A stretch of DNA of 64,000 nucleotides from Streptomyces gelaticus (GTDB lineage Bacteria; Actinomycetota; Actinomycetes; Streptomycetales; Streptomycetaceae), in assembly GCF_014649535.1 (NCBI RefSeq), contig NZ_BMTF01000003.1, positions 310,001 through 374,000 of the forward strand, in the 5' to 3' direction. Position numbers and translations under genes: made by a program. The notes beneath the pieces were generated by a model. The model was not told where the DNA came from and did no database searches. It saw only the letters and a list, made by a program, of their open reading frames with translations. Positions 1 to 64,000 of the stretch are shown here, piece after piece (within the stretch, counting starts at the first letter, position 1; each line of letters starts with the position of its first letter).

Positions 1-146
1 GCCGGGTCATGCTGGAACGCAGCGCGATCAAGCAGTTGATCGAGCCCGATGACGTCGCCGAGGCCGTGCTGTGGCTCTGCGGGCCGCGCACCGGGCACAT
101 CACCGGGACCTCGCTCGCCATGGACGGCGGCTGGACCGCCAACTGA
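1..146 (+). CDS. Short-chain dehydrogenase, C-terminal end (3-hydroxybutyrate dehydrogenase-like), partial
   Basis: Only the last 47 codons are present, read in the third frame from the left edge and stopping with TGA. The peptide carries the usual C-terminal SDR signature: a helix containing IEPDDVAEAVLWLC, then TGTSLAMDGGWTAN. This tail, especially IEPxxVA and MDGGWTA, is typical of NAD-dependent 3-hydroxybutyrate dehydrogenases, which interconvert 3-hydroxybutyrate and acetoacetate in the cytoplasm. The nucleotide-binding and catalytic parts lie outside the window, so the substrate is inferred from the tail alone. The regulator gene starts only 30 bp downstream on the same strand, so the two may be co-transcribed. 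Confidence 0.75.
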   Translation, partial: RVMLERSAIKQLIEPDDVAEAVLWLCGPRTGHITGTSLAMDGGWTAN

Positions 147-176
147 CCCCCGCCCCCTACGATTGCCGGCCCGCCC

Positions 177-2153
177 ATGTCTGAACCGTCCACCTCCGCC
201 GCGCCCCATCTGCGGCGCCTGTTCGACCTGCTGGCCGACGACGCCCCCGCCGAGGCGCTGGGCGCCGTCTCCTCGCAGGCCCGTGCCGCCGGGGTGCCCG
301 CGGGCGACCTGGCGGAGGTGGAGCGGGCCACCACCACCGCCCTGCGGATCCGGGGCGCCCTGCGCCAGCACCGCCGTCGCGAGCTCCAACTCACCGCGCT
401 CTTCGACACGGCGGGCGACCTGGCCGCCTCCCGCGACCTCGACGACGTGCTGAAGGCGATCGTCCGCCGGGCCAGGATGCTGCTCGGCACGGACACCGCC
501 TACCTCACCCTCCCCGACGAGGAGGCGGGGGACACCTACATGCGGGTCACCGACGGATCGGTTTCGGTGGTCTTCCAGCGGCTGCGGCTGGAGCTCGGCC
601 ACGGGCTGGGCGGCCTCGTGGCGCAGACCGCGCGACCGTACGCGACCCCCGACTACCGCACCGACGACCGCTTCCACCACACCCGCAACATCAACGCCGG
701 GGTGCTGGACGAGGGGCTCGTCGCCATCCTGGGCGTGCCGCTGCTCCTCGGCTCCAGCCGCGGCGGGACCGGAAAGGTCATCGGCGTCCTCTTCGCCGCC
801 GACCGGGCGCCCCGCGTCTTCAGTCCCGACGAGGTCGCCCTGCTCTGCTCGCTCGCCGCCCATGCCGCGATCGCCATCGACACCGCCCGCGCGCTCGCCG
901 ACACCCGGTCCGCACTGGACGAACTGGCCGGGGCCAACGCCGAACTGGCGGAGGCGAACGCGGCGGTGCGGGCGCATTCGGCGGCCATGCGGCGGGCCGA
1001 GGAGTCCCACGACCGGCTCACCGACCTGGTGCTGCGCGGCCGGGACGTCAAGGATGTCGCGGCAGCGGTCGCGGGGCTGCTGGACTCCCCGCTGACCATC
1101 CACGACCCCGGCGGGCGGCCCCTGGCGGCCGTCCGGCCCGACGGCGCGGACTTCGCCGCCGACGGCATGGACGCCGGATGGCTGGCCGAGACCGCCGAGG
1201 AGTCCCGTACCGGCGCCCGCGCCGTGCACCGCGACGGCCGGTGGATCTGCGCGGTCCTCGCCGGGCAGGAAATCCTGGCAGGGCTGGTCCTGCACCGGCG
1301 CGGGCAGCTCGACGACTCCGACCGGCGGCTGTTCGAGCGGGCCTCCGTGGTCACCGGACTGCTCCTGCTGCTGCGGCGCACCGTCGCCGAGACCGAGAAC
1401 CGGATCCGCGGCGAGCTGATCTCCGACCTGCTGACCGACGCGGACCGCGACCCGGCCGGACTCACCGAACGCGGCCGGCGCCTGGGCATCGACCTCGACC
1501 GCCCGCATCTGCTGCTGGTCGCCGAGGGCGGGGCCCGGGAGCGGCTGGCGCCCGCCGCGATGCGCTATCTGTTCGGCGGGGGCATCCACGGGGTGAGCGC
1601 GGAGCACGCCGGGGCCGTGGTGTTGCTGGTGGAGGCCGGGGACCCCCGGCCGGCCGCGGGCGACGCGGCCCGCGCGGCGGCGGACCAGCTCGGCCGGCTC
1701 GCCCAGACCCCCGTCACCGTCGCCGCCACCGGCCCGGCGCGCGGCGTCCGGGAACTGGCCGCCGCGTACGAGGAGGCCGTCCGCTGCCTGCGCGCGATGC
1801 GGGTCCTCGGGCGCACCGGGGAAGGGGCCTGCGTCGAGGAACTCGGCTTCCTGGGCGTGGTGCTGGGCAACGCGCAGGACGTCGACGGCTTCGTCTCGGC
1901 GACGCTCGGGCCGCTGCTGGAGTACGACGCGCAGCGCGGCACCCATCTGGTGCGCACCCTCGGCGCCTACTTCGGATCCGGGGGCAGCCTCGTCCGCGCC
2001 AAGGACGAACTCCACGTGCACGTCAACACGGTGGTGCAGCGGCTGGATCGGGTGCAGGTGCTGCTGGGGCGCGACTGGAACGAACCGGACCGGGCCCTGG
2101 AACTGCAACTCGCCCTGCGACTGCACCTGTTGACGGGCGGCCGGGGCCGGTGA
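177..2153 (+). CDS. GAF-domain PucR-family transcriptional regulator
   Basis: A cytoplasmic sensor-regulator of 658 residues. Residues about 60-240 form a GAF domain (a start helix with LFDTAGDLAAS, later GVPLLL and IGVLFAADR), followed by an Ala/Glu-rich helical linker to about residue 285 and a second poorly conserved sensor region. The C-terminal 60 residues match the PucR-type helix-turn-helix (LVRTLGAYF, then LHVHVNTVVQRLDRV). Proteins of this build usually activate neighbouring catabolic genes. The position between a 3-hydroxybutyrate-dehydrogenase-like gene and a minus-strand ABC importer suggests it controls one or both. No clear Shine-Dalgarno precedes the ATG; a leaderless or short-leader transcript is possible. 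The effector cannot be read from the sequence. Confidence 0.85.
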   Translation: MSEPSTSAAPHLRRLFDLLADDAPAEALGAVSSQARAAGVPAGDLAEVERATTTALRIRGALRQHRRRELQLTALFDTAGDLAASRDLDDVLKAIVRRARMLLGTDTAYLTLPDEEAGDTYMRVTDGSVSVVFQRLRLELGHGLGGLVAQTARPYATPDYRTDDRFHHTRNINAGVLDEGLVAILGVPLLLGSSRGGTGKVIGVLFAADRAPRVFSPDEVALLCSLAAHAAIAIDTARALADTRSALDELAGANAELAEANAAVRAHSAAMRRAEESHDRLTDLVLRGRDVKDVAAAVAGLLDSPLTIHDPGGRPLAAVRPDGADFAADGMDAGWLAETAEESRTGARAVHRDGRWICAVLAGQEILAGLVLHRRGQLDDSDRRLFERASVVTGLLLLLRRTVAETENRIRGELISDLLTDADRDPAGLTERGRRLGIDLDRPHLLLVAEGGARERLAPAAMRYLFGGGIHGVSAEHAGAVVLLVEAGDPRPAAGDAARAAADQLGRLAQTPVTVAATGPARGVRELAAAYEEAVRCLRAMRVLGRTGEGACVEELGFLGVVLGNAQDVDGFVSATLGPLLEYDAQRGTHLVRTLGAYFGSGGSLVRAKDELHVHVNTVVQRLDRVQVLLGRDWNEPDRALELQLALRLHLLTGGRGR

Positions 2154-2187
2154 GGGCCGGCCGGCCGCCCCAGGTCGAACCGAGTCG

Positions 2188-3075
2188 TCAGACGCCGGCC
2201 AGGTCCACCAGCCGGCGCGCGATCTCCTTGCCGCCCGCGTCCCCCGTCAGCACCGTGTAGTGGTTGACGTCCGGGACCGCCACCGGCGTCAACCGGGTGC
2301 CCCCGAGAGCCGCCGCCGCCAGCCGGTCCTCGTCGTACAGGCCCTGCTCCTCGTCCATCAGCCCGCGCTGCGCCCACAGCAGCGTCGCCGGAACGGGCAG
2401 CTTCCGTACCGCCGTCAGCACCTCCTCGTCGAAGAGGCCGATGCCGTCGGTGCGCACCGCCTCGATCCGGCAGGTGGAGTGCATGGCGGGTTCGTCCCCG
2501 GTCAGATCGCGCTGGATGTACGCGTCCACCTCGTCCGACCAGGAATCCGCGAAGGCGGGGTGCGCCTGCCAGAACGAGCGGTACGCGGCCCGGTCGGCGA
2601 AGGTCATCGACAGCCGGTCCATCGCCGGGCCGATCACGGCGGTCATCAGCTCGTCCGGGGACAGGTGCGTGGGGGCGGGGAAGCCTATGCCGCCGTCGAC
2701 CAGCAGCAGCGGCCCGAACCGCTCCGGGTGCCGCACGGCGGCCAGCGCCGTCACGAACGCGCCCATCGAATGACCCGCCAGCACCACCCGGCCCGGTCCC
2801 CCCAGTGCCGCGGCCACGGCGGCCGCGTCGTCGGCGTGCGCCGCGATCCCGTACGGGCCGGGCAGCGCCGAACTCCCGGCCCGGCCGCGCAGATCCGGCG
2901 CGACCAGGGTGACGCGGCCGTCCAGCAGCCTTGCCACCGGCCCCCAGGACAGTGCGTTGGCGGTGATGCCGTGCAGGGCGACGACGACCGGCGCCCCGGG
3001 CTCCCGGGCCGGCCACCGCAGGACCGTCAGCTCGCCGCCGGTCACCGGGACTCGTACCTCTTCGTAAGTGATCAC
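2188..3075 (-). CDS. Alpha/beta-fold hydrolase
   Basis: A 295-residue cytoplasmic serine hydrolase. It shows the oxyanion HGITAN turn (about residue 35), the nucleophile elbow GHSMGA (about residue 100), an acidic segment in the C-terminal third and a late His in DVNHYTVL, so a full catalytic triad is plausible. It starts with GTG in a GTGA overlap with the stop of the upstream permease gene, so it is the last gene of the ABC importer operon and its translation is probably coupled to it. That context suggests it cleaves the imported compound, for example an ester or lactone. The actual substrate is unknown; haloalkane dehalogenase or epoxide hydrolase activity cannot be excluded from motifs alone. 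Confidence 0.8.
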   Translation of the reverse strand: MITYEEVRVPVTGGELTVLRWPAREPGAPVVVALHGITANALSWGPVARLLDGRVTLVAPDLRGRAGSSALPGPYGIAAHADDAAAVAAALGGPGRVVLAGHSMGAFVTALAAVRHPERFGPLLLVDGGIGFPAPTHLSPDELMTAVIGPAMDRLSMTFADRAAYRSFWQAHPAFADSWSDEVDAYIQRDLTGDEPAMHSTCRIEAVRTDGIGLFDEEVLTAVRKLPVPATLLWAQRGLMDEEQGLYDEDRLAAAALGGTRLTPVAVPDVNHYTVLTGDAGGKEIARRLVDLAGV

Positions 3076-4226
3076 AGGCGTCCGTTCTCCTTCCGGGACT
3101 TGTTGTCCGCGGGCGTTTCGGTGCCGGTCCGGCCGCGGCGCCCCGCGGCCAGCCGGGAGGGCAGCCGGGCCAGGCCGCCGGGCAGCAGGTGTACCACGGC
3201 CACGAACAGCACACCGAGCAGGAACAGCGGCTGGGAGAGCGGCACCCGCAGCACCGCGGGCAGCTCGGCGACCGCGCCCGATCCGGCCAGATCGCCGAGC
3301 CGGTGATCGGCCCAGGTGTAGAGGATGCCGCCGGCCATCGGCCCCCACCGGGTGCCGGATCCGCCCAGCACCACCATCACCAGCAGGGACAGGGTGAAGT
3401 CGGAGGTGGTCGTCTGGGGGGTCGAGCCGCCGGTGAGCAGCAGGTGCACCAGACCGCCCAGCGCGGCCAGGGCGCCCGCCAGGACGAAGGCGGTGAGCTT
3501 GAACCCGTACGGCTTCAGTCCCAGCACCTCCACCCGGCGCTCGTTCTCCTTGATGCCCTCCCAGACGCGTCCGGTGGGGGAGTTGACCGCCCGGTGGACG
3601 ACGGCGAGGGTGAGGACCAGATAGGCGAGGGCCAGCCAGTAGAGGTTCGCGGTGTTCTCGATGCCCACGAGCCCGGACGGCAGCAGCTCGGCGGGGGCGG
3701 CCCGGCCCTCCTCGCCGCCGGTCAGACCGCCGGGGTTGCGGGAGACCAGGATCGATCCCGCCTGGGCGAACGCCAGCGTCACCATGGAGAAGCCGATGCC
3801 GGTGACCCGCAGGCTCACCGAGCCCAGGACCAGCGCGAGCGCGATCCCGCAGGCGACGCCGAGCAGCGCGGACACCGCGAACGGGAGCCCCGCCTCCAGC
3901 AGGAAGGTGTTCGTGGCGTAGCTGCCCGCAGCGAAGTAGAGCGCGTGCCCGAAGGAGAGCAGCCCGGTGCGGCCGAGCAGCAGATCGTAGCCGGTTGCCA
4001 GCGCGCCGAACAGCAGGCAGGTGGCCAGGAGTTGAAGGCTTCCCGGGCTGCCCAGCGGGCCGTCCAGGAGCCCCGGCAGCGGCAGCGCGCTGAAGGGGGC
4101 GAGGGCCAGGACCAGCAGTGCGGCGGCGGGCCACCAGCGGCGCAGCAGCCGGGCGGTGTTCCCGGGGGCCCGCGCGGCCGTGCCGTCCTCGCCGGTGCGG
4201 TGGTGTGTCTCGGTGGCGGTGCTCAC
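3072..4226 (-). CDS. livM: Branched-chain amino acid-type ABC transporter permease (LivM family)
   Basis: The second inner-membrane permease of the importer, 384 residues with about ten hydrophobic segments after a polar N-terminus of some 30 residues. Family hallmarks are the GLLSFGHALYFAAGSY segment and the EAA-like loop with GIKENERRVEVLGLKPYGFKLTAF. It pairs with the LivH-type permease encoded directly upstream; the GTG start overlaps that gene's stop by 4 bp. LivM-type subunits move amino acids or small amides and acids. The family is certain, but the substrate here is inferred only from the binding protein and is not known. The C-terminal tail is basic and polar. Confidence 0.88.
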   Translation of the reverse strand: MSTATETHHRTGEDGTAARAPGNTARLLRRWWPAAALLVLALAPFSALPLPGLLDGPLGSPGSLQLLATCLLFGALATGYDLLLGRTGLLSFGHALYFAAGSYATNTFLLEAGLPFAVSALLGVACGIALALVLGSVSLRVTGIGFSMVTLAFAQAGSILVSRNPGGLTGGEEGRAAPAELLPSGLVGIENTANLYWLALAYLVLTLAVVHRAVNSPTGRVWEGIKENERRVEVLGLKPYGFKLTAFVLAGALAALGGLVHLLLTGGSTPQTTTSDFTLSLLVMVVLGGSGTRWGPMAGGILYTWADHRLGDLAGSGAVAELPAVLRVPLSQPLFLLGVLFVAVVHLLPGGLARLPSRLAAGRRGRTGTETPADNKSRKENGRL

Positions 4227-5110
4227 GCGAGCCTCCCGGTCAGTCCGCGCGGCCGTACGAGCAGCAGCGCGGCGAGCAGGACGACGACGGCCAGGTCGCC
4301 GAGGCCCGCTGCGGTGTAGTAGTTGGCGAACTGCTGGACCAGGCCGATGACGACGGACGCCACGGCGGCGCCGCTCACCGACCCCATCCCCCCGGTGACG
4401 ACCACGACGAACGCGAAGATCAGCAGCGAGGTGCCCTGACGCGGGTCGACCGAGCCGAAGTACAGGCCGCCGAGCGCCCCGCCGAGCGCGGCCACGCAGC
4501 CGCCGATCGCGAAGACGAGCGTGAACGCCTTCCGTACGTCGATGCCGAGCGCGGTGACCATCGCGCGGTCCTCGACCCCGGCCCGTACGACCAGGCCGTG
4601 CCGGGTACGCCCCAGGAAGAGCCGCAGCGCCACGAGTACGACGAGGGCTGCCGCGACCAGGACCAGCCGGTTGACCGGCACCTGGGCGCCGAACAGGCCG
4701 AACGTGCCGGACAGCGCCTTCGGACCGGGGAAGGTACGGGCGTCCGAACCCCAGATGCCCGACAGCAGGGCCGGGACGGCGAGTCCCACCCCGACCGTGG
4801 CGAGCACCTGCTCGCGCGGCCGGGTGTAGAGCGGGCGGACGACGGCGAGTTCCAGCAGCACGGCGGCCGCGGTGCCCACCGCCGTACCGAACAGGACCGC
4901 CAGGACGAAGCCCGCCCCGCCCGGACCGGCGCCGGGCAGATGGCCGGAAGCCGCCCACCAGGTGCCGTACGCGCCGATGGACAGCAGCGCCCCGTGGGCG
5001 AAGTTCAGCACGTCCATCAGGCCGAAGATCAGTGAGAGTCCCGACGCGATCAGGAAGTAGAGGGCCCCCAGACCGAGTCCGGTCATGGTGAGCAGTACGA
5101 CGGTGGACAT
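4223..5110 (-). CDS. livH: Branched-chain amino acid-type ABC transporter permease (LivH family)
   Basis: A 295-residue integral membrane protein with about eight transmembrane segments. The N-terminus has the LivH signature GLSLIFGLMDVLNFAHGALLSIGAY. The cytoplasmic EAA-type loop reads RAGVEDRAMVTALGIDVRKAFTLVFAIG and is where the ATPases dock. It forms the transport channel with the LivM-type subunit encoded next. Its ATG shares one base with the TGA of the upstream ATPase gene (TGATG), consistent with a tightly coupled operon. The length is normal for the family. Confidence 0.9.
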   Translation of the reverse strand: MSTVVLLTMTGLGLGALYFLIASGLSLIFGLMDVLNFAHGALLSIGAYGTWWAASGHLPGAGPGGAGFVLAVLFGTAVGTAAAVLLELAVVRPLYTRPREQVLATVGVGLAVPALLSGIWGSDARTFPGPKALSGTFGLFGAQVPVNRLVLVAAALVVLVALRLFLGRTRHGLVVRAGVEDRAMVTALGIDVRKAFTLVFAIGGCVAALGGALGGLYFGSVDPRQGTSLLIFAFVVVVTGGMGSVSGAAVASVVIGLVQQFANYYTAAGLGDLAVVVLLAALLLVRPRGLTGRLA

Positions 5111-5856
5111 CAGGAATCCGCCTCCACGGAAGGTGCTCGGTTGGCCGGGCCGTGTCCGACACCCAGCAGGCGCCGTGCCGCTTCCGCGTCGCCCAGCAGC
5201 TCGGCGGCCGGTCCCTGATGGGCGGTCCGGCCGTCGGCGAGCACCGCGCAGTGCTCGGCCAGGCGCCGCACGACGGCGAGGTTCTGCTCCACGAGCAGTA
5301 CCGGCACCGCCTCGGCGGCCCGCTCCAGCACCTTGGCGACCTCGGTGACCACCTTGGGCGCCAGGCCCTTGGTGGGTTCGTCGGCGATGATCAGCCGGTT
5401 GCCGCCCAGCAGGGTGCGGCCGATCGCCACCATCTGCTGCTGTCCGCCGGACAGCGTCCCCGCCAACTGCCGTTCCCGGCGCTTCAGTTCGGGGAACAGT
5501 TCATGGACGAGTCCGTAGGCGGGCCCGTCCGCGCCGCGCCGCTCGGCCAGGCGCAGGTTCTCCGCGACGGTCAGCGAGGCGAAGATGCCCCGGTCCTCGG
5601 GGGCGTAACCGATGCCGAGGCGCACCACGGTGTGGGTGGGCATCGACACGGTCTCCTCGCCGTCCAGCCGTACGCTGCCGGTGCGCGGGACGAGGCCGAG
5701 AACGCCGCGCACGGTCGTGGTCTTCCCGGCGCCGTTGCGGCCGAGGAGTGCGGTCACTCCGTGCCGGGCGACGTCCAGGTCGACGCCGTGCAGGATGTGC
5801 CGGCCGCCGATCAGGACCCGCAGGTCCCGTACGGCGAGCAGGGGCGCGGTCGTCAC
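5110..5856 (-). CDS. livF: ABC transporter ATP-binding protein (LivF family)
   Basis: One of the two ATPases of the importer, 248 residues. Walker A is GRNGAGKTT near residue 38, the Q-loop region includes GYAPEDRGIFASLTV (the EDRG element is typical of LivF), the ABC signature is LSGGQQQM and Walker B ends IIADEPTKGL, with the switch His slightly altered to VEQN (LivF often has Gln-Asn here). The GTG start lies in a 4-bp overlap with the stop of the LivG-type gene. It would energise transport at the cytoplasmic face together with LivG. Confidence 0.9.
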   Translation of the reverse strand: MTTAPLLAVRDLRVLIGGRHILHGVDLDVARHGVTALLGRNGAGKTTTVRGVLGLVPRTGSVRLDGEETVSMPTHTVVRLGIGYAPEDRGIFASLTVAENLRLAERRGADGPAYGLVHELFPELKRRERQLAGTLSGGQQQMVAIGRTLLGGNRLIIADEPTKGLAPKVVTEVAKVLERAAEAVPVLLVEQNLAVVRRLAEHCAVLADGRTAHQGPAAELLGDAEAARRLLGVGHGPANRAPSVEADS

Positions 5857-6644
5857 AGTCCCTCCCCGAGATAGGCCTGCTGGACGGTCGGGTCGGCGGT
5901 CACTGCCTCGGGGGTGTCCAGCGCCAGCAGCTTTCCGTGGTGCATCACGGCGAGCCGGTCGGCCAGCCCCAGCAGGACGTCCATGTGGTGCTCGACCATC
6001 AGCACGGTGCGGCCCTCGTCCCGGTGCAGGGTGCGGATCAGTTCGGTCAGCGCGGGGACCTCCTCCGCGCTGACCCCGGCCATCGGCTCGTCGAGCAGCA
6101 TCAGCCGTGGCTCGCCCACCAGCAGCACCGCGAGCTCCAGCTTCCGCTTCTCGCCGTGCGACAGCTCGGCCGCCGTCGCCCGTGCCCGGTGGCCGAGACC
6201 GGTGCGCTCCAGTACGCCGTCCACCTCGGCGGTGTACCGGGAGGCCCGCCGCCACAGCCGGTAGGAGCCGCCCCGGGCCGCCTGGGCGGCCAGCCGGACG
6301 TGGTCGGCGACGCTCATCGCCGGCCAGAGGCTGGACGTCTGGAACGTGCGGCCGATACCGCGCCGGGCCCGTGCGTGGGCGGGGCTGTCCGTCATGTCCG
6401 TGCCGTCCAGCGCGAGGGTGCCGGACGTGGCCGTGGTCACCCCGCTGATCAGGTTGAACAGGGAGGTCTTGCCCGCGCCGTTGGGGCCGATGAAGGCCAG
6501 GAACTCGCCCTCGTGGACGTTGAGTGTGACGTCCTCGACGATCGTCGCCCCGCCGACGCCCCAGCCGAGCCCGGCCAGTTGGAGCACCGGGGTGGCGGTC
6601 CGTGCCCCGCCCGGGTGCTCGGTGGTGGTGTCCGGTACGGCCAT
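5853..6644 (-). CDS. livG: ABC transporter ATP-binding protein (LivG family)
   Basis: A 263-residue ATPase with Walker A GPNGAGKTSLFN, the LivG-type segment GIGRTFQTSSLWPAMSV, a slightly divergent signature LSHGEKRKLELA, Walker B MLLDEPMAGV and switch region VEHHMDVLLGLADR. LSHGEKR and MLLDEPMAGV are typical of LivG/UrtD relatives. An N-terminal extension of about 20 polar residues precedes the domain. It is encoded just after the binding-protein gene (3 bp between stop and start), which places it early in the operon. UrtD-type urea transport is a possible alternative, but the urea-cluster neighbours are absent. Confidence 0.9.
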   Translation of the reverse strand: MAVPDTTTEHPGGARTATPVLQLAGLGWGVGGATIVEDVTLNVHEGEFLAFIGPNGAGKTSLFNLISGVTTATSGTLALDGTDMTDSPAHARARRGIGRTFQTSSLWPAMSVADHVRLAAQAARGGSYRLWRRASRYTAEVDGVLERTGLGHRARATAAELSHGEKRKLELAVLLVGEPRLMLLDEPMAGVSAEEVPALTELIRTLHRDEGRTVLMVEHHMDVLLGLADRLAVMHHGKLLALDTPEAVTADPTVQQAYLGEGL

Positions 6645-6647
6645 CGG

Positions 6648-7889
6648 TCAGCCCGCCGAAGGCTTCGCGGGCGGCGCCACCTCGTCCATCGGCGCGGTGG
6701 TCACCAGCTCCGGCCGGGCACCGGCGCCCTTCCCCTTGAGCTTCGCGACGAACATCGGCTGCACCAGGGCGTGGTCCTCGGCCCGGACCTGCTCCTTGCC
6801 CTTCACCCCGTCGAAGCTCCAGCCCTCCAGGGCCTTCACCATGGCGGCGGTGTCGTCGGCGCCGCCCTTCTCGATTGCGCGCACCACCATCTGCGCGGCG
6901 GTGAAGCCGTCGGGGGTGAACAGGTCCGGAGTGCCGCCGGCCTTCGTGACCGAGTCGAGCATGGACTTCTCCACGGCGTTGCCGCCGCCCGCGCCGGGGA
7001 AGTAGTGCGCCAGGAACGACACCTTGGAGCCGGCGTCGCCGAAGACCGGGTACGAGGCCGTTCCGGCGAGGCCCGTGACGACCTTGCCCGCCTCCAGTAC
7101 GCCCTGCTGGTCCAGTGCGGTCCACAGCGCCGGAGCGGTCGAGCCGGCCCAGGCGACGAAGACCAGATCGGGCCCGCCCGCCTTCACCTGCCGGGCGAAC
7201 GGGGTCAGGTCGGTGGCGCTGGGCGGGGCCAGTACGGAGCCGACCTTCGCGCCCCTGGCACCGAGGACGGCCTTCACGGCGGCGACATTGGCCTGACCGA
7301 AGGTGGAGTCCTGGGCCAGCACCGTGACCTTCTTGCCCTTGGCCTCGCCGAGCATCGTGCCGGCGGTGAGGATGTCCTGGTAGGACTGCCGGCCCGAGCG
7401 GAAGGTGTAGTCGTTGACGCCGGTCACGGCGTCGGTGGCGGCCGGGCCGCTGATGTACAGCACCTTGTTCTGGGCGGCGAGCGGCGCCATCTGGAGGGCC
7501 ACACCGGAATCGGTGGTGCCGGCCAGCACCTTGGAGCCCTTGCCGATCAGGTTCTTGGCCGCGGAGACCGCCTTGCCCGGGTCGCCCGCGTCGTCCTGCT
7601 CGGTGACCTCGATACGGTGCCCGGCAACCTTGCCGGTGCCGTTCGTCGCGTAGTCCAGGCCCGCCATGAACCCGTCGCGGTACTGCTTCCCGTAGTCCGC
7701 GAGGAGCCCGGTCCGGGAGTACACCAGACCCACCTTGACGGTTCCGTTCTTCGAGTCCCCGCCGGAGTCGCTCTCGCCCGCCTTCCCGGCGGCGGTGCAC
7801 CCGGCCAGCACGAGACCGGCGGCGGTCAGCACGGCGGCGGTGGACAGGGATCTGTGGTGACGGGCGGTGCCTGTGGCTCTGCGACGCAT
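6648..7889 (-). CDS. ABC transporter substrate-binding lipoprotein (periplasmic-binding type 1, LivK-like)
   Basis: First gene of the importer operon, 413 residues. The chosen ATG is preceded by GAGGAG at a good distance and gives a classic lipoprotein signal: basic start MRRRATG, hydrophobic stretch, then lipobox LVLAGC. The mature protein has the type 1 binding fold of amino-acid and amide receptors (VKVGLVYSRTGLLADYG, then GHRIEVTEQDDAGDPGKAV and a C-terminal DGFTAAQMVVRAIEKGG region). It would sit on the outside of the membrane and deliver ligand to the LivHM-type permease. The ligand is unknown; relatives bind branched amino acids, amides, urea or aromatic acids. Confidence 0.88.
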   Translation of the reverse strand: MRRRATGTARHHRSLSTAAVLTAAGLVLAGCTAAGKAGESDSGGDSKNGTVKVGLVYSRTGLLADYGKQYRDGFMAGLDYATNGTGKVAGHRIEVTEQDDAGDPGKAVSAAKNLIGKGSKVLAGTTDSGVALQMAPLAAQNKVLYISGPAATDAVTGVNDYTFRSGRQSYQDILTAGTMLGEAKGKKVTVLAQDSTFGQANVAAVKAVLGARGAKVGSVLAPPSATDLTPFARQVKAGGPDLVFVAWAGSTAPALWTALDQQGVLEAGKVVTGLAGTASYPVFGDAGSKVSFLAHYFPGAGGGNAVEKSMLDSVTKAGGTPDLFTPDGFTAAQMVVRAIEKGGADDTAAMVKALEGWSFDGVKGKEQVRAEDHALVQPMFVAKLKGKGAGARPELVTTAPMDEVAPPAKPSAG

Positions 7890-7991
7890 GGTGACCGGCT
7901 CCTCGGCGGCGTGTTCATGTGATGTCGCCGAACCGTATGAACACCCTGCCGCCGTCGACATGGTGCAGAATGCCCCACCTGGCGTGGTGCG

Positions 7992-8010
7992 CATGTGGGG
8001 GCCGCACATG
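7992..8010. promoter_or_regulatory. CATGTG-N7-CACATG inverted repeat upstream of the importer operon
   Basis: A perfect 6-bp inverted repeat with a 7-bp centre, 103-121 bp upstream of the binding-protein start codon. It lies where an operator for the importer operon could be, and the PucR/GAF regulator at the other end of the cluster is the obvious candidate to bind it. This is a position-based guess. Confidence 0.3.
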
Positions 8011-8027
8011 GGCCCGGAAAGCGAAAA

Positions 8028-8066
8028 CCGCGCCGGGGAACCGGATCGTACGGTTCCCCGGCGCGG
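8028..8066. terminator. Strong hairpin terminator, 16-bp perfect stem
   Basis: A 16-bp G+C-rich perfect stem with a 7-base loop (GATCGTA), without a U-tract, as is common in Streptomyces. It lies 37 bp beyond the 3' end of the minus-strand DUF4190 gene and upstream of the importer operon, so it probably ends the DUF4190 transcript before the importer promoter. Confidence 0.75.
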
Positions 8067-8102
8067 CCGGTACGCGGTGCGCGGGTCCCGGGCGGTGGTC
8101 CG

Positions 8103-8453
8103 TCAGACCCAGGCGAGGGCCTGGACGGTGGCCACGGTCATGCCGAGCACGGCGAACGCGATGCCGACGCTGCCCATCACGATGCCGGCGACCGCCTGGC
8201 CGCGGCCGCCGCCCTCGCCGCGGTCGGCCATGCGCTTGGCCGAGATGCCGAGGCACAGCGCGATGATCGGCAGGATGATCGGGATGAGTACCAGGCCGAG
8301 GATGCCGAGAACCATCGAGGCGGTCGCCTTGCCGCTGGGCAGCGGGGCACCACCGGGGTATCCGTGGCCGGCCGGCGGCTGGGCGCCGTATCCCGGTCCG
8401 CCCGGGGCCTGCGTCCCGTTCGCGCCGCCTGCGATGCCTGCCTGGTCAGCCAT
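8103..8453 (-). CDS. DUF4190-type small membrane protein
   Basis: A 116-residue protein with a Gly/Pro-rich polar N-terminus (about 45 residues) and two hydrophobic segments separated by a short basic loop (AKRMADRGEGGGRGQA). The layout KATASMVLGILGLVLIPI ... AVAGIVMGSVGIAFAVLGM is typical of the DUF4190 family, common in Streptomyces and of unknown function. The internal ATG at 8453 has a good Shine-Dalgarno (GGAGAGGAAGAC) and was preferred to the ATG at 8486, which has none. It is monocistronic between a TetR gene and a strong hairpin. Confidence 0.72.
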   Translation of the reverse strand: MADQAGIAGGANGTQAPGGPGYGAQPPAGHGYPGGAPLPSGKATASMVLGILGLVLIPIILPIIALCLGISAKRMADRGEGGGRGQAVAGIVMGSVGIAFAVLGMTVATVQALAWV

Positions 8454-8580
8454 GTCTTCCTCTCCATCGGTACTGGTCATGGCCATGATAAAGAGCGGCT
8501 TGTGGCCCTTTCGGTCGGAACGGTGAGAGGAGTGTGATGAAAACGCCCCGGAGCGGGGTCCGGGTGTGCTACGGCACGTC

Positions 8581-9210
8581 CTACGGCTTCGTCGGGTCTG
8601 TCTTCGCCGCGTCCGGCCTCGTCACGTCGATCAGACGGCACACCGTGTCGATGTCGATTTTCACCTGGGCGATCGACGCCCGCCCCGACAGCCAGGTGAT
8701 CAGTGCCGAGTGCCAGGTGTGCTCGATGACCCGGACCGCGGACAGCTGCTCCGGCGTCGGATGCTCCAGTCCCATCGCGTCCAGGATGATCGCCGTCGTG
8801 ATCCGAGAGACGGTGTCCACCTCCGGGCTGACGCTGCGGTCCGCGAAGGTCAGCGCCCGCACCATCGCGTCCGCCAGATGCGGCTCGCGCTGGAGCGCGC
8901 GGAACGCCCGCATCAGGGTGTCGGCGACCCGCTGCGCCGGGTCCTGACCGGCCGGGGGGCGTTTGTGCAGCGTCGTGTGCATGTGCTGGAGCTGGTCCTG
9001 CATGGTCGCGACCAGCAGATGGATCTTGGACGGGAAGTAGCGGTACAGCGTGCCCAGCGCGACCCCGGCCTCCTCCGCGACCTCGCGCATCTGCACCGCC
9101 TCGAAGCCGCCCCGGCCGGCGAGCTGGGCGCTGGCGTGCAGGATGCGGCGGCGACGGGCCTCCTGTCGTTCGGTCAGGGGCGGCGATGCCGGCTTGGCTT
9201 CCGCTGTCAT
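8581..9210 (-). CDS. TetR-family regulator, KstR-like (lipid/steroid catabolism repressor type)
   Basis: A 209-residue TetR protein. Helix-turn-helix at residues about 18-64: RRRRILHASAQLAGRGGFEAVQ followed by VAEEAGVALGTLYRYFPSKIHLL. The recognition region and the body (HLADAMVRALTFADRSVSPEVD, later VIEHTWHSALITWLSGRAS) resemble KstR, the repressor of cholesterol and lipid catabolism in mycobacteria and rhodococci. KstR dimers bind TnnAACnnGTTnnA and release it when bound by CoA thioester intermediates. A perfect match lies at 9373-9386 in its own upstream region, and two more precede the beta-oxidation blocks at 27.6 and 34.2 kb. The start at 9210 is chosen because the domain begins shortly after it; an upstream ATG at 9273 adds only polar residues. 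Orthology is inferred from the protein and its operators together. Confidence 0.82.
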   Translation of the reverse strand: MTAEAKPASPPLTERQEARRRRILHASAQLAGRGGFEAVQMREVAEEAGVALGTLYRYFPSKIHLLVATMQDQLQHMHTTLHKRPPAGQDPAQRVADTLMRAFRALQREPHLADAMVRALTFADRSVSPEVDTVSRITTAIILDAMGLEHPTPEQLSAVRVIEHTWHSALITWLSGRASIAQVKIDIDTVCRLIDVTRPDAAKTDPTKP

Positions 9211-9320
9211 GTGTCCCCATCCATGGCTTCTGTCCGCGACCGGCGGGAGGTGCTCGGTCTCCCGGGGGCGCACAGCATGCCAGCGCGCCCGGTGGTGGCG
9301 CGAATCACCTGATCCGGCCG

Positions 9321-9348
9321 TTGCACCGACGCTACCTGCCGGTAGATT
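9321..9348 (+). promoter_or_regulatory. Candidate promoter for the glycosyltransferase operon
   Basis: TTGCAC (9321-9326), a 16-bp spacer and TAGATT (9343-9348) form a sigma-70-like promoter facing right. The KstR-type box lies 25-38 bp beyond the -10 element, where bound repressor would block early elongation. Promoters this close to consensus are uncommon in Streptomyces, but it is unproven. Confidence 0.4.
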
Positions 9349-9372
9349 CGTAGCTCATTGAACGATCCAGTC

Positions 9373-9386
9373 TGAAACTTGTTCTA
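9373..9386. promoter_or_regulatory. KstR-type operator (box 1)
   Basis: TGAAACTTGTTCTA matches every fixed position of the KstR consensus TnnAACnnGTTnnA, and the flanks extend the symmetry (TCT...AGA, 9371-9388). It lies between the divergent KstR-like regulator (start 9210) and the glycosyltransferase operon (start 9441). It could mediate autoregulation, control of the right-hand operon, or both. Confidence 0.75.
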
Positions 9387-9440
9387 GATTAGCGTGAGCG
9401 GTTACGCTCCGGCGAACACGCAGGGAGAAGGGGGCCGAGT

Positions 9441-10772
9441 GTGACCGCTGAGGCCATAGAGTCGGGCCCCCGCACGGGTGATGACCCGTCCGGCAGGGCC
9501 GATGACCGTCCGTTGCGCATCGCACTCCTCACCTACAAGGGCAACCCCTTCTGCGGCGGCCAGGGCGTCTACGTACGCCACCTCGCCCGCGAGCTCGCCC
9601 GGCTCGGCCACAGCGTCGAGGTGATCGGCGCCCAGCCCTATCCCGTGCTCGACGAGGGCGTCCCGCTCACCGAGCTGCCGAGCCTGGACCTCTACCGCCA
9701 GCCCGACCCGTTCCGCACCCCGAAGCGCGGCGAGTACCGCGACTGGATCGACGCCGCCGAGGTCGCCACCATGTGGACCGGCGGCTTCCCGGAACCGCTC
9801 ACCTTCAGCCTGCGCGCCCGGCGCCATCTCGCCGCCCGCCGCGGCGAGTTCGACGTCATCCACGACAACCAGACCCTCGGCTACGGACTGCTCGCGGAAC
9901 TCGGCGCCCCGCTCGTCACCACCATCCACCACCCCATCACCGTCGACCGGCAGTTGGACCTGGACGCCGCAGACACCCGCCGCCGGCGCGCCTCCGTGCG
10001 CCGCTGGTACGGCTTCACCCGCATGCAGAAGCGGGTCGCGCGCCGGCTGCCGTCCGTGCTCACCGTCTCCGGCTCCTCCAAGCAGGAGATCGTCGACCAC
10101 CTCGGGGTGCGCCAGGACCGCATCCACGTCGTGCACATCGGCGCGGACACCGACCTCTGGTCGCCGGACCCGTCGGTCGCCGAGGTGCCCGGCAGGATCG
10201 TCACCACCTCCAGCGCCGACGTACCGCTCAAGGGCCTCGTCCACCTCGTCGACGCACTCGCCAAGCTCCGCGCCGGGAACCCGGACGCGCACCTCGTGGT
10301 CGTCGGCAAGCGGGCCGAGGACGGGCCGGTCGCCCAGGCCATCGAGCGCCACGGGCTCCGGGACGCCGTCGAGTTCGTCAAGGGCATCAGCGACGCCGAA
10401 CTCGTCGACCTGGTGCGCGGCGCCCAGATCGCCTGCGTCCCCTCGCTGTACGAGGGCTTCTCGCTGCCCGCCGCCGAGGCGATGGCCACCGGCACCCCCC
10501 TCGTCGCCACCACCGGCGGTGCGATCCCCGAGGTCGCGGGCCCGGACGGCGAGACCTGCCTGGCCGTCCCGCCCGCCGACGCCGGGGCACTGGCCGACGC
10601 GCTCGCCCGGCTGCTCGGCGACCCGGAGCTGCGCGCCCGGCTCGGCGCCGCGGGCCGCGAGCGGGTGCTCTCCCGCTTCACCTGGAAGCAGGCCGCCATC
10701 GGCACCGCCGCCCTGTACCGCGAGGCGATCGCCGCCCGGTCCGGCGCCATGCCTTCCGGCGGCCGTCGTTGA
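9441..10772 (+). CDS. Family 4 glycosyltransferase
   Basis: A 443-residue GT-B fold enzyme. The N-terminal domain has the glycine-rich turn GNPFCGGQGVYVRHLARELARLGH (residues about 35-58). The C-terminal domain has GKRAEDGPVAQAIERHG and the donor-binding motif ending PSLYEGFSLPAAEAMATGTPLVAT, the E-x7-E signature of GT4. It transfers a nucleotide sugar to an unidentified acceptor, probably at the cytoplasmic face of the membrane. GTG start with GGAGAAGGGGG upstream. It is followed by a methyltransferase and a prenyltransferase-fold protein in one operon, which suggests modification of a lipid or polyprenol. A KstR-type box lies 55-68 bp upstream of the start codon. Confidence 0.87.
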   Translation: MTAEAIESGPRTGDDPSGRADDRPLRIALLTYKGNPFCGGQGVYVRHLARELARLGHSVEVIGAQPYPVLDEGVPLTELPSLDLYRQPDPFRTPKRGEYRDWIDAAEVATMWTGGFPEPLTFSLRARRHLAARRGEFDVIHDNQTLGYGLLAELGAPLVTTIHHPITVDRQLDLDAADTRRRRASVRRWYGFTRMQKRVARRLPSVLTVSGSSKQEIVDHLGVRQDRIHVVHIGADTDLWSPDPSVAEVPGRIVTTSSADVPLKGLVHLVDALAKLRAGNPDAHLVVVGKRAEDGPVAQAIERHGLRDAVEFVKGISDAELVDLVRGAQIACVPSLYEGFSLPAAEAMATGTPLVATTGGAIPEVAGPDGETCLAVPPADAGALADALARLLGDPELRARLGAAGRERVLSRFTWKQAAIGTAALYREAIAARSGAMPSGGRR

Positions 10773-10834
10773 TCCCGCCGCCCGTTCCCGTCGTCCCCGC
10801 CCCCTGACCCCCTCGACCGCGAAAGCAGGCATTC

Positions 10835-11590
10835 GTGCTGACCGTGGACTTCACCCGCTTCCCGCTCGCCGCAGGTGACCGAGTGCTCGACCTGGGCTGC
10901 GGCGCAGGACGCCACGCCTTCGAGTGCTACCGGCGCGGCGCCCAGGTCGTGGCCCTCGACCAGAACGGCGAGGAGATCCGCGAGGTCGCGAAGTGGTTCG
11001 CCGCGATGAAGGAGGCCGGCGAGGCACCCGAGGGCGCCACCGCCACCGCGATGGAGGGCGACGCGCTCAACCTGCCGTTCCCCGACGAGTCCTTCGACGT
11101 CGTGATCATCTCCGAGGTCATGGAGCACATCCCCGACGACAAGGGCGTCCTGGCCGAGATGGTCCGGGTCCTCAAGCCCGGCGGCCGGATCGCGATCACC
11201 GTGCCGCGCTACGGCCCCGAGAAGGTCTGCTGGACGCTCTCCGACGCCTACCACGAGGTCGAGGGCGGCCACATCCGCATCTACAAGGCCGACGAACTGC
11301 TCGCCAGGATCCGCGGCGCCGGCCTCAAGCCGTACGGCACCCACCACGCCCACGCCCTGCACTCGCCGTACTGGTGGCTCAAGTGCGCCTTCGGGGTCGA
11401 CAACGAGAAGGCGCTGCCGGTCCGCGCGTACCACAAGCTGCTGGTCTGGGACATCATGAAGAAGCCGATGGCCACCCGGGTCGCCGAGCAGCTGCTCAAC
11501 CCGGTCGTCGGCAAGAGCTTCGTGGCGTACGCGACCAAGCCGCACCTGCCCGTGGCCGCCGCCGAGGACCTCACCAGGGCCGAGGCGTGA
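10835..11590 (+). CDS. Class I SAM-dependent methyltransferase
   Basis: A 251-residue Rossmann-fold methyltransferase: motif I VLDLGCGAGRHAFE near residue 18, the acidic end of strand 2 at VVALDQN, and SFDVVIISEVMEHIPDDKGVLAEMVRVLKPGGRIAITVP (motifs IV-VI). The HYLK-like C-terminal half (SPYWWLKCAFG, then KPMATRVAEQLLNPVVGKSFVAYATK) is specific to this actinobacterial group and probably binds the acceptor. Middle gene of the trio: 62 bp after the glycosyltransferase and overlapping the next gene by 4 bp. The substrate is unknown; from context, a sugar or lipid moiety made by its neighbours. Confidence 0.85.
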   Translation: MLTVDFTRFPLAAGDRVLDLGCGAGRHAFECYRRGAQVVALDQNGEEIREVAKWFAAMKEAGEAPEGATATAMEGDALNLPFPDESFDVVIISEVMEHIPDDKGVLAEMVRVLKPGGRIAITVPRYGPEKVCWTLSDAYHEVEGGHIRIYKADELLARIRGAGLKPYGTHHAHALHSPYWWLKCAFGVDNEKALPVRAYHKLLVWDIMKKPMATRVAEQLLNPVVGKSFVAYATKPHLPVAAAEDLTRAEA

Positions 11591-12660
11591 CCGTTCCCGA
11601 GCAGACCGAACACCTCGTACTGCCCGGAGTCCTCACCGCCGAGCAGGCCGCCGAGACCGTCGCCGCCCTCCTCGCCGTGCAGCGCGAGGACGGCGCCCTG
11701 CCCTGGTTCCGCGGTCACCACCTCGACCCGTGGGACCACACCGAGGCCGCCATGGCGCTCGACGCGGCGGGCGAGCACGCCGCCGCCGAGCGCGCGTACG
11801 ACTGGCTGGCCCGGCACCAGAACGAGGACGGCTCCTGGTACGCCGCGTACCACGACGGCGACGCGGACCGGCCGACCGACCGTTCGCTGGAGACCAACTT
11901 CTGTGCGTACGTGGCCGTCGGCGTCTGGCACCACTACCTCGCCACCGGCGACGACGCCTTCGTCGACCGGATGTGGCCGACCGTCTACGCCGCCGTCGAG
12001 TTCGTGCTGCGGCTCCAGCGGCCCGGCGGACAGATCGGCTGGAAGCGCGAAGCCGACGGGACCCCCGTCGACGACGCGCTGCTGACCGGCTGCTCCTCCA
12101 TCCACCAGGCGCTGCGCTGCGCGCTCGCCATCGCCGAACGGCGCGAGGAGCCGCAGCCCGACTGGGAGTTGGCGACGGGCGCACTGAGCCACGCGATCCG
12201 CAAGCACCCGGAACGTTTCCTGGACAAGAGCCGCTACTCGATGGACTGGTACTACCCGGTCCTCGGCGGCGCGCTCACCGGAACGGCCGCCAAGGAGCGG
12301 ATGGAGGAGAGCTGGGACCGCTTCGTGGTCCCCGGCCTCGGGGTGCGCTGTGTGCTGCCCAACCCCTGGGTGACCGGCGGCGAGAGCTGCGAACTCGCCC
12401 TGGCGCTCTGGGTGATGGGCGAGTCCGACCGGGCGCTGGAGATCCTCCAGTCCATCCAGCACCTGCGCGCCGAGGGCGGCATGTACTGGACCGGGTACGT
12501 CTTCGAGGGCGACCGGGCCTTCTGGCCGCAGGAGCTCACCACCTGGACGGCCGGTTCGCTGCTGCTCGCCGTGGCCGCGCTCGGCGGCCACGAGGCGACC
12601 ACGGAGGTCTTCGGCGGCGAGCACCTGCCGCGCGGACTGGAACCGGACTGCTGCCGTTAG
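11587..12660 (+). CDS. Prenyltransferase/squalene-cyclase-fold (alpha/alpha-barrel) protein
   Basis: 357 residues starting with GTG in a GTGA overlap with the methyltransferase stop. It contains repeated helices of the alpha-alpha toroid type seen in squalene cyclases and prenyltransferase beta subunits: AYDWLARHQNEDGSWYAAY, AVEFVLRLQRPGGQIGWK and ILQSIQHLRAEGGMYWTGY resemble QW-like repeats. No DxDD cyclase motif is visible, so cyclase activity should not be assumed; a glycoside-processing alpha/alpha barrel is equally possible. Its fixed position after a GT4 enzyme and a methyltransferase suggests a shared glycolipid or polyprenyl pathway. It is the last gene of the operon; an imperfect palindromic repeat begins at its stop codon. 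Confidence 0.75.
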   Translation: MTVPEQTEHLVLPGVLTAEQAAETVAALLAVQREDGALPWFRGHHLDPWDHTEAAMALDAAGEHAAAERAYDWLARHQNEDGSWYAAYHDGDADRPTDRSLETNFCAYVAVGVWHHYLATGDDAFVDRMWPTVYAAVEFVLRLQRPGGQIGWKREADGTPVDDALLTGCSSIHQALRCALAIAERREEPQPDWELATGALSHAIRKHPERFLDKSRYSMDWYYPVLGGALTGTAAKERMEESWDRFVVPGLGVRCVLPNPWVTGGESCELALALWVMGESDRALEILQSIQHLRAEGGMYWTGYVFEGDRAFWPQELTTWTAGSLLLAVAALGGHEATTEVFGGEHLPRGLEPDCCR

Positions 12661-12690
12661 GGCCTGTCCGGCGGATCACGGCCGGGGCGC
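12660..12690. repeat. Dispersed palindromic element, copy 1
   Basis: GGGCCTGTCCGGCGGATCA followed by a GGCCGG arm. It shares its first 19 bases with the copy at 44791 and resembles, in reverse orientation, the copy at 23876-23910. It directly follows the operon's last stop codon and may act as a terminator. The right arm here is degenerate. Confidence 0.5.
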
Positions 12691-12826
12691 CCGACCGGGC
12701 GGAAGCAAGGGGGACCCGGACGGCGTTTCCCGAGTGGCACGCCGCGCCGGGGCAAGGCGCCCGCCACCTCGCAACTCGGCGGGTAATCGGTGGGGTTCGG
12801 CCCGTGATCGAACTAGGGTGCGTGAC

Positions 12827-13603
12827 ATGAGCCGACTCACGCACGACCGCTACTGTGACGAAATCACCGCCCGCACCGAAGCGCTGAGGGCGACGATCCG
12901 TGGCGCGGACCTCGGCGCCACCGTCCCGACCTGCCCCGACTGGACCCTGCGCGAGCTCGCTCTCCATGTCGGCAGGGCCCATCGCTGGGTCGGCGAGATC
13001 CTGCGGACCCGCGCCACCGAGATGGTCCCGTTCGAGCAGGTGCCGGAGAACGCCCCCAGGAGCGACGACCCGGCCGCGCTCGACGCCTGGCTGGAGGAGG
13101 GCGCCGCGCGGACCGCCGAGGCGCTGCGGGCCGCGGGCCCGGACGAGGAGGTGTGGTCCTGGGCGTGGGAGCCGAGCACGGGCTTCTGGGCCCGCCGGAT
13201 GGCACACGAGACGATCGTCCACCACGCCGACGCGGCACTCACGGCGAAGACCGGCTACGAGGTGGCGCCGGAGCCGGCCGCCGACACGATCGAGGAGTGG
13301 CTGGAGATCGTCGCCTTCGTGCGATCCGTGGGCGACAAGCGGGCCGCCGAACTGACCGGGGCCGGGCGCTCCATCCATCTGCACGCCACGGACGTACCGG
13401 GCGCCGAGTGGCTGATCGAGTTCGGCGAGGACGGCTTCACCTGGCGGCACGCCCACGAGAAGGCGACCGTGGCGCTGCGCGGCCCGCTCACCGACATCAT
13501 GCTGGTCTTCAACCGGCGCCTGGCGCCGGACAGCGACCGGGTGGAGGTGCTCGGTGACGCGGAGCTGCTGGACTTCTGGCTGGAGCACGCCGTGTTCGGC
13601 TGA
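12827..13603 (+). CDS. Maleylpyruvate isomerase-family mycothiol-dependent protein
   Basis: A 258-residue protein of the DinB/MDMPI fold. The N-terminal half has the hallmark segments DLGATVPTCPDWTLRELALHVGRAHRWVGEIL and, later, WARRMAHETIVHHADA, where conserved His and Asp/Glu residues bind a divalent metal. The C-terminal MDMPI domain covers GPLTDIMLVFNRRLAP. Family members use mycothiol as cofactor or act on thiol adducts; most Streptomyces paralogues have no known substrate. A -10-like TAGGGT lies 7 bp upstream of the ATG and no Shine-Dalgarno is seen, so the mRNA may be leaderless. Confidence 0.85.
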   Translation: MSRLTHDRYCDEITARTEALRATIRGADLGATVPTCPDWTLRELALHVGRAHRWVGEILRTRATEMVPFEQVPENAPRSDDPAALDAWLEEGAARTAEALRAAGPDEEVWSWAWEPSTGFWARRMAHETIVHHADAALTAKTGYEVAPEPAADTIEEWLEIVAFVRSVGDKRAAELTGAGRSIHLHATDVPGAEWLIEFGEDGFTWRHAHEKATVALRGPLTDIMLVFNRRLAPDSDRVEVLGDAELLDFWLEHAVFG

Positions 13604-13700
13604 GCGGTCGCCCGGCGCCGTTGTGCGGGCCGGGCCGGGCTGAGCGAAGCTGGAGGGGACAGGACAGTACGCAGTGTCCGGCGGCCCCGTGGAGGTGCCG

Positions 13701-14777
13701 ATGGAGCCCGTCCGCGCCCTGAAACGGATCGCCTTCCTGCTCGAACGCGGCAGGGCCGACACCTATCGTGTGCACGCGTTCCGCACCGCCGCCGATGCCG
13801 TGGCCGCGATGCCGGACGGCGAGGTCGGCCGGCGGGCGGCGGCCGGCTCGCTGGAGGCGGTCAAGGGCATCGGACCGAAGACCGCTCAGGTGATCCGGGA
13901 GGCGGTGGCCGGGGAAGTGCCCGGCTATCTGGAACGGCTGGAGGAGGAGGCCGCCGCCCGCCCCGCCGAGGGCGGCGAGCACCTCCTCGCGCTCCAGCGC
14001 GGGGACTGTCACCTGCACTCCGACTGGTCGGACGGCGGCAGCCCCGTCGAGGAGATGGGCCGCACCGCGGCGGAGCTGGGCCACGAGTGGGCGGCCCTCA
14101 CCGACCACTCGCCCCGGCTGACCGTGGCGAACGGCCTCTCCCCGGACCGGCTGCGCCGGCAGCTGGCGGAGGTCGCCGAGCTCAACGAGCGGTGGGCGCC
14201 GTTCCGGCTGCTCACCGGCATCGAGTGCGACATCCTGCCCGACGGTTCCCTCGACCAGGAGGACGAGCTGCTGGAGCAGCTGGACATCGTGGTGGTCTCC
14301 GCCCACTCCGAGCTGAGGATGGATCCGGCCCCGATGACCCGACGGCTGATCGAGGCCGTCCGCCACCCGCGGGCGAACATCCTCGGGCACTGCACGGGGC
14401 GGCTGATCGCGGACCGGAAGCGCCCGGAGTCCCGCTTCGACGCGGACGAGGTCTTCGCGGCATGCGTGGAGGCCGGCACCGCGGTGGAGATCAACAGCCG
14501 CCCGGAACGGCTCGACCCGCCCCGGCGCCTGCTGAGCCGCGCCGTCGCGGCGGGCACCCTCTTCGCCATCGACACCGACGCCCACGCACCCGGACAGCTG
14601 GACTGGCAGATCCACGGCTGCGCCCGCGCCGAGGAGTGCCGGATCCCGGCGGAACGCGTCGTCACCACATGGCCGGCCGACCGGCTCCTGGCCTGGTCGC
14701 ACGAGGGCACGACCCCGGAGCGGGCCCGCTCCGGGGCGGACGGGGCCGTCGGCGCAGCCCCGGGACAGGAGCGGTGA
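13701..14777 (+). CDS. PHP-domain phosphoesterase with N-terminal helix-hairpin-helix (PolX C-terminal-like)
   Basis: 358 residues from the ATG at 13701, which has GGAGG seven bases upstream; a GTG at 13674 would add nine residues but lacks a well-placed ribosome site. Residues 1-75 resemble the 8-kDa/HhH region of family X polymerases (RIAFLLERG, TYRVHAFRTAADAV, KGIGPKTAQVIREA). Residues about 100-340 are a PHP domain with metal motifs DCHLHSDWSD, LTDHS, GIECDIL, SAHSEL, GHCTG and IDTDAH. The nucleotidyltransferase palm of PolX is missing, so it is probably a metal-dependent nuclease or phosphatase, not a polymerase. A VOC-family gene follows after 4 bp. Confidence 0.82.
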   Translation: MEPVRALKRIAFLLERGRADTYRVHAFRTAADAVAAMPDGEVGRRAAAGSLEAVKGIGPKTAQVIREAVAGEVPGYLERLEEEAAARPAEGGEHLLALQRGDCHLHSDWSDGGSPVEEMGRTAAELGHEWAALTDHSPRLTVANGLSPDRLRRQLAEVAELNERWAPFRLLTGIECDILPDGSLDQEDELLEQLDIVVVSAHSELRMDPAPMTRRLIEAVRHPRANILGHCTGRLIADRKRPESRFDADEVFAACVEAGTAVEINSRPERLDPPRRLLSRAVAAGTLFAIDTDAHAPGQLDWQIHGCARAEECRIPAERVVTTWPADRLLAWSHEGTTPERARSGADGAVGAAPGQER

Positions 14778-14781
14778 AGCC

Positions 14782-15354
14782 ATGACGGCCACAAGCGTGC
14801 GAGGCATCGACCACATCGGGGTCACCGTCCCCGACCTGGAGACCGCGACTCTCTTCCTCGCGAGGGCCTTCGGCGCCGAGGTGCTCTACGACACACTGCG
14901 CCGCCAGGACGGACCGAACGGCGGACGCGACGTCGAGCAGCGGCTCGGCGTCCCCGCGGGCACCCAGCAGCTGGCGATCAGGATGCTGGCGCTCCCCGGC
15001 GGCGGTCCGGGCATCGAGCTGTGCGAGTTCGAGGGCCCCCGCCGTGAACCCCCGGCGCTGCCCTGCGACTTCGGCTGGCAGCATGTGGCGCTGTACGCAG
15101 ACGACCTGGACGCGGCCGTACGGGACTGCGTGGCCGCGGGCGCCTCGCTGCTCGCCGAGGCACAGCCGCTGCCGGGCCCCGAGGCGGGGGAGCACAACCG
15201 GTTCGCGTATCTGCGCACCCCGTGGGGCAGCACCCTGCAACTCCTCACGTACCCCGACCCCCAGCCCTGGCAGCGCACCACGCCACGACGGAGCACCCGC
15301 CCGGCCGGCACCGGTACCTGGCCGACCGACCCGGCCCGGCCCGATCCGGCCTGA
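14782..15354 (+). CDS. VOC-family (glyoxalase-fold) protein
   Basis: 190 residues. The vicinal-oxygen-chelate fold is clear: GIDHIGVTVPDLETATLFLARAFGAEVLYD at the N-terminus and WQHVALYADDLDAAVRDCVAAGA in the second half, with candidate metal ligands His11, the Glu in IELCEFE and His in GWQHVAL. Members include glyoxalases, dioxygenases and antibiotic-binding proteins. This one is closest in layout to lactoylglutathione-lyase-like proteins, but no substrate can be named. The last 35 residues are Pro/Arg/Thr-rich and probably disordered. It starts 4 bp after the PHP gene, in the same operon, and converges with the next gene. Confidence 0.8.
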   Translation: MTATSVRGIDHIGVTVPDLETATLFLARAFGAEVLYDTLRRQDGPNGGRDVEQRLGVPAGTQQLAIRMLALPGGGPGIELCEFEGPRREPPALPCDFGWQHVALYADDLDAAVRDCVAAGASLLAEAQPLPGPEAGEHNRFAYLRTPWGSTLQLLTYPDPQPWQRTTPRRSTRPAGTGTWPTDPARPDPA

Positions 15355-15369
15355 TCCGGACGAAAGAGC

Positions 15370-16377
15370 CTAGTTGAGCTCCGCGAGCACCCGCAGAGTG
15401 TGCGGGTCCGGTGCCGTCACCAGCAGATCGGTGACCGGCCCCTTGCGCCACAACTCCAGCCGTTCCGCGATCCGTTCACGCGGACCGACGAGCGAGATCT
15501 CGTCCGCGAATGCGTCCGGCACCGCCAGTACCGCCTCCTGCTTGCGCCCTTCGAGGAAGAGCCGCTGGATCCGCCGCGCCTCCTCCTCGAACCCCATTCG
15601 CGCCATCAGATCGGCGTGGAAGTTGCGGGCCGCGTGGCCCATCCCTCCGATGTAGAAGCCGAGCATCGCCTTCACCGGCAGCAGCCCCTCGGCGACGTCG
15701 TCACAGACCAGGGCCCGCGCCATCGGCGCGATCATGAATCCCTCGGGCAGGTCCGTGAGCGAGGCCTCGTACACATCGGTGCGCATCGGCGACCAGTACA
15801 GCGGCAGCCAGCCGTCCGCGATCCGGGTCGTCTGCGCGATGTTCCGCGGCCCCTCCGCCCCGAGCAGCACGGGCAGCCCCGGACGCAGCGGATGGGTGAT
15901 CGGCTTCAGCGGCTTGCCCAGACCGGTGGCGTCCGGACCGTTGTACGGGTGGGAGTGGAACCGGCCGTCCAGCTCGACGGGGGCCTCGCGGGCCAGGACC
16001 TGGCGGATGACGTCGACGTACTCCCGGGTCGCGGTCAGCGGGCTCTTCGGGAACGGCCGCCCGTACCAGCCCTCCACCACCTGCGGCCCGGACAGCCCGA
16101 GGCCCAGCATCATCCGGCCGCCGGAGAGGTGGTCGAGGGTGAGGGCGTGCATGGCGGTCGCGGTCGGGGTGCGCGCCGCCATCTGCGCGATGCCGGTGCC
16201 CAGCCGGATACGGGAGGTGTGTGCGGCGATCCAGGTCAGCGGAGTGAACGCGTCCGACCCCCAGGCCTCCGCCGTCCACACCGACGCGTACCCCAGCGCC
16301 TCGGCCTCCCCGGCCAGCCCCAGATGGTCGGGGTTCGGGCCGCGGCCCCAGTATCCGAGCGCGAGTCCGAGCCGCAT
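15370..16377 (-). CDS. LLM-class F420-dependent oxidoreductase
   Basis: A 335-residue luciferase-like TIM-barrel enzyme: MRLGLALGYWGRGPNPDHL, VWTAEAWGSDAFTPLTW, RIRLGTGIAQMAARTPTATAMHALTLDHLSGGR, GLGLSGPQVVEGWYGRPF and a C-terminal LVTAPDPHTLRVLAEL. The AEAWGSDAFTPL and SGPQVVEGWYG patterns place it in the F420 group that includes Rv3520c, which lies in the mycobacterial cholesterol-catabolism region. It would oxidise or reduce an unidentified substrate with F420. GGAGGCGG precedes the ATG. A perfect CTGACG-CTA-CGTCAG palindrome starts 22 bp upstream of the start codon and recurs before both beta-oxidation blocks, linking this gene to them. Confidence 0.87.
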   Translation of the reverse strand: MRLGLALGYWGRGPNPDHLGLAGEAEALGYASVWTAEAWGSDAFTPLTWIAAHTSRIRLGTGIAQMAARTPTATAMHALTLDHLSGGRMMLGLGLSGPQVVEGWYGRPFPKSPLTATREYVDVIRQVLAREAPVELDGRFHSHPYNGPDATGLGKPLKPITHPLRPGLPVLLGAEGPRNIAQTTRIADGWLPLYWSPMRTDVYEASLTDLPEGFMIAPMARALVCDDVAEGLLPVKAMLGFYIGGMGHAARNFHADLMARMGFEEEARRIQRLFLEGRKQEAVLAVPDAFADEISLVGPRERIAERLELWRKGPVTDLLVTAPDPHTLRVLAELN

Positions 16378-16398
16378 GTCCGCCGCCTCCCAGTAGTT

Positions 16399-16413
16399 CT
16401 GACGCTACGTCAG
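16399..16413. promoter_or_regulatory. CTGAC-N5-GTCAG palindrome (site 1)
   Basis: CTGACGCTACGTCAG is a perfect 6+3+6 inverted repeat just upstream of the F420-type oxidoreductase gene. It differs by one base from the palindrome at 34025-34039 and shares its arms with one at 27553-27569. It is probably an operator of a dimeric regulator not identified in the window. Confidence 0.6.
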
Positions 16414-16434
16414 GAAATGAGGTACGGACGGAGG

Positions 16435-16483
16435 GTACGACAGCGACCCCCCGCCCGGAAGGGGCGGAGGGCCGCTGTCGTAC
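16435..16483. terminator. Long hairpin terminator
   Basis: An 11-bp outer stem (GTACGACAGCG with CGCTGTCGTAC) encloses a second G+C-rich stem with a GGAA loop. It lies 15 bp past the stop of the minus-strand membrane-protein gene and would end that transcript before the oxidoreductase promoter region. Confidence 0.7.
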
Positions 16484-16497
16484 TGCCTGTGGCGGGC

Positions 16498-17322
16498 TCA
16501 GCCGCGCTGGATGCCCGTGGTGTCCTGGAGCACGCCGCGACGGCCGTCCTGGGTCTGGGCGATCAGGCCCGGACCGCGCTGCTCCACCGCGAGATACCAG
16601 GTGCCGGGCGCCAGTTCGGCGATCGGCGACGGCGAACCGTCCTCCCCGTACAGCGGGCGGGCCACCGGCACCGCGAACCAGAACGGCGTGAAGTCCCCGG
16701 TCGGCGCACCCGCGGCGGGAGCCTGCTGGGCCCCGGCCTGCGGCTCCGGCTGACCGGGCTGCGGCTGGCCGCCGTAGGGCTGCTGCTGGCCCGGCTGGCC
16801 GCCGTACGACGGCTGCTGGGCACCGGGGTAGCCGTACCCCTGACCGGGCTGCGGCTGACCGCCGTACGGCGGCTGCACGGCCTGCGGACGTGGGGCGTTC
16901 ACCAGCGGGGCCTTGAGTGCGGGGACCAGCGGGGTGGCGACCGCGCCGCCCGCGAGCACGATCGTGGCCAGCAGTCCGAGGATCATTCCGGCGCCCGCGT
17001 CGCCGGCGTCGATGGTCGTCCAGAAGGACGTCCACACCGCGAAGACACTGAAAGCGGCACCGAATTGACCGAGGTCGAAGCCGACGACCTTACGGGCCGA
17101 GGTGGCGCGGCCCACGATGACCAGCGCCGCTCCGATGATTCCGGCCAGATAGACGCTCATCAGCAGCCCGAGCGAGTCCCAGGCGTTCGGGGCGTTGCGG
17201 TTGGAGCAGTTGATGCCCGCAGGGCAGTCGTAGCCGAAGAGGTCGAGGAAAGAGGCGATGAACAGCACGACCGCTGCTCCGATCACCACGCCGTCGCCTC
17301 GAGTGAGGGAGCGGATATTCAC
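16498..17322 (-). CDS. Four-helix membrane protein with Gly/Gln/Pro-rich linker and C-terminal domain
   Basis: 274 residues from a GTG with AAGGA about 8 bases upstream. Residues 1-140 hold four hydrophobic helices (VVIGAAVVLFIASFLDLFGY, LGLLMSVYLAGIIGAALVIV, FSVFAVWTSFW, MILGLLATIVLAGGAVATPLVPAL), with two Cys in an outer loop (YDCPAGINCS) that could form a disulfide. Residues about 155-215 are low-complexity repeats of YGGQPQPGQ type. The last 60 residues (FTPFWFAVPVARPLY ... GVLQDTTGIQRG) form a small compact region that recurs in Streptomyces proteins of unknown role. No function can be assigned; it is monocistronic. Confidence 0.72.
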   Translation of the reverse strand: MNIRSLTRGDGVVIGAAVVLFIASFLDLFGYDCPAGINCSNRNAPNAWDSLGLLMSVYLAGIIGAALVIVGRATSARKVVGFDLGQFGAAFSVFAVWTSFWTTIDAGDAGAGMILGLLATIVLAGGAVATPLVPALKAPLVNAPRPQAVQPPYGGQPQPGQGYGYPGAQQPSYGGQPGQQQPYGGQPQPGQPEPQAGAQQAPAAGAPTGDFTPFWFAVPVARPLYGEDGSPSPIAELAPGTWYLAVEQRGPGLIAQTQDGRRGVLQDTTGIQRG

Positions 17323-17514
17323 GTGAAGGTCCTTAGTCGGTCGTCTCGTCGGGGCGGTCGTCGCTGCCGCCTGTACGGGTACGGCGGGCACAACGTGAAG
17401 CTCGGGGGCGGCTCCCCATCGTACGGATGAATCTATCGTCTGCCCGGCCTGGTTGTGCCCCTGCCCGGCTCTCGGACGCGCTTCCCCCCAATATCGCCTC
17501 AGAACTACCTCTTG

Positions 17515-18456
17515 CTACCCCTTCAGGTAGCTGCTGATGCCATCGGCAATGCCCTGTGCCGCCTTCTGGCGCCAGCCTGCGCTGGTGAGCAGCGCGGCGT
17601 CCTTCGGATCACGCATATTGCCGCATTCGATGAACACTTTGGGCACGGTCGACAAATTAAGTCCGCCCAGATCCTTTCGGGTGTCCAACCCGCTATTGCC
17701 GCCGACGTAATTGGAAGGTGCACTTCCGGTATCACGGACGAAGAAACCGGCGATCCTGGTTCCGAGATCGCGCGAGGGCTCGACGATCTTCGAGGTGTCC
17801 GCCGCCCCTGCCCGCACCGGCCCGGGGAGAATCACATGGAAACCGCGGTTGCCGACCGCGGAGCCGTCCGCGTGCACCGACACCACCGCGTCGGCCCGCT
17901 CCTGGTTGCCGATCCGGGCCCGCTCGTCGACGCACGGCCCGTACGGGCGGTCGCCGTCGTGCGTCAGCACGACCTTCGCGCCCTGCGCCTGGAGGAGCGT
18001 GCGCAGCCGGTGCGACACATCGAGGGTGAACCGGGCTTCGGCGTAACCGGAGTCGGTCGATGTCCCGGTGGTGTCGCACTCCTTGCGCGTGGTGCCGATG
18101 TCCACCTGGCGGTTGATCTCGCGGGTGTGCAGACGGTTGTCCGGGTTGTGTCCGGGGTCGATGACGACCGTTCTGCCCGACAGCGGACCGGTGGCGCCGC
18201 CGCCCGTGGGCTTCGTGGACTTCGAGGGCTTCGCGGACGGGGTGGGGGAGGCGGACGTCCTCTCCGGCGCCGGAGCGCTCCTCGACGGCGGCGGGGCAGA
18301 GGTACCGCTGCCGCCCTGCCGGGGTTCGGCCTGCGCCCCGCCGCCGGCATCGCCCGCGCCGCAGCCCGCGGCGGTCAGGCACACGGCGACGAATGCGGTG
18401 GCGGCGAGCAGGGTCCGGCGGCGCCGGGTGGGGGGAACACTCTCGTCGTTCGGCAC
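17515..18456 (-). CDS. Lipoprotein N-acetylmuramoyl-L-alanine amidase (Amidase_3)
   Basis: 313 residues. The signal has RRRR then a hydrophobic stretch ending CLTAAGCGAG, a lipobox. A Ser/Pro/Lys-rich linker (residues about 40-90) spans the cell wall. The catalytic domain carries the zinc ligands of Amidase_3: His in VVIDPGHNPDN, Glu in GYAEARFTLDVS and His in VSVHADGS, plus the catalytic Glu in VFIECGNM. It hydrolyses the bond between N-acetylmuramic acid and L-alanine in peptidoglycan, outside the membrane. It starts with GTG, with no good Shine-Dalgarno; a TAGCAT element 6 bp upstream hints at a leaderless transcript. It follows a methyltransferase gene after 34 bp. Confidence 0.88.
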   Translation of the reverse strand: MPNDESVPPTRRRRTLLAATAFVAVCLTAAGCGAGDAGGGAQAEPRQGGSGTSAPPPSRSAPAPERTSASPTPSAKPSKSTKPTGGGATGPLSGRTVVIDPGHNPDNRLHTREINRQVDIGTTRKECDTTGTSTDSGYAEARFTLDVSHRLRTLLQAQGAKVVLTHDGDRPYGPCVDERARIGNQERADAVVSVHADGSAVGNRGFHVILPGPVRAGAADTSKIVEPSRDLGTRIAGFFVRDTGSAPSNYVGGNSGLDTRKDLGGLNLSTVPKVFIECGNMRDPKDAALLTSAGWRQKAAQGIADGISSYLKG

Positions 18457-18490
18457 CCCGCGATGCTATCCGGGCCTCGGGCGGCCCGCC

Positions 18491-19153
18491 TCAGATCGCC
18501 GTCCCCGCGCCCGTCCGCCGCAGCACCCGCAGCGAGTCCGTCACCGAGACCTCGGTGAACGCCCCGGACTCCAGCGCCCGCAGATAGACGCGGTACGGCG
18601 CCTGGCCCCCGTGCGCCGGGTCCGGGAAGACGTCGTGGATCACCAGCAGCCCGCCCTCGGCGACATGCGGCGCCCAGCCCTCGTAGTCGCCGTTCGCGTG
18701 CTCGTCGGTGTGACCGCCGTCGATGAAGACGAAGCCGAGCTTCCCGCCCCAGACCGCCGCGACCTGCGGGGACCGTCCCACCAGCGCCACCACGTGGTCC
18801 TCCAGCCCCGCCGCGTGCAGGGTTCTGCGGAACGTCGGCAGCGTGTCCATCCGCCCCACCTCCGGGTCCACCACGGCCGGGTCGTGGTACTCCCAGCCGG
18901 GCTGCTGCTCCTCACTGCCGCGATGGTGGTCGACGGTGAGGGCCGTCACCCCGGCCGCCCGCGCGGCGTCGGCGAGCAGGATGGTGGAGCGCCCGCAGTA
19001 CGTGCCGACCTCCAGGACCGGCAGCCCCAGCGCGGCGGCCTCGACGGCGGCCCGGTACAGCGCGAGCCCCTCGCCCACCGGCATGAAGCCCTTGGCGGCC
19101 CGGAAGGCGGCGAGAATCTCGGGCGACGGCTCGACGGCGGACTCGGCGGGCAC
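18491..19153 (-). CDS. Class I SAM-dependent methyltransferase (Methyltransf_24 type)
   Basis: 220 residues from a GTG with AGGAGGAACCC upstream. Motif I is VLEVGTYCGRSTILLADAA, with TALTVDHHRGSEEQQPGWEYHDP following; the LVGRSPQ and GFVFIDGGHTDEHANGDYEGWAPHVAEGGLLVIHDVF segments match Methyltransf_24 proteins, which often act on sugars or small metabolites using a catalytic His/Asp network. Such proteins sit next to natural-product and glycan genes, but the neighbours here give no pathway. It may be co-transcribed with the amidase gene 34 bp downstream. Confidence 0.82.
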   Translation of the reverse strand: MPAESAVEPSPEILAAFRAAKGFMPVGEGLALYRAAVEAAALGLPVLEVGTYCGRSTILLADAARAAGVTALTVDHHRGSEEQQPGWEYHDPAVVDPEVGRMDTLPTFRRTLHAAGLEDHVVALVGRSPQVAAVWGGKLGFVFIDGGHTDEHANGDYEGWAPHVAEGGLLVIHDVFPDPAHGGQAPYRVYLRALESGAFTEVSVTDSLRVLRRTGAGTAI

Positions 19154-19208
19154 GGGTTCCTCCTGGCGGGGACGGTTTCGGGGCTACGCGTTCGACGGCG
19201 CCCCATCG

Positions 19209-19270
19209 TGCCGTACGCCCCCGCCGGGGGTGTCGGCGGGGGCGTACGAGGGGTGAGCCCGGGTCGGGGC
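19209..19270. repeat. 62-bp duplicated hairpin, copy A
   Basis: A 62-bp sequence found again at 20079-20140 with one mismatch (T at 19245, C at 20115). It contains a 13-bp perfect stem (GTACGCCCCCGCC / GGCGGGGGCGTAC, loop of nine) and should act as a terminator, here just downstream of the PIN toxin gene. The exact spacing of 870 bp brackets the toxin-antitoxin pair. Confidence 0.8.
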
Positions 19271-19285
19271 TTGAGTCCCGGCGGC

Positions 19286-19744
19286 CTATCGGTCGTGCAG
19301 CACCTGCGGCCGTGTGACGGGGACGACGGTGAGCAGGCCGTCCAGCCCTTTGAAATCATCGGGATTCGTGGTGAAGAGCGGAAGCTCCTCGGCGATGGCG
19401 ATGGACGCGATCATCAAGTCGGCTACTCGGCGCCGCGGTTTGCGGCCGGCGCCGACCACGGCTGCGCAGACCCTGCCGTAGACGCGGGCCGCCTCCGCGT
19501 CGAAGGGGATCGGGTCGAACTCGTTCTCGGCACGCTGGAGGACATCCAGCCGACGGGCCCGCTCGGCGTACTCGTCGTAGTCGTCCTGCTCCTCGTTCCG
19601 TCGTACCTCGTGCGGGCCGGCGGAGAGCTCGGCCAGTGTGATGGCGCTGATCGCCACCTCGGCAGGGAGCTCCTCGGGATCCACCCATCTGCGAAGGATC
19701 ATGATGTTGGTGTCGAGCAGGCCCTGGTCGTACTCAGCGGGCAT
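19286..19744 (-). CDS. vapC: PIN-domain toxin (VapC family)
   Basis: 152 residues of the PIN ribonuclease fold. The acidic metal-binding set is intact: Asp in GLLDTNIMIL (residue 10), Glu in ITLAELSAG, Asp in VADLMIASIA and the FTTNPDDF terminus of the site. As a VapC toxin it would cleave specific RNAs in the cytoplasm when free of its antitoxin. It overlaps the upstream antitoxin gene by 11 bp, the standard arrangement. Regulation is expected to be autorepression by the toxin-antitoxin complex; no operator was confirmed. The pair sits between two copies of a 62-bp hairpin repeat, suggesting a mobile or inserted module. Confidence 0.88.
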   Translation of the reverse strand: MPAEYDQGLLDTNIMILRRWVDPEELPAEVAISAITLAELSAGPHEVRRNEEQDDYDEYAERARRLDVLQRAENEFDPIPFDAEAARVYGRVCAAVVGAGRKPRRRVADLMIASIAIAEELPLFTTNPDDFKGLDGLLTVVPVTRPQVLHDR

Positions 19745-20003
19745 AGGGGTCGTCCAGCTTCTGCTCGGCGGTGGCATCCTGATCCGCCCGGAAGGCGTCC
19801 AGCGAGATGTCGGAAGCGGTACGGGACATGGCGGCGAACTCGCCGCGCGGGACGAACCGCCTGCGTCGGCGCAGCGGGATCAGCTCGCCGATGCGATGTC
19901 CGTCCCGCGTGACAGTGAAGGCCTGCCCGCCCTGGACGGCGTCCATGATCTCTTTGGACCTGTTGCGCAGGTCGCGTTGCGTAATCTCCTGCTGCGCTGC
20001 CAT
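19734..20003 (-). CDS. Phd/YefM-type antitoxin
   Basis: 89 residues. The N-terminus EITQRDLRNRSKEIMDAVQGGQAFTVTRDGHRIGELIPL is a typical Phd/YefM DNA-binding fold (RDLRN, FTVTRDGxxIGELIP). The C-terminal 35 residues (SLDAFRADQDATAEQKLDDPYAR) would be the flexible part that wraps and inhibits the PIN toxin. It is the first gene of the pair and overlaps the toxin gene by 11 bp. The Phd fold with a PIN toxin is a common mixed pairing in actinobacteria. Confidence 0.87.
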   Translation of the reverse strand: MAAQQEITQRDLRNRSKEIMDAVQGGQAFTVTRDGHRIGELIPLRRRRRFVPRGEFAAMSRTASDISLDAFRADQDATAEQKLDDPYAR

Positions 20004-20078
20004 GGCATCCACGGTAGCGCGTGGTGCTACAGGGTGCCACCTGCCACCCGTGAACCCGCACACGCGACGGGCCCGCGA

Positions 20079-20140
20079 TGCCGTACGCCCCCGCCGGGGG
20101 TGTCGGCGGGGGCGCACGAGGGGTGAGCCCGGGTCGGGGC
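20079..20140. repeat. 62-bp duplicated hairpin, copy B
   Basis: Second copy of the repeat at 19209-19270, identical in 61 of 62 positions; the mismatch shortens the perfect stem slightly. It lies 24 bp beyond the stop of the minus-strand M20 peptidase gene and is well placed to terminate that operon. Confidence 0.8.
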
Positions 20141-20164
20141 GGTCGGTGGGCCGTGGCGGTGAGG

Positions 20165-21499
20165 TCAGCAGCTCTGCCAGAGGCGGGTCATGACGCGGAC
20201 GCCGAAGCGCAGGCCTTCCAGCGGGACGCGCTCGTCCACGCCGTGGAACAGGCGGCCGTAGTCCAGGTCGTGCGGGAGCTTGAGGCCCTTGAAGCCGAAG
20301 CAGCGGATGCCGAGGTGGGTGAAGGCCTTGGCGTCGGTGCCGCCCGGGTTGCAGTACGGGACGGGGTGGCCGTCCGGGTCCTCGGCGCGTACGGCCGCGC
20401 ACATGGCGTCGACCAGCGGGCCGTCGAACGTGGTCTCCAGCGCGATGTCGTGGTTGACCCACTCCCGGGTGACCGAGGGAAGCAGCAGCCGGTCGATGGT
20501 GTCGATCAGCTCCTGCTCGTGGCCGGGCAGGAAACGGCCGTCCACCCGGGCGGTCGCCTTCCCGGGGATGACGTTGGTCTGGTAACCGGCGTCGAACATG
20601 GTGGGGTTCGCGGAGTTGCGGAGCACCACCTGCATGAAGTCGGAGACCGGGCCCAGCTTCGCGAGGCTGCCCTCGATGTCGTTCTCGTCGAACTCGACAC
20701 CGTAGAGGCGGGCTGCCTCCTCCAGCAGGGCGCGGACCGGTTCGATCAGCCGGATCGGGAAGGTCTCGCGGCCGATGCGGGTCAGTGACTCGGCGAGATC
20801 GGTGACCGCGTTCTCGTCGTTGGGGGACGAGCCGTGGCCGGCCCGACCGGTCGCGGTGAGCTCCATCCAGGCCATGCCGCGCTGGGCGTTCTCGATCGGG
20901 TAGAGGCGACGGGTGTCGTCGATGGCGAAGGAGAACCCGCCGCCCTCGCCGATCGCCTCGGTGACCCCGGCGAACAGCTCGGGGCGGTGCTCGACGAGCC
21001 AGTGGGCGCCGAACTTCCCGCCCGCCTCCTCGTCGGCGAGGAAGGCCAGGACCAGGTCGCGCGAGGGCCGGGTGCCGGTGCGGGCGAAGTGGCGGGCGGT
21101 GGCCAGCATGACGGCCACCGTGTCCTTCATGTCGATCGCGCCGCGCCCCCACAGATAGCCGTCGCGGATCTCTCCGGAGAACGGCGGGACCTGCCACTCG
21201 GAGGCGTCGGCGGGCACCACGTCCAGGTGGCCGTGGACCAGCAGGGCGCCGCGCTCCGGGTCGGCGCCCGCGATCCGGGCGATGACGTTGGCGCGGCCCG
21301 GGGCGGACTCGACCAGCTCGGAGGCGATGCCCGCCTCGGCGAGACGGCCCACCACCCAGTCGGCGCTCGCCCGCTCGTTGCTGGTGGGGTTGGAGGTGTC
21401 GAACCTGATCAGTTCGGCGCAGAGTCCGATGACCTCGTCCTGGGCCTCGGCGGAGGCCGGGACGAAGGAGGCGGAGGCGGTGGGGTCGGAGGTTGTCAT
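20165..21499 (-). CDS. M20-family metallopeptidase
   Basis: 444 residues. The two-zinc site is visible: HGHLDVVPAD (His, Asp), WGRGAIDMKD (bridging Asp), LAFLADEEAGG (catalytic Glu and ligand), and the late His in CNPGGTDAKAFTHLGIRCFGF. The lid/dimer domain (GRAGHGSSPNDENAV) is normal for M20. It hydrolyses a peptide or N-acyl amino acid in the cytoplasm. Its ATG overlaps the stop of the permease gene by 4 bp, so the operon order is DUF1177, permease, peptidase. The product is probably a carboxypeptidase or acylase for a compound imported by the permease; the substrate is not known. Confidence 0.87.
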   Translation of the reverse strand: MTTSDPTASASFVPASAEAQDEVIGLCAELIRFDTSNPTSNERASADWVVGRLAEAGIASELVESAPGRANVIARIAGADPERGALLVHGHLDVVPADASEWQVPPFSGEIRDGYLWGRGAIDMKDTVAVMLATARHFARTGTRPSRDLVLAFLADEEAGGKFGAHWLVEHRPELFAGVTEAIGEGGGFSFAIDDTRRLYPIENAQRGMAWMELTATGRAGHGSSPNDENAVTDLAESLTRIGRETFPIRLIEPVRALLEEAARLYGVEFDENDIEGSLAKLGPVSDFMQVVLRNSANPTMFDAGYQTNVIPGKATARVDGRFLPGHEQELIDTIDRLLLPSVTREWVNHDIALETTFDGPLVDAMCAAVRAEDPDGHPVPYCNPGGTDAKAFTHLGIRCFGFKGLKLPHDLDYGRLFHGVDERVPLEGLRFGVRVMTRLWQSC

Positions 21500-22884
21500 G
21501 CTGCTCCCACAGGGGTTGTCGCACGGGCGGCGGGGGCGGAGGTGTCCTCGTCGTCCAGGGTGGAGGTGCCGTACGGCTTCACCCAGCCCAGCAGGCCGAG
21601 GGCGCTGTACAGGATGAAGGCGGTGGCCAGGGAGTTCAGGGCGGGGATGCCGCCGTCGTAGAACTTGCCGACGCAGAAGGCCGCGATCCAGATGGCGATG
21701 GACATCGGCACCCAGGTCGGCGAGGACTTCGGCAGGGTCTCCGACTCCCGGGTCTCGTCCAGCGGCTTGCGCATCCGCTTCACGACCCAGTACTCGGCCA
21801 CGATGATGCCGCCGATGGGCGGGATGGCGACGCCGAGCACGGAGAGGAACTCGGTGAAGTGGGTCATGATCCCGACCGCGGACAGGGCCGTGCCCGCGAT
21901 GCCGAGGACGACCGTGACCGCGCCGCGGTGCAGGCGCTTGCCGAAGACGACCTGGAAGAAGTTGACGACGCCGAGCGAGGAGCCGTACAGGTTCCAGTCG
22001 TTGATCTTGGCGGTGGACATCAGGACCACGATGACGCCGAAGGCGCCGGAGGTGGAGAGCACGATGTGCGAGACCTCGCTGCTCTTCACCAGGTGACCGA
22101 GCAGCACACCGGTCAGGCCGACGATGTACTCGGAGAGGATCATCGACGAGGCGCTCTGCAGGAAGACGTGCGAGCCCTTCCGGTTGTACCGGGTCATCTC
22201 GGGGGACACGATCGCGCCTGTCATGTAGCCGCCCGCGATGGCGGTGGCGGCGACGGCGAGCGGGATCGTCTCGCCGGGCGGCGGGGAGCTGATCAGCTCG
22301 CCGATGGAGTGGTCCTTCAGCGTCGATATGACCGACCAGGCGACCATCGCGAAGAACAGCGGCGTGACGATCTTGGCGAAGACGGCCATGTACCTGAAGC
22401 CGAAGATCACCAGTGCGGTGATGGCGATGCCGGCCAGCACGCACCACATCCAGGACGGGCCGCCGACCAGCGCCGAGACGCTGTTGCCGAAGATCGTGTT
22501 CTGGACGCCGAACCAGCCGACCAGGCTGACCGCGATGACGAAGCTGACCAGCGCCGAGCCGTTGCGGCCGAAGCCGACCCAGCGGGTCAGCATCGGCGTC
22601 GCCAGGCCCTCGCGCATACCGGCCAGACCGATCGCGAAGATCACGACCTCCAGGATCACCGCGCCGAGCGTGAAGGCGAGGAACGCGTCCCCGAAGGTCA
22701 TGCCCACACCGATGGTGGCGCCGAGGGTGAACTGCGAGATCGAGCCGGACTGGGCCAGCCACTGGAGCAGCATCGACCAGAAGCCGAACCGCTTGTCGCG
22801 CGGGACACGGGAGAGCGCGTAGTCGTCGCTGCCGATGGTCTTGGCCTCGTGGGCCACGGCCTCGGCCTGCGGGGTGGCTGCCAT
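21496..22884 (-). CDS. codB: NCS1 purine-cytosine permease-like transporter
   Basis: 462 residues with twelve hydrophobic segments. The NCS1/CodB pattern is clear: FTLGATIGVGMTFGDAF near the start of the core, VGFGRNGSALVSFVIAVSLVGWFGVQNTIFG, and PPIGGIIVAEYWV near the end. It is an inner-membrane Na+ or H+ symporter; family members take up cytosine, hydantoins, allantoin or thiamine-like compounds. It is encoded between DUF1177 and M20 peptidase genes with a 1-bp and a 4-bp overlap, which argues for a substrate processed by an amidase/peptidase. The codB symbol reflects the family, not proven cytosine transport. Confidence 0.85.
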   Translation of the reverse strand: MAATPQAEAVAHEAKTIGSDDYALSRVPRDKRFGFWSMLLQWLAQSGSISQFTLGATIGVGMTFGDAFLAFTLGAVILEVVIFAIGLAGMREGLATPMLTRWVGFGRNGSALVSFVIAVSLVGWFGVQNTIFGNSVSALVGGPSWMWCVLAGIAITALVIFGFRYMAVFAKIVTPLFFAMVAWSVISTLKDHSIGELISSPPPGETIPLAVAATAIAGGYMTGAIVSPEMTRYNRKGSHVFLQSASSMILSEYIVGLTGVLLGHLVKSSEVSHIVLSTSGAFGVIVVLMSTAKINDWNLYGSSLGVVNFFQVVFGKRLHRGAVTVVLGIAGTALSAVGIMTHFTEFLSVLGVAIPPIGGIIVAEYWVVKRMRKPLDETRESETLPKSSPTWVPMSIAIWIAAFCVGKFYDGGIPALNSLATAFILYSALGLLGWVKPYGTSTLDDEDTSAPAARATTPVGAA

Positions 22885-23837
22885 CAGGACTCCTGGGGTG
22901 TGCGGCCGAAGGTCTGCAGGTGTGCCAGCGACCCGTAGCGGTTGACGAGGTTGTCGAACTCCACCGCGTCGTGGAAGTCCAGTCGGCCGCTGCCGTAGGC
23001 CTTGGCGACCTCCACGGCGTAGCGGGCGGCGGACGCGATGTCCGTCTCGTGGCTCGCGCCCGTACCGCAGCCCGGCACCGCGGCGGCCGAGGTGATGGCC
23101 AGGCCGACGACCGGGGCGGCCGTCGCGGTGGAGGGCTGCAGGATCGAATTGATGTGGTGTGCACCGTTACCGTACGGGGTGATGTCCTGCGTGGTCACCG
23201 GATACGTGACCAACGGCTCACCGGTCACCACGGCCAGCAGTTCGCCCAGCGGCTCGCTGACCCGGAGCACCCAGCCCTCCTTGACGGTGGGCGACAGGGC
23301 GAGGCCCTTGTGGTTGATGATCCGGTTGCCCTTGGTGGTGTCGATGGAGAGCACGGCCTCCATCTCGCCGGTCACCTCGTGGCGGTTCATGGTGGCGATG
23401 TCCACGGGCGAGCCCATGAACGGCACCGGGTCGTGCGGTTCGGTCGGCGCGTTGGGGCAGATGTGGGTGGCGACGATCACGTCACCGGGCAGCACGTCGC
23501 CGCGGCGGCGCATGTCGAGCAGCTTGGCGGCGGTGGCGATCGCGGAGACCGCGCCGTCGGCGTCCGAGACCAGGCCGGTCACCTCGGGCCGAGCGCCGAT
23601 GCCGCCGAGCCGGCCCACCACGCCCAGCGTGCGGGCACTGCCACCGGAGGTACGTCCGCGGGAGCCCGGGACGCGGACCATCACGAAGTCCGTCGAGCCC
23701 TGCTCGCCGGCGACCGTGGTGACCTGCGCGGACGAGCCCTCGGTCCCGCTCACGGAGTCGAGGTACTCGACGACCGTCCTGCCATTGACCTGGGGATCGT
23801 CCAGCAGATCGACGATGTCCAGCACGTACTTCAACAT
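22884..23837 (-). CDS. DUF1177 protein
   Basis: 317 residues, first gene of the operon, matching the DUF1177 family: MLKYVLDIVDLLDDP at the start, then GRLGGIGARPEVTGLVSDADGAVSAIATAAKLLDMRRRGDVLPGDVIVATHICPNAPTEPHDPVPFMGSPVDI and VVGLAITSAAAVPGCGTGASHETDI near the end. Several conserved His, Asp and Cys residues (THICP, PHDPVPF, GTGASHETD) could form a metal or hydrolase site, but no activity is established for the family that I can state. Homologues often occur with permeases and peptidases, as here. It is divergent from the IclR regulator, which probably controls it. Confidence 0.85.
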   Translation of the reverse strand: MLKYVLDIVDLLDDPQVNGRTVVEYLDSVSGTEGSSAQVTTVAGEQGSTDFVMVRVPGSRGRTSGGSARTLGVVGRLGGIGARPEVTGLVSDADGAVSAIATAAKLLDMRRRGDVLPGDVIVATHICPNAPTEPHDPVPFMGSPVDIATMNRHEVTGEMEAVLSIDTTKGNRIINHKGLALSPTVKEGWVLRVSEPLGELLAVVTGEPLVTYPVTTQDITPYGNGAHHINSILQPSTATAAPVVGLAITSAAAVPGCGTGASHETDIASAARYAVEVAKAYGSGRLDFHDAVEFDNLVNRYGSLAHLQTFGRTPQES

Positions 23838-23875
23838 GGGGGGCCTTTCTCTCGTCCGGGCACCCGGGCCGGCGC

Positions 23876-23910
23876 TGGGGCTGTCCGGCCCTGATCTGTC
23901 GGACAGGCCC
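23876..23910. repeat. Dispersed palindromic element, copy 3 (reverse orientation)
   Basis: An imperfect inverted repeat, CTGTCCGGCC...GGACAGGCCC, that on the opposite strand reads GGGCCTGTCCGACAGATCAG followed by GGCCGGACAG. It is the same element as at 12660-12690 and 44790-44825. It lies in the leader of the DUF1177 operon, upstream of its start codon. Confidence 0.6.
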
Positions 23911-23964
23911 TCGACGGGGGAAGCGCGGGGCGGGGTGCTGAGGCCACATTCGGGATCGGATAGC

Positions 23965-23976
23965 GTTGAACGCAAC
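23965..23976. promoter_or_regulatory. Candidate IclR operator in the divergent region
   Basis: GTTG-AACG-CAAC is a short inverted repeat midway between the divergent DUF1177 operon and the IclR gene. TTG/CAA-type arms are common in IclR operators. Its position fits control of both directions; binding is inferred only. Confidence 0.35.
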
Positions 23977-24020
23977 TGTTTCCCGTTATTTGCAATTCAG
24001 GTCTGAATGGTGAGATGACG

Positions 24021-24851
24021 ATGGCGGACTTCGATCTGGACCGGCGCACCCCCGCCGGAGCCCTGCAAACCGTCGACCGGGCGCTCCTGGTGCTGCTCGC
24101 CTTCGAGCGGACCCGGCCCGACTGGGGCGTCACCGAGGTCGCCGAGGAGTTCGGCTGGGACACCTCGGTGGCCCAGCGACTGCTCGCCACCCTCGCCGGA
24201 CGCGGCTTCCTGGTCTCCGACCCGGTCACCCGCCGCTACCGCATCGGCCCCGCCGTGCTGCGCCTGGGCAGGCTCTGGGAGCGCTCCGGATCGCTGGAGC
24301 TGCTGGCCGGACCGGTCCTGGAGGAGCTGTGCCGGGTCACCGGCGACACCGTGCTCTTCTGTCTGCCGGACAACTTCCACATGCGGTGCGTCGCCGCCGA
24401 GGAGGGCGTGGCCGGGCCGCTGCGCTACTACCCCCTGGTCGGTGAGCTCTACCCGGCGCACGCCGGGGCGACCAGCAAGTCGTACTACGCGTACCTGCCC
24501 GACGAGCAGCGCCACCGGCTCTTCCGGGGCCGCCCCATGGCCCGGTTCACCGACCGGACGGTCACCGACCCGGACCGCCTGGAGGAGGAGTTCCTCAAGG
24601 TCCGCGCCCAGGGCTACGCCTGGACGGTCGGCGAGTACGACACCGGCATCGCGACCGTCGCCGTACCGGTCTTCCTCGGCCGCGAGCCGTACGGAAGCCT
24701 CAGCCTCGGCGGTGCCGAGGAGCTCTTCGCGGGCGCGCCGCACGACCGGCTCGAAGCGCTGCGCCACGCGGCCCAGTTGCTGGAGAAGCGGCTCACCCAC
24801 CCTCCGCAGCGCCCGAAGCCCCGCACCCGCCGCCCCCGGACCGACCGATGA
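24021..24851 (+). CDS. IclR-family transcriptional regulator
   Basis: 276 residues. The N-terminal winged helix-turn-helix covers residues about 15-75 (LQTVDRALLVLLAFERTRPDWGVTEVAEEFGWDTSVAQRLLATLAGRGFL). The C-terminal effector domain has GPVLEELCRVTGDTVLFC, AGATSKSYYAYL and the GYAWTVGEYDTGIATVAVPVF signature near the ligand pocket. The ATG at 24021 is preferred to that at 24015 because GGTGAG lies 6 bases upstream. It is divergent from the DUF1177/permease/peptidase operon and followed by a PepE-like gene, so it probably responds to the compound these handle. Confidence 0.87.
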   Translation: MADFDLDRRTPAGALQTVDRALLVLLAFERTRPDWGVTEVAEEFGWDTSVAQRLLATLAGRGFLVSDPVTRRYRIGPAVLRLGRLWERSGSLELLAGPVLEELCRVTGDTVLFCLPDNFHMRCVAAEEGVAGPLRYYPLVGELYPAHAGATSKSYYAYLPDEQRHRLFRGRPMARFTDRTVTDPDRLEEEFLKVRAQGYAWTVGEYDTGIATVAVPVFLGREPYGSLSLGGAEELFAGAPHDRLEALRHAAQLLEKRLTHPPQRPKPRTRRPRTDR

Positions 24852-24877
24852 CCCGGAAGAGAACCAAGAGGAATGCC

Positions 24878-25606
24878 ATGAATCTGCTGCTGCTCTCCAA
24901 CTCCACCCAGTTCGGCCGGCGTTACCTGGAACACGCCCTCGACACCGTCACCGCGTTCCTGCCCGCCGGTGCCCGGCTGGCCTTCGTCCCCTACGCGCTC
25001 GCCGACTACACCGCGTACACCACACGCGTCCGCGAGGCCCTCGCACCGTCCGGGATCAGCGTGCGCGGCGTCCATGAGAACGCCGACCCGGTCGCCGAAC
25101 TCGCCGCGTCCGACGCCGTGTTCATCGGCGGCGGCAACTCCTTCCGGCTGCTGAGCGCCCTGTACCGGACCGGTCTGCGGGACGCCGTGACCGCGGCGGT
25201 GCGCGACGGGCTTCCGTACATGGGGGCCAGCGCCGGGACGAACATGGCGGCGCCCACCCTGCGCACCACCAACGACATGCCCATCGTGCAGCCGCCGTCC
25301 TTCGAGACGCTGGGCCTCGTCCCGTTCCAGATCAACCCGCACTATCTGGACCCGGACCCGGCCAGCACCCACAAGGGCGAGACCCGTGAGGAGCGGCTCA
25401 CCGAATTCCTGGAGGAGAACGACGTGCCGGTGCTCGGCCTGCGCGAGGGGTCATGGCTGCGCGTCGACGGCCGCCAGGCCCGGGTGCAGGGCGCCCGCCC
25501 CGCCCGGCTGTTCACCCGCGGCGCGCAGCCGCAGGAGCTCCCGGCGGGCTCGGACGTCTCTCATCTGCTCACGACGACACCGCGGTTCGACGCTCCGGTG
25601 CGCTGA
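24878..25606 (+). CDS. pepE: Dipeptidase E-like serine peptidase (S51; class I glutamine amidotransferase-like fold)
   Basis: 242 residues starting at an ATG with AAGAGGAAT upstream. The nucleophile Ser lies in PYMGASAGTNMAAPT, the S51 elbow; FIGGGNSFRLLSAL precedes it, and the INPHYLD segment supplies the His of the triad. E. coli PepE cleaves Asp-X dipeptides in the cytoplasm. It starts 27 bp after the IclR gene on the same strand. Together with the divergent M20 peptidase this gives two peptidases under one probable regulator. The 3' end overlaps the converging MFS gene by 38 bp. Confidence 0.85.
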   Translation: MNLLLLSNSTQFGRRYLEHALDTVTAFLPAGARLAFVPYALADYTAYTTRVREALAPSGISVRGVHENADPVAELAASDAVFIGGGNSFRLLSALYRTGLRDAVTAAVRDGLPYMGASAGTNMAAPTLRTTNDMPIVQPPSFETLGLVPFQINPHYLDPDPASTHKGETREERLTEFLEENDVPVLGLREGSWLRVDGRQARVQGARPARLFTRGAQPQELPAGSDVSHLLTTTPRFDAPVR

Positions 25607-27365
25607 CGCCCAGCACCAGATCGGCATCGACCGGCAGGCCGTCGCCGGGGTGGACGGCCGGGCGGGCGATCGGCGCGTACCCGGTGGCCGACCCGGCCAG
25701 CACGTAGTTGCCGCCGTGCGGGGCGGCCAGTGTGTAGTGACCGTCCTCGTCCGCCACGGTGAGACCGGCCTGCCGGCCCCGGTGGTCGATCAGCGTGACA
25801 TTGGCGCGGGCCACCGGGGCGCCGTCCCCGTCCAGCACCCGGCCGCGGAAGCCGCCGGAGCCGGTGACCGGGCGGGAGACGGTGGGTGCCGGGTCCTGGG
25901 CGTCCCCGTCGCTGCTCGCCAGCAGTGACGGGCGCATCGACTCGCGCTGCGAGGGCAGGAGCGAGGCCAGCACCAGCCCGATCACCACCGCGCCCGTCGC
26001 GATCAGGAACGAGATGCGGAACCCCTCCATCGAGGGCAGCGGCACCCCGCCCGTGTGCACCGAGGTGTTCGCCAGCACCATGCCGATCACGGCGCTCGAC
26101 ACCGAGGTGCCGATCGACCGCATCAGGGTGTTCAGGCCGTTGGCCGCACCGGTCTCCGACGGGTCGACGGCCCCGATGATCAGCGCGGGCAGCGAGGAGT
26201 ACGCGAGCCCGATGCCGGCGCCGAGCAGCACCGCGATCACCACGGTCTGCCAGGGGGCGCTCATCAGCCCCAGCCCCGCCCCGTAACCGATCGCGATGAC
26301 CAGCATGCCGAGCATCAGCGAGACCTTGGGGCCCCGGCGCGCGGAAAGCCGGGCGTACAGCGGGGCGACGAGCATCATCGTCACACCGAGCGGCGCCACG
26401 CACAGCCCCGCGACCACCATCGACTGCCCGAGGCCGTACCCCGTCGACGTCGGCAGCTGGAGCAGCTGCGGCAGGACCAGCGAGACGGCGTAGAAGGCGA
26501 CCCCGACCATGATCGAGGCGAGGTTGGTGAGCAGCACCTCGCGCCGGGCCGTGGTCCGCAGATCGACCAGCGGGGCCGGGCTGCGCAGCTCGAACAGGCC
26601 CCACAGGACGAGGATCGCCAGCGAGGCGGCGATCAGTCCGAGCGTGCTGCCCGAGGTCCAGCCCCAGTCGCTGCCCTTGGTGATCGGCAGCAGCAGACAG
26701 ACCAGTCCGAGCGAGAGCCCCAGCGCGCCGACGAGGTCGAACCGGCCGGGTGCGCGCAGCGTGGTCTCCGGTACGGCCAGGACGGTGAGCGCCATCGACA
26801 GCACTCCGAGACCGGCCGCGCCGAAGAACAGGGTGTGCCAGTCGGAGTGCTGGGCGACCAGCGCGGAGGCGGGCAGCGCCAGACCGCCGCCGACCCCGAT
26901 CGAGGAGCTCATCAGCGCCATCGCCGAGCCGAGCCTCTCGCGCGGCAGTTCGTCGCGCATGATGCCGATGCCCAGGGGGATGGCGCCCATGGCGAAGCCC
27001 TGGAGCGCACGACCCACGATCATGACCACGAGTTCGTCGGTGAAGGCGCATATCAAGGAGCCGGCCACCATCACGGCGAGGCTGGACAGCAGCATCTTCC
27101 GCTTGCCGTAGAGGTCGCCGAGCCGCCCCATGATCGGGGTGGCGACGGCCCCGGCGAGCAGTGTCGCGGTCATCACCCAGGTGGCGTTCGACGGGTCGGT
27201 GTGCAGCAGGGCGGGCAGGTCCTTGATGACGGGGACGAGCAGGGTCTGCATCACCGCGACGGTGATGCCCGCGAAGGCGAGTACGGGGACGACCCCGCCG
27301 CCCGCCCTGCGCGGCCGTGGGTCGGGGAGTTCCCCGGCGTGCTGTCCGTTCGTCGTCTCTGGCAT
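25569..27365 (-). CDS. DHA2-type MFS exporter with C-terminal carboxypeptidase-regulatory-like domain
   Basis: 598 residues from an ATG with GGAGG eight bases upstream. Residues about 25-490 form a 14-helix drug:H+ antiporter of the DHA2 group (motif A GRLGDLYGKRKML, motif C-like GIGVGGGLALPASALVA). After a linker, residues about 510-590 form an extra beta-sandwich of the carboxypeptidase regulatory-like type (GFRGRVLDGDGAPVARANVTLIDHRGRQAGLTVADEDGHYTLAAPHGGNYVLAGSATGYAP). That domain normally occurs on secreted proteins. It could be a substrate-capture or contact module, on whichever side the C-terminus lies. The exported compound is unknown. Confidence 0.84.
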   Translation of the reverse strand: MPETTNGQHAGELPDPRPRRAGGGVVPVLAFAGITVAVMQTLLVPVIKDLPALLHTDPSNATWVMTATLLAGAVATPIMGRLGDLYGKRKMLLSSLAVMVAGSLICAFTDELVVMIVGRALQGFAMGAIPLGIGIMRDELPRERLGSAMALMSSSIGVGGGLALPASALVAQHSDWHTLFFGAAGLGVLSMALTVLAVPETTLRAPGRFDLVGALGLSLGLVCLLLPITKGSDWGWTSGSTLGLIAASLAILVLWGLFELRSPAPLVDLRTTARREVLLTNLASIMVGVAFYAVSLVLPQLLQLPTSTGYGLGQSMVVAGLCVAPLGVTMMLVAPLYARLSARRGPKVSLMLGMLVIAIGYGAGLGLMSAPWQTVVIAVLLGAGIGLAYSSLPALIIGAVDPSETGAANGLNTLMRSIGTSVSSAVIGMVLANTSVHTGGVPLPSMEGFRISFLIATGAVVIGLVLASLLPSQRESMRPSLLASSDGDAQDPAPTVSRPVTGSGGFRGRVLDGDGAPVARANVTLIDHRGRQAGLTVADEDGHYTLAAPHGGNYVLAGSATGYAPIARPAVHPGDGLPVDADLVLGVSAPERRTAVSS

Positions 27366-27552
27366 GCGTGCGGCCTCCGGGTGGCGTGATCGAGGGGCGG
27401 AAAGAGGCATGCGGGTGCCGCGGACGGGCAGCGCCGGCCGCCAATTGCGTGCAGGGTGAAACCTTCCCGGCGCCCGCAGTATTCCGGTGAACGCGGTACG
27501 AACGGGGCGCGACGGCGCACTCGGAGAGGCGCACGCGGAGATCCGGCCGGCA

Positions 27553-27569
27553 TCTGACTTTCCGTCAGA
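27553..27569. promoter_or_regulatory. CTGAC-N5-GTCAG palindrome (site 2)
   Basis: TCTGAC-TTTCC-GTCAGA is a perfect 6+5+6 inverted repeat, 14 bp upstream of KstR-type box 2. A degenerate second copy (CAGAC-CTTCC-GTCGG) overlaps its right arm. It shares arms with the sites at 16399 and 34025, so one regulator probably recognises all three. Confidence 0.6.
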
Positions 27570-27582
27570 CCTTCCGTCGGAA

Positions 27583-27596
27583 TGGAACGTGTTCTA
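27583..27596. promoter_or_regulatory. KstR-type operator (box 2)
   Basis: TGGAACGTGTTCTA matches TnnAACnnGTTnnA at every fixed position. It lies 42-55 bp upstream of the acyl-CoA dehydrogenase start codon. A weak promoter (TTCCGT, 17-bp spacer, TACTCT at 27595-27600) would overlap it, so repressor binding would block RNA polymerase. Confidence 0.8.
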
Positions 27597-27637
27597 CTCT
27601 TGCGCCGTTCCAGTGGCTGCGACCGGCGAGGATCCGC

Positions 27638-29818
27638 ATGGGCATCGGAATCACCGAAGAGCACAGGGAGTTGGCGCAGGCCGTACGAGGTTGGCTGGCG
27701 CGCGCCGTACCACCGCAGGAGATCCGCAAGCTGCTCGACGCGGACGCCCCCGCCACCCCCGGGATGCGCCCCGGGTACTGGGACGGGCTCGCGGAACAGG
27801 GCCTGCTCGCCGTCCATCTGCCCGAGAAGTACGGGGGCGGCGGCGGCCGGCTCCTCGACCTGGCCGTGGTCCTCGAAGAGGCCGGCCGGGCCGCGCTCCC
27901 CGGCCCCTGCCTGTCGAGCGCCCTCGCCTCCGCCGTACTGCACACGGCGGGCCCGCCCGAGCTGGTACGCGGCCTCGCCGACGGTACGCGCATCGGCGCC
28001 GTCGCCCTCGGACCCGGCACCCTCACCGCCGTCGAGCGCGAGGACGGCCATCTGCTCGACGGCACCGCACCGCCCGTACTCTCCGGCGCCGAGGCCGATC
28101 TGCTTCTCCTGCCCGCCGAATCGGCCACCGGCACCCTCTGGTTCGCCGTCGACGCCGCCACCGACGGGCTGACCGCCCGCCCGCACCGCGGCGCCGACCC
28201 GACCCGGCCCACGGCCGCGATCCACGCCGAGGGGGTGCTCGTCCCCGCCGACCGCGTCGTACGGACCGGCACCGCGCACGTCCGGGACCTCGCCGCCGTC
28301 CTCTTCTCCGCCGAAGCGTGCGGAACCGCGGCCAGGGCGCTGCACACCGCCGCCGAACACGCCAAGGTCCGCGAACAGTTCGGCCGCCCCATCGGTCAGT
28401 TCCAGGGCGTCAAGCACCTCTGCGCCGACATGCTCGTACGGGTCGAGCGGGCCCGTGCGCTGGTGTGGGACGCGGCCCGCGCCGCCGACGAGGAGACGGA
28501 CCCCGACGTACGGTCCATGATCGCCGCCCTCGCGGCGTCGGACGCCCTCGACGCCGCGTACGGCTGCGCCAAGGACTGCATCCAGATCCTCGGCGGCATC
28601 GGCTTCACCTGGGAGCACGACGCCCATCTGTATCTGCGCCGGGCCCTGGTGGCCCGGCAGCTGCTCGGAGCCGGCGACACCCACCGGCTGCGGGCCGTCC
28701 GGCTGGCCGAGCGCGGGGCGCGCCGTGGACTCGCCCTCGAACTCCCCGCCGGGGCCACCGCCCACCGGGCCGCCGCACACGAAGCCGTCGCCGCCGCCCG
28801 CGGCCTCGACCCGAAGGCCGCCCGCCGCGCCCTCGCACCGACCGGCTACGCCGCCCCGCATCTCCCCGCCCCCTACGGCCTGGGCGCCGGTCCCGTACAA
28901 CAACTGGCCATCCAGCAGGAGTTGGCGGAACAAGGGGTGAAGCTGAGCGACCTCGGGATCGCCACCTGGGTGGTGCCCTCGCTCATCGCCCACGGGACGG
29001 CCGAGCAGCAGGAGCGCTATCTGCTGCCCACCCTGCGCGGCGAACTCCTGTGGTGCCAGCTGTTCTCGGAGCCCGGTGCGGGATCCGACCTCGCCTCGCT
29101 GCGCACGAAGGCGGAGCGGACCGAGGAGGGCTGGCGGATCAACGGCCAGAAGGTGTGGACGAGCGCCGCCCAGTGGGCCGACCACGGCATCCTGCTCGCC
29201 AGGACCGACCCGGACGCCCCCAAGCACCAGGGGATCGGCTACTTCCTCGTCGACATGAAGAACACCCCGGGCATCGACATCCGGCCGCTGAAGGAGATCA
29301 CCGGCGACAGCCTCTTCAACGAGGTGTACTTCGACGACGTCCTGCTGCCCGCCGACGCCGTCGTGGGCGAGCCCGACGGCGGCTGGCGGGTCGCCCGCAA
29401 CACCCTGGGCAACGAACGCGTCCACATGGCCGACCAGATGACCTTCGACACCGGCCTGGAGGCGCTGATCGCCCGCTCCGGCGAACTCGACGGCGCCTGC
29501 CGGGCCCGCATCGGAGCACTGGCCGCCGAGGCCCACGCGCTCGGCTGCATCGGACTGCGGACCACGATGCGGCAGGTCTCCGGGCTGGAACCCGGAGCGG
29601 GCGCCTCCGTCCGCAAGCTCGTCCAGACCACCCACCAGCAGAAGGTCGCCGAACTCACCCTCGAACTCCTCGGCCCGGCGGGCGCGGCCGGGGAGGGGCC
29701 GGGGGAGCGGGCCCTGCACGGCTTCCTGATGTCCCGCTGTCTGACCATCGCCGGCGGTACCACCCAGGTTCAGCTCAATGTCGTCGCCGAGCGCATCCTC
29801 GGCCTCCCGCGCGATTGA
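27638..29818 (+). CDS. Double-domain acyl-CoA dehydrogenase (FadE34-like)
   Basis: 726 residues, about twice the usual length: two fused acyl-CoA dehydrogenase domains. The first (residues 1 to about 350) keeps a C-terminal FAD signature ([21 protein letters not shown] and [20 protein letters not shown]) but has a shortened, divergent middle. The second (about 365-726) has [34 protein letters not shown] and a C-terminal ISGG-type [20 protein letters not shown]. This build matches FadE34/ChsE3 of mycobacteria, which dehydrogenates the CoA ester of a steroid side chain. Box 2 of the KstR type precedes it and an SCP2-type thiolase follows 10 bp later. A general fatty-acid substrate cannot be excluded. 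Confidence 0.85.
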
Positions 29819-29828
29819 AGGGACTGCC

Positions 29829-31070
29829 ATGAAGCCCATCGAGCCCACACCGCACGCGAAGCCCATGAAGCTCATGAAGGCATACGTCGTCGGTGTCGGA
29901 ATGACGAAGTTCGAGAAGCCCGAGACACGCGACTGGCAGTACTGGGACATGGCGAAGGAGGCCGGCACAGCGGCGCTCGCCGACGCCTGTCTCGCGTACG
30001 AGCAGATCCAGCAGGCCGTCGTCGGCTACTGCTTCCAGCCCTCCACCGCCGGTCAGCGCGCGGTGTACGAACTCGGCCTGACCGGGATCCCCGTCTACAA
30101 CGTCAACAACAACTGCGCCACCGGCTCCACCGCGCTGATGGCGGCCCGGCAGTTCGTCGAGGGCGGCGGCAGCGACTGCGTCCTGGCGCTCGGCTTCGAG
30201 AAGATGACGCGCGGCGCACTCGGCGGCGGTGGCGCGGACGGCGGTGCCGCCGACTTCAGGACGTCGCCCGTCGCCCGGCACTACGGAATCATGGCCGCCG
30301 CCCACGGTTTCGAGATGAGCCCGCCCACCGCCCAGATCTTCGGCAACGCGGCCCGCGAGCACATGGAGCGGTACGGGACGACCGAGGCGCAACTCGCCGC
30401 GGTCGGCGCCAAGAACCACCGGCACTCGGTGAACAACCCGTACGCCCAGTTCCAGGACCCGTACACGGTCGAGGAGATACTCGCCGCGAAGGCCATCCAC
30501 AACCCGCTGACCAAGCTCCAGTGCTCACCCACCTCCGACGGCGCGGCCGCCGCCGTCGTCGTGTCGGAGCGCTTCGTCGAGAGCCACGGCCTGGGCGACC
30601 GGGCGGTGGAGATCGTCGCCCAGGCCATGACCACGGACACCGGCGACTCCTTCGCCTCGGGGACCTGCATCGACGCGGTGGGCCTGCCGATGTCGCGGGC
30701 CGCCGCCCGGCAGGTCTACGAGGCCTCGGGGCTCTCGGCCGCCGACCTGGACGTCATCGAACTGCACGACTGCTTCTCCATCAACGAACTCCTCACCTAC
30801 GAGGCGCTCGGCCTGTGCGGCGAGGGCGAGTCCGGGAAGCTCGTCGAATCCGGGGCCACCACGTACGGCGGCCGGTGGGTGGTCAACCCGTCCGGCGGAC
30901 TGATCTCCAAGGGGCACCCGCTCGGCGCCACCGGAATCGCCCAGGTCGCGGAGATCACCTGGCAGTTGAGGGGAGAAGCCGACGACCGGCAGGTGCCCGG
31001 CGCACGGGCCGGCCTGGCACACAACATCGGGCTCGGCGGAGCGGCGGTGGTGACGCTGCTGCGGCGGTAG
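29829..31070 (+). CDS. SCP2-type thiolase / lipid-transfer protein (Ltp1-like)
   Basis: 413 residues from an ATG preceded by AAGGGA. Thiolase fold with nucleophile Cys in [15 protein letters not shown] (about residue 95), His in [12 protein letters not shown] and the late [17 protein letters not shown]. The N-terminal [19 protein letters not shown] and [10 protein letters not shown] are typical of the Ltp1/SCP-x thiolase group linked to steroid and branched-chain beta-oxidation. No C-terminal sterol-carrier domain is fused. It would cleave a 3-ketoacyl-CoA or act as an aldolase-like partner. It is encoded 10 bp after the double acyl-CoA dehydrogenase, presumably under the same KstR-type box. 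Confidence 0.87.
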
Positions 31071-31146
31071 GGGCGTACATCCGCCCGTGCCGCCGGTCCG
31101 GCCCCGGGCCGAATACCGATGTACGGTGCGCAGCCCAGGTGCGAGT

Positions 31147-32577
31147 ATGACCGGCATGGCTGACGTCAAGACACCGGTCCTGCCGCAGGAGCGGACCCGT
31201 ACCCGCACCTGGGCTGCGATGCTCGCCGCGTTCGTCGGGCAGTTCCTTGTCGTGCTCGACGTGTCCGTCGTCAACGTCGCCCTGCCGTCCATGCGTTCCG
31301 ACCTCGACATGAGCGCGGCCGGACTGCAATGGGTGCTCAACGCCTACTCCATCGCGTTCGCGGGATTCATGCTGCTCGGTGGACGCGCCGCCGACATCTA
31401 CGGCCGCAAGCGGATGTTCCTCATAGGACTCGGCCTGTTCACCGCGGCCTCCCTGGCCGGCGGGCTCGCCCAGGAGGACTGGCAGTTGCTGGCCGCCCGC
31501 GCCGCGCAGGGGCTCGGTGCCGCCGTGCTCGCCCCAGCAACCCTGACCCTGCTCACCACCGCCGTCCCGGAGGGCCCGGCCAGGACGAAAGCGATCGGCA
31601 CCTGGATGGCCGTCGGTGCGGGCGGCGGCGCGGCCGGCGGGCTGATCGGCGGAGTACTCACCGATCTGCTCTCCTGGCGCTGGGTGCTGCTGATCAATGT
31701 GCCGGTCGGTGTGCTCGTCCTGGCGGGGGCCGCGCTCTGGCTCGCCGAGGGCCGGGCGGGCGACCGGCGGCGGATCGACTTCCTGGGCGCCGTACTCGTC
31801 ACGGCGGGCCTTGCCTCCGTCGCGTACGGCATCGTGCAGACCGAGGAGTCGGGGTGGACCGCGACGGCGACCCTGGCGCCGCTGCTCGGCGGGGTGGCCC
31901 TGCTGGGCGTCTTCGTGGCGGTGGAGGCCCGGACGGCGGAGCCGCTGATGCCGCTGAGGGTGCTCGGGGCGCGGGTGGTGACATCGGCCAACGCGGCGAC
32001 GTTCGTGATCGGTTCGGCGACGTTCTCGATGTGGTACTTCATGACCGTGTACGCCCAGGCCGTGCTGGGCTACACCCCGATGGAGGCCGGACTCGCCCTG
32101 ATACCCACGTCGTTGGCGGTCGTCCTCGGCTCGAAGTGCGCACCCCGGGTGATGGCCGTGACCGGCGCGAAGAACCTGGCGCTCATCGGCACGGCCGTCG
32201 CCGCCGCGGGCTTCGGCTGGCAGTCCACGATGGGCGCCGACGGCTCGTACCTCACCTCGGTCTGCCTGCCCGGCATCCTGATGATGGCTGGTACGGGACT
32301 GGCGGCCACTCCGCTCGCCTCGCTGGCCATTGCGGGCGCGGCTTCCGGGGAGGCCGGTCTCGTCTCGGGCCTCATCGGCACCTCCCGCACGATGGGCGGT
32401 GCGCTCGGTCTCGCCGTGCTCTCCACCGTCGCGGCGGCTCGTACCGCGGGCGGCACCGGACCGGAGGAACTCACGGCCGGTTACGCACTCGCCTTCCGGA
32501 CGGCCGGCACGGTGCTGCTGGGCGGACTGCTGCTGATGGCGCTGTGGCTGCCGCGCCACCGGTCCGCCCAGCCCTGA
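31147..32577 (+). CDS. DHA2-type MFS drug exporter (EmrB/QacA group)
   Basis: 476 residues with fourteen hydrophobic segments. Motifs: FLVVLDVSVVNVALPSM (motif D1, with the membrane Asp), GGRAADIYGRKRMFLIG (motif A) and GTWMAVGAGGGAAGGLIGG (motif C region). It exports an unidentified small molecule using the proton gradient. An alternative ATG three codons in is possible; the ribosome site is weak for both. It starts 76 bp after the thiolase gene on the same strand, so read-through from the KstR-type promoter is possible, but it may have its own promoter. It sits between the two beta-oxidation blocks. Confidence 0.85.
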   Translation: MTGMADVKTPVLPQERTRTRTWAAMLAAFVGQFLVVLDVSVVNVALPSMRSDLDMSAAGLQWVLNAYSIAFAGFMLLGGRAADIYGRKRMFLIGLGLFTAASLAGGLAQEDWQLLAARAAQGLGAAVLAPATLTLLTTAVPEGPARTKAIGTWMAVGAGGGAAGGLIGGVLTDLLSWRWVLLINVPVGVLVLAGAALWLAEGRAGDRRRIDFLGAVLVTAGLASVAYGIVQTEESGWTATATLAPLLGGVALLGVFVAVEARTAEPLMPLRVLGARVVTSANAATFVIGSATFSMWYFMTVYAQAVLGYTPMEAGLALIPTSLAVVLGSKCAPRVMAVTGAKNLALIGTAVAAAGFGWQSTMGADGSYLTSVCLPGILMMAGTGLAATPLASLAIAGAASGEAGLVSGLIGTSRTMGGALGLAVLSTVAAARTAGGTGPEELTAGYALAFRTAGTVLLGGLLLMALWLPRHRSAQP

Positions 32578-32666
32578 GCCGGACTTGACGGTCCCTCCGC
32601 AGTGCGCCGTGAACGGGGCATCCGCGCATTGTCCGTGGTCTGTCGTAGCAACGCTTCGAGCTTCTC

Positions 32667-33305
32667 TCACCAGTAGGTGAGGTCCACCACGCAGGAGCAG
32701 TGCGGGTCACTGCTGTCCACGACCATCCGTTCCTCCTCCGTGATCAAGGACGGCAGAGCCGCGAGCAGTGCTGTGACGGCACCGGACGGTCGTACGTCTG
32801 CGGCGATCACCCCGGGGACGTCCTCGGTGTCGAGGTACAGACGCAGCCGGTCCTGGCCCAGGAAGAGGAATCCGCGCAGGCGCGGGTCCGGCTGCTCCTC
32901 GGTGCAGGGGGAGACGATGGTCCGCAGGATCGTCAGGGCATTGTCGTCCGGTGTGGGCTCGGCCGGCTCCACGGCAGCCAGGTTTGCGCGGACGAGGGTC
33001 ATGCCCATCAGGGTGCTGACGCTGTCGCTGGAGTAGAGGTGCGTGCCGGTGAGCAGGGTGCGCAGGATACCGATCACGTCGTATGCGGTGACGAGGTCGT
33101 CGCCCTGGCGCACGGGGATCTCATAGGCGAGCAACTGTTCCGGAGCGTGGTCCTCCTTGGCGCCGATGGCAACGCGGATCGCCCCATCGGGTGGTGGGAC
33201 GGGGAGGACGCCACGAAGGTAGTCGGTGTCGGTGAGGGGGGCGTGGATGTGATGAAGCAGCAGCCGGGTGATGTCTGCCTGCTGCTCCGCGATCTCTTCG
33301 TACAT
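32667..33305 (-). CDS. Uncharacterised cytoplasmic protein, partner of the secreted protein gene
   Basis: 212 residues with no signal peptide or membrane segment. An acidic, Leu-rich protein starting MYEEIAEQQADITRLLLHHIHAPL, with a central segment (AYEIPVRQGDDLVTAYDVIGILRTLLTG) and a C-terminus with two close Cys (DPHCSCVVDLTYW). I do not recognise the family. The gene starts 5 bp after the stop of the secreted-protein gene, so the two form an operon. Third-position G+C is visibly lower than in the neighbours, suggesting horizontal transfer. By analogy with secreted-toxin loci an immunity role is conceivable, but this is only a hypothesis from gene order. Confidence 0.7.
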   Translation of the reverse strand: MYEEIAEQQADITRLLLHHIHAPLTDTDYLRGVLPVPPPDGAIRVAIGAKEDHAPEQLLAYEIPVRQGDDLVTAYDVIGILRTLLTGTHLYSSDSVSTLMGMTLVRANLAAVEPAEPTPDDNALTILRTIVSPCTEEQPDPRLRGFLFLGQDRLRLYLDTEDVPGVIAADVRPSGAVTALLAALPSLITEEERMVVDSSDPHCSCVVDLTYW

Positions 33306-33310
33306 GCAGG

Positions 33311-33757
33311 TCACTCGTTCAGCCAGTTCGGGCACTTGTTCATGCCCTTGCAGTAGGCGGTGATGACGCCCATCTTCTGCCCCGCCCCGGCGTTGTACCT
33401 GCCGTCGGACGTCTTGCGTGTGTACTGGACGACTACGACGATCTTCAACACACTGCGTCCACGGAGGGCGTTTCCCCAGTATTCGAGGCGGCCACCCGTC
33501 TTCTTGTCGACCTTGCCCGCGATGGCGGCGTCGACGACCTTGCACTTCCTGATGTTGTGCTTGCCGGAGAAGTGGCTCCAGCCGAGCGCATGGTTGCCGA
33601 TGCGTGTGGGGATGACCCTGCCGTCCGGGTCGGTCTGCTTGCACTCGATGTTCTTGTTCCAGTGGGGCGCCGCCAGTGCAGGCGCGGCGGGCCCGCAGAG
33701 GAGGACGGCTGTCGCAGCAACGGCTGCCGCTAACCGATTGAGTGCGATCACGGACAT
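33311..33757 (-). CDS. Small secreted cysteine-containing protein with a TTA codon
   Basis: 148 residues. A signal peptide with hydrophobic core AAAVAATAVLLCG and a cleavage site after PALA (about residue 30) leaves a mature basic protein of about 119 residues with four Cys (IECK, RKCK, AYCK, KCPN), probably two disulfides. Conspicuous is GNHALGWSHFSGKHNIRKCK, with two His that could be catalytic. The family is not recognised; a small secreted nuclease or toxin-like effector is one possibility. Codon 9 is TTA (33731-33733), so translation should depend on bldA tRNA and be developmentally timed in Streptomyces. Base usage is less G+C-biased than around it. No good ribosome site is seen. Confidence 0.72.
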   Translation of the reverse strand: MSVIALNRLAAAVAATAVLLCGPAAPALAAPHWNKNIECKQTDPDGRVIPTRIGNHALGWSHFSGKHNIRKCKVVDAAIAGKVDKKTGGRLEYWGNALRGRSVLKIVVVVQYTRKTSDGRYNAGAGQKMGVITAYCKGMNKCPNWLNE

Positions 33758-34024
33758 ACGGTGACATGTTGTGAGGTGGTGAGGCCCGCCTTCTTGGAGA
33801 GCAGCACACGAACGGGTTGCGTCGGACGGTGCCCCGGGCCCCCTTCACCGGCCCCGCGTGCGGGGTGTGGCCGAGGCGTTCCTGGGATCCGTCTCACCCG
33901 GTCCGTCCGCCAGGAGTTTCGGCGGCGAGCACGAAGCCGCCCTCCGGGCGCGGTCCCGCCTCCGGGGAGCCGCGCGCCGTGGCGAGGTGCTCGGTACACC
34001 CACCGGCTCACCCGGCCACGCGAT
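33758..34024. other. Gene-free stretch left of the MaoC promoter
   Basis: Together with the regulatory sites to its right, this makes a 442-bp intergenic region. I see no convincing coding frame or RNA gene between 33758 and 34024; it should contain the promoter of the minus-strand secreted-protein gene, but no clear -10/-35 was identified. Confidence 0.5.
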
Positions 34025-34039
34025 CTGACGCTATGTCAG
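34025..34039. promoter_or_regulatory. CTGAC-N5-GTCAG palindrome (site 3)
   Basis: CTGACGCTATGTCAG is identical in 14 of 15 positions to the site upstream of the F420-type oxidoreductase (16399-16413). It ends 8 bp before the predicted -35 element of the MaoC promoter, a position typical of an activator, though repression is also possible. Confidence 0.65.
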
Positions 34040-34047
34040 TAGCGGTC

Positions 34048-34076
34048 TTCACAACTGCTGGGCGCTGCGTTATACA
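34048..34076 (+). promoter_or_regulatory. Predicted promoter of the MaoC-ADH-SDR operon
   Basis: TTCACA (34048-34053), a 17-bp spacer and TATACA (34071-34076) form a near-consensus vegetative promoter. Transcription should begin near 34083, just before KstR-type box 3, leaving a leader of about 115 bases before the MaoC start. Confidence 0.65.
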
Positions 34077-34089
34077 TGGGTTCATCGGC

Positions 34090-34103
34090 TAGAACGCGTT
34101 CTA
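34090..34103. promoter_or_regulatory. KstR-type operator (box 3)
   Basis: TAGAACGCGTTCTA matches TnnAACnnGTTnnA in full and extends to a 16-bp perfect palindrome (34089-34104). It lies about 8-21 bp after the predicted transcription start, an ideal repressor position. It is the most symmetrical of the three boxes. Confidence 0.85.
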
Positions 34104-34199
34104 GAACGGGCGTGGCGGCCGGTCCCGCGCGACCTCGGTGCGGCCGACGGTGCGGACGGCCGCGCCGAGGTCTTCCCACCATCAAGGAGCAGCTCTCCC

Positions 34200-35072
34200 A
34201 TGCCCATTGATGCCGAAAAGGCTCTCGCCGCCGAACCCCGCTCCAGCCGGATCGGCTGGGACCACAAGGACGTACAGCTCTACCACCTCGGGATCGGCGC
34301 CGGGTCCGACCCCGACCGGGCCGACCCCGCCGTGGACCCCCACGAGCTGCGCTACACCCTGGAGTCCCGGCTCCAGGTGCTGCCCTCCTTCGCCACCGTC
34401 GCGGGCGCGGGCATGAGCGGCCTCGGCGGACTCGCCTCGCCCGGCATCGACATCGATCTCGCCGCCGTCCTGCACGGCGGGCAGAGCGTACGGGTGCACC
34501 GGCCGATCCCCGTGCGGGGCAGCGCCGTACAGACCTCGAAGGTCGCCGCGGTGTACGACAAGGGCAAGGCGGCTGTACTGGTCCTGCGCACCGAGGCCGC
34601 CGACGACGAGGGCCCGCTGTGGACCAACGACGCCCAGATCTACGTCCGGGGCGAGGGCGGCTTCGGCGGTGAACGCGGCCCGTCCGAGCGGGTCGCGTAC
34701 CCCGAGATCGCCCCGGACCACGTCGTGCACCGGCCCATCCGCCCCGACCAGGCGCTGCTCTACCGCCTCTCCGGGGACTGGAACCCGCTGCACGCCGACC
34801 CCGAGTTCGCCGCGCGTGCCGGCTTCGACCGGCCGATCCTGCACGGACTGTGCACCTACGGCATCACGCTCAAGGCCGTCACCGACACGGTCCTCGGCGG
34901 CGATGTGACCCGTATCCGCTCCTACCGCACCCGTTTCGCCGGGATCGTCTTCCCCGGCGAGACCCTCCGCATCGAGATGTGGACCACCGAGAACCAGGTG
35001 CGGGTCGAGGTGAAGGCCGTGGAGCGGGACGACGCCGTGGTCCTCGGCGACACCTTCGTCGAACACTCCTGA
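34200..35072 (+). CDS. MaoC-type 2-enoyl-CoA hydratase (HSD17B4 hydratase-2 like)
   Basis: 290 residues with a double hot-dog fold. The C-terminal half holds the hydratase-2 motif YRLSGDWNPLHADPEFA with catalytic Asp and His, then FDRPILHGLCTYG. The N-terminal half (GIGAGSDPDRADPAVDPHELRYTLE) is the degenerate acyl-binding repeat typical of eukaryote-like enoyl-CoA hydratase 2. It hydrates trans-2-enoyl-CoA to (R)-3-hydroxyacyl-CoA. Homologues are part of mycobacterial steroid side-chain and fatty-acid degradation. First gene of the second beta-oxidation block, with GGAGCAG upstream of the ATG and a KstR-type box in the leader. Confidence 0.87.
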   Translation: MPIDAEKALAAEPRSSRIGWDHKDVQLYHLGIGAGSDPDRADPAVDPHELRYTLESRLQVLPSFATVAGAGMSGLGGLASPGIDIDLAAVLHGGQSVRVHRPIPVRGSAVQTSKVAAVYDKGKAAVLVLRTEAADDEGPLWTNDAQIYVRGEGGFGGERGPSERVAYPEIAPDHVVHRPIRPDQALLYRLSGDWNPLHADPEFAARAGFDRPILHGLCTYGITLKAVTDTVLGGDVTRIRSYRTRFAGIVFPGETLRIEMWTTENQVRVEVKAVERDDAVVLGDTFVEHS

Positions 35073-35176
35073 ACCGCACGCGAACCGGCACCGGGGACCG
35101 GTCCCGAACCCGGCCCCGGACGACTCCGAGAGAACCACCGGTCCACGTTCCACCGGCCCATGAGGGGAGCCGCACC

Positions 35177-36253
35177 ATGCGCGCAGCCGTACTGCACGAG
35201 ATCGGCCAGGACAAACTGGAGGTCCTCGACGACGTCGAGGCGGTGGGCTTCGGCCCCGGCAAGGTCAGGCTGCGCATCCGGGCCACCGGGCTGTGCCACT
35301 CCGATGTCTCGGCGATGAGCGGGGTGCTGCCGCAGCCCGCCCCGTTCATCCCGGGCCACGAGGGCGCCGGCGAGGTCATGGACGTCGGCGACGGTGTCAC
35401 CGGGCTCAGCGCGGGGGACCGCGTGCTGGTCTGCTGGCTGCCCGCCTGCGGGGCGTGTCCGTCCTGCAAGCGCGGCCAGACCCAGCTCTGCCTGGCCGGT
35501 TTCATGAACGCGGGCACCCCCAACTTCAAGCGTCCCGGCGGCGATGTATTCGGCTTCGCGGGCACCGGCACCTTCACCGAGGAGGTCGTCGTGGGCGCCG
35601 GCTGCGCGGTGCCGATCCCCGACGACGTTCCGTTCGAGATCGCCGCGCTGATCGGCTGCGGGGTGACCACCGGGCTCGGCGCGGCCATCAACACCGCACG
35701 GGTGGAGGCGGGTTCGTCGGTCGCCGTGATCGGCTGCGGCGGCGTCGGCATCTCCACGATCCAGGGCGCCAGGGTGCAGGGCGCCGCCCAGATCGTGGCC
35801 GTGGACCCGGTCGCCTCCCGGCGCGAGGCGGCGCTCCGGTTCGGCGCGACCGAGGCGGTGTCGCCCGACGAGTTCGCCGACGCCAAGCAGCGGATCACCG
35901 CGGGCGAGGGCTTCGACTACGTCTTCGAGGTCGTCGGCAAGTCGGCCACCGCGCGCACCGCGTACGAGAACACCCGGCGCGGCGGCACCCTGTGCGTCGT
36001 CGGCGCGGGTGCGATGGACGACAACTTCCAGGTCAACATGTTCGAGCTGTTCTTCGACGAGAAGCGGATCCTGCCCTCCATGTACGGAGGAGGCGACGTG
36101 CTCCGCTCGTACGAACGGGCCATCGCACTCTGGCGGGCCGGCCGGATCGACCTCGAATCGATGATCACCCACCGGGTGCGGCTCGACGGGATCAACGACG
36201 CGCTCGACCAGATGCGGACCGGCGAGTCGCTGCGCACCTGCGTCGAGCTCTGA
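35177..36253 (+). CDS. Zinc-dependent alcohol dehydrogenase (MDR family)
   Basis: 358 residues. Catalytic zinc ligands are in TGLCHSDVSAM (Cys) and PGHEGAGEV (His/Glu); the structural zinc site is complete with four Cys in CGACPSCKRGQTQLC. The Rossmann motif is VIGCGGVGIS with VDPV ending strand 2, indicating NAD+ preference. The class III-like MYGGGDVLRSYERAIALW near the end resembles mycobacterial AdhD/AdhX-type enzymes. It probably oxidises an alcohol intermediate of the acyl or sterol substrate. It lies 104 bp after the MaoC gene and 40 bp before the SDR gene in one block, preceded by GAGGGGAG. Confidence 0.88.
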   Translation: MRAAVLHEIGQDKLEVLDDVEAVGFGPGKVRLRIRATGLCHSDVSAMSGVLPQPAPFIPGHEGAGEVMDVGDGVTGLSAGDRVLVCWLPACGACPSCKRGQTQLCLAGFMNAGTPNFKRPGGDVFGFAGTGTFTEEVVVGAGCAVPIPDDVPFEIAALIGCGVTTGLGAAINTARVEAGSSVAVIGCGGVGISTIQGARVQGAAQIVAVDPVASRREAALRFGATEAVSPDEFADAKQRITAGEGFDYVFEVVGKSATARTAYENTRRGGTLCVVGAGAMDDNFQVNMFELFFDEKRILPSMYGGGDVLRSYERAIALWRAGRIDLESMITHRVRLDGINDALDQMRTGESLRTCVEL

Positions 36254-36293
36254 CCACCGCCCCGCCCCTCCCGAGAGGACTGGAGAGATTCCG

Positions 36294-37235
36294 ATGTCAC
36301 TTCCCCTGGACGGCATGTCCGCGATCGTCACGGGCGCGGGCCGCGGCCTCGGACGCGCCGAAGCGCTGGAACTGGCGGGGCTGGGCGCGTCCGTGGTCGT
36401 CAACGACTACGGACAGCCGGGCCGCGACGGCTCCGGCGAGGCGTCCGCGACGCCCGCCGAGGAGGTCGCCGAGGAGATCCGGGCCGCGGGCGGCCGGGCG
36501 GTCGCGCACCTCGGCGACGTCTCCGACCACGAGCAGGCCCGCGCCCTGGTGGAACTGGCCGTCGACACCTACGGAAAGCTCGACATCCTGGTCAACAACG
36601 CGGGCATCCTGCGCGACCGGATGATCTTCTCGATGACCGAGGACGAGTGGGACTCCGTCATCAGGGTCCATCTCAAGGGCCACTTCAACACCACGCACTT
36701 CGCGGCCGCGCACTGGCGCACCCGGTCCAAGGAGTCGGGCGGCCCGGTCCACGGCCGGATCGTCAACACCTCCTCGGAGGCGTTCCTGGCCGGTTCGGCG
36801 GGCCAGCCGAACTACGCGGCGGCCAAGGGCGGCATCGTCGGCCTCACCACCTCCACGGCCCTGGCTCTGGCCCGGTACGGAGTCACCGCCAACGTCATCT
36901 GCCCGCGGGCCCGCACCCGGATGACCGAGGACGTCTTCGCGGGCTTCCAGGAACCGGCGGACGGCCGGATCGACGCGCTCGCCCCCGAACACGTCGCGCC
37001 ACTGGTGGGCTATCTGGCCTCCCCGGCCGCCGCCAAGGTCAACGGGCAGCTGCTCGTCGTGCACGGCGGTATGGTCGCGATCGTCGAACGCCCCAGGGTC
37101 GCGGCCAAGTTCGACTCCTCGAAGGAGACGTTCTCCTTCGACGAGCTGGACGAGCTGATCTCGCCGTACTACGAGGACCGCCCGCCGAACGAGACCTTCG
37201 CCGCGGCGGAGGTGCTCGGCCTGAAACGCGGCTGA
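36294..37235 (+). CDS. Short-chain dehydrogenase, HSD17B4/Hsd4A-like 3-hydroxyacyl-CoA dehydrogenase
   Basis: 313 residues. Cofactor motif TGAGRGLGRAEA, strand-4 motif NNAGILRDRM, catalytic Ser in VNTSSEAFLAGSAGQPNYAAAKGGI with Tyr and Lys. The long loop between beta-2 and beta-3 (NDYGQPGRDGSGEASATPAEEVAEEIRAAGG) and the extra C-terminal 50 residues are characteristic of peroxisomal multifunctional-enzyme-type SDRs such as mycobacterial Rv3502c/Rv3548c. These oxidise the 3-hydroxyacyl-CoA made by the MaoC hydratase two genes upstream. Together with the double dehydrogenase and thiolase of the first block, a full beta-oxidation round is covered. GGAGAG precedes the ATG; a strong hairpin follows. 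Confidence 0.87.
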   Translation: MSLPLDGMSAIVTGAGRGLGRAEALELAGLGASVVVNDYGQPGRDGSGEASATPAEEVAEEIRAAGGRAVAHLGDVSDHEQARALVELAVDTYGKLDILVNNAGILRDRMIFSMTEDEWDSVIRVHLKGHFNTTHFAAAHWRTRSKESGGPVHGRIVNTSSEAFLAGSAGQPNYAAAKGGIVGLTTSTALALARYGVTANVICPRARTRMTEDVFAGFQEPADGRIDALAPEHVAPLVGYLASPAAAKVNGQLLVVHGGMVAIVERPRVAAKFDSSKETFSFDELDELISPYYEDRPPNETFAAAEVLGLKRG

Positions 37236-37263
37236 CCGGCGGGAGCCCGGCCGCCGCGGACAC

Positions 37264-37303
37264 GGGTGGACCCCGGCAGCCTTCCGGCTGCCGGGGTCCA
37301 CCC
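37264..37303. terminator. Perfect 18-bp hairpin terminator
   Basis: An uninterrupted 18-bp stem starting GGGTGGACC with a four-base TTCC loop, 28 bp beyond the SDR stop. No U-tract. It should end the beta-oxidation block and, from the other side, the small minus-strand gene. Confidence 0.85.
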
Positions 37304-37327
37304 GTCCCTCGTTGCTGTTCCGCGCGG

Positions 37328-37495
37328 TCAGGCCGCCCGGCTGTCCCCCGCGGAGGGGCGGCGGTGGCGGCCGTGCGGCTGTGCAGACGTGTCGTCCGTC
37401 GACTCATCCCCTCGGTGCTTTCCGGAGCCGCCGGCTTCGGCCCGGTCCGCGTCCTCCGGACGCGTCTGGGTCGTGTCGGTTCGGGCTTCAGGCAT
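37328..37495 (-). CDS. Small hydrophilic protein (55 residues)
   Basis: A short frame coding a highly charged peptide (MPEARTDTTQTRPEDADRAE, later GKHRGDEST and ending HGRHRRPSAGDSRAA) without hydrophobic segments, so probably disordered and cytoplasmic. A GGGGTGA element lies eight bases before the ATG, and a strong hairpin lies just past the stop, which support a real gene. The family is not recognised beyond a loose resemblance of its GKHR and PHGRHRRP segments to other small Streptomyces proteins. Confidence 0.45.
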   Translation of the reverse strand: MPEARTDTTQTRPEDADRAEAGGSGKHRGDESTDDTSAQPHGRHRRPSAGDSRAA

Positions 37496-37565
37496 GTGGG
37501 AAGTCACCCCGTTGTGATCGTTTGTATGTGTGTCACCAGGCCGATCACGCCAACCGCAACACGGC

Positions 37566-37586
37566 GCGGTCGCCATCGGCGACCGC
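37566..37586. terminator. Hairpin terminator downstream of the propeller-like gene
   Basis: GCGGTCGCC-ATC-GGCGACCGC, a 9-bp stem with a 3-base loop, 31 bp past the stop of the minus-strand gene ending at 37618. Confidence 0.55.
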
Positions 37587-37617
37587 CGGATACGGCTGCG
37601 TGGGCCGGCCCCAGATT

Positions 37618-38922
37618 TTAACCAGGCACCGTGCGCCCCGTGAGAGGCGCCTGCCCCAGTGGAATCGGCTTGCACACGGGGAGAGGTGCGTCGGCGGCGG
37701 ACGGTTGCATACCGCTTTCCGCGCCGGGTTCCGCCGACGTCCGTGAGCCCTGCTCGTCGTCGTCCGGTGCCTCCAGCAGGGCCACACCGCACGCCACGTT
37801 CCCGTGGGTGTACGGAAGTCTCAGCACGCCGTCCCGGGTCCACACCCCGCGGCCGGCCTGCCACCCCTGGGGAGCGGCGAGTCGATGCAGCCGGCGTCCG
37901 GCCGGGCGCCACACCCCGACCCAGCTGCCCGCCGCCCCGTCGATGCGCAGCGCCACCGCGCAGCTCTCCGGCATCAGCATCTGGCCCGGCTGCACGGCGA
38001 ACGGCGTCACCGCCACATCGGCCGGGTGCAGGCACTCCGGGAAGCGCACCGGCAGACAGCTGCCGAGCACGCCCCACCCCAGCCGGTCGTGTCCCGGCGC
38101 GTCCGAGCGGATCAGCAGCAGTCCGCTGTCCGGGTCGGCGAGCAGCAGCCGGTCGTTGCTGTCCGGGGCGATCTGCAGCAGCGGCGTCACCTCGCCGCCC
38201 CGCTCCAGGTCCACGGCGACCGCCTTGACCGGGCCGCCGCCCGGCATACCCCGGTCCAGGGCCAGCATCCGGCCCGTCCGGTCCAGCCAGACGCCACCGG
38301 AGCAGCGCCCCGGGACCTCCGCGACCGGCTCGGGACCGCAGGCGCCGCCCGCCACTCGCCAGACGGAGGTGGAGTGCGCACCCGCCGACAGCGCGTACGC
38401 GCTCACACCGTCCGGCGTGGGCGGCAGCAGGGTCAGCTCCGCGCATTCGACGGAGCCGAGCGGGAGTTCACCGGTGCCGGGGCCGGTCGGATAGAGCAGC
38501 GACACCGCGTGCCGGTCCGCCACCCGGCGCCGGATCAGCACCCGCCCGTCGGCCAGCGGCAGCACCTCGGAGTCCGGCTCCTCCGGCTGGTCGAGGGGGA
38601 GTGGTACGGCGTACGGCTCGGGTCCGTCGAGCGTCCAGCGCTCCACGAACCACGCCCCGCCGGCCTCGCCGGACGCCTCGGCCGCCACTTGAGCGAGCGC
38701 GAGCCGGGCCGCGTACGAACCGTCCGCGGCGATCGTGAACGCGGGCACGGCAGGGGCCGTCCCGGGCGGCGCGCCCCTTCCACGCGCTTCCTCGGCTGCG
38801 TCCGGCGGGTCGTCCGGCACGCCGGACGCCTCGGGCTCGCCGTTCTCCCGGACCGCGTTCCCGTGGTCCTCGGCGGCCCCGGTCGCGCCTACGGTCCTGT
38901 TCTCGATGGCACAGACAGCCAT
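37618..38922 (-). CDS. Uncharacterised actinobacterial protein, probable beta-propeller
   Basis: 434 residues from an ATG with GGAGGTGA upstream. There is no signal peptide. The first 60 residues are polar and probably disordered; the rest shows repeating beta-rich blades ending in W/D-x-G motifs (GRVLIRRRVADRHAVSLLYP, SVWRVAGGACG, GVWLDRTGRMLALDRGMPGGGPVKAVAVDLERGG, GLLLIRSDAPGHDRLGWGVL, GVWRPAGRRLHRL), consistent with a WD/PQQ-like propeller. The function is unknown. It is divergent from the siderophore-binding lipoprotein gene with an iron box between them, so iron regulation of both is possible. Confidence 0.7.
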   Translation of the reverse strand: MAVCAIENRTVGATGAAEDHGNAVRENGEPEASGVPDDPPDAAEEARGRGAPPGTAPAVPAFTIAADGSYAARLALAQVAAEASGEAGGAWFVERWTLDGPEPYAVPLPLDQPEEPDSEVLPLADGRVLIRRRVADRHAVSLLYPTGPGTGELPLGSVECAELTLLPPTPDGVSAYALSAGAHSTSVWRVAGGACGPEPVAEVPGRCSGGVWLDRTGRMLALDRGMPGGGPVKAVAVDLERGGEVTPLLQIAPDSNDRLLLADPDSGLLLIRSDAPGHDRLGWGVLGSCLPVRFPECLHPADVAVTPFAVQPGQMLMPESCAVALRIDGAAGSWVGVWRPAGRRLHRLAAPQGWQAGRGVWTRDGVLRLPYTHGNVACGVALLEAPDDDEQGSRTSAEPGAESGMQPSAADAPLPVCKPIPLGQAPLTGRTVPG

Positions 38923-39066
38923 GGACTGGTCACCTCCGGCAACCGAAGCTAGTTTTCGCACTTCCTGCCGAACAACGCGAGACCTGTCACTTCACACATA
39001 AGGGTGGCGATGCCGGTGTTCGCCTGAGGGGGAGGGGGTGGCTGTGCTGGGCGTGAGGTGAATGAG

Positions 39067-39085
39067 TAAGGTTAGGCAGCCCTAA
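39067..39085. promoter_or_regulatory. Iron box (DmdR/IdeR operator)
   Basis: TAAGGTTAGGCAGCCCTAA agrees with the Streptomyces iron-box pattern TTAGGTTAGGCTCACCTAA at 15 of 19 positions. It lies 37-55 bp upstream of the siderophore-binding protein start codon and about 145 bp from the divergent start. Iron-loaded DmdR/IdeR would repress here. Confidence 0.85.
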
Positions 39086-39121
39086 GCAGTATCGGTGTGT
39101 TCGTTACAACTGGAGCAAGTG

Positions 39122-40162
39122 ATGTCCCTTCGTCGCCGCGGCACCGCCGCAGTCGGCCTGGCGGTGGCTGCCGCCCTTTCCCTCTCGGCCTGCGGGAGCG
39201 AGGACGGAGGGTCGGGCGGCTCGGCCAAGTCCGAGGGCGGCGACAAGAAGGCGGCCGTCGCCACGGGCGGCAAGGACTTCGCCGACGCGGCGAAGAAGAC
39301 GGCCGGGTACGGGACGGACGCCAAGGACGGCCAGTTCCCGCGCACCCTCACCCACGCCATGGGCAAGACGGAGATCAAGTCCGCCCCCAAGCGCGTCGTC
39401 GTGCTGGACGTCGGCGAGCTCGACAACGTCGTGTCGCTGGGCGTGAAGCCGGTCGGCTACGCGCCCTCCGAGGGTTCCGCGGCGATTCCCTCGTACCTGA
39501 AGAAGGACGCGGGCAACCCCAAGGACATCGGCACGATCAACAACCTCAACCTCGAGGCGATCGCCGGCCTGAAGCCCGACCTGATCCTCGGCAGCCAGCT
39601 GCGCGCCGCCGACAAGTACGACGAGCTCTCCAAGATCGCGCCGACCGTGTTCTCCATCCGTCCGGGCTTCACCTGGAAGGAGAACTACCTTCTCAACGCC
39701 GCCGCGCTGGACAGGACGGCGAAGGCGAAGAGCGAGCTCGGCGCCTACGAGGCCAAGGCGAAGAAGCTCGGCGAGGACATCGGCCCGGACAAGCCGACCA
39801 TCTCCATGGTCCGCTACATGCCGGACCGCATCCGCCTCTACGCCAAGGCCTCCTTCATCGGCACCATCCTCGACGACGCCGGTCTGCCGCGGCCCAAGAA
39901 CCAGCAGATCAACGATCTCGCCGCGGAGATCAGCCCGGAGAAGATCGACGAGGCCGACGCCGACTGGATCTTCACCGGCGTCTACGGCGACGTGAAGGCC
40001 ACCGAGCGGGACACCACCCAGGCCAACCCGCTGTGGAAGAACCTGAAGGCCGTCAAGGAGGGCCGGGCCAAGGACGTCTCCGACGAGACCTGGTACCTCG
40101 GCCTCGGTGTCACGGCCGCCGACCTGGTCCTCGACGACCTCCGCGCCGACCTCGTGAAGTAA
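39122..40162 (+). CDS. Iron-siderophore ABC transporter substrate-binding lipoprotein
   Basis: 346 residues. Signal peptide MSLRRRGTAAVGLAVAAALSLSAC with lipobox LSAC. A Gly/Ser/Lys-rich spacer of about 45 residues leads to a FecB/FepB-type receptor (KRVVVLDVGELDNVVSLGVKPVGYAP, IAGLKPDLILGSQLRAADKYDELSKIAPTVF, ISMVRYMPDRIRLYAKASFIGTILDDAGLPRP). It captures a ferric siderophore outside the membrane. No cognate permease or ATPase is nearby, so it would share a transporter encoded elsewhere. Iron box 37 bp upstream; hairpin terminator 18 bp downstream. The specific siderophore cannot be told from sequence. Confidence 0.88.
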   Translation: MSLRRRGTAAVGLAVAAALSLSACGSEDGGSGGSAKSEGGDKKAAVATGGKDFADAAKKTAGYGTDAKDGQFPRTLTHAMGKTEIKSAPKRVVVLDVGELDNVVSLGVKPVGYAPSEGSAAIPSYLKKDAGNPKDIGTINNLNLEAIAGLKPDLILGSQLRAADKYDELSKIAPTVFSIRPGFTWKENYLLNAAALDRTAKAKSELGAYEAKAKKLGEDIGPDKPTISMVRYMPDRIRLYAKASFIGTILDDAGLPRPKNQQINDLAAEISPEKIDEADADWIFTGVYGDVKATERDTTQANPLWKNLKAVKEGRAKDVSDETWYLGLGVTAADLVLDDLRADLVK

Positions 40163-40179
40163 CGATCCGCGAGCAGGCC

Positions 40180-40203
40180 GTGGCGGTCCGCACGGACCGC
40201 CAC
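40180..40203. terminator. Hairpin terminator after the siderophore-binding gene
   Basis: A 10-bp perfect stem (GTGGCGGTCC / GGACCGCCAC) with a GCAC loop, 18 bp after the stop codon. Confidence 0.75.
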
Positions 40204-40245
40204 AGCCGCGGGCGACGGGGCACGGAGGGCAGGTAGCCTTTGCTT

Positions 40246-41088
40246 GTGCCCCGTCTGTCTGATGTCCTCGCCGAGCTCGACGTTCTCTGGCCGCCCGAGC
40301 GGGCCGAAGGCTGGGACGCGGTCGGTACCGTCTGCGGAGACCCCGGCGCCGTCGTCGACCGGGTGCTCTTCGCCGTCGATCCCGTCCACGAGATCGTCGA
40401 CGAGGCGATCCGGCTCGGCGCCCAGCTGATCGTCACCCACCACCCGCTCTATCTGCGGGGTACGACGACGGTCGCCGCCGACACCTTCAAGGGCCGGGTC
40501 GTGCACACCCTCATCAAGCACGACATCGCGCTGCACGTCGCCCACACCAACGCCGACACCGCCGACCCGGGCGTCTCCGACGCGCTGGCCGGTGCGCTCG
40601 ACCTGCGCGTCGAGGGCCCGCTCGTACCGGACCCGGCCGACCCCGCGGGCCGCCGCGGTCTCGGCCGGATCTGCGTGCTCGACCACCCCGAGACCCTGGC
40701 CGAGTTCGCCGCCCGCGCGGCCGCCCGGCTGCCCGCCACCGCGCAGGGCATCCGGCTCGCCGGCGACCCGTCCGCGACCGTGCGCACCGTCGCCGTCAGC
40801 GGCGGCTCCGGCGACAGCCTCTTCGACGCGGTGCGCGCCGCGGGCGTCGACGCCTTCCTCACCGCCGACCTGCGCCACCACCCGGCCTCCGAAGCCATCC
40901 AGCACTCCCCGCTCGGCCTGATCGACGCCGCGCACTGGGCCACCGAGTGGCCCTGGTGCGAACAGGCCGCGGCGCAGCTCGACGCGATTTCCGACCGCCA
41001 CGGATGGGGCCTGCGGGTCCATGTCTCGAAGCAGGTCACCGACCCCTGGACCACCACCACCCACCACTCTTCTGGAGCCCCCAACTGA
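40246..41088 (+). CDS. Nif3-like dinuclear metal-binding protein
   Basis: 280 residues from the GTG at 40246 (an upstream TTG at 40240 would add two residues). Conserved Nif3/YbgI metal ligands: VTHHPLYLRG, VAHTNADTADPGVSDALA, LTADLRHHPASEA and GLIDAAHWATEWPW. The family forms hexameric rings with two metals per subunit and is linked to GTP cyclohydrolase I-type and oxidative-damage roles, but its activity is not firmly established. It is the first gene of a three-gene operon with the coiled-coil zinc-ribbon protein and RNase H, an arrangement conserved in Streptomyces. The stop overlaps the next start. Confidence 0.88.
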   Translation: MPRLSDVLAELDVLWPPERAEGWDAVGTVCGDPGAVVDRVLFAVDPVHEIVDEAIRLGAQLIVTHHPLYLRGTTTVAADTFKGRVVHTLIKHDIALHVAHTNADTADPGVSDALAGALDLRVEGPLVPDPADPAGRRGLGRICVLDHPETLAEFAARAAARLPATAQGIRLAGDPSATVRTVAVSGGSGDSLFDAVRAAGVDAFLTADLRHHPASEAIQHSPLGLIDAAHWATEWPWCEQAAAQLDAISDRHGWGLRVHVSKQVTDPWTTTTHHSSGAPN

Positions 41089-41828
41089 ACGCCGCGCCCG
41101 CCGACCAGATCCGACTTCTCGACGTCCAGGCCCTCGACGTACGCCTGTCGCAGCTCGCCCACCGGCGCAAGTCGCTGCCCGAGCACGCCGAGATCGAGTC
41201 GCTCACCAGCGACCTCGCGCAACTGCGCGACCTGCTGGTCGCCTCGCAGACCGAGGAGAGCGACACCGCCCGCGAGCAGACCAAGGCGGAGCAGGACGTC
41301 GACCAGGTGCGTCAGCGCGCCGCCCGCGACCAGCAGCGCCTCGACTCCGGCGCGGTCACCTCGCCGAAGGACCTGGAGAGCCTCCAGCGCGAGATCGCCT
41401 CGCTGGCCAAGCGCCAGGGCGACCTGGAGGACGTCGTCCTCGAAGTGATGGAGCGCCGCGAGTCCGCCCAGGAGCGCGTCACCGAGCTGTCCGACCGGGT
41501 CTCCGCCGTCCAGGCCAAGGCCGACGACGCGACCGCCCGCCGCGACGCCGCGACCAAGGAGCTCGACGAGGAGGCCGCGAGCGTCACCAGGGAGCGCGAG
41601 GTGGTCGCCGGTTCGGTCCCCGCGGACCTGCTGAAGCTGTACGACAAGCTCCGCGTCCAGCAGGGCGGGGTCGGCGCCGCCCGCCTCTACCAGCGCCGCT
41701 GCGAGGGCTGCCGCCTGGAGCTGAACATCACCGAGATCAACGAGGTGAAGGCGGCGGCCCCGGACACCGTCCTGCGCTGCGAGAACTGCCGCCGCATCCT
41801 GGTCCGTACGGCGGAGTCGGGCCTGTAA
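41085..41828 (+). CDS. Coiled-coil zinc-ribbon protein (C4-type)
   Basis: 247 residues. Residues about 25-180 are a long coiled coil (heptad-rich Glu/Arg/Leu/Ala), and the C-terminus is a zinc ribbon with CEGCRLEL and CENCRRIL. The family is conserved in actinobacteria next to Nif3 and RNase H genes; nucleic-acid binding is plausible, but the role is not established here. The best start is the non-standard CTG at 41085: it overlaps the Nif3 stop (CTGA), and GGAG lies 7-10 bases upstream; no ATG/GTG start is near before the conserved QIRLLDVQALD. The stop shares a base with the next ATG. Confidence 0.85.
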   Translation: MNAAPADQIRLLDVQALDVRLSQLAHRRKSLPEHAEIESLTSDLAQLRDLLVASQTEESDTAREQTKAEQDVDQVRQRAARDQQRLDSGAVTSPKDLESLQREIASLAKRQGDLEDVVLEVMERRESAQERVTELSDRVSAVQAKADDATARRDAATKELDEEAASVTREREVVAGSVPADLLKLYDKLRVQQGGVGAARLYQRRCEGCRLELNITEINEVKAAAPDTVLRCENCRRILVRTAESGL

Positions 41829-43075
41829 TGACCCAGCCGCGCCAGTTCGTCATCGAGGCCGACGGCGGGTCCCGGGGCAACCCGGGACCCGCCGGCTACG
41901 GAGCGGTCGTCATCGACCCGGTGACGGGGGAGACCCTCGCCGAGGCCGCCGAGTACATCGGCGTCGCGACGAACAACGTCGCCGAGTACAAGGGCCTCAT
42001 CGCGGGCCTGAAGGCGGCGAGGGCGCTGGTACCGGACGCCGCGGTCCAGGTGCGGGTACGGATGGACTCCAAGCTGGTCGTGGAACAGATGTCGGGCCGC
42101 TGGAAGATCAAGCACCCCGACATGAAGCCGCTCGCGGCGGAGGCCGCCAGGATCCTGCCGGCCTCCGCCGTCACGTACGAGTGGATCCCGCGCGAGAAGA
42201 ACAAGCACGCCGACCGGCTCGCCAACGAGGCGATGGACGCGGGCAGGCGCGGCAAGCAGTGGGAGCCGTCCGCGTCCACGGCCGCCCTCGACACCCCCCG
42301 GCCCTCGACCACCGCGGACCTCCCCCCGGTGTCCGGTCCGCCCGGTGACGCGGCGGCGGGCGCGGCCAAGGCCCGCGCGGCCCTGGCCTCCCGCCCCGGC
42401 GCCACCTCCCCCGCGGCCCCCCGGGTCGGCTGGGGAGCGGCACCCGACCTCGGGGCGCCCGCCACCTTCGTACTGCTCCGGCACGGCGAAACGGCCCTCA
42501 CCCCCGAGAAGCGGTTCTCCGGCAGCGGCGGCAGCGACCCCGAACTCTCGGCGGCCGGCCGCCACCAGGCCGAACGCATCGCCCAGGCGCTGGCCGCCCG
42601 CGGCACGATCGAGGAGATCGTCAGCTCCCCGCTGCGCCGCTGCCGCGAAACGGCGGACGCGGTGGCGGCCCGGCTCGGCCTGGAGGTCCGGATCGAGGAC
42701 GGTCTGCGCGAGACGGACTTCGGAGCCTGGGAGGGCCTGACCTTCGCCGAGGTGCGTGAGCGTTACGGCCCCGACCTGGACGCCTGGCTGGCCTCCGCGA
42801 AGGCGGCCCCCACCGGCGGCGGCGAGAGCTTCGCCGAGGTCACCCGCCGGGTGGCAGCCGCCCGCGACCGCCTCACCGCCCGCTACGCGGGCCGCACGGT
42901 GCTTCTGGTCACCCATGTGACGCCGATCAAGACCCTGATCCGACTGGCCCTCGGCGCGCCGCCGGAAGCCATGTTCCGGATGGAACTCTCGGCGGCCTCG
43001 GTCTCGGCGGTGGCGTACTACGCGGACGGGAACGTGTCGGTTCGACTGCTGAACGACACCTCGCACCTGCGGTGA
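41828..43075 (+). CDS. Bifunctional RNase H / histidine phosphatase
   Basis: 415 residues. Residues 1-145 are type I RNase H: IEADGGSRGNPGPAGYGAVV, NNVAEYKGLIAGL, MDSKLVVEQMSG and KHADRLANEAMD supply the Asp/Glu/Asp/Asp metal site that cuts RNA in RNA:DNA hybrids. A disordered Ala/Pro linker (about 150-210) leads to a phosphoglycerate-mutase-type phosphatase: LLRHGETALT, SSPLRRCRETA, FGAWEGLTF and VTHVTPIK. The same fusion is known in mycobacteria (Rv2228c), where the second domain has alpha-ribazole phosphatase-like activity. It follows the zinc-ribbon gene with a TAATG overlap; a convergent hairpin ends the operon. Confidence 0.9.
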   Translation: MTQPRQFVIEADGGSRGNPGPAGYGAVVIDPVTGETLAEAAEYIGVATNNVAEYKGLIAGLKAARALVPDAAVQVRVRMDSKLVVEQMSGRWKIKHPDMKPLAAEAARILPASAVTYEWIPREKNKHADRLANEAMDAGRRGKQWEPSASTAALDTPRPSTTADLPPVSGPPGDAAAGAAKARAALASRPGATSPAAPRVGWGAAPDLGAPATFVLLRHGETALTPEKRFSGSGGSDPELSAAGRHQAERIAQALAARGTIEEIVSSPLRRCRETADAVAARLGLEVRIEDGLRETDFGAWEGLTFAEVRERYGPDLDAWLASAKAAPTGGGESFAEVTRRVAAARDRLTARYAGRTVLLVTHVTPIKTLIRLALGAPPEAMFRMELSAASVSAVAYYADGNVSVRLLNDTSHLR

Positions 43076-43158
43076 GGCGGGGGAGGCGGCTCCCGCACGG
43101 ATGTGACGGTGCGTCCGGCGGGCCTCGGAGCCGTTGAGTCCCGGCGGAACGACAGAGC

Positions 43159-43180
43159 GCCCTCCGCTTCGGCGGAGGGC
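43159..43180. terminator. Convergent hairpin terminator
   Basis: GCCCTCCGC-TTCG-GCGGAGGGC, a 9-bp stem capped by a stable UUCG tetraloop, between the converging RNase H and KDPG aldolase genes. Confidence 0.8.
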
Positions 43181-43232
43181 AGGGGCGCCCGCGCACCCAC
43201 CGGGCCCGGGACGGAGGGGCGGGCAGGGAAAA

Positions 43233-43853
43233 TCAGCCGCGCAGCGCCGACGCCTCGCTCGCCAGCCGTTCCACGCGCGCCCAGTCCTTCGCCGCGACGG
43301 CGTCCGCCGGGACCATCCAGCTGCCGCCCACGCAGCCGACGTTGGGCAGTGCCAGATAGGACGGCGCGGACGCGAGGGAGATGCCGCCCGTCGGGCAGAA
43401 GCGGGCCTGCGGCAGCGGCGCGGAGAGCGCCTTCAGATAGGCCGTGCCGCCGGCCGCCTCGGCCGGGAAGAACTTCATCTCCGTGACCCCGCGCTCCAGC
43501 AGCGCGACCACCTCGGACGTCGTGGAGACACCCGGCAGGAACGGCACCCCCGACGCCTTCATCGCGTCCAGCAGCCGGTCCGTCCAGCCGGGGCTGACCA
43601 GGAACCGGGCCCCCGCGGCGACGGTGTCGGCGACATTCCGTACGGAGATGACCGTGCCGGCCCCCACCACCGCGTCCGGCACCTCGGCCGCGATCGCCCC
43701 GATCGCGGCCGGCGCCGCGGCGGTGCGCAGCGTCACCTCGATGGCCGGGAGCCCGCCCGCGACCAGGGCCCGCGCGAGCGGCACCGCGTCGGCGGCGTCC
43801 TCCAGGACGACTACGGGCACGACGGGGGCGAGGTCCAGCACAGAGGAGGTCAT
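43233..43853 (-). CDS. eda: 2-dehydro-3-deoxyphosphogluconate (KDPG) aldolase
   Basis: 206 residues, (beta/alpha)8 class I aldolase. Glu in IEVTLRTAAA, phosphate-binding SPGWTD, Schiff-base Lys in GVTEMKFFPAEAAGG, and CPTGGIS before the C-terminal phosphate loop (GGSWMVP). It splits KDPG (or KHG) into pyruvate and glyceraldehyde 3-phosphate (or glyoxylate) in the cytoplasm. No 6-phosphogluconate dehydratase or KDG kinase lies nearby, so the supplying pathway is elsewhere. AGAGGAGG precedes the ATG. The TTGC/GCAA-rich palindromes at 43885-43912 point to specific regulation, as expected for a sugar-acid pathway gene. Confidence 0.9.
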   Translation of the reverse strand: MTSSVLDLAPVVPVVVLEDAADAVPLARALVAGGLPAIEVTLRTAAAPAAIGAIAAEVPDAVVGAGTVISVRNVADTVAAGARFLVSPGWTDRLLDAMKASGVPFLPGVSTTSEVVALLERGVTEMKFFPAEAAGGTAYLKALSAPLPQARFCPTGGISLASAPSYLALPNVGCVGGSWMVPADAVAAKDWARVERLASEASALRG

Positions 43854-43891
43854 GGGCCCATCTTGCGCGACGTACACACCGTACGCAACGA

Positions 43892-43912
43892 GCGTTGCGC
43901 ATGATGCAACGC
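43892..43912. promoter_or_regulatory. Candidate operator of eda
   Basis: GCGTTGC-N7-GCAACGC is a perfect 7+7+7 palindrome 39-59 bp upstream of eda. It overlaps a second one (GCAACG-AG-CGTTGC, 43885-43898). Such TTGC/GCAA arrays resemble IclR-, GntR- or LacI-type sites; the regulator is not in the immediate neighbourhood. Confidence 0.6.
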
Positions 43913-43949
43913 GCAATGCTCGGTGAACCACCCTCGGACGGCCGGTGGC

Positions 43950-44750
43950 TCAGTGAATCTCCGTCACCACGACATCGAGCGACCACGCCCGCCCGGCCCG
44001 CGCCGGAGCCTCGGCCTCCACCACGTACCCGAGCCCGCGCAAGGCCTCCACCAGCTCCGCGGGCCTCTTCGGCCGCGCACCTGAGACCAGCAGATCGCGC
44101 ACCATCCGCCCCTTCGTCGCCTTGTTGAAGTGGCTGACCACCGACCGCTTCTCGACCCCGTCCACCAGCTGGGAGTGCAGCACCCGCACGCTCGCCGTGC
44201 GCTCCGCCACCTCGCCCTTCGGTTTCCAGGCCGCGGCATAGGCGGAGGAGCGCAGGTCCAGGACGAGCCCCTCCCCGGCCGCCTCCGGCATCACCTGCAC
44301 CATCGGGCCACGCCAGTACGCCCCGAGCGCACCCAGACCCGGCAGCTTCACACCCATCGAGCAGCGGTACGAGGGAATCCGGTCGCCCATCCGCACCGCG
44401 CCCCACAGGCCGGAGAAGACCAGCAGCGACTTCCCGGCCCGCCGCCTGGCCGCCGCGTCCAGGGAGGCCAGGTCCAGCGCGTCGTACAGCACACCCGTGT
44501 AGACCTCCCCGGCCGGACGCGTCCCGGCCGTCCGGAGCTCCACGTTCTTCGCGATCTCGCCGCGCAGCCCCTCGCTCAGTCCGAGCACCTCGCGCGCCTT
44601 CTCCTGGTCCGCCGCGCACAGCTCGACCAGCTCGTCGAGAACCGCCGCCCGCGCCTCGGCCAGGCCCGGAAGCGACAGCGACTCCGGCTTCAGGGGCGCC
44701 CCGCGCCCCGAGGCGGCCTTTCCTTCGGAGGGCGGCAACAGCACGAGCAC
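43950..44750 (-). CDS. yaaA: Peroxide stress protein YaaA
   Basis: 266 residues from a GTG with AAGGAGAA seven bases upstream. YaaA/DUF328 signature: LVLLPPSEGK at the start, YTGVLYDALDL, LLVFSGLWGAVRMGDRIPSYRCSMG, and SVVSHFNKATKGRMVRDLL near the end. In E. coli YaaA lowers free iron and limits oxidative DNA damage under H2O2; it has a DNA-binding fold. Actinobacterial members are slightly longer, as here. No peroxide-responsive box was recognised. A palindromic repeat lies upstream of the start. Confidence 0.87.
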   Translation of the reverse strand: MLVLLPPSEGKAASGRGAPLKPESLSLPGLAEARAAVLDELVELCAADQEKAREVLGLSEGLRGEIAKNVELRTAGTRPAGEVYTGVLYDALDLASLDAAARRRAGKSLLVFSGLWGAVRMGDRIPSYRCSMGVKLPGLGALGAYWRGPMVQVMPEAAGEGLVLDLRSSAYAAAWKPKGEVAERTASVRVLHSQLVDGVEKRSVVSHFNKATKGRMVRDLLVSGARPKRPAELVEALRGLGYVVEAEAPARAGRAWSLDVVVTEIH

Positions 44751-44789
44751 GGCGGTTCTCCTTCGTACACACAGTCGGGGCGGCGGGCC

Positions 44790-44825
44790 TGGGCCTGTCC
44801 GGCGGATCAGGGCCGGACAGACCCA
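44790..44825. repeat. Dispersed palindromic element, copy 2
   Basis: TGGGCCTGTCCGG...CCGGACAGACCCA, an inverted repeat with 12 of 13 arm positions paired around CGGATCAGGG. It is the same element as at 12660 and, inverted, at 23876. It lies between the divergent yaaA and RNB genes. Confidence 0.65.
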
Positions 44826-44912
44826 GACCCCGCGCCAGCGTACGGGCACCGCAGGAGCGGCCGGGCGGCCACCCGGGATGCCGCCCGCCCCGCCCCGCCA
44901 TACGCTCGGTCC

Positions 44913-46355
44913 ATGCCCCGCCGCCATCTCCGTATGACCGGGCCGGCCGACACCCCGCTGGGGGCGTCCCTGCGCGAACTGCGCACCGAGCTCGGCCTTT
45001 TTGACGACTTCCCGCCCGAGGTCCTCGCCGAAGCGGCACAGGCGGTGAAGGACCCGGCGGTCCCGGCCCACGAGGACGCGACGGACCTGCCGCTCTTCAC
45101 CATCGACCCGCCCGCATCGACCGACCTCGACCAGGCCATGTACCTCGAACGCCGCCGACGCGGCTACCGGGTGCACTACGCGGTCGCCGATGTCGCAGCC
45201 TTCGTACGCCCCGGCGGCGCACTGGACGCCGAGGCCCACCGCCGGGTGACGACCCTCTACTTCCCCGACGGCAGGGTGCCGCTCCATCCCACCCTGCTCT
45301 CCGAGGGCGCCGCCAGCCTGCTGCCGGGGCAGACCCGCCCCGCCGTGCTCTGGCGGATCGACCTCGACACCGAGGGCGCCGCCGTGGTCACCTCGGTGCG
45401 CCGGGCCCTCGTCCGCAGCCGCGCCAGGCTCGACTACGCGGGCGTCCAGCGGCAGATCGACACGGACACCGCCGAGGAGCCCCTCGCCCTGCTCCGCGAC
45501 ATCGGACGGCTCCGCCGGGAGCAGGAAGTCGCCCGCGGCGGCATCTCCCTCAACGTGCCCGAGCAGGAGATCGTCGAGCGCGACGGCGGCTACGGCCTCG
45601 AATACCGTGCCCCGCTGCCCGCCGACGGCTGGAACGCCCAGATCTCCCTGCTGACCGGCATGGCCGCCGCCCGCCTCATGAACGAGACCGGCACCGGCAT
45701 CCTGCGCACCCTGCCGGTCGCCCCGGACGGCGCCGTGGCCCGGCTCCGCCGCTCCGCCGAGGCGCTGCACATCGACTGGCCGCACCACGTCCCGTACGCC
45801 CAGGTCGTCCGCTCCCTCGACCCCCGGAAGGCCGACCACGCCGCGTTCCTCCAGGAGTGCACCACCCTGCTGCGCGGCGCCGGGTACACCGTCTTCGAGC
45901 ACGGCGAACTCCCCACCCCCGCCGTCCACGCCGCCGTCGCCGATCTCTACACGCACTGCACCGCCCCACTGCGCCGTCTCGTCGACCGGTACACGGCCGA
46001 ACTGTGCCTCGCCGCCGTCGCGGACCAGGACCCGCCCGAGTGGGTCCGCGCCGCGCTGCCCGGCCTGCCGAAGGAGATGGCGGACGGGGCCAGGCGCGCC
46101 AACACCGTCGAGCGCGAGTGCGTCGACCTCGTCGAGGCCGCGCTGCTCAAGGACCGGATCGGCGAGATCTTCGACGCGTACGTGGTCGATGTGTCGGAGC
46201 AGGAACCCACCACCGGCACCGTCCACATCGACGATCCGGCCGTCGTCGCCCGGATCGACGGCGGCGACACGAAGCTCCCGCTGGGGGAGCGGCTGCGGGT
46301 CAGGCTGGACCGCGCGGATCCTGGTTCGGCGAAGGTGCTCTTCGTCCCCGCGTGA
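44913..46355 (+). CDS. RNB-domain 3'-5' exoribonuclease (RNase II family)
   Basis: 480 residues, shorter than RNase R/II because the cold-shock and most S1 parts are missing. The catalytic block is FTIDPPASTDLDQAMYLERR with the Asp cluster that binds Mg2+; HYAVADVAAFVRPGG, TLYFPDGRVPLHPTLLSEGAASLLPGQTRPA, GGISLNVPEQEIV and YTHCTAPLRRLVDRY follow in the usual order. It degrades single-stranded RNA processively in the cytoplasm. It is monocistronic, with a weak ribosome site (CGGTCC). The last 56 bp overlap the 3' end of the converging membrane-protein gene. Confidence 0.9.
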   Translation: MPRRHLRMTGPADTPLGASLRELRTELGLFDDFPPEVLAEAAQAVKDPAVPAHEDATDLPLFTIDPPASTDLDQAMYLERRRRGYRVHYAVADVAAFVRPGGALDAEAHRRVTTLYFPDGRVPLHPTLLSEGAASLLPGQTRPAVLWRIDLDTEGAAVVTSVRRALVRSRARLDYAGVQRQIDTDTAEEPLALLRDIGRLRREQEVARGGISLNVPEQEIVERDGGYGLEYRAPLPADGWNAQISLLTGMAAARLMNETGTGILRTLPVAPDGAVARLRRSAEALHIDWPHHVPYAQVVRSLDPRKADHAAFLQECTTLLRGAGYTVFEHGELPTPAVHAAVADLYTHCTAPLRRLVDRYTAELCLAAVADQDPPEWVRAALPGLPKEMADGARRANTVERECVDLVEAALLKDRIGEIFDAYVVDVSEQEPTTGTVHIDDPAVVARIDGGDTKLPLGERLRVRLDRADPGSAKVLFVPA

Positions 46356-46923
46356 GCGCGGCCGCGGCGGCCCCCGGATCATCCGCGTGGAACCGGACCG
46401 CCCGCGCCCGCCCGCGCTTCCCCAGCGGCCGCACGAACTCCACCGGACCGGCCAGCTCCACCGTCACCGTCGTCTGACCGCCCACGACCAGGTCGAGCAC
46501 CCCGTCCGCGCCCAGCAGCACCGGCCCGCCCTCGGGAAAGCGCCGCTCGACCCGCGCGCCGGTGACCGCATCGGCGGGAATCCGCAGGTCGAACCGCCCG
46601 CCGTAGCGAATCCGCAGCGCACCGTCGGCGTCCACCACATGCGGCCGGGTCACGCAGGAGGCGTGCAGCGCCAGGACGAACACCACCCCGTACACATCGA
46701 GTACGAGCAGCACACCGTGCACGACCGGCCACGGGACCAGCAGGGCCAGCATCACCGTCTCGACCAGGGAGACGAACAACAGGCCGTACATCATCGCGGT
46801 CTGCGGCCCGGTGTACGGGACGGCGAGGGCGCCCTCGGGAACGGCATGACGCCGCCGCAGCACCCAGAGCCCGAGACTGTGCAGGGAACGCATCTCGTGC
46901 CCGACGAGGCGGCGCACGCTCAT
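46300..46923 (-). CDS. Small membrane protein paired with a MerR regulator
   Basis: 207 residues. Two or three hydrophobic segments at residues about 35-85 (MMYGLLFVSLVETVMLALLVPWPVVHGVLLVLDVYGVVFVLALHASCV), then a soluble domain of about 100 residues (RPHVVDADGALRIRYGG, IPADAVTGARVERRFPEGG). The fold is reminiscent of PH-like membrane-anchored domains, but the family is not identified. The ATG lies in a 4-bp overlap with the MerR stop, so the two are co-expressed and the protein is presumably the MerR target. The last 56 bp run antisense to the RNB gene end. Confidence 0.75.
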   Translation of the reverse strand: MSVRRLVGHEMRSLHSLGLWVLRRRHAVPEGALAVPYTGPQTAMMYGLLFVSLVETVMLALLVPWPVVHGVLLVLDVYGVVFVLALHASCVTRPHVVDADGALRIRYGGRFDLRIPADAVTGARVERRFPEGGPVLLGADGVLDLVVGGQTTVTVELAGPVEFVRPLGKRGRARAVRFHADDPGAAAAALTRGRRAPSPNQDPRGPA

Positions 46924-47663
46924 TCCGCACCCCTCTCCGCCACGCGCGCCGCCAGGGCCGCCATCACCCGGCGCACCACCTCGGCCTGCGCGGGCGCGTA
47001 GTCGTCGAGCAGCGCCTCACCGATCCCCGTCATGACCGGCCCGTCCGAAGGGATCGCCGCCAGGACCTCGTCCGGCACCGCAGCCGCCAGCTCGGCGGCG
47101 AGCGCGGGGATCCGGGGATCGCTCACGGCCGCCCCGGCCAGCTCGTCCAGCCGCTCGTACAGCGCATGCACGGCCGGGTCCTCGGCCAGCGGCGCGAGTG
47201 CGGCGTGGATCTCGGCGCCGACACCGGTGGTGTCCAGCAGGACGAGATGCTCGCGGTCCTTGGCGGCCATGGGCGAGCCGGTCGCCGGCGCCGTACCCAG
47301 CAGCTCGGCGAGGGCCGGCGACACGGGCTCCTCGGCGGAGACCGGCCCGTCCAGCAGCCGGGCCAGCCGGCGCCGCCGCTCCCGGATCTCGTTCTCCTGC
47401 CGGGCCAGATCCGCGTCCAGCCCGGCCAGCACCTCCATGAGCTCGCGCCCCGCCGCGTCGGCGAGCACGTCCCGCACCTCGTCCAGCGCCAGCCCGAGCT
47501 CGGTGAGCCGCCGGATCCGGGCGAGCACCACGGCGTCCCGCACGCTGTAGACGCGGTAGCCGTTGGCCCGGCGACCCGGCTCGGGAAGCAACCCGACGTG
47601 GTGGTAGTGCCGGATCGCCCGCGAGGTGACCCCGACGAGCGCGGCTATCTCTCCGATACGCAT
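46920..47663 (-). CDS. MerR-family transcriptional regulator
   Basis: 247 residues. N-terminal MerR helix-turn-helix (MRIGEIAALVGVTSRAIRHYHHVGLLPEPGRRANGYRVYS) and wing, then a coiled-coil helix (ELMEVLAGLDADLARQENEIRERRRRLARLL). The effector region is about 125 residues, Ala/Asp-rich, without Cys, so it is probably a small-molecule sensor, not a metal sensor. The start codon coincides with the predicted transcription start of a promoter with a 19-bp spacer and an inverted repeat, the classic MerR-activated form, so a leaderless autoregulated transcript is predicted. The membrane-protein gene follows with a 4-bp overlap. Confidence 0.88.
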   Translation of the reverse strand: MRIGEIAALVGVTSRAIRHYHHVGLLPEPGRRANGYRVYSVRDAVVLARIRRLTELGLALDEVRDVLADAAGRELMEVLAGLDADLARQENEIRERRRRLARLLDGPVSAEEPVSPALAELLGTAPATGSPMAAKDREHLVLLDTTGVGAEIHAALAPLAEDPAVHALYERLDELAGAAVSDPRIPALAAELAAAVPDEVLAAIPSDGPVMTGIGEALLDDYAPAQAEVVRRVMAALAARVAERGAE

Positions 47664-47669
47664 GGACCC

Positions 47670-47700
47670 AGTAGAAACGTTGACGCTGCGGCAGGGTCAA
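47670..47700 (-). promoter_or_regulatory. MerR-type promoter with 19-bp spacer
   Basis: On the minus strand: TTGACC (47700-47695), 19-bp spacer, TCTACT (47675-47670). The inverted repeat TTGAC...GTCAA spans the -35 and spacer. The first base of the ATG (47663) lies 7 bp past the -10 element, so the mRNA is probably leaderless. Confidence 0.75.
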
Positions 47701-47833
47701 GCACTCGCCGCACCTCTCCGTATCCGACAACACCGCGCCCGCCTGTGCCACGATCGAGGGGTGTAATCCCCTCTCACGGACGGCGGGTCCACCGATGCCC
47801 CAATCTGGCGAGCGACCGAGGAAAGGGCGTGAC

Positions 47834-48412
47834 ATGACTGCCATGCCGCACGAACCGCTCACGCAGGCGGACGTCCTGCTGGAGGGCTTCCTGGCGCTCG
47901 ATACGCCGGAGGGCTTCCGGGCCGAGCTGATCGAGGGGGAAATTGTCGTGACGCCGCCGCCGGACGGGGACCACGAGGACTACATCAGTCTGATCATGAA
48001 GCAGGTGATCAGGCTGGCCCGGACCGACATGGACTTTTCCGGGAACAAGGGATTGAAGCTGACGAGCGGCGGACGCTGTCCCAAGAACCACGTCATTCCC
48101 GACGGCACCTTCGCCCCCACCGAACTGCGTCTGTACCGGGGAGCCGACCCCTGGATGCCGTGCGAGGGAGTGGCCCTCGTCGTCGAGGTCACCTCGACCA
48201 AGCCCCGGGCGGACCGCACGGACAAGCGCCACTGCTACGCCCGCGGACCCATCCCGCTCTACCTCCTGGTGGACCGGGAGCAGTCCTCGGTGACGCTGTT
48301 CAGCGACCCGGAGGGCGACGACTACCGGCAGCACTGCACGATCCCGTTCGGCAAGCGGCTCGCTCTCCCCGCGCCGTTCTCCTTCGATCTGGAGACCGAG
48401 GAACTCATCTGA
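47834..48412 (+). CDS. Uma2-family (DUF820) endonuclease-fold protein
   Basis: 192 residues from an ATG with GAGGAAAGG upstream. PD-(D/E)XK-type core: FRAELIEGEIVVTPPP, HVIPDGTFAPTEL (Asp), VALVVEVTSTKPRADRTDKRHCYARGPIPLYLLVDREQSSVTLF (Glu-x-Thr...Lys). Streptomyces genomes carry many Uma2 paralogues of unknown role; nuclease activity is inferred from the fold. It is monocistronic just before rnpB. Confidence 0.82.
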   Translation: MTAMPHEPLTQADVLLEGFLALDTPEGFRAELIEGEIVVTPPPDGDHEDYISLIMKQVIRLARTDMDFSGNKGLKLTSGGRCPKNHVIPDGTFAPTELRLYRGADPWMPCEGVALVVEVTSTKPRADRTDKRHCYARGPIPLYLLVDREQSSVTLFSDPEGDDYRQHCTIPFGKRLALPAPFSFDLETEELI

Positions 48413-48461
48413 ACCCGGCCCCGACCGGCCGCCCTCGCCGGACGGGTAGCATGGTCGGCAC

Positions 48462-48871
48462 GGCAGACGAGCCGGGCGGACGGCCGCGTGGGGATCCCCG
48501 GATCTCCCCGAGGAACGTCCGGGCTCCACAGGGCAGGGTGATGGCTAACGGCCACCCGGGGTGACCCGCGGGACAGTGCCACAGAAAACAGACCGCCGGG
48601 GACCTCGGTCCTCGGTAAGGGTGAAACGGTGGTGTAAGAGACCACCAGCGCCTGAGGTGACTCAGGCGGCTAGGTAAACCCCACCCGGAGCAAGGTCAAG
48701 AGGGGCCGTCGCAAGACGGCCCTGCGCGAATGATCGAGGGCGGCCCGCCCGAGTTCGCGGGTAGACCGCACGAGACCGGCAGCAATGCCGGTCCTAGATG
48801 GATGGCCGTCTCCCCGGCCGCCGCGAGGCGACCGGGCGACAGAACCCGGCGTACAGCCCGACTCGTCTGCC
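48462..48871 (+). ncRNA. rnpB: RNase P RNA, class A
   Basis: About 410 nt with the universal cores: the 5' GAGGAACGTCCGGGCTCC region, CAGGGTGATGGCTAACGGCC, GACAGTGCCACAGAAAACA and, on the 3' side, GGTAAGGGTGAAACGGTG, AGACCGCACGAGA and ACAGAACCCGGCGTACAGCC. The terminal helix P1 is formed by GGCAGACGAG at the start with CTCGTCTGCC at the end. It is the catalytic subunit that cuts 5' leaders from pre-tRNAs. The ends are set by P1 pairing and may be off by a few bases. A rho-independent terminator follows. Confidence 0.95.
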
Positions 48872-48878
48872 GCTCAGG

Positions 48879-48917
48879 GCTTCTGACCAGCGAAAGCACA
48901 GGTCAGAGGCTCTTTTT
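48879..48917 (+). terminator. Rho-independent terminator of rnpB
   Basis: GCTTCTGACC pairs with GGTCAGAGGC (10 bp, one G-U) around a 12-base loop, followed directly by TCTTTTT. A true U-tract terminator, uncommon in this genome type. Confidence 0.88.
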
Positions 48918-49033
48918 CGTGGAACTGGCGGGCGTCGCCTCACCCTCTCACGTACTGATTCGAAACGGACCTGACGGCTACGAAGGCAGTCACGCTTCGC
49001 CGGGTCGTTCGTTCAGGTACGAGGGGCGGGGCC

Positions 49034-49393
49034 TCAGGACGGTTCGCGATGGCTCGGGGTGCCGGATTCGGCGGCCTTGAGGTCGGCCAGCAGTTCGGCC
49101 TGTCCGGCCAGTACACCGGACAGGATGCTCCGCGCGACCCGCAGCAGCTCCGCGACCTGTGGATTGGCCAGCGAGTAGTAGACGGCCGAGCCCTCCCGGC
49201 GGGGGAGGACGAGGTTGGCCCGGCGCAGGACCGCCAGCTGCTGGGAGAGGTGAGCCGCCTCCACGCCGATCTCGGTCAGCATCTCGGAGACCGCGTGCTC
49301 CCGCTCGCTCAGGAGCTCGAGCACTCTGATCCGCACCGGGTGGCCCAGCGTTTTGAAGAATTCGGCCTTCAGCTGGTACAGCGGCGCGCTCAC
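49034..49393 (-). CDS. ArsR-family winged-helix regulator (paralogue 1)
   Basis: 119 residues. wHTH with FFKTLGHPVRIRVLELLSEREHAVSEMLTEIGVEAAHLSQQLAVLRRANLVLPRREGSAVYYSLANPQVAELL. There are no Cys and no CVC or CxGC metal site, so it is not a classical arsenic or cadmium sensor. It closely resembles the second ArsR at 52214-52555 (PLYQ-KAEFF, LGHPVRIRVLELL, LSQQLAVLRR). The GTG start overlaps the stop of a possible 32-codon upstream frame, and its own ribosome site is weak. A nested palindrome (49520-49559) with ATTGC...GCAAT arms lies upstream. Confidence 0.87.
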   Translation of the reverse strand: MSAPLYQLKAEFFKTLGHPVRIRVLELLSEREHAVSEMLTEIGVEAAHLSQQLAVLRRANLVLPRREGSAVYYSLANPQVAELLRVARSILSGVLAGQAELLADLKAAESGTPSHREPS

Positions 49394-49488
49394 CGCACCC
49401 GCCCCGTGCCCATGAGGGCCGTCGGGCTGCCGGACGCCCGCTGTCGTGCGTGCACCACGCATCGCATCCACCCAGAACTCTTCACCAT
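49390..49488 (-). CDS. Possible 32-residue upstream ORF coupled to ArsR
   Basis: ATG at 49488 with GAGGA upstream opens a 32-codon frame (MVKSSGWMRCVVHARQR...) that ends in TGA overlapping the ArsR GTG start (GTGA). The overlap would let ribosomes re-initiate on ArsR, which lacks a good site of its own. The peptide itself resembles nothing known. Confidence 0.3.
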   Translation of the reverse strand: MVKSSGWMRCVVHARQRASGSPTALMGTGRVR

Positions 49489-49519
49489 GAGGACATCCTC
49501 GCGCCCTCACGCCGATGTG

Positions 49520-49559
49520 ATGACCTCGGGAATTGCCCAAGGTTAGCAATACGGAGGTC
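49520..49559. promoter_or_regulatory. Nested palindrome upstream of ArsR paralogue 1
   Basis: Outer arms TGACCTC / GAGGTCA enclose inner arms ATTGC / GCAAT around the same centre. The inner part matches the AATTGC-N8-GCAATT site upstream of the paralogous ArsR operon, so it is probably an ArsR operator. Confidence 0.6.
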
Positions 49560-49647
49560 ATGAGCGGGAGGGCTGGCTGCGCCTCCCACGACGGCGGTCC
49601 GTGCTCCGGCGGGGGCGGGGCGCAATCGTGGGAGGCCGGAGCGCGGG

Positions 49648-50016
49648 TCAGGCCTTCTTGACCACGCTGGACTTGAGCTGCATGGGGCCGAACCCGTCGA
49701 TCCTGCAGTCGATGTCGTGGCCGTCCACGCCGTCCACGAGGCGGATATTGCGCACCTTCGTCCCGGCCTTGATGCCGCTCGGGCTGCCCTTGACCTTCAG
49801 GGTCTTGATCACGGTGACGGTGTCGCCGTCGGCGAGCACGTTGCCGACCGCGTCCTTGATCTCCCCGCCCGCGCCCGCGCCCTCGCCCGTCGGCTCGGCG
49901 GCGGTGGGCGACCACTCATGGCCGCACTCGGGGCAGATCAGGAGTGCGCCCATCTCGTAGGTGTACACGCCGGAGCACTCGGGGCACGGCGGCAGCGCCT
50001 CGGTCACATCGCTCAT
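49648..50016 (-). CDS. PhnA/YjdM-family zinc-ribbon protein
   Basis: 122 residues from an ATG with AAGGAAAG upstream. N-terminal zinc ribbon [25 protein letters not shown] and C-terminal PhnA domain with [21 protein letters not shown] and [29 protein letters not shown]. Once named alkylphosphonate-uptake protein, the family has no confirmed role in phosphonate metabolism; E. coli YjdM is a stress/mutation-rate-linked protein of unclear activity. A short Gly/Ala insert separates the domains. It appears monocistronic. Confidence 0.88.
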
Positions 50017-50073
50017 GGTCTTTCCTTGTCTTTCCTTGCCTCGTTCGTTCCTGTGCAGTGCCTGCACCAGGCT

Positions 50074-50505
50074 TCAGGGGGTCTTCCGAAGGGGGAGGGT
50101 GATCCAGATGCTCTTGCCCCGGCCGTCCGCGTCGCCCCGGACGATCGCGGTGCCGCCCAGGCCGAGGGTGAGTTCCATGACGGTGTCCAGTCCGCCGCCA
50201 CCGGTCCCGGCGACTGCCAGCGGGGGCCGGTACGGGTGGCGGTCGTGGACGGCGAACACGAACGTGTCCTGGCCGGCCGCGTAGATCACGGTGACGTTCG
50301 GGGATGTCGGGGCCGCGTGCCGGACGCTGTTGGTCACCAGCTCGGAAAGGATCAACAGGGCCGGATCGACGGCGGGGTCGCGTCGGCTGATGCCCCACTC
50401 CGCGAGGACCTGTTCGGTGGTCTCGCGGGCGATCCGTACGGCCGAGCCCATCGTGGGCAGGGTCAGGACGTGCCGCAGGGGCAGGGCGTCGAGCTGGGCG
50501 CTCAC
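50074..50505 (-). CDS. RsbW-like ATP-binding protein (anti-sigma-type kinase)
   Basis: 143 residues, GTG start. GHKL ATPase fold: ILSELVTNSVRHA (N-box), VHDRHPYRPPL, GGGLDTVMELTLGLGGTAIVRGDADGRGKSIWITLPL (G-boxes). Streptomyces has many such proteins, relatives of SpoIIAB/RsbW that bind sigma factors or phosphorylate STAS proteins. It overlaps the SulP transporter gene by 4 bp; that transporter has its own STAS domain, a possible partner. No sigma-factor gene is adjacent. Confidence 0.85.
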   Translation of the reverse strand: MSAQLDALPLRHVLTLPTMGSAVRIARETTEQVLAEWGISRRDPAVDPALLILSELVTNSVRHAAPTSPNVTVIYAAGQDTFVFAVHDRHPYRPPLAVAGTGGGGLDTVMELTLGLGGTAIVRGDADGRGKSIWITLPLRKTP

Positions 50506-52217
50506 CGGACGGCCTCGGCGGTATCGGGGGCGGCGGGCAGGACTCCGGTCCGGTGCAGGTGGGCACGGGCCGCGGCGATGGCCTCGGGCGTGGTGGCGTA
50601 CTCCCGGCCCTCCCGGCGGAGCAGGTCCAGCGCGCCGACCGATTCAAGAGTCCGGCGCTGACCTGGGCGTACCCCGGAGGTCAGCACGGCTATGCCGCGC
50701 CGGTTCAGTTTCTCCACGGCGTCCTTGAGGACCAGGGCGCCGGTGGCGTCCATCGTCGATACGCGCGACATGCGCAGGATGACCACCCGCACGTCGGCGA
50801 CCTCGCTCAGCTCCAGGAGGAAGCGGTGGGCGCCGGCGAAGAACAGCGGCCCGTCGATGCGGTACGCGACGATGTGCTCGGCCAGCAGCGCGTGCTCCTC
50901 GTCGCTGTGCTCGCCGGGCAGATCCGCTCTGAAATCGACCTGGTCCATCCGGGCCTGACCGGCGACCGCCCGCAGCGCCAGGGCGCCCGCCACAGCCAGG
51001 CCGATGATCACGGCGTACACCAGGTCGAGCACGAGCGTGGCGGCGGCGGTCAGCACCAGCACGATCGCGTCCGAGCGGGTCGCACGGGCCATCGCCCGCA
51101 GCGCACCGACCTCCACCATCCGGATCGCGGTCGCCAACAGCACCCCGGCGAGCGCGGCCAGCGGGATCCTGGAGACGAGCGGGGCTGCGGCGAAGACGAT
51201 CACGGCCAGGACGGCAGCGTGGGTGAGGGCGGCGAGCCGGGAGCCCGCGCCGGTCCGGACGTTGACAGCGGTACGGGCGATCGCCGCGGTGGCGGGGACT
51301 CCGCCGAACAGCGGGGCCGCCAGGTTCGCGATGCCCTGCCCGAACAACTCCTTGTCCGGATCATGCTGCTGACCCACCGTCATGCCGTCCGCGACAGTCG
51401 CCGACAGCAGCGACTCCAGCGCGGCAAGTGCCGCGACCGCGACGGCAGGGGCGAGCAGCGACCCCAGCGCGGACAGGTCGAGGAAGCCGAGGGAGGGCGC
51501 GGGCAGACCGGAGGGCAGGTCGCCGATCGGGGTGGCCGCGTCCAGGTGGAAGAGCTGAGCCGCGAGGGTGGCGGCGATCACCGCGATGATGGAGAAGGGG
51601 ACGGTGGGCCGCCACCGGGCACCCAGCAGCATCACGGCCGCCACGCCCACGGCGAGGGCGACGGCGGTCCAGTTCGGGGTCCGTACGAACTCCTCGGTTG
51701 CGCGCCAGGCCACCACCAGGACCTTGTCGCCCTCCGGTTCGGCGACCCCCAGCGCGTTCGGCACCTGCTGGAGACCGATGACGCACGCGATACCGAGCGT
51801 GAAGCCCTCCACCACCGGCGCCGGGATGTAGCGCATGGAGCGGCCGGCCTTCAGCAGCGCGAGCACGATCAGCAGCACGCCTGCCATCAGCCCGACCGTC
51901 AGCACCCCGCCCGGCCCGTACTGGGCCATGATCGGCACCAGCACCACCGTCATCGCCCCGGTCGGCCCGGACACCTGGAGGTTGGAGCCACCGAACAGCG
52001 CCGCCAGTGCGCCCGCCACCACGGCGGTCGCCAGCCCCGCCCCGGCACCGAGCCCGGAGGAGACGCCGAAGCCCAGGGCGAGCGGCAGCGCGACGACGGC
52101 GACGGTCAGACCGGCGAGCAGATCACGACGCGGGTTGCGGCCCATGACCGCGAAGTCGGCGCGGGCGGGCAGCAGGGAAGCGACCCGGCCCCAGGACCGG
52201 GCGAGCACGGTACTCAC
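50502..52217 (-). CDS. SulP-family anion transporter with STAS domain
   Basis: 571 residues. The membrane part (about 1-420) starts with DLLAGLTVAVVALPLALGFGVSSGLGAGAGLATAVVAGALAALFGGSNLQVSGPTGAMTVVL, the SulP/SLC26 signature; about 12-14 segments. The cytoplasmic STAS domain (about 445-550) has VRVVILRMSRVSTMDATGALVLKDAVEKLNRRGIAVLTSG; the residue at the phospho-acceptor position is Thr in MDATGA. Family members carry sulfate, bicarbonate or C4-dicarboxylates; the ion is not known here. It overlaps the ArsR stop and the RsbW-like start by 4 bp each, forming a three-gene operon. Confidence 0.88.
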   Translation of the reverse strand: MSTVLARSWGRVASLLPARADFAVMGRNPRRDLLAGLTVAVVALPLALGFGVSSGLGAGAGLATAVVAGALAALFGGSNLQVSGPTGAMTVVLVPIMAQYGPGGVLTVGLMAGVLLIVLALLKAGRSMRYIPAPVVEGFTLGIACVIGLQQVPNALGVAEPEGDKVLVVAWRATEEFVRTPNWTAVALAVGVAAVMLLGARWRPTVPFSIIAVIAATLAAQLFHLDAATPIGDLPSGLPAPSLGFLDLSALGSLLAPAVAVAALAALESLLSATVADGMTVGQQHDPDKELFGQGIANLAAPLFGGVPATAAIARTAVNVRTGAGSRLAALTHAAVLAVIVFAAAPLVSRIPLAALAGVLLATAIRMVEVGALRAMARATRSDAIVLVLTAAATLVLDLVYAVIIGLAVAGALALRAVAGQARMDQVDFRADLPGEHSDEEHALLAEHIVAYRIDGPLFFAGAHRFLLELSEVADVRVVILRMSRVSTMDATGALVLKDAVEKLNRRGIAVLTSGVRPGQRRTLESVGALDLLRREGREYATTPEAIAAARAHLHRTGVLPAAPDTAEAVR

Positions 52218-52555
52218 TCCGCAGCGACCTCGGCTTCCCGCAGCTCGGCCAGGAGTTCGTTCCGCCCGGCCAGCATCTCGGTGAGGATCCGGCGCGCGGC
52301 CCGCATCAGCTCCGCCACGTCCCCGCCGGGCAGCTCGTACACCACGGTCGAGCCCTCTCTGGCCGAGGTCACGATGCCGGAGCGGCGCAGCACGGCCAGC
52401 TGCTGGGACAGCGCCGACGGCTCCACCTCGATCGCGGTCAGCAGATCGCGTACCGGCATGGGACCGTCCTGGAGCAGCTCCAGGACGCGTATGCGGACCG
52501 GGTGTCCGAGCATCCGGAAGAACTCGGCCTTGGCCTGGTACAGCGGAACCGGCAC
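52214..52555 (-). CDS. ArsR-family winged-helix regulator (paralogue 2), first gene of the SulP operon
   Basis: 113 residues from a GTG with GGAGGGAG upstream. wHTH MLGHPVRIRVLELLQDGPMPVRDLLTAIEVEPSALSQQLAVLRRSGIVTSAREGSTVVYELPGGDVAELM. No Cys and no known metal site. It is a paralogue of the ArsR 3 kb away. The AATTGC-N8-GCAATT palindrome at 52651-52670 is the likely operator; it would repress its own operon with the SulP transporter. The signal is unknown. Confidence 0.87.
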   Translation of the reverse strand: MPVPLYQAKAEFFRMLGHPVRIRVLELLQDGPMPVRDLLTAIEVEPSALSQQLAVLRRSGIVTSAREGSTVVYELPGGDVAELMRAARRILTEMLAGRNELLAELREAEVAAE

Positions 52556-52602
52556 GGTTCTCGGACTCCCTCCACCATCCGGATGCCCCGGGATGCCTTG
52601 TC

Positions 52603-52634
52603 GGCCGTGCCCGCGGCTACCTGCGGGCACGGCC
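52603..52634. other. 12-bp perfect hairpin in the ArsR-SulP leader
   Basis: GGCCGTGCCCGC and GCGGGCACGGCC pair perfectly around an 8-base loop. It lies between the ArsR operator and the start codon of the minus-strand operon, so it would form in the leader RNA; it could be an attenuator or a terminator for the opposite direction. Confidence 0.5.
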
Positions 52635-52650
52635 CGTACAGCATGTAGTG

Positions 52651-52670
52651 AATTGCAGAATTTCGCAATT
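52651..52670. promoter_or_regulatory. ArsR-type operator, AATTGC-N8-GCAATT
   Basis: A perfect 6+8+6 palindrome, 96-115 bp upstream of the ArsR-SulP operon start. A+T-rich in a G+C-rich setting, with the same half-sites as the palindrome upstream of the paralogous ArsR. Confidence 0.65.
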
Positions 52671-52768
52671 AATGGATTCGTGGAGAGTTTGGCTGCCGTG
52701 ACGAATGAAGGCCGGCGGGGTCTCCCGTGAGCAGGGGCCGACTTCGTGGTGCCATGCACTGGCCATGC

Positions 52769-52785
52769 ATACCCCATGGGGGTAT
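52769..52785. promoter_or_regulatory. CsoR-like operator
   Basis: ATACCCC-ATG-GGGGTAT is a perfect 7+3+7 palindrome of the TACCC/GGGTA type bound by CsoR/RcnR-family regulators. It lies 48-64 bp upstream of the MFS start, where it could overlap the promoter. A half-site-like GATACCCCCC follows at about 52799-52808. No csoR gene is in the window. Confidence 0.6.
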
Positions 52786-52832
52786 ATTCGCGATGCGTAG
52801 ATACCCCCCTCCTGTATAGGAGTGTGTTTGCA

Positions 52833-54287
52833 GTGACCGCATCAACCGCACCAACCGCATCAACCGATTCGCGGAGATGGTCCGCGCTCGCGCTGATCGC
52901 CCTGGCTCAGTTCATCGTCATCATGGATACGTCGATCATCGGCGTGGCCCTGCCCGAGATGCAGGCCGACCTGGGCTTCTCCCAGGAGAACCTGTCGTGG
53001 GTGTTCAACGCCTACGTCGTCGCCTTCGGAGGGCTGCTGCTGCTCGGCGGGCGGCTGTCCGACCTGCTCGGCGCCAGGCGCCTGTTCAGTGCCGGATGGA
53101 TCGTCCTCGCCGCGGGCTCCCTCACCGCCGGTCTCGCGGGTGAGGTCTGGGTCGAGCTGACCGGGCGGGCCCTCCAGGGTGTGGGCGCCGCGCTGATCGC
53201 CCCGTCCGCGCTCACCCTGCTGATGACGCTGTTCGGCTCCCGGCCCCAGGAGCTGGGGAAGGCCTTCGCGCTGTACGGTGCGGCCGCCCCGGCCGGCGGC
53301 ACCGCCGGAGTCTTCCTCGGCGGGGTCATCACCCAGTACGCCAGCTGGCCCTGGGTGTTCTACATCAACATCCCCGTCGCGCTGATCGTCCTGGTCGCCA
53401 CGCCCGCCGTCATGCCTCCGGGCGCGGGGCGGCGCGGCTCGATCGACCTGGCCGGCGCGGTCACCGTCACGGCGGGCCTCGCCGCCGCCGTCTACGCCAT
53501 CGTCCGTGCCCCCGAGACCGGTTGGGGCTCCGCCGAGACCTGGCTGGTCCTCCTGGCAGGTGCGGCACTGATCGCCGCGTTCGTCGCGATCCAGTCCAAG
53601 CGGCGCGAGCCGCTGATGCGGCTGGGGATCTGGCGGGCGCCCAACCTGGCCGGTGCCAACATCGCCCAGCTGCTCATGGCCGCCGCGTGGATACCCATGT
53701 GGTTCTTCCTCAACCTCTATCTGCAGCAGGTCCTGGGACTGGGCGCCTTCGCCTCCGGCTCCGCGCTGCTGCCCATGACCGTCGCCATCATGATCATGAT
53801 GATCGTCCTGGCGCCGCGCCTGATCTCCCGGTTCGGCCCCAAGCCCCTCATCGTCATCGGGCTCCTCGCGCTCGGCGCGGGTATGTTCTGGCTCTCGCTG
53901 GCCCGGCCGGACGGAAACTTCCTCGTCGACGTCCTGCCCGCCTCGCTGCTCTCGGCGGTGGGCATGTCGCTGGCGTTCATCCCCTCGCTCGGCACCGCGC
54001 TCTCCAGTGCCCGCCCGGAGGAGGGCGGCCTCGCCTCGGGGATCGTCAACACCAGCTACCAGGTCGGCTCCGCCCTCGGCCTGGCCGCCATGACCGCGCT
54101 CGCCGCCGCGCACGGCGCCCGCGAACTCGGTGACCCGGTGGCCCTCACCGACGGCTTCTCCGCCGCCTTCCTCGGAGCCGCGGCCCTTGCCGTGGTCGGT
54201 GCCATCGCCGCCCTGCTCACCCTGCGCACCGCACCCGCCGCCGAAGGCGCGGGCAGCGATGAAGCACCGGAAAAGGCCGCAGCCTGA
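52833..54287 (+). CDS. DHA2-type MFS exporter
   Basis: 484 residues from a GTG with AGGAG about 10 bases upstream. Fourteen hydrophobic segments; FIVIMDTSIIGVALPEM (motif D1), LGGRLSDLLGARRLFSAG (motif A) and LYGAAAPAGGTAGVFLGGVI (motif C). It exports an unknown drug-like compound by proton antiport. The promoter region is A+T-rich and carries a perfect CsoR-like palindrome, which suggests control by a metal- or sulfur-responsive CsoR relative, or another regulator with the same kind of site. It is divergent from the ArsR-SulP operon. Confidence 0.87.
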   Translation: MTASTAPTASTDSRRWSALALIALAQFIVIMDTSIIGVALPEMQADLGFSQENLSWVFNAYVVAFGGLLLLGGRLSDLLGARRLFSAGWIVLAAGSLTAGLAGEVWVELTGRALQGVGAALIAPSALTLLMTLFGSRPQELGKAFALYGAAAPAGGTAGVFLGGVITQYASWPWVFYINIPVALIVLVATPAVMPPGAGRRGSIDLAGAVTVTAGLAAAVYAIVRAPETGWGSAETWLVLLAGAALIAAFVAIQSKRREPLMRLGIWRAPNLAGANIAQLLMAAAWIPMWFFLNLYLQQVLGLGAFASGSALLPMTVAIMIMMIVLAPRLISRFGPKPLIVIGLLALGAGMFWLSLARPDGNFLVDVLPASLLSAVGMSLAFIPSLGTALSSARPEEGGLASGIVNTSYQVGSALGLAAMTALAAAHGARELGDPVALTDGFSAAFLGAAALAVVGAIAALLTLRTAPAAEGAGSDEAPEKAAA

Positions 54288-54377
54288 AAGGGGGCGGCTG
54301 TCCATCGATGACCGAGGACGGGCGGCGCCTGCCGCCGAGGGTGGATCTCCGCCCCGGCAGCGGACGCCGCCCGCCCG

Positions 54378-55223
54378 TCACCCGGGTCGTCGGGCGGTCA
54401 CCAGCAGGGCGGCGGTGCGGAGTCGGAGTGCGCCCTCCCGTTCGTGGGGGCTCAGGAGGTCGACGAGCCTGCGCCGGGCCCGGTCCCGGACGTCCTTTCC
54501 GGCCTGGTCGATCAGGTACCGGCCGGGGCCGGAGTCCAGCAGGAATCCGGCGGCGTCGGCGGCGTCCCGGCCCCAGGTTCCGTACGCTTCGGCAGGCGCG
54601 GTGCCGACCGCCTCGTACCCGGCGCGGGACAGTACGTCGCGTACGGTCGCCGGGTCGGCCAGCGAGAACATGCCGGGGCCTCCCGGAGCGCCCAGTCCAC
54701 CGACGGGCAGCAGGTCGCGCAGCCCCTGCATGGCCAGCAGCCACTCGGTCCGGCCGGGCTCCGCGGGGCAGACGAAGGCGATGCGGCCGCCGGGGCGCAG
54801 CGCCCGCCCGATGTTGGCGAACGCGGCGACGGGATCGGCGAAGAACATCACCCCGAAACGGCTGATGGCCACGTCGAAGGTCCCGGCACCGAACGGATGG
54901 ACCTGGGCGTCCGCCTGTTCGAACGCGACATTGCCGAGCGCCTCACGCCGCGCGGACTCCCGCGCACGGGCCAGCATCGGCGCCGACAGATCGAGCCCCA
55001 GTGCCCGCCCGTCGCTCGCCCGCCGGGCGGCGAGACGGGTGGTGCACCCCGCCCCGCAGCCGATGTCGAGGACGCGGTCCCCCTCGGCGATCGCCGCGGC
55101 GGTGAGCAGGGGTTCATTGAATCCCGCGTTCACGCTGTCCCAACGGGCCTGGTGGGTGGCCCAGTAGGTCCCCTCGTAGCCGTTCCACGCCTGCTCCTGC
55201 TCTTTGTTGGCGATGTGTCTCAT
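54378..55223 (-). CDS. SAM-dependent methyltransferase (UbiE-like)
   Basis: 281 residues. Motif I VLDIGCGAGCTTRLAARRA, acidic end of strand 2 ALGLDLSAPML, FGAGTFDVAISRFGVMFFADPVAAFANIGRALRPGGRIAFV (motifs II-III). The N-terminal NGYEGTYWATHQARWDSVN is characteristic of small-molecule C- or O-methyltransferases of actinobacteria. The substrate is unknown. It is divergent from a TetR gene with two tandem ATGGGC-N4-GCCCAT operators between them, so it is almost certainly that regulator's target. It starts with ATG 73 bp from the nearer operator edge at 55296 and 51 bp from the other. Confidence 0.85.
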   Translation of the reverse strand: MRHIANKEQEQAWNGYEGTYWATHQARWDSVNAGFNEPLLTAAAIAEGDRVLDIGCGAGCTTRLAARRASDGRALGLDLSAPMLARARESARREALGNVAFEQADAQVHPFGAGTFDVAISRFGVMFFADPVAAFANIGRALRPGGRIAFVCPAEPGRTEWLLAMQGLRDLLPVGGLGAPGGPGMFSLADPATVRDVLSRAGYEAVGTAPAEAYGTWGRDAADAAGFLLDSGPGRYLIDQAGKDVRDRARRRLVDLLSPHEREGALRLRTAALLVTARRPG

Positions 55224-55273
55224 GCGGTGCTCCCAGGTGGATGCGGGTGCCCGGAGGCATGGGGAAAACTAGT

Positions 55274-55315
55274 ATGGGCAAGCGCCCATTCAAAGGTATG
55301 GGCAATCGCCCATAC
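55274..55315. promoter_or_regulatory. Tandem TetR operators in the methyltransferase-TetR divergent region
   Basis: Site 1: ATGGGC-AAGC-GCCCAT (55274-55289). Site 2: GTATGGGC-AATC-GCCCATAC (55296-55315), an 8+4+8 perfect palindrome. Centres are 24 bp apart. A TTCAAA/TACTGT promoter for the TetR gene (-10 at 55313-55318) overlaps site 2. Confidence 0.8.
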
Positions 55316-55342
55316 TGTAAACACAACGAGAGGGAGGGGCCC

Positions 55343-55957
55343 ATGTCACCGCGTGGTGTAACGACTCCGGACGTCCGCGAGCGGCTGTTCGGTGCCGCGG
55401 AGCGGGTGCTGGAACGCGAGGGGCCCGGAGCCCTGACGAGCAGGGCGATCACCGGCGAGGCCGGTTGCGCGAAGGGCCTGCTGCACGCTCATTTCTCCGG
55501 ACTGGACGAGTTCGTCGCGGAGTTGGTCCTGGACCGGTTCGCGCGAGTGGCCCGGCACGCCGAAGGGCTCCGGGAACGGGTGGGGCAGGGCACCGTCGCG
55601 GAGAACCTGCTCGATACCGCTCTCGCGCTGCTGTCCTCGGCCGGCCCCACCGTCGCGGGCCTGGCGCTCACCCGCCCCGCGGCGTCCCTGCGCATCCGCG
55701 AGGCCCTGGTGGGCGGCGCCCCCGGCTTCGGCACGGTCCAGGACGCGATCGCCGACTACCTGGACGCGGAGCGGCGGGGCGGCCGGGTCGCGGAAGGGGC
55801 CGACACCGCCACCGCGGCCCTCGCCCTGGTCGGAACCCTCCACCACCTGCTCATGACCGGCGGCCCCGACCGGCAGAACGCACAGGAGCGGGCCGGACAA
55901 CTGGTCGCCCTGCTCGAATCCGCCCTGTGCGCCGGGACCGGCGGCCCCGCCGGGTGA
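55343..55957 (+). CDS. TetR-family transcriptional regulator
   Basis: 204 residues; the ATG at 55343 has GGGAGGGG upstream and is preferred to upstream ATGs that lie in the operators. HTH at residues about 12-55 (VRERLFGAAERVLEREGPGALTSRAITGEAGCAKGLLHAHFSGLDEFVAELV), with the recognition helix CAKGLLHAHF. The ligand domain is Ala/Leu-rich with no recognisable subgroup. It lies 28 bp after the tandem palindromes and is divergent from a methyltransferase gene; autorepression plus control of the methyltransferase is expected. Confidence 0.86.
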   Translation: MSPRGVTTPDVRERLFGAAERVLEREGPGALTSRAITGEAGCAKGLLHAHFSGLDEFVAELVLDRFARVARHAEGLRERVGQGTVAENLLDTALALLSSAGPTVAGLALTRPAASLRIREALVGGAPGFGTVQDAIADYLDAERRGGRVAEGADTATAALALVGTLHHLLMTGGPDRQNAQERAGQLVALLESALCAGTGGPAG

Positions 55958-55971
55958 GCCGGCCCGGAAAC

Positions 55972-56009
55972 GGGGCGCCGCCGCGGATCCGTTCCCGCGA
56001 CGGCGCCCC
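55972..56009. terminator. Convergent hairpin terminator
   Basis: GGGGCGCCG pairs with CGGCGCCCC around an inner partly paired loop, between the converging TetR and TipAL-like genes. Confidence 0.7.
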
Positions 56010-56016
56010 CTCCGGC

Positions 56017-56778
56017 TCAGCCCAGCCGGGTCGTGACGTACGCCTCGATGGCATCCCGCTGGTACGCGGCCAGGCCCGGCGCGATCGACTCGTACGCCGC
56101 GCGCCACTGCTCGTTCTCCACGCAGGCACGCCCGATCGCCCGGTACTCCTCGGCGGAGACCGTCCGGAGCGCCGTCAGCGCCCGGTGCTGGGCCTCGATC
56201 TCGGCCTGCACCGGATCGGCCTCGGCGGGCACACCTGCGGCCAGCAGCTCGGCCAGCCGGATCATCTGCGCCGTGCGCTCGCGGTGTCCGGCCTCGATCT
56301 GCGCCTCGCTCATCGTCGAGGTGTGCCGGTCGATGTCCCCGGCCAGGTCCGGGAAGTCGCGCAGGCTCTCCCTGTACTGGGCGGGCCGGATGCCCTCGAA
56401 GAGGTTCTCCGGTCGGTTGATGGCGGTCATGGGGCCACCGTCCTTTCTGGACTCCTCCAGTTCGGTGATCGTGCGGGAGACGGCGCCGGCCAGCGTGTCG
56501 ATCCGGTCGCGCTCGGCGAGAAGCCGGCGGTGGTGACCGCGCAGGGCCTCCACCTCGTCGACCTGCTCGGCCAGGATCCGCCCGATCTCCGGCAGACCCA
56601 GGCCGAGCGCCCGCAGCACGAGGATCTGCTGAAGCCGGAGCAACTCGCCCTCCCCGTAGCGGCGATGGCCGTTGGAGCCGGTCCTCGCGGGCGGCAGCAG
56701 GCCGATCTCGTCGTAGTGCCGCAGCGTCCGAGCCGTCACACCGGACATCCGGGCGACCTCCTCGATCGGCCAGACCAT
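56017..56778 (-). CDS. TipAL-like MerR regulator with TipAS drug-binding domain
   Basis: 253 residues, a length I recall as that of S. lividans TipAL. MerR HTH (VWPIEEVARMSGVTARTLRHYDEIGLLPPARTGSNGHRRYGEGELLRLQQI), dimerisation helix, then TipAS domain from about residue 115: MTAINRPENLFEGIRPAQYRESLR, AEEYRAIGRACVENEQWRAAYESIAPGLAAYQRDAIEAYVTTRL. TipAS binds thiopeptides and other drugs, covalently in some cases via a Cys; the single Cys here is in GRACVENEQW. An internal start at MTAINRPE could yield a separate TipAS, as known for TipA. The start at 56778 has GGGAGG upstream. A MerR-type promoter lies 58-88 bp upstream. Confidence 0.88.
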   Translation of the reverse strand: MVWPIEEVARMSGVTARTLRHYDEIGLLPPARTGSNGHRRYGEGELLRLQQILVLRALGLGLPEIGRILAEQVDEVEALRGHHRRLLAERDRIDTLAGAVSRTITELEESRKDGGPMTAINRPENLFEGIRPAQYRESLRDFPDLAGDIDRHTSTMSEAQIEAGHRERTAQMIRLAELLAAGVPAEADPVQAEIEAQHRALTALRTVSAEEYRAIGRACVENEQWRAAYESIAPGLAAYQRDAIEAYVTTRLG

Positions 56779-56835
56779 CGCCGCCTCCCTCATGAGCACC
56801 TCACCGGGGCCGGTCTCTCCGGCCCTGGTCAGGAC

Positions 56836-56866
56836 GGTAGAAGCTGCCGCTGCGGCAACCGCAACC
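56836..56866 (-). promoter_or_regulatory. Candidate MerR-type promoter of the TipAL-like gene
   Basis: On the minus strand TCTACC (56841-56836) as -10, with GGTTGC at a 19-bp or TTGCGG at a 17-bp spacing, over the palindrome TTGCCGC-AG-CGGCAG. The segment TGCCGCAGCG is shared with the MerR promoter at 47670-47700. Confidence 0.5.
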
Positions 56867-56929
56867 CCGGCACCGGGGACGCCCGGAGGGCGCGCGGGCG
56901 GGTTTGCGGTCACCGTACGCGGCCCGAGG

Positions 56930-59368
56930 TCACCGCACCCGGACGCGCACCGTGTGCGTGGCGCCCCGGCTCCGGCTCAGGTCGCCGTAGGTCACGGTCA
57001 GCGACGAGCCGGTCCGGACGTCGCTGACGCTGTCCGCCCTGGACAGCACGGACTTGACGGGCCGCTGCCAGGTGAGGGTGAGCCCGGTGACGGTCCGCGA
57101 CGGGTCGGATACGCAGATCGTGGCGGTGCCGTCGCGCTTCTCGTGGATCTGTACGCAGACCGGCGCGCTCGCCGTGACCTTGCCCGCCGTACCCGCCGCC
57201 CAGAAGTTGACACCGGTGAAACCGAGGGAGGGGACACGGATGCCGGTGCGCCGGGAGTCATTGGCGAGGATCTGCAGCCAGCCGGTGTCCGCGGCACGGT
57301 CGGCGGTGCGCCTGCTGCTCGCGCCCGGCAGCAGGATGTACGCGTAGGAACTGTCCGCCGGGTCGGTGCCGTGGTCCTGCCAAAGGGTCAGGTAACGGCG
57401 GGTGTCGGGGGTGCTGGTGCCGCCGTCGTTGATGTCCTTCCAGGCACCGGTGCGCTCCTCGCGCAGGGCGTGCAGTGCGGTGCCGCCGGGGAAGACGTAC
57501 CCGGCATGCCGGTCGAGGTGGGCCCAGGTGGTCGTGCGGGTGGTGGCCCAGCCCTGGGTGGTGGGCTGGGCCACGCCGTCGAGCAGCAGCCGCTGCGTAC
57601 CGTTCGCGCCGAGGCAGCGGTTGTCGACGACCGTCTCGACGCCCGCACCGTCGGCGGAGGTGATCCCGGAGCCGAGGCAGACCACGCAGTCGTCCAGCCA
57701 GAACCACGACTTGCGGGCGTGCATCGTGCTCGCCAGGCCCTGGAGGTGCTGGCCGGTGGTGCCGAACTCGCCGTCGCCGGTGCCGCCGACCCACCCCGTG
57801 CCCGGCTTCGGATTGGCCCAGGCGCCGCCCTGTCCGTCGGCGAGCCGCTTGCGGGAGACGGTGATGCCGGGCAGCCGGTACGGATCGACGGTCGGCCAGT
57901 ACGCGTCCGAGTACTGCTCCAGGCCCGCGCCGTCGCCCCACCACTGGAGCCAGCCCGCGCCGGTGTGCCAGCCGCGCTTGTTCTCGCCGTTGCCGAACTC
58001 GTAGTGGGCGATCCGCTCGGAGGCCATGGAGAGACCGGCGCCCCAGCCCCGGCGGCGGTGGGTGACCCGGTCCATGTTGTGGAAGACGCGGTGCGCGGAC
58101 GGTTCCGGGGACGCGGTGACGGTCGTGTCGTCCAGCAGGGACTGCAACCGGGCGGTGTTGACCAGGCTCAGGGAGCCGGCCCTGAGCGCCGGGGCGTAGT
58201 AGTCGCGCTGGAGCCAGCCCTTGACCATGGCGCGCCAGCGGGCGTTCTCCTCGGGCCCTGCACCCATGCCCAGCAGCACGATGGAGGCCATGACACCGTG
58301 GGCACGGGTGTGGTCGCTGGAGCCGACGCGGGTGATGCCGCGGCCCGAGACGTTGTCCATCATCAGGCCGTCGTAGATGAACGGCGCGATGGCCGCGTCG
58401 ATGGTGTCGAGGAACTGCCGGCTGCCCGGATCGGTGATCTCCCAGGTCGAGCCGCGCAGCAGGGCGAAGAGCCGGCCCAGTCCGTCGTTGAGGACCGCGC
58501 CGTAGCCGCCGATGTACGGGATGGAGGTGTGCTGGACGAAGGAGCCGTCCGCGTAGAACCCGTCGCCCGTCGTGACGTACGGGAAGACCGGCGAGAGCGC
58601 GGCGACCGCCCGCGCGATCTTGGCGGTGCTGGCGCCGACGATGCCGCGCAGGATCATGCCGCGGCACAGGTCGACGCGGTTGGCGCCGGTGCTGGTGCCG
58701 GTGTACGAGTCGACGGCCGAGTCGGGCAGGAACTTGTCGACGGCCCGGCAGTAGTCGGCCTTCTGAGTGTCCGACAGGGCGTCGTACAGCAGCACGCAGG
58801 TGTCCATGAGGGCCTGGGGTGCGCCGATCTGCCAGTTCCACCAGTTCCCGTAGCGGGTGGTCGTCTCGTTGAAGACATCGGCGTGCAGGTGGTCGAGGCC
58901 GGTGATGACCGCGTCCCGGAGACCGGTGTCGCCGGTGACTCCGGTGCCGGGCTGGGCGTACGCCTCCGCCATGGTGCGCAGCCGGTTGTAGCCGGTGTTC
59001 ATGTTGGCGGAGAAGTTGAACGATTCGGTGTCGGTGTCCGGATCGGGGTCGAGATGGACCAGGTCCGGCCAGAGGGAGCCGCGAGCCGGGGCCATCGTGG
59101 AGAGGAAACCGGTTGCCCGGGTGCCGAGGTCGGCGAGCTTGGACTTGAAGGGCTCGGCGGTCGGGCTGAAACCGGTACCCAGGTACAGATCGCGCCACTT
59201 CGCACGCAGGACGGCGAACTCGTCGGCGGCGTCGGCTGCTTCGGCGGAGGGCGAGGAGATCGGGCGGGAGGCGGAGTCGGACGCGGACGCGGCGGTCGGC
59301 AGGCCGAGGGCGAGCGCCGCACCGCCTCCCGTGGCCAGCAGGGCACGACGGGACCAGGCAGTTGTCAT
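56930..59368 (-). CDS. Secreted polysaccharide lyase family 8
   Basis: 812 residues. A Tat-type signal (WSRRALLATGGGAALALGLP...ASA) exports the folded protein. The alpha/alpha toroid (about 45-390) contains the PL8 catalytic residues: Asn in NWWNWQIGAP, His and Tyr in DGSFVQHTSIPYIGGYGAVL, and Arg in SGRGITRVGSSDH. The beta-sandwich part follows with WVGGTGDGEFGTTGQHLQGL and ARKSWFWLDDCVVCLGSGI. PL8 enzymes cleave hyaluronan, chondroitin or xanthan by beta-elimination; hyaluronate-lyase-like is the best guess. A LacI-type box lies 46-57 bp upstream of the start codon. Confidence 0.88.
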   Translation of the reverse strand: MTTAWSRRALLATGGGAALALGLPTAASASDSASRPISSPSAEAADAADEFAVLRAKWRDLYLGTGFSPTAEPFKSKLADLGTRATGFLSTMAPARGSLWPDLVHLDPDPDTDTESFNFSANMNTGYNRLRTMAEAYAQPGTGVTGDTGLRDAVITGLDHLHADVFNETTTRYGNWWNWQIGAPQALMDTCVLLYDALSDTQKADYCRAVDKFLPDSAVDSYTGTSTGANRVDLCRGMILRGIVGASTAKIARAVAALSPVFPYVTTGDGFYADGSFVQHTSIPYIGGYGAVLNDGLGRLFALLRGSTWEITDPGSRQFLDTIDAAIAPFIYDGLMMDNVSGRGITRVGSSDHTRAHGVMASIVLLGMGAGPEENARWRAMVKGWLQRDYYAPALRAGSLSLVNTARLQSLLDDTTVTASPEPSAHRVFHNMDRVTHRRRGWGAGLSMASERIAHYEFGNGENKRGWHTGAGWLQWWGDGAGLEQYSDAYWPTVDPYRLPGITVSRKRLADGQGGAWANPKPGTGWVGGTGDGEFGTTGQHLQGLASTMHARKSWFWLDDCVVCLGSGITSADGAGVETVVDNRCLGANGTQRLLLDGVAQPTTQGWATTRTTTWAHLDRHAGYVFPGGTALHALREERTGAWKDINDGGTSTPDTRRYLTLWQDHGTDPADSSYAYILLPGASSRRTADRAADTGWLQILANDSRRTGIRVPSLGFTGVNFWAAGTAGKVTASAPVCVQIHEKRDGTATICVSDPSRTVTGLTLTWQRPVKSVLSRADSVSDVRTGSSLTVTYGDLSRSRGATHTVRVRVR

Positions 59369-59413
59369 CGAAGCTCCGGAGGAAGAGTGAACCCGAGCGG
59401 GAAAGCCAGCGTG

Positions 59414-59425
59414 GTAAGCGTTTTC
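59414..59425. promoter_or_regulatory. LacI-family-type operator upstream of the lyase
   Basis: On the minus strand GAAAACGCTTAC fits the LacI-family pattern GAAAnCGnTTnC seen before carbohydrate genes. Its position fits repression of the lyase; the regulator is not in the window. Confidence 0.5.
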
Positions 59426-59790
59426 TAGCATGGGGTTGTTGGGGGACTCAAGGGGTGACTCGGGTCGTTGTCCAGTCCTTTGGAGAAGAGTGCGACCCGC
59501 CCCATGCCTTGTTCGCGGCTGCTTCCCGGGCCTGCTCCCGGGGTTCTTCGATCGCTTCGGGTACGACCGCATCCGAGGTGGAAGGCCTGAAGTGGACTGG
59601 TCGGCCGGGCTGTTGGTGGCCGCGGCGGTGAGGTCCGGGACGGGGATGTGCACGGCCGAAAGTCGTCGGCGGTCAACTCAGGTGCATCGGGCGAATGGTG
59701 GCGATCGACGCCCGGCGCCCGGTCTCCAGCGTCCCGGCGCCCGGCCGCAGGACGCCTGAGCCCGGCGAACCTCCGAAGGGCGCGGACGGA
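59426..59790. other. Intergenic stretch between the lyase and phosphatase genes
   Basis: About 365 bp with reduced codon-like bias. Open frames occur on both strands (for example 59430-59759 plus) but lack ribosome sites and any recognisable protein motif. It may hold degraded coding sequence; nothing can be supported as a gene. Confidence 0.4.
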
Positions 59791-62223
59791 TCAGCCGCCC
59801 CCGGTGTGCGGGGCGTCCGGGATCGGCTGCTCGGCCCAGATCGTCTTGCCGTGCCGGGTGTAGCGGCTGCCCCAGCGCGTGGTGAGCTGGGCGACCAGAT
59901 ACAGGCCGCGGCCTCCTTCGTCGGTGAGGAGGGCCCGGCGCATGCGGGGCTGTGTGGCGCTGGGGTCGGAGACCTCGCAGGTGAGATGGCCGGCGCGGAT
60001 CAGCCGTACCTCGACCGGGCCGCCGGCATGACGGATGGCGTTGGTGACCAGCTCGCTCAGCACCAGTTCGGTGGTGAAGACGAGCTCCTCCAGTCCCCAG
60101 TCGCGCAACTGCCGGGCCGCTTCCTGCCGGACCCGGGCGACGGCGACCGGGTCGGCTTCCACGGGCCAGACCGCGGTGTTCCCGGGCGGCACCGCATGGG
60201 TGCGGGCGAGCAACAGCGTGACGTCGTCGGCGAGTCGGTGCGGAGGGCGGGCGGAGATGATCTCCTGGCCCAGCTCCCGCAGCGGAGCGGTGGCGGCGCC
60301 GGGCCGGGCCAGTCGGCGGCCCAGTTCGGCCATGCCCTCGTCGAGGTCGCTGTCGCATCCCTCGATCAGCCCGTCGGTGTAGAGCGCGAGGAGGCTGCCG
60401 GGCGCCAGTTCGACCTCGGTCACCTCGAAGGGCAGACCGCTGACGCCCAGCGGCGGGCCGGGGTTCAGGGGGACGTACGAGACGGCCCCGTCCGGATCCG
60501 CGACTGCGGGCGGCGGGTGTCCGGCGGAGACCATCGCGCAACGCCGGGAGACCGGGTCGTAGACGGCGTACAGACAGGTGGCACCGACCGGGTCGGCCCG
60601 GTGTCCGTGGGGTGCCCCGCCTTCGTCCGGTCGGGTGAGGCGGCTGGGCCGAACGGGTCCGCCGGGTTGGTCCGCCCTGCCGGACCCGACGGGCCCATCC
60701 GGCTCGTTGGGCTCGTCGCGGAGCTGGGAGACCAGGTCGTCGAGATGGACCATCAGCTCGTCCGGTTCGAGATCGAGGTCGGCGAGGGTACGGACGGCGG
60801 TACGGAGCCGGCCCATGGTGGCGGTGGCCCCCAGCCCGTGGCCCACCACGTCCCCGGCGACCAGGGCGACCCGGGCGGAGGACAGCGGGATCACGTCGAA
60901 CCAGTCGCCGCCGACGCCGGTGGTGGTGTCGGCCGGCAGATAGAAGCCGGAGGTGGTCACGGCGACGGTCTCGGCCTGCGCGGGCGGCAGCAGACTGCGT
61001 TGCAGGCCGACGGCGGCCCGGTGCTCGCGGGTGTAGCGGCGGGCGTTGTCCAGGGCGAGGGCCGCGCGGGCGGCGATCTCGCACAGCAGGTCCAGGTCGG
61101 CCGGTACGTAGCCGGACCGGCCGGGGCCGCGCCGGACGGTCACCCGGCCGAGGAAGATGCCCCGGGCCCGCAGCGGTGCGGTCATCGACGCGGGGGAGCG
61201 GCCGAGGGACGGGACGCAGCCGGCATCGGCCGGGACCACGGCACAGGCCGACAGCTCCGCCGCCCGCTCGCCGGCCGTCGCGGTCCGGCGCAGCGGCAGC
61301 AGCCCGTCCTCGCCGGGAACCGGTTCCTCGCCCGTGAACACCGCCTCCGCGATCTCCACCACGGCGAGGTCGGCCAGTCCGGGCACCAGCACGGCGGCCA
61401 GTTCCTCGCCGGTGCCGGCGACGGACAGCGATCCGCCGACGGCCGCGGTGGCGCGATGCAGAATCGCCAGCCGCTCGTCCGAGCGGCGCTGCTCGGTGAC
61501 GTCCGTGAACAGCGCGGTGACGCCGAAGACCTGCCCGTCCGGTGCCTGGAGCCGGAACGCCGAGACGGCCATCACCACTCCGTCCCCGGGATCCTCGATG
61601 GTCCGCACCGTCTCCTCCGCCAGGATCAGCGGCAGCCCGGTCCGCAGCACCTCGCGCAGCCGGCGCTCGACCGCCGCGGCGCCCTCGGCCTCCAGGAAGT
61701 CCCCGAGGCGCAGTCCGCGCAGATCCGGCAGGAGGCCGGTGTACGGCAGCAGATGGGTGTTGGTTCTGACCAGCCGCAGCTCCGCGTCGAACACGGCGAG
61801 CCCCAGCCGGTCCTGCAGAAACAGCTCCTGGGTGAACGCCTGGTCCTGACGCCACCGGTCGACCGTCCCGGCGGGTGCCCACAGCACGAAGAACCTGGCC
61901 GGGCCCGTGGACGTCCCGGCGCCGGTGTCCGTCAGCGGGAGCACCTGGAAGGCGATGCCCAGCTCCTCGCCCCGGCCGGTGCGCACCACGGTCTCGCCGT
62001 ACCAGGCGCTCATCCGGTACTCGGCAGGCGGTCCGGGCCAGGCGGCCGGATCCGCGAGCAGCTCCCGGGCCGGACGGCCGCAGGCCCGGTCGGCGGGCAG
62101 CGCGAACAGCTCCTCCGCCGCGGGGGTCCAGCCGATGATCAGTCCGTCCGCATCGAGCAGGGCACCGGCCGCGCTGTCCGCGAACGGGAGCCCGTTGTGC
62201 CCGGGTGCGCCCGGGAGGGTCAT
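59791..62223 (-). CDS. Multidomain SpoIIE-type serine phosphatase (PAS-PAS-GAF-PP2C-HATPase)
   Basis: 810 residues from an ATG with GAGGTGG upstream. Order: PAS-like (about 10-120, ALLDADGLIIGWTPAAEELF), second PAS (about 125-255, GLAVFDAELRLVRTN), GAF (about 270-420, LAILHRATAAVGGSLSVAG, ending AARAALALDNARRYTREH), PP2C/SpoIIE (about 430-670, LLPPAQAE, VGGDWFDVIPL, AGDVVGHGLGA, YTDGLIEG, DDVTLLLAR), RsbW-type ATPase (about 680-805, VLSELVTNAIRHAGGP, GRGLYLVAQLTTRWG). Such proteins dephosphorylate STAS antagonists and can inhibit sigma factors. It is monocistronic; partners are unknown. Confidence 0.9.
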   Translation of the reverse strand: MTLPGAPGHNGLPFADSAAGALLDADGLIIGWTPAAEELFALPADRACGRPARELLADPAAWPGPPAEYRMSAWYGETVVRTGRGEELGIAFQVLPLTDTGAGTSTGPARFFVLWAPAGTVDRWRQDQAFTQELFLQDRLGLAVFDAELRLVRTNTHLLPYTGLLPDLRGLRLGDFLEAEGAAAVERRLREVLRTGLPLILAEETVRTIEDPGDGVVMAVSAFRLQAPDGQVFGVTALFTDVTEQRRSDERLAILHRATAAVGGSLSVAGTGEELAAVLVPGLADLAVVEIAEAVFTGEEPVPGEDGLLPLRRTATAGERAAELSACAVVPADAGCVPSLGRSPASMTAPLRARGIFLGRVTVRRGPGRSGYVPADLDLLCEIAARAALALDNARRYTREHRAAVGLQRSLLPPAQAETVAVTTSGFYLPADTTTGVGGDWFDVIPLSSARVALVAGDVVGHGLGATATMGRLRTAVRTLADLDLEPDELMVHLDDLVSQLRDEPNEPDGPVGSGRADQPGGPVRPSRLTRPDEGGAPHGHRADPVGATCLYAVYDPVSRRCAMVSAGHPPPAVADPDGAVSYVPLNPGPPLGVSGLPFEVTEVELAPGSLLALYTDGLIEGCDSDLDEGMAELGRRLARPGAATAPLRELGQEIISARPPHRLADDVTLLLARTHAVPPGNTAVWPVEADPVAVARVRQEAARQLRDWGLEELVFTTELVLSELVTNAIRHAGGPVEVRLIRAGHLTCEVSDPSATQPRMRRALLTDEGGRGLYLVAQLTTRWGSRYTRHGKTIWAEQPIPDAPHTGGG

Positions 62224-62425
62224 GCCGTCCACCTCGTTCTCAGCCCCCTCTCCCGGCCCTGCCGGCGGTCCCGCGCCGCGGCCACGGACGCCTCCATCAT
62301 CCCCCTGCTCGTCCCGGCCGCCAGTTCCGGAGAGGCGGTTCCGGGACCCGATTCGGGCCGTCACCGACCGGGACGGTCCGCGGTGAGGCACTATTTCGTT
62401 CAGTCAACCCGGGGGAAGGTTCCGC

Positions 62426-63355
62426 ATGCCCGATCGCACCGATGCAAGCGCAGGCGCTCTGCTGGCAGTGAGCGACCTTCATGCGGGGATCGCGGACAAC
62501 CGCCCCGTCGTCGAGTCCCTGCGGCCCGGTTCGGACGAGGACTGGCTGATCGTCGCCGGTGATGTCGCGGAGCGGATGGCGGACGTGGAGTGGGCGTTGC
62601 GGCTGCTCGCGGACCGCTTCAGCAAGGTCGTCTGGGCCCCGGGGAACCATGAGTTGTGGACGCCCGAGCGCGATCCGGTCCGGCTGCGGGGCCAGGAGCG
62701 GTACGAGCACCTGGTCGAGCTGTGCCGGAGCCTCGGGGTGAGCACTCCGCAGGACCCGTACCCCGTGTGGTCCGGCCCCGGCGGGCCGGTGGCCGTGGCG
62801 CCCGTGTTCGTGCTGTACGACTACAGCTTCCGGGCGCCGGGCACCACGACCAAGGAGGAGTCCCTGGAGTACGCGCGCCGGACGGGGGTGGTGTGCACCG
62901 ACGAGTTCCTGCTGCACCCCGACCCGTACCCGAGCCGCGACGCCTGGTGCCGGGCGCGGGTGGCGGAGACCGAACGGCGCCTGGCGGCCCACGATCCAGG
63001 GATCCCGCTGGTCATCGCCGGCCACTGGCCACTGGTGCGCGAACCGATGGACGTCCTGTGGTACCCCGAGTTCGCCCAGTGGTGCGGTACGCAGCTCACC
63101 GCCGACTGGCACCGGCGCTTCAACGTCGCGGCCATGGTCTACGGCCATCTGCACATACCCCGTACGACCTGGTACGACGGAGTGCGCTTCGAGGAGGTCT
63201 CCATCGGTTACCCGAGGGAGTGGCGCAAGCGGGGCCACCCCAGGGGTCTGCTGCGGCAGATCCTTCCGTACGACTGCGAGGGCGACGGCGAGGGCGACGA
63301 CCGGGGCGACGGTGCCGGCCGGGAGGGGTCCGTCAGCGGTGGCCCGGCACATTGA
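62426..63355 (+). CDS. Metallophosphoesterase
   Basis: 309 residues. Calcineurin-like metal motifs in order: VSDLHAGI, VAGDVAERM, WAPGNHELW, VIAGHWPLV and VYGHLHIPR. A cytoplasmic phosphoesterase; in Streptomyces this subgroup commonly sits near phosphopantetheinyl transferase genes, which is not the case in the visible part. The insert between the third and fourth motif (VLYDYSFRAPGTTTKEESLEYARRTG) is typical of the subgroup. The C-terminal 25 residues are acidic and low-complexity. The substrate is unknown. Confidence 0.87.
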   Translation: MPDRTDASAGALLAVSDLHAGIADNRPVVESLRPGSDEDWLIVAGDVAERMADVEWALRLLADRFSKVVWAPGNHELWTPERDPVRLRGQERYEHLVELCRSLGVSTPQDPYPVWSGPGGPVAVAPVFVLYDYSFRAPGTTTKEESLEYARRTGVVCTDEFLLHPDPYPSRDAWCRARVAETERRLAAHDPGIPLVIAGHWPLVREPMDVLWYPEFAQWCGTQLTADWHRRFNVAAMVYGHLHIPRTTWYDGVRFEEVSIGYPREWRKRGHPRGLLRQILPYDCEGDGEGDDRGDGAGREGSVSGGPAH

Positions 63356-63443
63356 CGACGCCTTCCTCCGGGGCGCGGACGAAGAGGCGGCGTACGCGCG
63401 GGACTGACTTCGTGTCACCCGTCGTCGCCGGACCCGGCGCGGA

Positions 63444-64000
63444 TCAGATGACCGGCGGCCGTCCCAGTCTGGTCATCCGCCACACCGTGCGCCAGCGCAT
63501 CGGCTGCCTTCGCCCGCACGGGGTACGGACGCCCTCGGCGAAGCCGCCGGCCCAGGCACGCAGACCCGTCGCCGAGCGGGTGCGGGCCACGGTGAGCAGG
63601 GTCCAGGTGCCCAGGTAGGCCGGGACCAGGGGGAGGGGCAGGTTCCGGCGGGCCAGCCAGACCCGGTTGCGGGCCGTCATCCGGTAGTAGACGGAGTGCC
63701 TGGCCGGGGAGGTCTTGGGGTGCTGGAGCAGCAGATCGGGCTCGTAAAGGATCTTCCAGCCCGCGTCGAGCGCCCGCCAGGACAGGTCCGTCTCCTCGTG
63801 CGTGAAGAAGAACTCGGCGGGCCAGGGCCCCGTCTGGGCGAGCATCTTCATGGAGAAGGCGTGGCCCCCGCCCAGGAACGCGGTGACCGGTCCGCGCCGC
63901 ATCGGGTCGCCGGCCCGCAGACGCGGTACGTGACGGCGCTGGGTCTCGCCGTGCTCGTCGGCGATCCGGAAGCCGACGATGCCGAGCCGCGGATCGGCGG
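63444..64000 (-). CDS. Family 2 glycosyltransferase, C-terminal part (partial)
   Basis: The window holds the last 185 or so codons; the frame is open to the right edge. GT2 features: GIVGFRIADEHGETQRR, AFLGGGHAFSMKMLAQTGPWPAEFFFTHEETDLSWRALDAGWKILYEPDLLLQHPKTSPARHSVYYRMTARNRVWLARRNLP. The EETDLSWR motif supplies the catalytic base and acceptor-site residues of rhamnosyl-type transferases of cell-wall glycans. The nucleotide-binding DxD part lies outside. It is probably membrane-associated, acting on cell-surface polysaccharide. Confidence 0.87.
   Translation of the reverse strand, partial: ADPRLGIVGFRIADEHGETQRRHVPRLRAGDPMRRGPVTAFLGGGHAFSMKMLAQTGPWPAEFFFTHEETDLSWRALDAGWKILYEPDLLLQHPKTSPARHSVYYRMTARNRVWLARRNLPLPLVPAYLGTWTLLTVARTRSATGLRAWAGGFAEGVRTPCGRRQPMRWRTVWRMTRLGRPPVI

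Follow-up and report, generated by a model that had tools for sequence, protein, structure and literature searches.

A palindrome with the form of a CsoR operator (site 1) lies in front of an MFS exporter gene in the window, that is, the whole 64-kb stretch of DNA analysed here. A degenerate second site of the same type (site 2) follows in the leader of the gene, and the gene after the exporter is on the opposite strand. On the other side, the genes for an ArsR-type regulator and a SulP anion transporter form a divergent operon (Table 1).

Table 1. Features around the exporter gene of the window, and genes with a CsoR-type site on other contigs of the same genome
Feature	Position	Strand	Remarks
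SulP/STAS anion transporter	50502-52217	-	apart from the copper unit
ArsR-type regulator	52214-52558 (about)	-	no cysteine; apart from the copper unit
Predicted promoter TGGCCA-17-TATATT	52760-52788	+	sole promoter-like match in 52500-54500 on both strands; 0.1 expected
Site 1, predicted CsoR-type operator ATACCCCATGGGGGTAT	52769-52785	.	perfect 7-bp arms, 3-bp spacer, TAC-N9-GTA
Site 2, degenerate CsoR-type site ATACCCCCCTCCTGTAT	52801-52817	.	3 mismatches; TAC-N9-GTA kept
Likely ribosome-binding site AGGAG	52818-52822	+	directly after site 2, inside the inverted repeat 52809-52822
MFS exporter gene	52833-54287	+	start GTG at 52833; 484 aa, 14 predicted helices, no cysteine
copZ-copA	contig C28		17-mer site in front
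Second copA	contig C39		17-mer site in front
Secreted His-rich protein gene	contig C30		17-mer site in front
DUF4396 gene	contig C2, site 89103-89119 (L001)		perfect CsoR-type site nearby
csoR	contig C16		ATACCCCTGGTGGGTAT in front

An earlier note, made from the letters of the window, had pointed to the palindrome ATACCCC-ATG-GGGGTAT, and both its sequence and its coordinates proved exact on re-reading. It is the sole match of its kind in the window at up to two mismatches, against 0.05 expected (mean of 100 shuffles). Site 1 has the traits of a type 2 CsoR operator: it is a TAC-N9-GTA inverted repeat with C/G tracts, and it is located in the predicted promoter of the gene that it would regulate, where it occupies the greater part of the spacer and reaches into the -10 box.

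The note described a single palindrome. That palindrome stands, and site 2, which went unmentioned, has to be added to it. Located 32 bp downstream of site 1 and just 5' of the ribosome-binding site, site 2 has lost the G tract and still has TAC-N9-GTA, and CsoR would be expected to bind there as well. Two such sites 30-38 bp apart are found in 40 of the 79 homologous promoters scored, and the copA site of this genome has a like element 34 bp away. In 16 homologous promoters, a TTGACA hexamer lies at most 16 bases upstream of a site. An inverted repeat, CTCCT-GTAT-AGGAG, was also observed at 52809-52822; as RNA it would fold into a small hairpin that contains the ribosome-binding site and overlaps site 2.

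CsoR-type and CstR-type sites across the genome

At up to two mismatches, the 17-mer occurs at 12 places in the 7.75-Mb genome (five perfect, one with one mismatch and six with two), against two matches for the control pattern read backwards. The perfect copies, all with a 3-bp spacer, are found in front of copZ-copA, the second copA, the gene for the secreted His-rich protein, the DUF4396 gene and the MFS gene. Like other type 2 CsoR operators, site 1 thus belongs to a site class that also stands before csoR and the cop genes of its own genome. A CsoR-type site was also seen between copA and a divergently oriented CutC-family gene (L005, 606-1304, minus strand).

This genome yielded only two CsoR-family genes, one on contig C16 and one on contig C1, and the window is on neither of these contigs. 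The remark in the earlier note that no csoR is near is therefore true in this genome; elsewhere, 27 of 80 loci with a homologous transporter have csoR at most 5 kb away from it. The C16 protein scores 103.3 bits against the CsoR family model PF02583 (cut-off 22.8) and stays below the NCBIfam RicR cut-off (135.2 against 175). It carries Cys/His/Cys residues (YC...HLRHC), which we take to be the copper-type CsoR ligands.

The C1 gene, which adjoins a rhodanese-domain gene, is read by us as CstR-like. Its own site, ATACCCCTTGGGGTAT, has a 2-bp spacer and is one base shorter than the 17-mer. Such 16-mers, searched for with a 2-bp spacer and at most one mismatch, occur in three places, namely in front of the CstR-like gene, at a C14 rhodanese locus (two sites) and at a locus on contig C12; the window site has N9 where the 16-mers have N8. 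A spacer rule, with 3 bp for copper and 2 bp for sulfur, may be drawn from these few sites of one genome and three published S. lividans operators. The C12 locus (G000:C12:28672-28801; L016-L018) holds three 2-bp-spacer sites, evenly placed 57 bp apart, one of which is perfect and two of which have one mismatch. No family was returned there for the one ORF piece scanned (L017:408-593, poorly chosen).

The transporter family, its promoters and its neighbours

The transporter passes the Pfam MFS_1 cut-off (176.2 bits against 33.4) and misses that of TIGR00711, the DHA2/EmrB model (209.3 against 230.2). The earlier note had called it a DHA2 drug exporter; the MFS assignment holds, and the DHA2 part fits by helices and fold, although the dedicated cut-off is missed. 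The structure model (pLDDT 84.3, pTM 0.85) was built on an alignment of 47 of 81 sequences, namely the window protein and 46 of its 80 homologues, and 14 long helices were counted in its element list. The predicted helices, together with an EfpA/QacA-like fold in the model, would fit a DHA2-like protein. In Foldseek, the nearest solved structures are those of EfpA, with 27-28% identity and TM values of 0.82-0.83; at this low identity, EfpA is the nearest known fold and no orthologue. A search with the C-terminal part of the transporter, run for a QacA alignment, returned only NorC.

The family has a sharp edge. Among 393 genomes of the class, with the four best candidates per genome scored, 31 matches reach about 545 bits or more (at least 63% identity), and the next one falls to 343 bits and 45%. 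Within the genus, a match with an E value of 1e-150 or lower was obtained in 21 of 150 genomes, the own genome included; in the others among them the identity is 62-94%. Of 81 proteins, made up of the window protein and its 80 homologues, 80 have no cysteine, compared with 4 of 26 paralogues of the own genome over the aligned stretch; in a second draw, 49 of 50 proteins have none.

Methionine gives a less distinct picture. Nine positions (31, 131, 194, 289, 315, 320, 323, 378 and 420) hold Met in at least 79 of the 81 proteins; at six of them Met is found in 0-2 of the 26 paralogues, and at 315, 320 and 378 in 7-11. The Met content is not clearly raised, with 15.4 per aligned protein in the family against 14.6 in the paralogues, the lengths compared being unequal. 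Conservation of at least 95% is reached by 9 of 15 Met positions, a modest excess over the 230 of 484 positions overall. A copper path through Met is not claimed here as shown, because the content is not clearly raised and the conservation exceeds background only slightly, and the label of a Met-rich copper transporter was dropped for the same reason.

The promoter analysis used the best 80 of 523 homologous stretches and scored 79 promoters, as one locus (L026) had no upstream DNA. The 17-mer is present in 68 of them at up to two mismatches, in 46 at up to one, and in 16 without any. No other spacer length between 0 and 8 is found in more than 8 of the 79. Control windows of the same loci contain the site in 39 of 2772 cases, and part of these hits may be sites of copper genes nearby. 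With one locus counted for each named genus or group, and two for Lentzea, the site is seen in 24 of 33 promoters. The second draw (L129-L178) gave 41 of 50 promoters; some of its species may be those of the first 80 loci, and L129 and L021 agree in both site and spacing.

Outside the family, the site was sought in two sets. None of the promoters of the 43 best-scoring non-members (38-45% identity) has it, the best showing four mismatches; two of these promoters had shorter upstream DNA than wanted. In the own genome, none of the 27 paralogue loci has a site within 1.5 kb at up to three mismatches. Among the transporters compared by sequence, the site is restricted to this family.

Copper genes are frequent neighbours. 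In 45 of the 80 loci, csoR, copZ, copA or the gene for the secreted His-rich protein lies within 5 kb of the transporter gene, and 33 loci have at least two of these; the number of loci rises to 47 when DUF4396 is counted too. A blind clustering of the 911 called ORFs of the 80 loci gave, after the transporter itself, the secreted His-rich protein (29 loci), CopA (28), CsoR (24) and CopZ (24), followed by a DUF305-like family in 7 loci and nothing else in more than 6. In the second draw, 13 of 50 loci have a copper-gene neighbour within 1.5 kb. The site itself is found in 36 of 45 scored promoters with one of the four copper genes near and in 32 of 34 with none. The arrangement of the window, with a lone transporter gene that would answer a distant csoR, is a common one, since 32 of these 34 promoters keep the site.

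The promoters without a site at up to two mismatches number 11 of 79 in the first set and 9 of 50 in the second draw. Nine of the 11 stand beside copper genes, as do five of the nine (within 1.5 kb), and such transporters may be driven by read-through from the copper-gene promoters. The remainder consists of L062, beside DUF4396 only, L074, beside none, and four promoters of the second draw.

Two of the neighbours deserve a description of their own. The commonest one, the secreted His-rich protein (L004, 1521-2513; about 310 aa), has homologues in 33 of the 80 loci. It gave no Pfam or NCBIfam match, its gene has its own CsoR-type site, and it apparently represents an unnamed copper-linked family. 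A DUF4396 gene is near the transporter gene in 5-6 of the 80 loci.

Probable copper control, alternatives and known systems

The palindrome is very probably the operator of the copper sensor CsoR encoded on contig C16, with the gene behind it repressed by CsoR and induced by copper. At low copper, apo-CsoR would occupy site 1 inside the promoter and keep the gene off, presumably blocking RNA polymerase by occlusion; site 2 in the leader would probably help in this repression. On binding Cu(I), CsoR would be released, and the transporter would be made together with copA, copZ and csoR. We infer the identity of the sensor, the direction of control and the derepression from the form of the operator and from the published work on S. 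lividans CsoR. Comparison of loci is the ground for the site, its conservation, its restriction to the family and the habit of the gene to adjoin csoR, copZ and copA. A copper role of the transporter itself is suggested only by the company it keeps.

The CsoR type that the earlier note ascribed to the palindrome is borne out by the TAC-N9-GTA form, by the same site class at csoR, copZ-copA and copA, and by the conservation before homologues. The note also held a link to copper, sulfide or sulfite stress to be conceivable. The copper part of it is well supported and the sulfur part is not, because the site is conserved, copper genes are neighbours and SulP is paired with the transporter in two relatives only; the 3-bp spacer likewise speaks against sulfide.

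What the transporter moves is a separate question. Our own reading, held tentatively and at a little less than even confidence, is a proton-driven exporter of a copper complex or of a copper-mobilising small molecule such as a toxin, which would complement the Cu(I) ATPase. Somewhat less probable is the view that CsoR control is real and the transporter is an ordinary EfpA-like multidrug or lipid pump, whose induction by copper would reflect only envelope damage or the toxic organics that accompany the metal. The fold and the nearest solved relatives, described above, favour such a pump, and efpA is reported as 2.35-fold up in M. tuberculosis without csoR, apparently indirectly (PMC4801387, as excerpted). 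Against this, the sharp edge of the family, its near lack of cysteine and its repeated occurrence in copper clusters suggest a dedicated role, although a dedicated role in copper clusters would still be compatible with a lipid or drug substrate. What likelihood is left after these two readings goes to copper ions alone, or something else, as the substrate. A bolder proposal would see in these proteins an undescribed MFS copper-stress exporter family, at least 62% identical to the window protein in the sampled genomes and widely scattered in Actinomycetota, which exports Cu(I) or a copper complex beside CopA/CopZ and uses membrane Met in place of Cys as the copper path. We regard this as unlikely in its full form.

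The sensor could also be sought on the sulfur side. CstR-type operators resemble CsoR-type operators, and one CstR-like gene, adjoining a rhodanese-domain gene, is present in the genome, so that this persulfide sensor might read the site and the exporter might answer sulfide, sulfite or polysulfide. This is very improbable. The CstR-like gene's own site and both C14 rhodanese sites have a 2-bp spacer (TAC-N8-GTA), whereas the window site has one of 3 bp, and none of the 79 homologous promoters has a 2-bp-spacer site at up to two mismatches. The neighbours are copper genes, and a protein matching the CstR-like protein more closely than CsoR was found in 1 of 80 loci (L073, 63%). Persulfide control was rejected on the spacer and the neighbours.

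Still less credible is a tie to the divergent ArsR-SulP operon, in which the palindrome would serve both sides or a sulfur-stress response. The two genes point away from each other, and their starts are about 280 bp apart. However, SulP and ArsR partners at high identity occur near the transporter in only two of the 80 loci (L023 and L024), which belong to very close relatives, and there they are 1.4-2.1 kb away from it; beyond these, remote relatives were seen, of SulP in L028 and L037 (29%) and of ArsR in L036 (42%). The SulP link was rejected, as this pairing is poorly conserved. Moreover, the ArsR gene has an inverted repeat of its own just upstream, AATTGC-AGAATTTC-GCAATT (N8; 52651-52670), found by eye and likely the operator of the adjacent ArsR. 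Two ArsR-type regulators on the minus strand (49034-49399 and 52214-52558), 61% identical over 109 residues, were observed to flank the SulP/YjdM stretch. That the palindrome is a functionless chance match is practically negligible as an explanation, given the single match in the window against 0.05 expected and the retention of the site in front of homologues (68 of 79 and 41 of 50 promoters), against none of 43 in non-members.

Control of the exporter gene by CsoR, the reading preferred here, has its closest parallel in S. lividans. There, CsoR depends on TAC-N9-GTA and no longer bound once these bases had been swapped; the type 2 operators of csoR, copZA1 and copZA2 share this element and the ATACCCC...GGGGTAT shape with the window site, and the csoR operator is identical to the csoR site of this genome, ATACCCCTGGTGGGTAT (PMC3902906, in the portion available). 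The bound operators of S. lividans are in front of copZA operons and csoR (PMC3902906), whereas in the window two tandem sites precede an MFS exporter gene. In S. coelicolor, SCO1044, SCO3280, SCO4137, SCO6710 and SCO7265 are given as putatively CsoR-repressed, none of which is called MFS in the extract at hand (PMC6414726). Among the matches listed from the openly licensed PubMed Central literature, no paper describes CsoR control of such a transporter, which justifies the surprise of the earlier note at a drug-type exporter behind a CsoR-type site. The CstR-type operators assigned in this genome have the same half-sites and differ in their 2-bp spacer (TAC-N8-GTA).

By sequence and structure, mycobacterial EfpA (8ufd, 8ufe, 8x6x, 9bii), with its MFS fold, is the nearest known protein, but the window family is only 27-28% identical to it, nearly cysteine-free and copper-linked. 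Two MFS proteins of the chalkophomycin cluster, ChmA' (484 aa) and ChmC (478 aa), are 34% and 32% identical to EfpA and have been proposed to give resistance to a copper-binding antibiotic (PMC11085572, in part). Their kinship to the window family, compared by description and not by sequence, is a lead only. The same holds for S. tsukubaensis, where, according to the section consulted, an MFS gene and copZA are in one metal-linked sigma regulon (PMC7730460), again compared by description.

A copper-related MFS protein with Met in transmembrane helices, as in the window protein, is CcoA/CalT (PMC7558416, in extract). CcoA imports copper and draws its Met and His ligands from helices 7 and 8, whereas the window family has no conserved His and is expected to transport outward. 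Of the CcoA/CalT motifs MxxxM and HxxxM (PMC6362234, as excerpted), the latter fails in the window transporter, whose single His is conserved in 22% of the family.

Copper defence in Streptomyces is described, in the parts of the sources available, as CsoR with CopZ/CopA pairs (PMC3902906, PMC6414726). To this picture is added a conserved MFS family that is marked by the same operator and rated by general models as a drug exporter. If these proteins export copper-binding antibiotics, copper sensing would be tied to self-protection in antibiotic producers. If they export copper or copper complexes, they would form a copper-exporting MFS family, in contrast to the importer CcoA of reviewed MFS copper transport (PMC7558416, in extract).
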